A stretch of DNA of 64,000 bases from Beroe forskalii (Eukaryota > Ctenophora > Nuda > Beroida > Beroidae). Of this stretch, positions 1 to 64,000 are shown piece by piece. The notes beneath the pieces are model-generated. The model had not been told where the DNA came from. It saw nothing but the letters and a program-made list of their open reading frames with translations, and made no database searches. How positions within the stretch are numbered: the first letter of the stretch is position 1; the number at the start of each line of letters is the position of its first letter. The DNA is taken from contig WFMF01000445.1 of NCBI GenBank assembly GCA_011033025.1, positions 80,937 through 144,936 on the forward strand, given 5' to 3'. A program made the translations under genes and the position numbers.

Positions 1-3000
1 ACCTCCTCGTCGACCTTGTCAGCCCGGACGGCAGGTGGCTGTTTCCGCTTGAAGAAGCCACACTTCCACAGGATGAGGACGAGAAGGATGAGCAGGAGGA
101 GACCACCGATAACGGATCCGATGATGATCCACAGCAGGTTACGACTAGTGATCTGAGAAGGAGTGATCTAGTGCACGTTAGGGGACAGCGATTTAGATAT
201 AACTTATGAAGGTTTCGATATGACAGAATTCATGGAGTATTTGCTTCGCATAAACATTGATCAAAACTGTACTTTCATCAACCAACCGAGGCATTAAAAA
301 CTCACATAATTCAAGTAAACTCACCTTTGAAGGGAATAGCTCTGAGGTCGCGGAAGCTGAGTTCTTTATCGGCAAGACAAATGCGTCCTTCCACAAGCCA
401 GCTCCCCCTATCTCAGCGTAAGAAGTGACAGTGATGCCTTCACTGCCGTACAGATTAGCTTCATGGACCTGAGAGAGGGAGGACTAGACTGAGGGGGATT
501 GTTCAGGTGTGGGATACCACAGGGGAGGGGGAAACTAAAGCGGGAAATGTGGGCATCAGGTAACTCTCTTAGGGTGTGAAAAGGGGCAGAATGAGAAGAC
601 ACGACTTAGGTTGGAGAACCAATACAATATGTCCTCTAAACCAAGCGACCCTCGTTCTCTGGTCTACACTCACCCGGCCCCGCAGTGTTATCTTGAAGCC
701 GTGCGTGTACACGTCCCCAGGGAGGATCTTCTCGAAGTTGCAGGATATCTTCTTGCAGAGTTCAGGGGTGAGGGCACAGTTCAAACTCTCGAGCTCGTTC
801 TCCGCATCCCGCTCCTGATACAAGATGAAAGATAGTTAAAACTAGTTACGGTATGTAACATAGCTGCAGATGCAGGGCAAATTTCAAGACAGAAATAACA
901 TGAAAATACTGCGAACAATATAACTGGGTTCGATCACATGTACCTGCAATGAGAGCAGATCACGTCTCAACATTTCATGATTTCCTCACCCAAAAAAAGC
1001 TATGGCCCCAGCTTTCTACCGTCTAGATCTTACCTGTAAAGGCAGGACGAGTCCGTCCACCAGGGTTAGTGACTTCCTGGTCTCCTCGTAGGGGTACCAG
1101 GTGCTATTATCGAAGGTACAGTAGTGCTGTACATCTGTAGCAATGCGCGTTGTCAGGTTGTACAGTGGCACGATGTACAGCTTCTGTTCCGTTACTTGTT
1201 GAGGCCAGTATATGTCTATCGTTATGTTGGGGATGGCGGCTTCTTCGGAGTAGTCACTCAGTGCGATCGTGTAATCGTGTTTGGGAAGAAAGAGGTTTTA
1301 GTGTCAGGCAATTGAGCAAATATTCGAAAGTTTGGTTCTTGTTTTATTTAGAGATTATTTGGTAATTGAAAGTAAAAATGATGAATTGGTATAAATGATC
1401 CAAAAAAAATCATGATAAGTTCCCTAATTAATTAAAGTAGAACAATAAAGCAAGAACTCATAATATCTCACTTTACGAGGACATCTGGAGATCCAATAGC
1501 TCTGTTAACCACGGTGTACTGATTGTTAAATGGCACCTTAGCCCTGTTAGAACCACCATTAATAATCAGATCAGCCAGCCGGCCAACATGTACCACAGCT
1601 TCCACGTTATTATTCGACAAATCACTGTCGACCGTCGGGTCCTTCACTATCGTATCAACCGAAAACACCAAATCCGTGACTTCTGTGATCAGGGAAATGT
1701 CGAAGGTGAGGTAGAATGTCTGACTCCTGATCGAATCCTCGTTGATAGGGCCCTCGTTGAGAAGGTGGCACTCCACAAACGAGCCCCTGACTGTTCACTT
1801 TAAGGTGCTCCCCCTTGTAATCGTTATAGACAACGTTCTCAGGAAGGGAAACGTTAACAACGATATCATACGCGTAGTTAAACTCCTCGGCAGTGCCGAT
1901 GTTGGAAACTGTTATCTTTTTAGTGATGGATTTGACGTAGAAAAACACCACTTCTGGGTACAGGTCTTGTTCGGCAAATAGCGTCTTCTCATCGACGTCG
2001 ACCTTCATGTCGACATCACATATACCAGTCTCTGGGTGACATTCCGACTGAATTGTGAGGTTTGTCTCAGCAGCCTTGATCAGCCCTTGGTCTAGAATAA
2101 GAGAAGTAAGGCCCAGTACATCATCGAGCCTTGCATCAAACATCACTGCCATAGGTTGGACATTGCCCGTCGAGTTATCGTAGGAAATGTCGATAGGGCC
2201 CAAGCACGGTTTGTTGGGAGTTGTCGGCACATCCAGTTTCCCGTTCCAAACGCTGGACTTAGAGCCGTTCTCAAAGATGAAGTTGACGCGGGAAAAACCG
2301 TCGCCAGTGTCGAGTTTGATTTCAAAGATCACAGGCAGGTTTGCAGTGGTTAACTTTCCTCCCTCAATATTGGCCTCATACTCCATGCACACCTGGAATA
2401 GAATGAAGAGTTTTAAAGCCAAGGCCCAAGTAACAGGTTTAAACAAACTGTCGGTTGAAAGTTGGTTTTTTAAAACAATTTAAGATAAGTTTTTATGAGA
2501 AGCAGCATAAAACACGGTAAAATCAGCATACAAAGACTTACCTGCAAGTTGGTAGTCTGATGTGTTTTGTTGAACTTTTGGAACAGGAAATCGAGAGTGG
2601 GTTCAACTTTAATGATACTCTTGCTCCGGATGAAAGCAGCGTGTCCAGACCTGTAGGCCCCAATAACGACATCGTTATACCCATTGCCGTCCATGTCCTG
2701 ACCACCAGAGATACTCCATCCGAAGGTGGAGAGTCCGTCCTGTACGTTGAGTGCCGAAGGTTTGATGACCTGGGAGTATTGCGGCTGGAGACCTGCCTCA
2801 CTGCCAAGGTACAGGAACACTGCACCAGCACCATCATCATGGTATGGGGCTCCCACAAACACGTCCATGTAGCTGTCCTCGTTCATGTCTCCGGCAGCTG
2901 CTAGTGAGAAACCAAATGCAGCGCCCTCCTGCTTACCAGTGATCATTGCTGGTTTGTTTAAATCGTCCAGTTTCTCGAGCTCATTTGATCCTTTCATGAT

Positions 3001-5242
3001 GTATATCCGACCTGAAAGTGATTGAAGGTATTAAGCAAGGGACGAGGGTAATCAAGAAAATTAGTAATGCCTCACAAACACTGATTTTTTCTTGCAGACC
3101 AATTAAGAAAGCTATTATTCTGAATAGAAAGGTATCACATCTACTTACTATGGCTCAAACAATAATCACTCTTAGTTTTCTCAGTAAGAATGTAGAGCAA
3201 CAGGAAAAACATCTTACAAAGAACATACCTGAATCTGCAATGATATCACCGTTACCAGTATTGTAGGAGTACCAAGGGGCTCCTATAATCAAATCATCAT
3301 ATCCATCAGCATTTACATCTGTACAGGCCAGGCTGTGTCCAAAATAGCTGCCCATTTGCTCGCCAGAGTATGTAGTATGGAAGGTTACATCGTCATAAGG
3401 GTATTTGTATGGAGCAAATTCATATGTTTCTCTCCCTTTTGGTGCCATCTTTGAGTAAAATTTTACCTAGATATAATCATCACAAGTTACAACAAGATCG
3501 ATAAAAAACTTTGCTTACTTAAAACTTTGTTTACCTAGCTATTAGGGATGTTCATTTACAGGAAACATCTTTTTCATCAAATGCTCAGATAATTTAAAAT
3601 GTGAATGCGATTAAAAATTTGCCTTGGGGATCATAATCCATTAGGCACCTGCATTGTTCAGCATTGTTCAAATGAATTGATCAATTGAAAAACGCACACA
3701 ATTGCTCACGCTTGCTGTTTGGCGAGGATGTCATCATAAATTGTTTTAATATGCTTGTTTTTCATTTGATCAGTCCATTCAATCGACGTGGAATGATAAA
3801 ACCACCTTAGGCATCCAATCTCCAATCAAAGTGAAAAACAGATAATATATACCTCTCCTTTGTAGGTGCTGCCTCTGGGACCTCCCAATATTATTTCCTG
3901 CCCATTAGCTTCTATCCCATCCATATTACATATAACTGAGCTGTATCCAATGTACTTGTTCATTTCATAGTCATCCTCTGGCTCATCTATTGGTTTCATC
4001 TCCTTGTATTTGTTTGTGGGTTTGCTTAAGTCGTAGAAAAATGCCCCACCCAAAGACTTCTGTCTGCCTGGTGCTCCTGAATATATGATGCAACATAAGC
4101 TTAAAAACATTCCAGTTAAAAGAATCATAACACTTATATGTATGGGTTAATGGTCATAATATATATACCTGAAGGGATAGATAACAAGATTGAATTGAGA
4201 TAATTTCTATGTATAGTTCAGAGTATAAGCAAAGAAAACTTATCTTATGCAATGAGGGCTACCATAATAACATACCAATTACAAGATCATCACCACTGAT
4301 TGCAACTGCCATTCCAGCTTCACAAAACCCATAGCTCTCATAACCAGAGTCTCGATTATTATCACATGGAACAAGGACTCTTGCTTCAAAGTTTTCAAAG
4401 TCCTTGTCTGCCTGATAATATTGGGTTAATGAACAAAACTTAAAACAATATCTTTATTTCCTTTATTTATTCAACTTGCCCTTAAAGAAAAAAAATGATC
4501 TTGGCAAAGGAGTTGGAAAGAGGAAAAAAGAAATTAATTTATGTTAAATGAAAATTCTTGTTACTTGGTCTGAATTAAGTGAATACAATATTTAAGTTAC
4601 TTACCTAGGTATAAAATTATTAACTATTTCTGTAAATTACAAGTCTCACAAGACAACACTTGTCATCCTGGAGTAAAAGCTGATGATCTATTAGCAGTCT
4701 GAAATGGGTGTATGCTCTATTTCAGAATGCAAGCTAAAACTTACCACTAAGCAACGTCCAACTAACTGCTGCGGAAGTTCATCATCTAAGTAACCAACCC
4801 AATACCGGTTTTCAAACCGATGAGCACATGCAACCACATGAGATTCTGAAGTCTGAAGGGTGACACCAAGAAATTGAAGACTTTTATTTTGAGCAAGAAT
4901 GTCGAATCCATCTCCATATGCTCCTGTATCACCATAATCATCATAGTATTCATTACCACCATCATTAAATAAATCAATCTGAGTATCACACTCTACTGCT
5001 GTAGGAGACAGTTGATCAATGCCAGGAACACTACATTTATACACAGCACCACCTTTAATTATGTTGGTCTGACTTGTTTGTGCATTAGGGGACCCCACTA
5101 AAATTAATCCTTCAGATGTTGAATGGTGCAATGCTACTGTAAATCCAAATAAGCCATCGTTGCTTTTAACTATGTGCACTGATTGTGTGTCAAGGTTAAA
5201 TTGTAAGGAAACATCTAAGAGGAAGAGAAAGATGAAGATCAT
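1..5242 (-). CDS. Integrin alpha subunit (3' end cut by window edge)
   Basis: Cell-surface adhesion receptor subunit that pairs with an integrin beta chain to bind matrix ligands. Exons read on the minus strand: 4745-5242, 4276-4411, 3853-4076, 3229-3466, 2542-3011, 1472-2392, 1034-1256, 674-814, 325-468 and 1-152. All junctions are GT-AG and in phase except for one extra base inside 1472-2392. The start ATG at 5242 gives a hydrophobic signal peptide ([10 protein letters not shown]) followed by [10 protein letters not shown], the usual mature alpha-chain start. FG-GAP beta-propeller repeats carry calcium loops ([27 protein letters not shown]). No inserted I domain is seen. Thigh/calf-type sequence follows, then a membrane span ([20 protein letters not shown]) and KCGFFKRK, the hallmark that clasps the beta tail. 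About 1,048 residues lie in the window. The tail after VDEE is outside. Family assignment is very secure; the ligand class is not determinable. Confidence 0.95.
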
Positions 5243-5589
5243 AGTACTTTCTGATAACTGTGTAGCCTTTGCTCTACAATATGATACTTTCAGACATTGT
5301 CAACTCAAATATTTCATATGATTAAGATCAAATAGTTGATATTTAATCACATAGTTGATATTCACATACCTAGTTGATAATTAATAAAATAATTAATGGG
5401 GATGGATTGAAATAATTAATGGTAATAATGATAGCAATGAAAACAGCATATTCCGAAAAGGGTGACAGTGCACTAACATAACTTAAAGCATTCACATGAA
5501 ATACATTGGCAAATTAAAATCAATGGCATTTAAGCACTGTCAGGTTAAAAACAAAAACCATATATACATAAAATAAATAAGTTAAGTGA
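5243..5589. other. Integrin upstream spacer
   Basis: AT-rich gene-free DNA immediately 5' of the integrin start codon. It probably contains the promoter and 5' UTR, but I see no clear TATA box, initiator or conserved motif. The tail end of the adjoining retroelement begins at about 5560. Confidence 0.4.
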
Positions 5590-6300
5590 ATAAAATAAAT
5601 TAAGATGATTCAAATGCCAACTTAAATAAATAGCTTTTAAGAGCAGTCTTGAATATTTCAATAGTAGAACAACTTTTTAATTCTAAAGGAAGACTATTCC
5701 AAAGTTTAGGACCACTCTTCTCGAAAGAACGTTCACCATAATGTGAAATAACTCTAGGTTCATAAAGATAAATTGAGTGACTGTAATCAGCATATCTAAA
5801 CATAGACATCAAGTAACTGGGTCCAAGGCCATTTAAACATTTATAAACTAGGAGGAGTAATTTAAACTGAATTCGAAACTTTATAGGTAACCAGTGAAGT
5901 TCTTTAAGAGTTTCGCCAAGATGGTCATGCTTGTAGAGGCCCACAACAGCCTTGGCTGCTGCATTCTGAATTAACTGCAGTTGATTAATAAGTTTTCATT
6001 GATACCAAAATATAGAGCATTGCAATAGTCAAGCCTGCATACAACAATACTGTTAATGATAAGTTTCATTTGTTCATTTGAGAAGATGAACCTTTTCTTC
6101 ACAGCATTTCTGATGAGACGAAAACAGTCTCTTTTCAGAGCATTGATATGGCTGTCAAATGAGAGTCTGTTGTCTACTGTTATACCAAGATTCCTTACAC
6201 TTGAAGTAAATCTGATACAAACATTACCAGGGAGGATGATACAGTATATAATACTTATACAGTACATTATAAAATATCATTTTGTGTGTCCATTGCAACA
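5560..6300 (-). mobile_element. 5'-truncated CR1/jockey-like non-LTR retrotransposon remnant
   Basis: Two minus-strand frames (5971-6267, then 5600-5944) together read as the C-terminal part of a reverse transcriptase of the CR1/jockey type: RNLGITVDNRLSFDSHI, then RLDYCNALYFGI, ELHWLPIKFRIQFKLLLLVY, KCLNGLGPSYL and GPKLWNSLPLELK. These blocks are typical of the segment after the catalytic core. A frame change near 5960 and the absence of the YxDD core and endonuclease show that the copy is dead. The 3' end, at the low-coordinate side, is A/T-rich with AATAAA-like words. It does not encode a host gene. Confidence 0.85.
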
Positions 6301-7470
6301 AGGTAATCATCTTTAAATGAGTAGTCCTTGCATATTAACGAAACGAGATCAAGAAATGATTTTCGGATAGACATGTCATTACTGAATATCACTCCAAGAT
6401 GAAAATTAGATTAGAAATATCTTCCTTTCCTCCTTTTTCTCCTATATCATTGTAATATAACATTCCAGTGCAGTAGGCAGACAAGGAAAGTGTTAGAGTT
6501 AGGGTTAGGGGAAAAAGTTACAGTTAGGGTATCATGGCAAGTTTAATGGCAATGGTAAGTTAAACTAAAGGCCAACAGTTAAAGTTTCAGATATAAGGTT
6601 GTGCATATATATGTGAGGATAACCCCATTACTGGAGGGCTGGAAAAAGACATGCAGGATTCCTTTTCAATGTCCACTTTCTAAATGGATTCTATCAAAGG
6701 CACACAATTTTGTTTATTGAGCCCTCTGTCAATTGAAACAAGAATTACGCCTGCCGGCACAATTCTTGTTTCACCATAGTTCCTGTATGCAGGCGCTTAA
6801 TTTCCCTCCCCCATGGTGCTTGATGTAACCTTTGCATCATGATACAACACACAGTCATTTGCAGTAGGAGTATAAATATTGCTCCACTGCTGCACGCCAG
6901 AAGGACTGACACCAGAAGGACGGACAGACGCCGGATGGAGAGAGGACATTTTCGTGACTGATATTATAAAGGAGCAATCCAGGCACTTTCCAGAAATTAC
7001 AGTAGTTGTATTGCAAACCTGGACCTCATATAGACATCCTATTTCTCGCCTTCCCAAACCACGATCTCTGCCAACCCTCCTATTTGCCATTCTGTTTTAC
7101 AAAAAGCCAATGGGGATGGGAAAAATTAATAAATTGAGCAATTGAGCAATCTGCAGACATGTGTGCAAGGGATCATTCACATATTTCGTAATCAATTTTT
7201 GGCCAATTTTAACCGTGCAGCTGGCATAGTGGCGTCAGCAGGTCATACATCATACGACAAGGTGTGACTCACAGCTTGCAATAGACAGAGGGTATAAAGC
7301 CAACTTTCGTCCTAGTACTAATGGGTGTCTAAGTGCCTAACCATGGTGTGGTGAACTCAGTGTAGATCCTTGCTGTACGGCATTTTAAACAAGGAATCGA
7401 AACTGAGGGCCTCTGTACAGGACATTGCTATTGCGTCGAATGTGATTACACAGCCAAGATTTAGATTGGA
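6301..7470. other. Gene-free spacer with small hairpin
   Basis: No supported gene. It contains a short telomere-like stretch (GTTAGGGTTAGGGG) near 6497-6512 and a perfect 12-bp inverted repeat, GAAACAAGAATT at 6735-6746 with its complement at 6761-6772, around a 14-nt GC-rich loop. Overlapping open frames on both strands at 6797-7145 match no family I recognise. Confidence 0.4.
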
Positions 7471-7476
7471 CACTGT

Positions 7477-7585
7477 AGCTCTCCATATTGCATAATACCT
7501 AAAGGGATCATGTTGGTGTTCAAATACGGAGTTGGAGAAAAGTCTTGCAGATTGATGTCTTGAAGAAAGATTTCTTTTTAATTCA
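7477..7585 (+). repeat. Dispersed repeat, copy A
   Basis: This stretch of about 100 bp contains TAAAGGGATCATGTTGGTGTT and GTTGGAGAAAAGTCTTGCAG followed by ATTGATGTCTTGAAGAA. It recurs inverted at 11851-11950 and direct at 14011-14100, so it is an interspersed repeat and probably a transposon end. Confidence 0.8.
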
Positions 7586-7720
7586 AATATATAAATGGTA
7601 TTGATTAATTAATTAATAAATAAATCTACAAGAAACATGCTCCTTCTTGCCAGCAAAATGTATGGTACTATAATAATGTACTATAACACGACTCTGCGAG
7701 TTGTGGCTCGCACGAGGGGG

Positions 7721-8030
7721 TCAGACAACGCCTGACAACTAGCTAAACACGTACACGTATATCCCTGTTCCCGTTGCTTGGCGCGCTTCCTCAGGGAAGC
7801 GCCCGCGCCGCGGCGCCGCGCGCGCGTACAGACACCTATGCGGGCTTAGGAAGCCGCGCGCGTACTTGCTAAACACGTATATCCCTCAATCCCTGTGTGG
7901 CTCGTGCGGCGCGCTTCCCCAGCGCGCGGCCCGGCGCGTACACACACCTATGCGGGCTTAGGAACGCGCGTACACACAATTATGCGGGCTTAGGAAGCTA
8001 AACAGGGATATAAGTGTTTAGCTGTTAGCA
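7721..8030. mobile_element. GC-rich foldback (MITE-like) element
   Basis: A block of about 300 bp, very GC- and CpG-rich, in otherwise AT-rich DNA. The ends form an inverted repeat: AGCTAAACACGTACACGTAT-ATCCCTGTT on the left and AACAGGGATATAAGTGTTTAGCT on the right. Inside are three copies of TATGCGGGCTTAGGAA and nested GCGCGC palindromes. No coding potential. Related pieces lie at 10000-10065 and 61380-61800. Confidence 0.75.
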
Positions 8031-8490
8031 ATGTCAATACATACATACTATGTGATATATTTGTCCATCGATGATAGGCTATAAGTGCAAGTGCAAGCTA
8101 CACAAATGAAAACCTACTAACGTTATATGATTTAACCCTTTCCTGGGTTACATACACTTTTTTTCCGTTTGCAACAGGATATTTCGTATTTCCGAGTGTT
8201 GTGCACTAGGGATGGGAAATAATTTATTAATTAATCACATGACACTCCTAATTGTGAGAATGTGAGCCCAATATACAACTTATTGCTCATGTTAACATTT
8301 TTGAATTTTTTATTATTTTAATTTGATTTAATAAAGATAACTTATAACTAAATTTAATTTAATTTGGAACTAATGGTTTATACCCACAAGCTGCACAATA
8401 ATCCCATGTAAACAAATATTCTTTAAGGTGAATCTGACATTCCCCTAACCAGGGGTGTCGCGTAACCAGGGTCCTGGTTAGGGCAAAATC
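8031..8490. other. Gene-free AT-rich spacer
   Basis: No gene, RNA or repeat structure that I can support. AT-rich filler between the GC-rich foldback element and the reverse-transcriptase fragment. Confidence 0.4.
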
Positions 8491-8504
8491 TGACAGAGCA
8501 GCCA

Positions 8505-8645
8505 CTTATCTTTAACTCTTCATACCTTCATGACCTACAATGGGATTGCAATATTAATAAATGTATAAAAGATGCTAATAGATCAATAGCTTGGATTAGC
8601 AGAAATGTTATAGATAAAGACATTGATATTATCTGTATCTTCAGA
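8505..8645 (+). mobile_element. Short reverse-transcriptase fragment
   Basis: The plus strand translates to DLQWDCNINKCIKDANRSIA followed by WISRNVIDKD. This resembles the dLxWxxHI...KANrxxgxIxRN block just after the catalytic core of CR1/jockey-like reverse transcriptases. The fragment could be the missing upstream part of the similar remnant at 10035-10640, separated by later insertions. Assignment rests on short motifs only. Confidence 0.45.
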
Positions 8646-8734
8646 TATCAATATTATCTTCAGATATCAATATTAAGCTTTCAGATGCTAAACTTTACCT
8701 TAATTATTCAAGTTATCATCCCAGGCAAATTTTC

Positions 8735-9420
8735 CCATCAATAATAATCTATTCACAAGGACTTAGGTATAAAAGAATTATCAATGACCCTATTAAGCTC
8801 TTTAGAAGGCTGGATGATCTCAAACATTGTTTTTATAAATCAGGCTACCCTAAAAAACTGGTCAATAATATTCTGGATGATGTAGCACAAGACCTAGATA
8901 CTTAGAGTATAACTCTGATAACAAATCAACTCCAAATCCAGTCTTGTGGATCCAAACTTTTGGGCCAGTCACCAACCAATTGAAAAAGATTGTCAAAGAA
9001 GCTAACCAGTGCTTGTCAGATAGCCCAGCTTGGGATAAGGCCAAAAGGTGATAGGTCTTGTTAGCAGAAGAGCCCAAAATTTAGGTGATATCATTCTGAG
9101 AAGAAAGAAATTTGCTTTAACATGTGAGTCTGAACTGTTGGGAACTCAGAGATGCACCCCTTGTTAAAATCAGCACATAGACGTGGTAGACCTTAAGCCT
9201 CTTGTGTACTTATGTCAGATAATGCAGATATCACATCCTCAGCTTCAGGAAAAACTTACAGAACTCCTTCAGCAAATTGTAAATCACGTAATGTTGTAGG
9301 CTTATGACCATGAGACCATTGGGTCTCAACAAAGAGAAACCATGTGGAATTATGAACTCTGTCAGTTCCATGTTGAAAAGATCGCTGGGTCTTATAACTC
9401 AGCGTTAAGAACATTTTTTT
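8735..9420 (+). mobile_element. Decayed Penelope-like retroelement fragment
   Basis: Broken plus-strand frames give SQGLRYKRIINDPIKLFRRL, FYKSGYPKKLVNNIL, then GDIILRRKKFAL, GTQRCTPC, and TSSASGKTYRTPSANCKSRN followed by VV. This order (reverse-transcriptase tail, cysteine-rich linker, start of a GIY-YIG endonuclease) matches Penelope-like elements as I know them from other animals. Several stops and frame changes interrupt it, and the catalytic GIY-YIG core is not recognisable. Host genes do not carry this arrangement. Confidence 0.65.
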
Positions 9421-9588
9421 ATTATTAGTATTGATATGAATCATATTCATTTTAAGGGAATTTAGGTAATTAATTGTGCTAGTTGATACTCACTTTCTTT
9501 ATTTTTATTGTTATTCATAAGCATCAATTCTAATTTGAATAATTTCTATTTTCCATTTTTAGTTATTTTTAAAGATTAATTCAGGCAG

Positions 9589-9591
<3 letters not shown>

Positions 9592-9620
<29 letters not shown>
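9592..9620. repeat. Poly-T tract
   Basis: Twenty-nine consecutive T residues. On the minus strand it would be a poly-A tail, consistent with the 3' end of a retroposed copy, but no matching retrogene is visible beside it. Confidence 0.9.
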
Positions 9621-9625
<5 letters not shown>

Positions 9626-9994
9626 CCCCAACCTTTCATAATTTGAGTTTTTAACTTTGTTTGTATATATGCTATTTTAATACATTGCAAATTAGATTTG
9701 CTAATTAGAAATTTCATTTTATATGAAAGTTAGGGACCATTCACTTATCTTCAACTTTTCATAATAATTTATTATCAGATTCCAATCTTAATGATATCAT
9801 ATATTTTCACTATAAGTAGCTTTACTTTAATTGTCTCAGGATGTGTTGAGGCTGCTCCTCGGAGATCCTGAAGATGATTCATAGCTTTTCATAAAGTCAA
9901 TCTTAAAGTTATGAATCGAAACTGTCAGTTGATATTGTGGAGTAGTTATTTGGCTTGAATCATTATTGTTACTTTCAATGAAAGACAGCAGTTT

Positions 9995-10065
9995 TATTAT
10001 TCCTAAGCCCGCATAGGTGTATTATGCAGCGCCCTTGCTGAGCCACACAAGGGATATCGTGTTTA
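9995..10065. mobile_element. Fragment of the GC-rich foldback family
   Basis: Contains TTCCTAAGCCCGCATAGGTG, the inverse of the motif repeated in the element at 7721-8030, followed by AAGGGATATCGTGTTTAGC, which resembles that element's terminus. It lies directly against the reverse-transcriptase fragment that follows. Confidence 0.6.
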
Positions 10066-10640
10066 GCAAACTAGAATACTGTGTGCAAATTTGTAGTCCC
10101 ACCGCTCACCACAGGGTGGGAATTGGGGTACCATCTTGGAGCTGGAAGGGAGTCCAGCGTCGTTTCACTAGACTTATTAATGGCATAGGTACACTTCCTT
10201 ACAGTGAAGGCGGTTGGAAAGGCTTAAATTAACAACATTAGCTGAAAGGAGAATAAGAGGAGATCTCATAGAAACATTCAAAGTTGTTAATAATAAGGTC
10301 AGTATGGTCAGAACTTGTTTAAACTTGGAAGAAGTAGAAGAAATCTATTGATGCCTAGAACAAACTCAGGTGTTAATTTGTTAAAGAGATGTTAATAGAT
10401 TGAATGATAATTTTATTTCAGAGAGAGTTAGATCTTATTGGAATAATCTTCCTAAATCTGTGAGAGAAGCTTCTGATGTTAACCACTTTAAAACTAGTTT
10501 GGAGTACTATAAAAAGGAAACTGATACTCTTAGTCATGACAATTTCTGGCATATTTCTTCATTGGTATTGGAAAAAATAGAAGGGAGCAATTATTTGACA
10601 AATAAGGTGAAATTTATTTGCAATTTTAATTTCTAACCTT
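10035..10640 (+). mobile_element. CR1/jockey-like reverse-transcriptase C-terminal fragment
   Basis: Three plus-strand frames read SKLEYCVQICSP, VQRRFTRLINGIGTLPYSE, RRIRGDLIETFKVVNNK and, at 10400-10636, FISERVRSYWNNLPKSVREA with VNHFKTSLEYY. This is the standard C-terminal sequence of CR1/jockey-type elements (RSRLEYC...VQRRATRLI...RRxRGDLIexfKilN...FfsnRvvxxWNxLP). Frameshifts between the blocks and the missing catalytic core mark a dead copy. It belongs to a different subfamily from the minus-strand fragment at 5560-6300. Confidence 0.85.
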
Positions 10641-11850
10641 CAATAATGCATAATATTTTAGTGCTGAGGGGTTTTTTAATTTTTAACCTTAATTTATAAT
10701 TGAATTATTGACTTGGGCACGTCATTTCATTTATGCAGCCTGACCTTGGCAAGTCACTAAAATGCAACTTTATTCTGTAAATATGTTCAGTTTAAACCTA
10801 CAGTATGTACTATTTTAAGAGGGTACACATTATTTATGTTTGAGAAAAAAAACAATTTTGGCCTCTTCTGATATGGTTTTACATATATGTATAGATAGTC
10901 CTTTGGGGGTGGCCCTTTCAACAGTCTTAATGATTGCCTTGGTGCTTTCCCTCAGCACAACCTGAGAAGCCTCCTTTATAATTAGAAGCAGTATATATTT
11001 TATCCAATTGTGCTGTAAAACATATAATTGAATTGAATTGAATTGAATGAGTATTTAAGAAGTAACCCATATGTGGCTAAAAGAAAAGGAATAAACATTA
11101 GTTATTGATTGGAAAGCTTGTAATGTTGTTTTTAAAGGCTCAATAGTAATTCTTTAAGTTATTATTCAACTGCTTAAATTATTTGGTAATTCATATTGAC
11201 AGAAGTTACTTTTTATCACACTGTGAATGTATATTTTGGTTTTTGATGTTTTATTTATTTTCATGGTTATCACAAGGTCTGCATGAAGTTTTTGCTTTCT
11301 ATCCAGTTTTAATTGTTATTTCACTGCTATCTCATAAAACTATCAACAGTTCTAGATTAATTCTGTTATTTGATTTTTAAATGCTCTTGAAAATTGAATA
11401 AATGGACACCTGGGTTAAAAGGTGTGTTTTTTTAGTGGAAGCTATTGTTTTGATATAATGAAAGGAAGCGTGATGGTTTAATACCATAATTTATTCTATT
11501 CTATTCTATTCTATTCTTAATTTATCTATTGGCTTCTCAAACCTCAGGCTTGCCTTAACTTTGCATATTTTGTTTTGGTTCATACAATAGCCCCAGCAAG
11601 TATGATTCCTATGCCCCGGAATATGCTATTATTGGCTGCATGTGAGATTACACCTGACACCATGGGGTAGTTGTTGACCACTCAGCCTGAATTACTCGGA
11701 AATTAACGTTTATTGGTCCAAAATCTGTTCTCAGGATAACAAGGCAGCAACTAACCATGATATTCCCATCCTTGATAATTTTATTTTACTTGTACGATCT
11801 CTATGTTTGTAAAAATGGCATGAAATTTAAATATCTTGTTTTCTTCAAAA
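10641..11850. other. Gene-free spacer with microsatellites
   Basis: No gene recognised. It holds a pentanucleotide tract (AATTG)n at about 11026-11048 and another (ATTCT)n at about 11486-11514. An open frame at 11183-11380 is hydrophobic but matches no family and has no supporting splice pattern. Confidence 0.5.
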
Positions 11851-11950
11851 AGAAATCTTTCTTAATTCTTCAAGATATCAATCTGCAAGAGTTTTCTCCA
11901 ACTCTGTACTTGAACACCAACATGATCCCTTAAGGTAATGCAATGCAGTA
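11851..11950 (-). repeat. Dispersed repeat, copy B (inverted)
   Basis: Reverse complement of the repeats at 7477-7585 and 14011-14100. It shares the GGGATCATGTTGGTGTTCAA and TTGGAGAAAACTCTTGCAGA blocks on the minus strand. Confidence 0.8.
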
Positions 11951-14010
11951 GATAATTAATGCAATTCTATAAATGTCCATAAAAGTGTGGCTGTAGGATA
12001 AATCATGGCTGTCGAGAGGGTTTTAGGGGCCCGGCGACATTCCTACCAGGGGCCTATTTTCTTTTCCACAATGAGACATTTTTCATTTAGGGCTGGGGCC
12101 TGGGGCGGTAGCCCCCAGAAGCCAGACGTTTTGAGAAAATAGGATGACCGTCTCTATTTGAGGTATCATGTCAAGACAACATCAAGAAAGCAATTCCACT
12201 GCAGCACCCAGAAGTTAGACGAATCAGGTGGTCACTGCACTTTGATGGTTCTGTACCCTGGTACCAGGGTGTGACTGCTGTGTAGGTTCAAATTTAGTGT
12301 CCGCCAAAGGGTCAAAATGAAGTTCAATTTGGTCTGATGATAATGTTTCTATCATTTTCTGTATCGTCTCAGGATTCCAGAATGGTATCATTATATACAA
12401 ATTTTTTCGTTGAAATTCATTTTTTTCAAGATTTTCTGTTATTTTCATGACATTGAAAATCCATCATTTCAGCCGAAACATGCAAAATTTCTGCTGCTTT
12501 GGAGCAACAATGCAGCAAAATATGGCTCAATATGGAACAGTGTGGTGGATAAATCACTTTTGAATGATTTTGGGACCTCTTGTATGACAAAAATCCACAA
12601 TATGACCATTTTCTGACCTCATGGTCCAAAAATTGACATATTCTCATTTTTTGATGAATATTCTGCATTGTAGGCATATTCAAGGTATCTAACCTTGCTG
12701 GTGGCATTGATTTAAGTATAAGGAAGTTTTTGAAAACAATAAATTGCTCTGGAAGTGGTCACATGTCAAGAAATTTGCTTGCGGGACATAATTTTGTCTT
12801 GCGTAATGATAAAATTTTGAACTCTAAAACCAAAATTCTTCATAGGGATGATTATTGACTTCCAAATGATGTGTAAGCTATTGTTAGATGTCCTTCATAA
12901 CAAAACAAGTCCTCTGGGTGAATAAGTTTATGAAAAATTCCAATATTTCGCCTTTTTTTTTATCATTTTTGAAAATTTTTTGAAGAAGGTGAAAAAGCCC
13001 ACTAGAAGGCAAAACTTGGATGAAATCCATCTCTTATCAACCAATTTGCATGGTCACATCGAAAAAAAGAGTTGGTGTCCATAAAATATCCTCTGGTTAC
13101 CATTTTTCCAAAGTCGCGGTAGGGCGCGGGACATATTTATGTCTCGTAACTTATATTTTTGAAAGGACCTTTCTGGACTTCTCCGAGTATGCCCAAATGT
13201 GTCCATACCACTTTTCTAACATATCCATAGCACCCAATAGCCAATGAAAAGTGATTTAAAGTTGATCTTGAGGACATTTCTTCATTCGTGAGGACATAAT
13301 TATGTCTCGCGCACTCCAATGCGCATCACATTTTGACCATAACTTGGCCATCGTTGAAGCTAGAACAAAAATTTTGGGTCCATCTGAAAGCTGAATCTTG
13401 GCAGAATGCAGTGCACACAAGCAATCATTGAAAAGAGCAGAACAAGACCTCCATAACCAATCCTTGTGTTGATGATAGAGTTTTTCTTACTTTTTTGTAA
13501 CCTTAATGTTATTAGATAAAGTTGAATATCTGCTGAACCATGAGTCCAATTGACTCAATTTTTGGTTTGTCTTGGAGCTTAGGCTTCCTGCTAATACCAC
13601 AAGCTAAAAATTCCTATACAACTTACTTTCTGACCTGGTGATAGCCAATTCAATAAGGTAACAAAATTCATGTAACCTTATTTATAGGCAAATTTTAAGC
13701 GATATGGAAATTATTCTCAAAATTGACCAAAAAATAGGATTTACTTCTGGTTTTTTGCATTCTATATCATTTACATGGTCTTTGGTGAGGTATTTGGGCC
13801 AAAAATTATTCGAAATTGATTCTATCTTCATGTCAAACTTTTGTATGGAAGTTGGCGGACAAAATTTTAGCATCTTTTGAACCTACACTGCTGGAGGCGT
13901 TCCTCATAGTAAAAACTCTTGCAATATAAACACCCCATAAGCTGAGGGAGGTATTGGACTGATGATGCCTGAACACCACTTATCTTGGTCTGATTCATTT
14001 GGATCCTGCT
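11951..14010. other. Gene-free spacer
   Basis: No coding exon I can support. Three loosely related words (GCGGGACATAATTTTGTC near 12780, GCGGGACATATTTATGTC near 13125, GAGGACATAATTATGTCTCG near 13290) suggest an old interspersed repeat. Short open frames on both strands lack family motifs. Confidence 0.4.
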
Positions 14011-14100
14011 GCTCTCCAGATTGCATCACCTAAAGGGATCATTTTGGTGTTCAGGTACAGGTTGGAGAAAAGTCTTGCAGATTGATGTCTTGAAGAATTT
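14011..14100 (+). repeat. Dispersed repeat, copy C
   Basis: Direct copy of the repeat at 7477-7585 (TAAAGGGATCATTTTGGTGTT, then GTTGGAGAAAAGTCTTGCAG). It lies about 450 bp upstream of the first recognisable exon of the receptor phosphatase. Confidence 0.8.
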
Positions 14101-14543
14101 TTGAAGAAGCTCCACAATGTTGCTTCCTTGTTGTTTTCAGACCACCTTTATGTAGCAAATTTATTTGACAGTAATTCATGTTTACAGTTTCAAGCAAATA
14201 TAATAAGCAGTGATTGATCTTAACTTATTTTTCCTGCTAACCTGCATTCCACAGAATCTGAGAAGCAAGTTGAAATCCATACCAACTTTCAAGAATGTAT
14301 AAATTTAAATTGGCATTTATTTTGCTCATTTTTATATTGATATGTCGTAGTCAAATTTGGTTGATCTAATTTAAAAAAATAAGACAATAAAATATTTTAT
14401 TGAAATATTTTAATGAAAACTATAATTGAAAGATTTCACAGATCATCTATATGTCTATTAACCAGTTCCCATCTTGTAGAAGCTATGTTTCATACATGAA
14501 CTGATGTTTGTCTTGTTGGTTTTCTCTTTTTTACTCTCTCAAG

Positions 14544-49538
<34,995 letters not shown>

Positions 49539-49755
49539 CTAGCACGCCCCAGGTAGCTATACGAGTTCTTCACTTCTTCCTCTTTAAATATTCTGATACT
49601 CTTGATCTAAATAACCATTGTGATAAGTTGGATTTTGAAGATATATCAGCTTGGCTCTTTCTATGTTATACCTGAATCTCTCCTGAATTCTTTGATAGTC
49701 CCCTGGAATTAACTTTGATCCTCTCCTGTATTTGTTAAATCAACCTATTTTCCAG

Positions 49756-50410
49756 TGACGAGGGATCAGTAGAAGATATGTTTGAAAAACGACCCGTATC
49801 CTCCCTCCTCCCCACCCTTGCGATGAGCAGTTCACGGCCCGTGTCGGCGGAGATGCCGCCACGGGACCAGCCGGTGGTGGCGCCACCCCGGACTGCGACC
49901 CTCAACCGACCCCGCACCACACCCCAACCTCCCCCAGTGGACCTGGCCACGTCTAGCTCTAACAACGCGTTGTACGAAGTGCCACCAACCCACGACTCAC
50001 GCGAAGTCATGGTAACGCCACCCGCGGGTGGTAGTGGCACCATAGCAACGCGTGATAGTGACGTCATAGCAACGCGTGATTTGAATGATTTAACTACATT
50101 CGATGACGACGATGACTTGATAGCCATTGCGGGTGCAATAACCTCGAACCTAGAGTCACGTGGTAACGGCACGTTACTGCGTGACAAATCACGCAACGGA
50201 ACTTTGTCACGTGACAACACGATAACAACAACGGTTACGTCACGTGATACTAACGTCAGCGAGCGTGAACCCTCACATTCATCATTATCTTCTTCTGACT
50301 TTCGACACACGGGGACCCCATTGATAGCAGACTCTGACGAGAAGCAGAGTAATCTGCTGCCCAGTCCGACAGGCAGTGACATTTATGAAAATCTTCTCCC
50401 CCTTAGATAG
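49756..50410 (+). CDS. Candidate readthrough or alternative C-terminal tail exon of the phosphatase
   Basis: An open stretch behind a good acceptor (TATTTTCCAG at 49746-49755). The preceding exon runs past its UGA to a donor, CCCCAG|GTAGCT, at 49552/49553 in phase 2, and this exon opens in the complementary phase. Translation gives LARPSDEGSVEDMFEKRPVS and 200-odd further residues to TAG at 50408-50410. The tail is rich in Pro, Ser, Thr and RD pairs. It has PPRTATLNRP and TTPQPPP (possible SH3 ligands), YEVPP (YxxP, Crk-type SH2 site) and IYENLL (YxN, Grb2-type) near the C-terminus. An 8-residue duplication (IATRDSDV/IATRDLND) is present. No known LAR receptor has such a tail, to my knowledge. 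Confidence 0.6.
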
Positions 50411-52449
50411 CACTAAACTGTGATTTTCGTTGACGGAATTTCTGTTTGCCTTGAGGATTTACCAACCACAAATCAGCTCCAGAAAATTTAGGAGACTGCG
50501 TGCTGATTGTAATCGGCAGCGATTTATCTTCAACTCATATAGGATCCTGCAAGTTCTTTTCAGTGACCATACTGGCCAATCAGAGCGCAAGTTGACAGTC
50601 CACTCGCGCGCCGATTGGTCAATATCAAAGGGACCTTCGCGAAAGCTAATACTCCACTGATGGTGATATTGGTGGAGCCATGGAGTCCTGTGGGTAAACT
50701 GGAACGGTGTCGCCTAAAAATAATTCTGGCAGTGGCAGAACTTGTTTTATATAATATTATGGTATGTGTTGTGCCGTGAAAATTATGTATGATACTTACA
50801 ATATAATGCTTTGTAAATGTGGAAATTGATGTAAAAGAGTAGACTCGAACTGATGGAAGGGGTCATACGTTTAAACTATTAAGTTTTGAGCACTAAATTC
50901 CGAGCATTAATGATTTACAGGTTATTTATTTGAAACAGATCATTTTATCTGCTTGTAAATTATTTTTCCACAAATTCTATAACAGAATTTAATGAACTTT
51001 TAGATTATACGGCAGACTGATGGCCTAGCTGAGATAGTTTGGGGCCAAAATTTTTAAAGCTCCCCAAAATACAATGATGCGGTAATATTGCCAACCCCAT
51101 TGAATAAGAAAGTTAGAAAATGATTGCATTAAAGATTTCTTTTTTCGGCAGTCTAATATGCGACAGGGAATTGGGAATATTCGCCAAATTTACCTTGTTC
51201 TTATTTCCAATTTTCTGCGTCATTCTCGGATATCCTGTCACATCTGTTATGCATGATCATTAAGTTTTATCCAAAATATGTAACTGGAAGGGCTTCAGAG
51301 CAGCAGGATTTTCTTCTTCACCATGTCTGGCACAATTCCTACTTATCAGTTGTTTTTTATTAAAATAAATTCGGCTCCCTTCAAAATTTTGGCATTTGTT
51401 TTAGTACACTAGAATTCGAACAGTAACGCGGAGAATTTCTAATTTAAATTATTATTTTCGTATATAATTTAGTTATTAAATTCAAGCACTACGGGAGCCA
51501 TTTTTCAATAATTTTTATTGATGCAGATTAGTTTAACATATCTTTTGATTTATTGAAACTTAAATATTTTTATGAGCTTTTTGTTTTATCAGTGAAGAGG
51601 TTTATGTTTGAACAACATTATACTTTGTAAGTGATCCCTGAAAATTTCCCTCATATTTGACAGGATTGAAAAACGCGTTTTTCTTGTTTACCTGTCGAGA
51701 AACCCACAGCCCGGTTCTATTCCATGTCCAACTTTTTTTTACCATTTTAGTGCTTCCATTTTTACTAATGAGCACACAAATCAGTAGCACCCTGCTATGT
51801 CGACCTTTTGAGGCGCGGCATGTTTATGACACCGCGCTTGGGTACTAGTTTTTGCGGCGCGTGGCAGCGCGCAAATGTACTTTTAAATGCATTTGCAAAA
51901 CATAGTGAAGCACATTTGCGCGCTATCAGTATCACGCACGCTAAAGTACCCAAGCGCTGCGCCACAACAGCTGGTTGAGTCACTTCGGTAACCGTATGTG
52001 GCGTCTCGACTTTTTGACGCGCATTGATACTTTTTGCGGGCGTCCGTATTGATACATAATAGCGTGCAAATGTGATTTGCGCTTTGCGTATCACTACGCA
52101 CGCCCACAAAAATTATCCATCATCCATGCACTGTCAAACGTATAGCAAAGAGTACTCAGGCGTGACGTACAAATACGCCGCGCTTCAGAGTTCAGAATGA
52201 AAAAGTCGAGACACCTTTTGCCTTTTTAAGATACAGGTACACCAATACAAGTCATTAAAACTGCATTTCTTACAACACCAAACATTTAAATAAAATTATG
52301 AATCATAAAACAATAATGGATACTTAACTGACTATCGTTTGAAATAAAAGTTATTTAAATGCACAACTTCAAGCTGAGTACAGATCGTATTATACATGTT
52401 TCTACGACCTATGGCCCGTTTCCCATACTAAAGGGAATTACGGGCAGGA
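50411..52449. other. Phosphatase 3' flank and intergenic spacer with foldback
   Basis: Presumed 3' UTR followed by intergenic DNA. An AATAAA-like word occurs near 51363, but no polyadenylation site can be fixed. 51831-51960 is GC-rich and foldable: GCGCTTGGGTACT at about 51834 pairs with AGTACCCAAGCGC at about 51944, and GCGCGCAAATGTAC pairs with GCACATTTGCGCGC. Related GC-rich sequence continues to about 52110. No gene is seen. Confidence 0.5.
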
Positions 52450-53907
52450 CTATTTGCCCACACGTTTCTCTATAGTGAGATAGTTCTGTACAGTCTTCAA
52501 GAAGTGTGAAGGAGAGATGAGGTAGCAGGTTGGCATAGACAGGATCTCAGTGAGGTGAACAGGCCACGGTGGGTACCCAGCGAGGGTGTTGACAGTGCCG
52601 AACTTTATCATTAGCTCCGGGTGTGAACCAGTGAACACCTGTAGTTGGAATTTAGATGTTAGATAAGCAAAGCTAGATAAGGTTGCCATGAATTTAGAAC
52701 TAATTTAACCACCCAGCATATGAAAGAATGGAAAGCCAAACACGAAAATCCGAATCAGCTATTCAATGATAAAACTAACCTTTTGATACGACTCGAAATT
52801 GACTTGTGTTATCTCAGTCACAACACCCGACACGAGATCCTTGGCGATGTCTCGAGCTGCATGATATGTTGTTCAATGAGTTAGAATTAATGACAGATTC
52901 ATCAGCATGAAAATAAGGGTTATTTTTGTAATGTAAGGTATTCCATGGCACAGTATCATGTATTCAAACAGGGCAAATGGTCATAAATGAAGCGTTTCAA
53001 GAACCTAATTGAACATCAATTTAGCATTAAATCTACCTGCATGAACGAGGTCTGTTCTCCCGTTCTCCACACTCACAAACTTAATGTGAAGTGGGTCCTG
53101 TCCCACACCCTTCCCTCCGGAACCAGTCCCAGGGGGTGACTTCTTGCAGTCCCGAGTGAAGTCAGAGTAGTATTCACGTAGCCCGGCATCTATCTCAAGC
53201 TTCTGCTGACGTAACTTCCCGTAGTAGTCGTAGAGAGATATCGTGGTAACTCCTGAATTGGCGAAGATTCAAAATTGGGTAACTTCAAAACTGGTTAAGT
53301 TCAAAATTGTACTCTCCCTTGGTTCATGGTTACCACTCTTTTCCCTCAACGAAACCCCAACTTACCACTGTTTTCTCGCCCGTAATTCCCCACCTATCCT
53401 CTCAACTATTATCCCCAGTCCCCACTTACCGAGACATATGCACCACACGATGGGTTTCACCAGGTCCTCAATCGGCACATTATCCTCCAGAAACATGAGA
53501 GACACGTGACCTGGCATTTTGCCGAGGGGTTTAGCGTGGGAAAGGAACACGTCAGCGTTCCATTTTGACTCCCGCCACCATCTGAGGAATGTGAGGCGTT
53601 ATTAAGGGTGTGAAAAATTTTCAAAGTCATGTTTTGGAAAATCTCAAACCCACAGTAGGTAAATATGCTAATTGCTTTGACTGTGCAGAATACTGTGGCT
53701 GCAGGTGAAGCTCGAGAGAATTTTAAGTGAACTGAGCATTCGTGCACTAATTCAATGAATTAAATTCTGATTCAAACTCAGCAGAACTAGAAAGTAGGAA
53801 GTCAGCTAAAACCTCGCGATGTTGAAGCAGCACTGAGCCACCACTTGCAGTTGACAGTAAGTGTGTAGGAACATGTGGATGACGAACAGGAACCCCTCGT
53901 AGATCAT
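52450..53907 (-). CDS. NUS1: NUS1/NgBR-like subunit of dehydrodolichyl diphosphate synthase
   Basis: Non-catalytic partner of DHDDS in the ER complex that makes the polyprenyl chain of dolichol for N-glycosylation. Exons: 53813-53907 (ATG at 53905-53907), 53430-53581, 53037-53252, 52780-52856, 52450-52638. All are GT-AG, total 729 nt including TAG, 242 residues. Recognisable segments are LGKMPGHVSLMFLED, PIVWCICLGVTTISLYDYYG, HIKFVSVENGRTDLVHAARD, MIKFGTVNTLAGYPPWPVHL and the end EKRVGK. The GPVxxxxGFxPWxxRLTEIxSLP-like block and the C-terminal RxG motif, which helps form the active site of the heterodimer, are diagnostic. The N-terminus is shorter than in vertebrate NUS1, so an upstream exon may be missing. 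Confidence 0.88.
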
Positions 53908-54356
53908 GGCCCTAGCTGCAACGAATAGAATAAAATTACCAAATGGGAGAAAAATAAAAGAAACTAAAATTTTGGTGTCTATTCGACGGTTTGTTCAAAG
54001 AGCAGAAATGGCAGGGAAACAAAGAGAACATATTGCAATATCAATCTAATATAAAATGTAGTAACTGCACACTAATATCTTTTGTTTGTCGTGTACATTA
54101 GTAAAATAAACAAAGGGTGCACTCAAAAACGCACAATGGACGTGGCAAGCCCTCAGCCTTTGAATGAAAATTAATTTAAAAGAGAACGCGCGCGCAAAAT
54201 AATTCAATTTTAGCGCGATGGCAATCACAATATTGCCATAGCGCGGGACGTACATTTACTTATTTCTGTGGTACCGATACAATTTGTACCACTTCCTCAA
54301 ATTCACTCTAGACCGTGATATACACGTTCAGGAAAGTCAGATGAATTGATCTGTGA
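53908..54356. other. Short spacer between NUS1-like and reductase genes
   Basis: About 450 bp between two minus-strand genes. It should hold the promoter of the NUS1-like gene on its left part and the 3' UTR of the reductase on its right. GCGCGCGC near 54187 is the only compositional feature. No motif can be named with confidence. Confidence 0.4.
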
Positions 54357-55196
54357 TCAAATGACAAATTTGGGGTTCCAACAATATTTATGATTGTCAT
54401 TGAGCCCTTCGATAACCTTCATGTCATTGTAATCCAATTCAAAGTCTGATATTCCAACGAAATTATCTTTGATTCGTTCAGTTTTTGATGTTCTAGGGAT
54501 GCATATAACAGATTGCTGAACGCACCATTTGATTAGAACTTGACTGGGAACAGTTTGATGTTTTTCTGCAATCGACAATATGTCCTTGTCTCTGAGTAAA
54601 TCTCCCTGTCCAAAAGGGGAATAACCCATTAGCTGAATATCGTTATTGTGACAAAAGTTCAAAACATCTTGCTCAATGTACCTGGGATGAAATTCATTTT
54701 GCACAACTGAAGGTTTTACACAACAGTATTCGAAAAGGTCAACCAAGTGTTTATGGGTATAGTTCGAAACACCGATAGCCCCAACTGTTCCAGCGCGGTA
54801 AAAGGATTCCAAAACCTGCCATGATTCTTTTCTCAAATCTCTGACAACAGGATTATCGGATTTGATTTTGCTGACTCCAGGCCAATGGATGAGGAAAACA
54901 TCAACGAAACCACCAAAGGTCCTGAGAGTGTTTTCAACTGCTTCACGTGCTTTCGCAGTCCCGTGATTCTTAGGAGCTAACTTGGAAATAATCTTGATAT
55001 CACTGCGCTCAAGAGAATGCTTCTTCAGCAAATCACCAATGAAGCTACCGATGATTTCTTCATTACGATAGCACTGAGCAGTGTCTATCAGTCTAATACC
55101 GCACCCAAGGGCAGTATCTATCACTGCATACAAATTAGCAGCATCTTTAAGTTGGAACGTGCCAATTCCAAGAGGAGGTAACTTACAGACTCTCAT
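54357..55196 (-). CDS. Aldo-keto reductase, single exon
   Basis: NAD(P)H-dependent reductase of carbonyl compounds with a TIM-barrel fold, 279 residues, uninterrupted from ATG at 55196 to TGA at 54357. The catalytic tetrad is intact: D38 and Y43 in DTAQCYRNE, K72 in IISKLAPKNHG, H104 in FLIHWPG. Other family signatures are PPLGIGTFQL at the N-terminus, GAIGVSNY, VVQNEFHPRY, GYSPFGQGDLL and the cofactor-loop region IPRTSKTERIKDN. Length and sequence fit the glyoxal/methylglyoxal reductase-like or prostaglandin-F-synthase-like branch of the superfamily rather than the longer vertebrate AKR1 enzymes. The actual substrate cannot be inferred. It is intronless among intron-rich neighbours, consistent with a retrocopy, intron loss or old transfer. 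Confidence 0.93.
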   Translation of the reverse strand: MRVCKLPPLGIGTFQLKDAANLYAVIDTALGCGIRLIDTAQCYRNEEIIGSFIGDLLKKHSLERSDIKIISKLAPKNHGTAKAREAVENTLRTFGGFVDVFLIHWPGVSKIKSDNPVVRDLRKESWQVLESFYRAGTVGAIGVSNYTHKHLVDLFEYCCVKPSVVQNEFHPRYIEQDVLNFCHNNDIQLMGYSPFGQGDLLRDKDILSIAEKHQTVPSQVLIKWCVQQSVICIPRTSKTERIKDNFVGISDFELDYNDMKVIEGLNDNHKYCWNPKFVI

Positions 55197-56946
55197 CCAT
55201 ATACCTACCAGTGAGAAGAAACTTTGTTTGATTTACAACACGAAAATTGACACGAGGATTCTCAACTCAATCTCCACTTTCTCAATCTAGGAAAACAGGT
55301 TTTTAAATCTTATGAGTCCTTTGACAAAATCTCTTTATCTTGTCACCATTTTTCTGTCCTATGAATGGAAGATTTCAGAAACAACTGTTGTTAGAATAAT
55401 ACGGTTTCACTTTTAGTGCAATTTATTGCCAGAATAACTGAATAGTGGATAATAAGCTGGTGCTTATTTAATTTCAAACTTAGAATAGAAAACTAAACAA
55501 TACAAAACTGAACAATGATATTTGAATTTCACATGTGGAGAGACCAATAAGAGACCAAAAAGAGGGCAAATTCAAAACTAGGGAGACTAATGAGGACACA
55601 GGTTGATTGATAGGGAAAAACTTAAAATTAGAATTGGGTAACTATGTATGATAACAAATAACAATAACATTTTGTAAGCGCTTTATTTCCCTCTTTAACT
55701 GGCGCTCGTCGCACACAGATGGCAACACGTGGTCAAAGTCTTTCCACGCGGCTATTAATAGAACTCTTCGAAGATTTGTTAAGTTATGCGATGTTTCAGT
55801 TCCATAATCAAGAGCCTTCTGTTTGTTACGCGTCACAATTCTCAACAACGCGGATTGCACACGATACCACTACACCAAACTATAACGAGGCAGTTGAATG
55901 GACATGTGACAAGGAACGACTGGCCGGATTTGGCACCCGCAGCAACAATATCTATTTCCGCCTCTCCAATCACAATCTCCGCTAACCTTTTCTCAATGCC
56001 TTTTCGTAAAACATAAAGGCGATTGGGAAAAAGACAGAAAAAATTAAGAATTAACTACACGGCTGAAATTTTTTGTGCATTCTATAATTATGTTTCAATT
56101 CAGCGCTTTGCAGAAGTACTTGTCAGCTCAGCATCGTGATTCAAACAGCATTCGACATTCATGATATGGTCGAGAAAATTCAACTCAGAATTAGCTTTCG
56201 AACATGGCTATCGTTTCGAACATGGCTTTCCAACGTGGCTATCGTTGAATTTCCAAATTTTGTTCCACATTAAAATAGGTTTTGTCAGGTACAGTATAGC
56301 ACATTTATAATATTGAATATCAGTTAAAGCAGTTAAATAAACCAGTTGAACCATTAATAACTGAATCACATAAGACCTGGAATATACGCTAAAACAATCC
56401 CTCCAATAGCATTCTCGACTACCAACCGCTCCCACACTTATTAAGAAAATACCCGCTCTGGCGCTCTTGAACCCCTGCACTTCCACTTGAAGCGTTCTTT
56501 TAATCCCCTCTTCTTCCCTCCACTCGTCTCCCACTCCAGCCCTCCTCTTCCTCTCACCCCTTCTCTCATCTGTAGGAATCATGTCATGTGAGGATCATGT
56601 CTTGTGAGGATCATGTCATGCAAGATCATGCCGGATCATGTCATGAACAATATTGAAGGACGTTTAATCATTTCGAACTGAGCACCATGCTGGCGGTATA
56701 TTATACTTAGTTTTGGGAATTTGAGAGATCATCAATTGTACGATAGCAAATTTACTTAAAAAGAGTGTATTGAGTGTCAATGAATAACATTCATTGTCTC
56801 ATGGCTTGCCTGCTTCTCCATGAATTTCCAAGGACTAGGAATCATGAGGTATGTAATCTGAAAATTCCCTGAAAGATATTTGTTACAAAGCGGCGTATTC
56901 ATTCGTGAATTCAAATAGAAATCAAAGTAAATCTAACCTCATGTTG
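55197..56946. other. Intergenic spacer
   Basis: No gene recognised. Opposed open frames at 55642-55985 are not supported by family motifs or splice signals. A short imperfect tandem repeat built on GGATCATGTCATG/GGATCATGTCTTG lies at about 56578-56645. A long pyrimidine-rich tract at 56460-56580 is low complexity. Confidence 0.5.
56578..56645. repeat. Short GATCATGTC tandem repeat
   Basis: Four imperfect units of about 14-19 bp containing ATCATGTCATG or ATCATGTCTTG. Intergenic. Confidence 0.8.
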
Positions 56947-58835
56947 CTAATCCGACACACTGCCCCCGACATCGTCAGGTTTATCAGCCTTGCAGCTGAA
57001 GCAGCTGGTTCGCCGTGAGTAGTTGTGTCCGTTGCAGGACGGACAGTTCCAGTCCCCAGGTCGCACCTCAGCTACATTCTTGGGGGGAGGGAGTTGAGAA
57101 CTGGAGGGAGTGACAGCAATTAACGGGTGACGGGGGCATAAGAGGACAAGGGGGAGCTGAGGGAATGATAGAAGGGAGAGCTGGGGGAATAAGGGATCAA
57201 GGCGGAGTGCTGAGTGTGAATTTCTTCCAGAATGCAAATAATTGTCGATAGGGTAATATTGATCATAGAACCCCCTTTATTAAAAGAGCACTTCACACAG
57301 CTACTCACTTGAAAGAATTAGGTTCATCAGGTAGGTTCCCAGGCTTAGGTACGGAGCACTTGAAGCATTCTTGTCGTCTACTGAAGTTGAGACTGTTGCA
57401 TTCAGGGCATATCCAATCAGTAGGGAACCTTTTCTTGGGTCCTGGAACTGGTTTCCTCTCATGGCACCTGTAGCAGACGACAGTTAAACAAACGATGAAT
57501 GGAGCGTGATGAGAGATTGTTTCAAAAGTGAAAGTTTAAAGAAAAATTATCCTTAAATTTTTCTCACTTTCATGTTACGTTCACACTGGTTGATCAGCTG
57601 AACTTTCAAAGTTGGAATCAACCGTTTTGCCGCAAAGATTTGGGAAGTGAGAGGGGTATTGAAGTTTTTCTGCACCTGTAGCAATCGGTCCTCTTGTAGA
57701 AGTTCCCAATACCGCAGACTGGGCAGGCCCACTCAGATTCTCCGGTCACTGGGTCAACATCAGGAGCAGGGATGGAAGTGGAACCAACAAATGACCTGTG
57801 CCAACACGAGGTCATTTATAAGTGAAAATACGAGTCATTTTTCTCCAGGAGAGTAGAATATCGTTTAGGTTGATTATTCAAAATTTGCCCTAGAACCAAA
57901 TTAGCGAGTGTTTTGAATTTTTGAAAAGTATAGACGACGATTTCTCCTGAATTAATTTGAAGAAACCACAACAAACGACCTGAGGGGAGACCTCGATCTA
58001 TACCGGCTCGTCTCTCTCTTTGGCTCTCCACAAGTGAAACACTCCGATCTAAAACTGAAGTTGTTGACCCGGCACTTAGAGCACGACCAATCACCGACCC
58101 TCACGTCACCACCTCCATCCTTACTGGTGGAGTACGGCTTGTACTCCCCACACTTGAAACACTCCGTGCGCCGACTGAAGTTATTCACCCGACACCGCGG
58201 ACAAATCCAGTCCTGTTTTGTGTCGGAGGAGATGAAATGTGGCTTTGGTTTGCCACACTTATAGCACTCGGTTCTCCGACTGAAGTTGTTTTCCTTGCAC
58301 CGGATACACTCCCAGTCGTCCGGATGATCAGGGTCAGCAGGTGGTTTCTTGGTGTGGCACTTGTAACAGTCGAGACGACGACTGAAGTTGTTGGCCTTAC
58401 ATTCACCGCATTCCCAGTCTTCTTTGTACATTTCGTTACGGTTTGTACCCTTCTTCAGCCGACACCTGAAAATTTTTTGAGAATTGAGATACCTGGGAAG
58501 CTATTATATCTATCTTTGAATAATTGCCAGTTTTGTCGAAGATATCTTGGTGAATTTCAGAATTCAATGCGTGTTATACCCACATTAAATAGAGTCTCGT
58601 TTAATTAAACTTCAATCACTTGAGTGTCATGTTATATCTATCACGAAGTGAAATATTACACCACCCGATTTCGGTCGGAACTAAACAGGAAGTTTAAAAT
58701 TTCCTTAATCCTTATCAACCTGGTGCATTTCGAGTGAGAGTCAGTGTTTTCTGCCTCGCAATTCTTGCATCTCCACCCGGAGCCAGGACTCGCAGCACGA
58801 ATTGGGGAACGAGATCTTGCTCGTGATTCAGACAT
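56947..58835 (-). CDS. Protein with eight RanBP2-type zinc fingers
   Basis: Probable RNA-binding protein of 344 residues. Exons: 58720-58835 (ATG at 58833-58835), 57980-58465, 57676-57795, 57309-57467, 56947-57100 (TAG). Phases agree and all junctions are GT-AG. After an Arg/Ser-rich start (SESRARSRSPIRAASPGSG) come eight W-x-C-x2-C-x10-C-x2-C fingers: one split across the first intron, four in the large second exon (WECGEC..., WECIRC..., WICPRC..., WSCSKC...), then WACPVC..., WICPEC... and WNCPSC.... Most carry NNFSRRTECxKC or close variants. In ZRANB2-type fingers the Asn and paired Arg contact single-stranded GGU RNA. An RS-like stretch (SRYRSRSPLRS) follows finger five. I know no named orthologue; a splicing or RNA-handling role is inferred. 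Confidence 0.88.
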
Positions 58836-59389
58836 TGGCTAACACAGAGAGAGAGACACGGTTAGCTACAGGAGGGGTGTAGTTAGCCACAAAATTAGAC
58901 GTGGTAAGTTACATAAGGAAAGTTGTTAACTTTAAAAAGTGAAATGATACAAAAACCGATCAAAGCACGAGCTCACGGTAAGCCTGAAATCTGATTGGTC
59001 AAGCTGACATTACTCTGCAAATTAGCTACATATAAGCCAGAATAAGACTGAAAATCTCAAGTCTCAACACCATCAACATAGCTCAAGCTAACAAGTTCTG
59101 GAAAGAGTTTAGCAGGATCTTTAACTTTGCAAATGTGAGTGCCAGAGGTGATGGAAGGACAAGTGATAAGGGAAGGAAGATGATCAATGAGAAATTTGAG
59201 AAGGAAAGAAAGTAGCAATGCTGCAAAATTGAATGATGGGAGTGATGGTTTCTCTGACCTATAGAGAGCAATGATAAGATCTGATGAGGCATGTTTCGGA
59301 TGGTGACATGACAATTGAAGAGAAGATACTAACACATGTTTTGGCCTATGGGCTGTCAGATTCCCAAAAAGTCTATGACCTCTTTCTAC
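58836..59389. other. Upstream flank of the zinc-finger gene
   Basis: Presumed promoter and 5' UTR of the minus-strand zinc-finger gene on the left. Nothing else is identified. Overlapping open frames at 59057-59335 have no family features. Confidence 0.4.
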
Positions 59390-60280
59390 CTTAAGCTGCC
59401 TGTCACGTGTCTGCCTGCCAGATTTCCAACCGACCTTACTTTACCTTCTAGTGCTTGTCAACCTGCTAGATTTCCAACCAACCTTACTTTAGCTTCTTCT
59501 GCTTGTCAACCATCCAGATTTACTAACAATCTTACTCTGTCTTCTGCTGCTTGGCACCTGCCAGATTCCATATAATAAACCTTTCTGTACCATCTGCTGC
59601 TTGTCACCCTGACGCCAGCCAGATTTTCTACCAATGTTACTCTACCTTCAGCTGCTTCTCAGCCTGCCATATTTCCTATTAACCTTACTTTACCTTGTGC
59701 TGCATTCGAAAACAGAATGTCAGATTTCCTACCAAACTTATTATACCTACTACTGCTTCTCAGCCTACCAGATTTCCAACCAACCTTACACTACCATCAG
59801 CTGCTTGTCATCCTGTCAGATTTCCTATCAACCTTACATACTCTACCTTCTGCTGCTTGTCAGCTAGCCAGATTTCCGATCATTACCTAACTCTACCTTT
59901 TGCTGCTTTTCAGCCTACCAGATTTGTTATTAACCTTACTTTACCTTCTGCTCCTTGTCAGTCTGACAGATTTCCTTCTAACCTTACTTTACCTTGTGCT
60001 ACTTCTCATTCTGCCAGATTTTCTTCCAGCCTTGCCCTTCCTTCTGCTGCTTGTTAGCCAGTACGATTTCCTACCAACCTTACTCTACCTTCAGCTGCTT
60101 GTCAGCTTGACACCTGCCAGATTTCCTAATAACATTAGATACTCTACCTTCTCCTTCTGCATGTTTGTCACCCTGTAAGATTTCCTACCAACCTTATTTT
60201 ACCTTCTGCTACATCTCAGCCTGCCAGTTTTTTCTAGCAATCTTAGGATACCTAGCTTCTGTTGCTTTTCAGCTTGCAAG
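59390..60280. repeat. Minisatellite with a unit of about 48 bp
   Basis: About 18 diverged head-to-tail copies of CCAGATTTCC-TACCAACCTTACTTTACCTTCTGCTGCTTGTCAGCCTG-like sequence. Because the unit is a multiple of three, two plus-strand frames stay open for long stretches and read as 16-residue repeats (ARFPTNLTLPSAACQP-like). Occasional units differ by indels, which breaks the frames, so a protein is unlikely. Confidence 0.9.
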
Positions 60281-61370
60281 GCTTCCTAAACCTTACTCAA
60301 CTCAATAATAATAATAATTTAAACTGTTCAAATATAGCTTTGACAGTGCACTTAGCATTATGAAGAGAAATAGGTAAAAATTCAAATCAATTAAATAAGT
60401 TAAAGCGATGAAACTTTCTGCTGCTTCTCAGCCCACCAGATTTTCTACTGACCTATTTTGAGGAGTACAACTGTCTCAACACTATAAGCACTACTTGAGT
60501 GCTTGAAATGTTAAAAGGTATAAATTTGTTATAACTCTTCCCTACACATGTTTAAATTTAATGAGTAATCGAAATGCTAAGGGAAAACGGCACTTATTCA
60601 TTACCTTATGGCACATCAGAATTATTGTGTTGATGAGTGAATGTAATAGAAATAGAAATGACAAAGACTTCTACATTCTATAGACTGCAGTAGGTAAAGA
60701 TTTCATGCTATTAGAGTGACTGGTAAACAAGAATACTAGTAAAATGACATTCCATTCAATTCAAAAAGTTACTGAGAGCACGAGGGAGGATGCCATTGAA
60801 CATGGCTGAATCCCAAATAATATTAAATGAATCCCAAATAATAATAAAATAATTTTATTGTAATGTAACATAAAATAAATAAAATAAAGGGCTTCAAGCT
60901 CAAACAGACAACACAGCACTTCAATTATTTTAAGTACACATATTACTAAGAGTACAGTAACTTAGCAAATTTATTCTACATCGCATTTCACTAAAACTGA
61001 TACATCAAACCCATATCTCATTAGAATAGCAATGACTTTATTAGGCAGCCATTGATATTAATTGATAATGATATCAAACCAGAATAAAGCATACCCACAG
61101 TTATCAGCACCGACATAGCTCAAAGTCATTTTCATGCAGAATTCCTACGAATATATTTTTTTCCTAGCTCCCAAATATTATAACACTTACGCGTCGAGCA
61201 AAATTACAATTTTTGCGCGCGGCGCACCGAAAAATCTGATAGCACCAAGTACAAATTTAGATTTAATTTTGAATTCACTTAACCATGTGCTTACGCGCGG
61301 GTGTGGCTTTTGTCGTACGATGTATGACCCGCTGACGCCAGCCGCGATGAGAATCAGCGCCGCGCGCGCG
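60281..61370. other. Gene-free AT-rich spacer
   Basis: Nothing coding recognised. One more diverged unit of the 48-bp minisatellite occurs near 60417-60450 (TTTCTGCTGCTTCTCAGCCC). Duplicated TGAATCCCAAATAATA lies near 60805-60845. Confidence 0.45.
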
Positions 61371-61505
61371 GCGCTGATTCTAGAGAGGGTCTGTCAACGT
61401 CAGACAAGTGTGGCCTAGGTGGTTATTTAGCCTTGTCAGACGTTGTCAGGTTGTCTGACCCCTACGCCTTCGGCGGGCGCGCGCGTCCGCCTGACAACAT
61501 GAAAC
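61371..61505. repeat. GC-rich inverted-repeat block related to the 7721-8030 element
   Basis: CGCCGCGCGCGCGGCGCTGATTC and GGCGGGCGCGCGCGTCCGCC palindromes flank repeated TGTCAGACGTTGTCAGG/TGTCTGAC words. TCAGACAACGCCTGACAAC in the 7721 element is the same theme. Non-coding. Confidence 0.6.
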
Positions 61506-61507
61506 AG

Positions 61508-61773
61508 TGAACAGGGGGTGAGTCTCCCATATAAACGGGAGCCTTCATTATCTATGACAATGACGTCACTCAGAAAAATATAATTAAGCGCACCTAGCGC
61601 TTTAAGGACTAGGGTTAGGGTCACGATTAGGGTCAGGATTTGTTAGGGTTAGGGTTAGGATTAAGGTTAGGGTTTTGGTTAGGGCTATGGATAGGTTTAG
61701 GATACAGAAAAATTGACGTTCAGATCTGTGACGTCACTCAGAGCCGTTTATATGGGAGACATACCGAACAGGG
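61508..61773. mobile_element. MITE-like element with terminal inverted repeats and telomere-like core
   Basis: The left terminus GTCTCCCATATAAACGGGA (about 61523) and right terminus GCCGTTTATATGGGAGAC (about 61743) are inverted repeats. Just inside each is TGACGTCACTCAG. The core, about 61608-61700, is degenerate (T)TAGGG repeat. GAACAGGG flanks both sides (61508 and 61766) and could be a target-site duplication. No coding capacity. Confidence 0.65.
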
Positions 61774-62463
61774 ATATACCGATATACGTGTTTAGTAAGC
61801 AGTACAGATAAACTATTACTTAAACTAAAGGTTTAGGTATTACTATTAAGTGAGTGTATAACTCATATACTCAATATAATAAGTAAGTGAACAATAAGAT
61901 AAGTTCATTATTCAAGCAACCTGGGCACAAAAAATTAACATCAATAATACATCTTTCAATGCTAATGTGCGCACAGTTGTCAGAATTAAATTAAAATAAT
62001 TGTTAAAAGATATAACTTTAAAAATTGATTACGACATAAGTTATAATCTATTTATTTCCATTGTATTTGTCAGTCACTGGTCTCTACAGTCTTCTAAATT
62101 CCCGGGGTACACAGTTCAAGTTGAAACAGATAAAGTTTCAAAAGGGTTCAATAATAATATCAATAATCAATATGAAATTCTGCCAGGTAAGAAGTATGTG
62201 ATTGGTCCCATTCCTGAATCGTCACGGTAAATCAAGCAGTATAATAGCGAATAAATTACACATTATTTACATTTTCACATGTTTAGTTAATTTAAAGTTT
62301 AAGGACGTATGGGATCAGGAGGCATATGGACGTAAATTATAGAAAAAGTAGTAAGACATAACAATATTCTGCTCTGATTGTCTGATGTGATTGTATTGTT
62401 CTGAGTACAGCAACCAGAATAGATTTTAAACGTCAAACAACAAGTAAAATAAGGGTCCGGTGA
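61774..62463. other. AT-rich spacer
   Basis: Begins with GATATACGTGTTTAG, matching the terminus of the GC-rich foldback family. A plus-strand open frame at 62000-62230 has an acceptor-like CAG before it and a GTAAG inside, but no family assignment is possible. Nothing else is seen. Confidence 0.4.
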
Positions 62464-64000
62464 TCAATGCGATCGAGATATCTCAATCGTGTCACTGCTG
62501 ATATCCACCGCTCCTTCCCCGTCTGAGTCGCTGATGCAAATCACTGTGTTCTCGTCAAAGGGCGTGCCGGAAAACTCAATTTGCTCAATCAGGGGGACCG
62601 ATGAAGCTGAATGTCCAATCAGGGGGACCGATGAAGCTGAATGTCCAATCAGGGGGACCGATGAAGCTGAATGTCCAACCAGGGGGACCGATGAAGCTGA
62701 ATGTCCAATCAGGGGCACCGATGAAGCTGAATGTCCAACCAGGGGGACCGATGAAGCTGAATGTTCAATCAGGGGCACCGATGAAGCTGAATGTTCAATC
62801 AGAGGGACTGATGAAGCTGAATGTCCAACCAGGGGGACCGATGAAGCTGAATGTCCAATCATGGGGACCGATGAAGCTGAATGTCCAATCAGAGGTGCCG
62901 ATGAAGCTGAATGTCCAATCAGGGGGACCGATGAAGCTGAATGACCAATCATGGGGACCGATGAGGCTGAATGTCCAATCATGGAGACTGTTGAAGCTGA
63001 ATGTCCAATCATCGGGACCGATGAAGCAGATTGTCCAATCACGGGCATCGATGAAGCTGAATGTCCAATCAGGGGGACTGATGATGCTGAATGTCCAATC
63101 AGGGGGACTAATGAAGCTGAATGTCCAATCAGAGTCAGAGAGTTTGAGCGGGTACGAGATCGCTTTTGTTTGGATTCGCTGGTGCTGGCCAAATCTGCGG
63201 GGAAGATCTTTTTAGTTTCAGATTTTCAAAAACCAATGATACATTCAGGGATAAAATTGTGTCATTAAATTTCTCAAATTTACACTTTGTTTAAAGTAAA
63301 TTATCAATGCAAATGATTAATTTTGATTTCATATTCTGATCAAATCAGAAAATGAAATTCCATCTCCTAAAATCACCTGAATTCCCAGCAGGTAATAATC
63401 TTAGATCGCTGTTTTGAGATACCAGTTCCATGACTGTTTCCGCTAATGTTTTCTGGACTGAAAATAATATGGCGTTTTAAATCATAATTTTATGAAAACT
63501 GAGAAATTTATTTCAGATTCAGCTCAATTTAAACACGTTTAAAGCCCCCCTCCCCTCGAGATCTCCCACGTACCCGAAAAAACAATTTACACGTTACCTG
63601 GATTTGGGTTGGCTTCAGAGGGACTGCCTATAGTCATATCAGCCAAAACCAACTCCGGGATACTGGAAGCATCAATTTCCATATCTTCAGCCCCCTCAGT
63701 CGAAACGAAACAATTTGAGATTGTCATCTGAGTTCCGCTTGTTGATGTGGGTGGTGGCAGGATGTTACCACAAATCGATAACAGCGTCTGTTTGGGATGA
63801 CGGGACCGAGGTTTGGAGGATCTAGGCTTGGGTGGGGGTAGTACCCGCGGGGCCTCGCGAGGGACTGTCAACGATATACTGGGTTTGGGCGGGGTTTTCG
63901 TGGTTTTTGGTGGAACAGGGTTAGGTTTGTCAGGTTTGTCAGGTTTTTCGATGTAAGGGAAGAAGGGAACAGTAACGGTCTTGCTAACGGTAACAGGGCT
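62464..64000 (-). CDS. Unknown nuclear-type protein with decapeptide repeats and SUMO-interaction-like motif (5' end outside window)
   Basis: Exons on the minus strand: 63598-64000 (open to the window edge), 63377-63457, 62464-63194 (TGA). Junctions are GT-AG and in phase. The first part is proline- and lysine-rich (KPDKPDKPNPVPPK, LPPPKPRSSKPRSRHPKQT), then acidic (GAEDMEIDASSIPELVLADM), then a short helical-looking stretch (QKTLAETVMELVSQNSDLRL), a basic stretch (SKQKRSRTRSNS, possible nuclear signal) and about 18 copies of a 10-residue unit, VPLIGHSASS. The C-terminus, ENTVICISDSDGEGAVDISS, contains VICISDSD, which fits a SUMO-interaction motif (hydrophobic V-I-x-I followed by Ser/Asp). 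No known domain is recognised. A chromatin or PML-body-like role is only a guess. Confidence 0.75.
62582..63133. repeat. 30-bp coding tandem repeat, about 18 units
   Basis: Unit AATGTCCAATCAGGGGGACC-GATGAAGCTG repeated head to tail in frame within the last exon of the minus-strand gene. Variants are mostly substitutions at fixed positions. The opposite strand is also open in two frames, which is a side effect. Confidence 0.95.

Follow-up and report, generated by a model that had tools for sequence, protein, structure and literature searches.

Does translation of a ctenophore LAR-type receptor phosphatase always end at its stop codon, or do some ribosomes pass the stop and add a tail? The question arises in the window, by which we mean the whole 64,000-nucleotide stretch of Beroe forskalii contig WFMF01000445.1 that was analysed, contained in an assembly of 216 Mb and 1134 contigs. 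An earlier note on this DNA had described UGA-CUAG at the end of the second phosphatase domain (D2) and had proposed that readthrough adds SH2 and SH3 docking sites to a minor isoform. As shown in Table 1, TGA and CTAG do adjoin each other at this position.

Table 1. Coordinates of the features at the 3' end of the LAR-type gene (positions in the window; a slash marks an exon boundary).
Feature	Position	Strand	Evidence or remark
LAR-type receptor phosphatase, 41 modelled exons	28268..49252	+	Open translation exon by exon
Last D2 exon: C-terminus, stop and 14 nt behind stop	49455..49552	+	
TGA stop then CTAG, readthrough-type context	49536..49542	+	TGA 49536-49538, CTAG 49539-49542
Intron behind stop, CAG/GTAGCT ... 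TTTTCCAG/	49553..49755	+	Donor score 7.98
Tail exon: completes split Ser codon, then 217 codons, TAG 50408-50410	49756..50410	+	Exon translation; relatives P0121, P0122
ATG, would-be start of separately translated tail	49778..49780	+	First ATG, 22 nt into exon
First tail tyrosine, motif YEVP	49973..49984	+	YE[V/I]PP in 3/3 tails
Second tail tyrosine, motif YENL	50384..50395	+	DIYENLLPL in 3/3 tails
First AATAAA behind stop	51364..51369	+	ATTAAA at 51128

The gene model consisted of the 41 exons in Table 1, the last D2 exon and the tail exon. The 41 exons encoded Ig and FN3 repeats, the transmembrane segment (exon 44590-44859), D1 and most of D2, and 40/41 had GT donors. Additional N-terminal exons were indicated by tblastn matches near 14770-19294 with P0001, the PTPRF-like protein of Bolinopsis microptera. 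Tandem PTP domains were detected by Pfam as PF00102 in two stretches of D1-D2 (E 3.1e-163), and the closest solved chains by sequence were those of PTPRS and LAR. With D2 and tail together as the query, P0001 and the Mnemiopsis leidyi protein P0002 ranked first at 88% identity each, and the other 118 proteins among the best 120 of 7960 matches were 49-53% identical. Relatives named PTPRF-like or PTPRD-like stood at the top of the matches listed. P0003, a pseudoscorpion protein high in the same list, showed a doubled phosphatase region by eye and no tail. The window protein was 62% identical to P0001 in the ectodomain, 89% in D1 and 88% in D2; the Ig and FN3 content of the ectodomain was deduced through the 62% identity from the precomputed Pfam list of P0001, which has both. 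Judged by these comparisons, the gene belongs to the LAR-type receptor phosphatases, and among receptor phosphatases in general it comes closest to PTPRS, PTPRF and PTPRD. Another phosphatase domain, 43% identical to D2, was found in the same genome at locus L002 (G000:C224:282930-283643). It lay in one open frame of 475 codons and was intronless over the domain, unlike the LAR-type gene of the window.

With respect to P0001 and P0002, the LAR-type gene showed three oddities at 44.38-45.48 kb. Its frame apparently shifted twice relative to the orthologues in 44383-44720, just before the transmembrane segment, once at a threefold ATACC repeat and once in a G-rich stretch. D1 exon 45307-45663 ended CGG/CTAAATAAG, the sole non-GT donor of the 41 modelled, with CTAAAT in place of the expected GT donor and an in-frame TAA directly behind. 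This exon was without the GS that precedes DYINA in P0001 and P0002; GS or GT stood ahead of every DYINA copy in 156/206 compared proteins having DYINA. Either assembly errors or genuine alleles could account for the oddities, and the D2 stop, whose position is confirmed by relatives, is not affected by them. No second copy of 49129-50410 was found in the genome beyond the window's own, and a search with 44300-45770 returned, besides the window's own copy, a single match at 79% over about 85 bases.

The last D2 exon ended GGT TAC TAT TGA CTA GCA CGC CCC AG/GTAGCT, with GYY at the end of the protein. TGACTAG occurred at 2 of the 3007 TGA triplets on both strands of the window, the LAR stop included. 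The C-termini of the relatives, compared at the protein level, were VESQVDNLGYY in P0001, VESQVDSGGYY in P0002 and LESQADGYLYC in P0123. The last of these came from a 1572-base metagenome contig, probably of ctenophore origin, and its D2 was 77% identical to that of the window. Among 242 homologous proteins compared, 213 of the 233 with a recognisable last-helix motif ended 24-31 residues past it; of the other 20, 17 matched the motif far from their own end and 3 had longer ends. By eye, the long C-terminal ends of three fish PTPRA proteins bore no likeness to the ctenophore tail. The fact that P0001, P0002 and P0123 also end at the TGA site indicates that it is the ordinary LAR C-terminus, and these proteins and the 213 homologues agree with the earlier statement that LAR-family proteins end about there. 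Three folds of the region behind the stop gave z-scores of 0.14, -0.22 and 0.76, that is, no RNA structure. No SECIS was detected in 49400-52500, where none of 13 Rfam matches up to E 10 reached the gathering score. At 51832-51990, Rfam microRNA models matched both strands of an inverted-repeat stretch, all below the gathering score; it resembles a palindromic repeat element, not a microRNA.

To score splice donors, we used a weight matrix built from the 40 GT donors of the gene's own model. CAG/GTAGCT, 14 nt behind TGA, reached 7.98 against 4.4-12.6 for the model donors, which are in-sample, and GT sites scoring at least 7.98 occurred at about 0.001 per base. The three phase-2 GTs ahead of the stop scored -1.44 (49472), 2.40 (49478) and 2.53 (49502). 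Since all three fall below the weakest model donor, no convincing phase-2 donor precedes the stop, which bears out the earlier reading of this exon; the in-frame run behind UGA to CCCCAG/GTAGCT was likewise found, closing at a strong donor in phase 2. Skipping of the last D2 exon (49252 joined to 49756) created a stop at the junction, and with intron 49553-49755 retained the frame stopped after LARPR. Neither AATAAA nor ATTAAA was present inside this intron, nor anywhere from the stop to 51128. D2 mRNAs therefore probably continue into the tail exon.

The tail exon follows TATTTTCCAG and is open to its TAG in the phase that matches the donor, as the earlier note had stated. An ORF as long as that of the tail appeared in 1/2000 dinucleotide shuffles of the exon. 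With a codon table taken from the gene's own model, the tail frame scored 0.045, against -0.41 and -0.33 for the other forward frames, -0.26, -0.045 and -0.37 for the antisense frames, 0.461 for the gene's own exons (in-sample) and -0.704 for introns. The GC content of the exon was 54%. An antisense frame was open for 215 codons across it (49735-50382, minus strand), and scored lower in codon usage than the tail frame.

Two relatives of the tail were found in a search with the 222-residue query at E up to 10 (851 candidates). P0121 (226 aa, sources lgn and ena) was 59% identical over 95% (E 1.1e-57) and P0122 (166 aa, source ena) 45% identical over 88% (E 3.7e-24). Seven pattern matches in IMG/VR were obtained and none was confirmed as a relative; no Pfam model scored above cut-off in the tail. 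In the alignment the conserved blocks were PPRTATLNRP, LYE[V/I]PP, DLIAIA, DFRHTGT and DIYENLLPL. The existence of these relatives is the decisive evidence that the tail exon is coding. Conservation of the tail, which had been proposed as a check, was thus found at the protein level with both tyrosines kept, and by sequence the tail is a conserved protein. No listed protein held D2 and tail together: the maximum query cover was 54% among the best 120 of 7960 matches, and 56% among the 120 matches listed in a second search. This would follow if ordinary gene models end at UGA.

Each of the three tails (window, P0121 and P0122) contained exactly two tyrosines, the same two, and ended in YENLLPL[R/K]. 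Disorder-promoting residues made up 76-77% of the tails, a disorder-like composition. YENL presumably fits the SH2 domain of Grb2, and YExP that of Crk-like proteins. Docking of SH2 proteins by the tail is a predicted function, supported by the conserved motifs. PxxP was present once in the window's tail and absent from P0121 and P0122, and a role for SH3 domains is therefore unsupported. The docking proposal accordingly kept its SH2 half, with both tyrosines in conserved SH2-type motifs, and lost its SH3 half; YEVP and YENL held in 3/3 tails, whereas Pro-rich docking, with a single PxxP, was weak.

Readthrough gave the best account of the locus, because an ordinary stop site is combined with a conserved in-phase tail and with no listed D2-tail protein. 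We put the probability that the UGA of the LAR-type gene is subject to programmed readthrough at about 0.6. The lack of RNA structure behind the stop and a tail codon usage weaker than that of the other exons weigh against it, as does the Met near 49778 at which P0121 and P0122 begin, which fits a separate ORF as well. This start is expected under either reading, because ORF callers need one. The contigs from which P0121 came measured at most 3348 bases. If they were LAR mRNAs, a piece of D2 might have been expected among the matches listed in the second search, where P0123 was the only D2 fragment of at least 75% identity; P0121 therefore does not speak for a joined mRNA. That the tail is a separate protein, begun at the ATG of Table 1 after trans-splicing of a leader to the 49756 acceptor or by reinitiation on a two-cistron mRNA, is unlikely. 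Ctenophores trans-splice leaders onto many mRNAs, in Hormiphora at least 56% of Iso-Seq reads according to passages of PMC8527503, and for this reason a transcript of its own might begin at 49756; the tail ORF opens with the exon's first ATG, and the two relatives begin near it. A genome scan for leader ends with a 17-base Hormiphora-type pattern (up to 2 mismatches) gave 78 and 69 matches, no clear excess over the 49 and 60 of the controls. The phase match, the strong donor behind the stop and UGA-CUAG would then all be coincidences, no NCBI or UniRef record was among the hits of the tail search although LAR is annotated in two ctenophores, and operons are given as unreported in ctenophores in passages of PMC7986045.

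Still less likely is alternative splicing that leaves the stop out and links D2 to the tail, either by a weak donor ahead of TGA or by way of an exon that escaped recognition. Joining at any of the three early phase-2 GTs would keep the frame open into the tail, but their scores lie below those of all model donors, their use would delete residues alignable with solved LAR-family D2 structures, skipping of the last D2 exon meets a stop, and no D2-tail protein was among the matches listed. A TGA that is edited, polymorphic, an assembly error or read as selenocysteine is quite improbable: the three oddities at 44.38-45.48 kb lie in the same gene and speak for such a change, whereas the position of the TGA is the C-terminus in three relatives and selenocysteine decoding would lack its SECIS in 49400-52500. 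The GC content and the long antisense frame might be expected of an accidentally open 3'UTR exon rich in GC, yet the protein-level conservation in P0121 and P0122, with both tyrosines, makes a chance ORF very unlikely, the least probable of these explanations.

If the UGA is read through, the tail exon would be spliced to the last D2 exon in the LAR-type mRNA, with removal of the intron that starts 14 nt behind the stop. The majority of ribosomes would terminate at UGA, giving the ordinary receptor with its GYY end, and a minority would decode the UGA of UGA-CUAG with a near-cognate amino acid and extend the protein by a disordered tail of 222 residues. The tyrosines of YE[V/I]PP and YENL, once phosphorylated, would recruit SH2 proteins, presumably Crk-like and Grb2-like. 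It is possible, at slightly less than an even chance, that programmed UGA-CUAG readthrough in ctenophores sets the share of LAR receptors carrying a tail with two SH2 tyrosines, that it thereby acts at the level of translation as a switch between an adaptor-recruiting phosphatase and a plain one, and that this arrangement is at least as old as the ancestor shared by the three species with tails.

The mechanism of readthrough itself is already known. According to passages of PMC4132726, UGA-CUAG gives efficient readthrough in four mammalian genes, OPRL1, OPRK1, AQP4 and MAPK10, which share with the ctenophore gene the seven-letter stop context and conserved coding sequence behind the stop. As described there, measurements of readthrough exist for the mammalian genes, whose motif is kept across vertebrates, whereas the ctenophore case is predicted from sequence; the extension is 13 residues in MAPK10 and would be 222, across an intron, in the ctenophore LAR. 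MDH1 and LDHB, as presented in passages of PMC4207609, yield peroxisomal isoforms by UGA-CU(A) readthrough, and the MDH1 signal was reported there to be conserved back to the cnidarian Hydra. The likeness lies in UGA followed by CU(A) and in a short motif behind the stop that gives some of the molecules an added function, which is organelle targeting in MDH1 and LDHB and a presumed phosphotyrosine docking tail on a receptor in ctenophore LAR.

Among receptor phosphatases, PTPRF, PTPRD and PTPRS resemble the ctenophore gene in their Ig and FN3 ectodomain, transmembrane segment, tandem D1-D2 and C-terminus right after D2; the ctenophore gene differs in having a conserved coding tail exon behind the stop. 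Tyr789 at the C-terminus of PTPRA binds Grb2, according to passages of PMC7959691. Both proteins have near the C-terminus, behind D2, a tyrosine with N two places on (YANF in PTPRA, YENL in the ctenophore tail). The tyrosine of PTPRA stands in an ordinary ORF, whereas the ctenophore YENL stands behind a stop and its Grb2 binding is putative. The main text of PMC5100048, on abundant readthrough in flies and mosquitoes, did not contain the whole words phosphatase, Lar or ctenophore. In the literature searched, a body of papers outside which most subscription journals lie, we came upon no paper describing readthrough for any ctenophore or any receptor tyrosine phosphatase. The new points are the phylum, the length of the extension, its internal intron and a tyrosine tail on a phosphatase.

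The LAR-type gene is a concrete candidate, testable by one cDNA and one reporter assay. If readthrough is true, it would be a receptor phosphatase case with a long extension spanning an intron, and one of the earliest-branching animal phyla would have functional readthrough.
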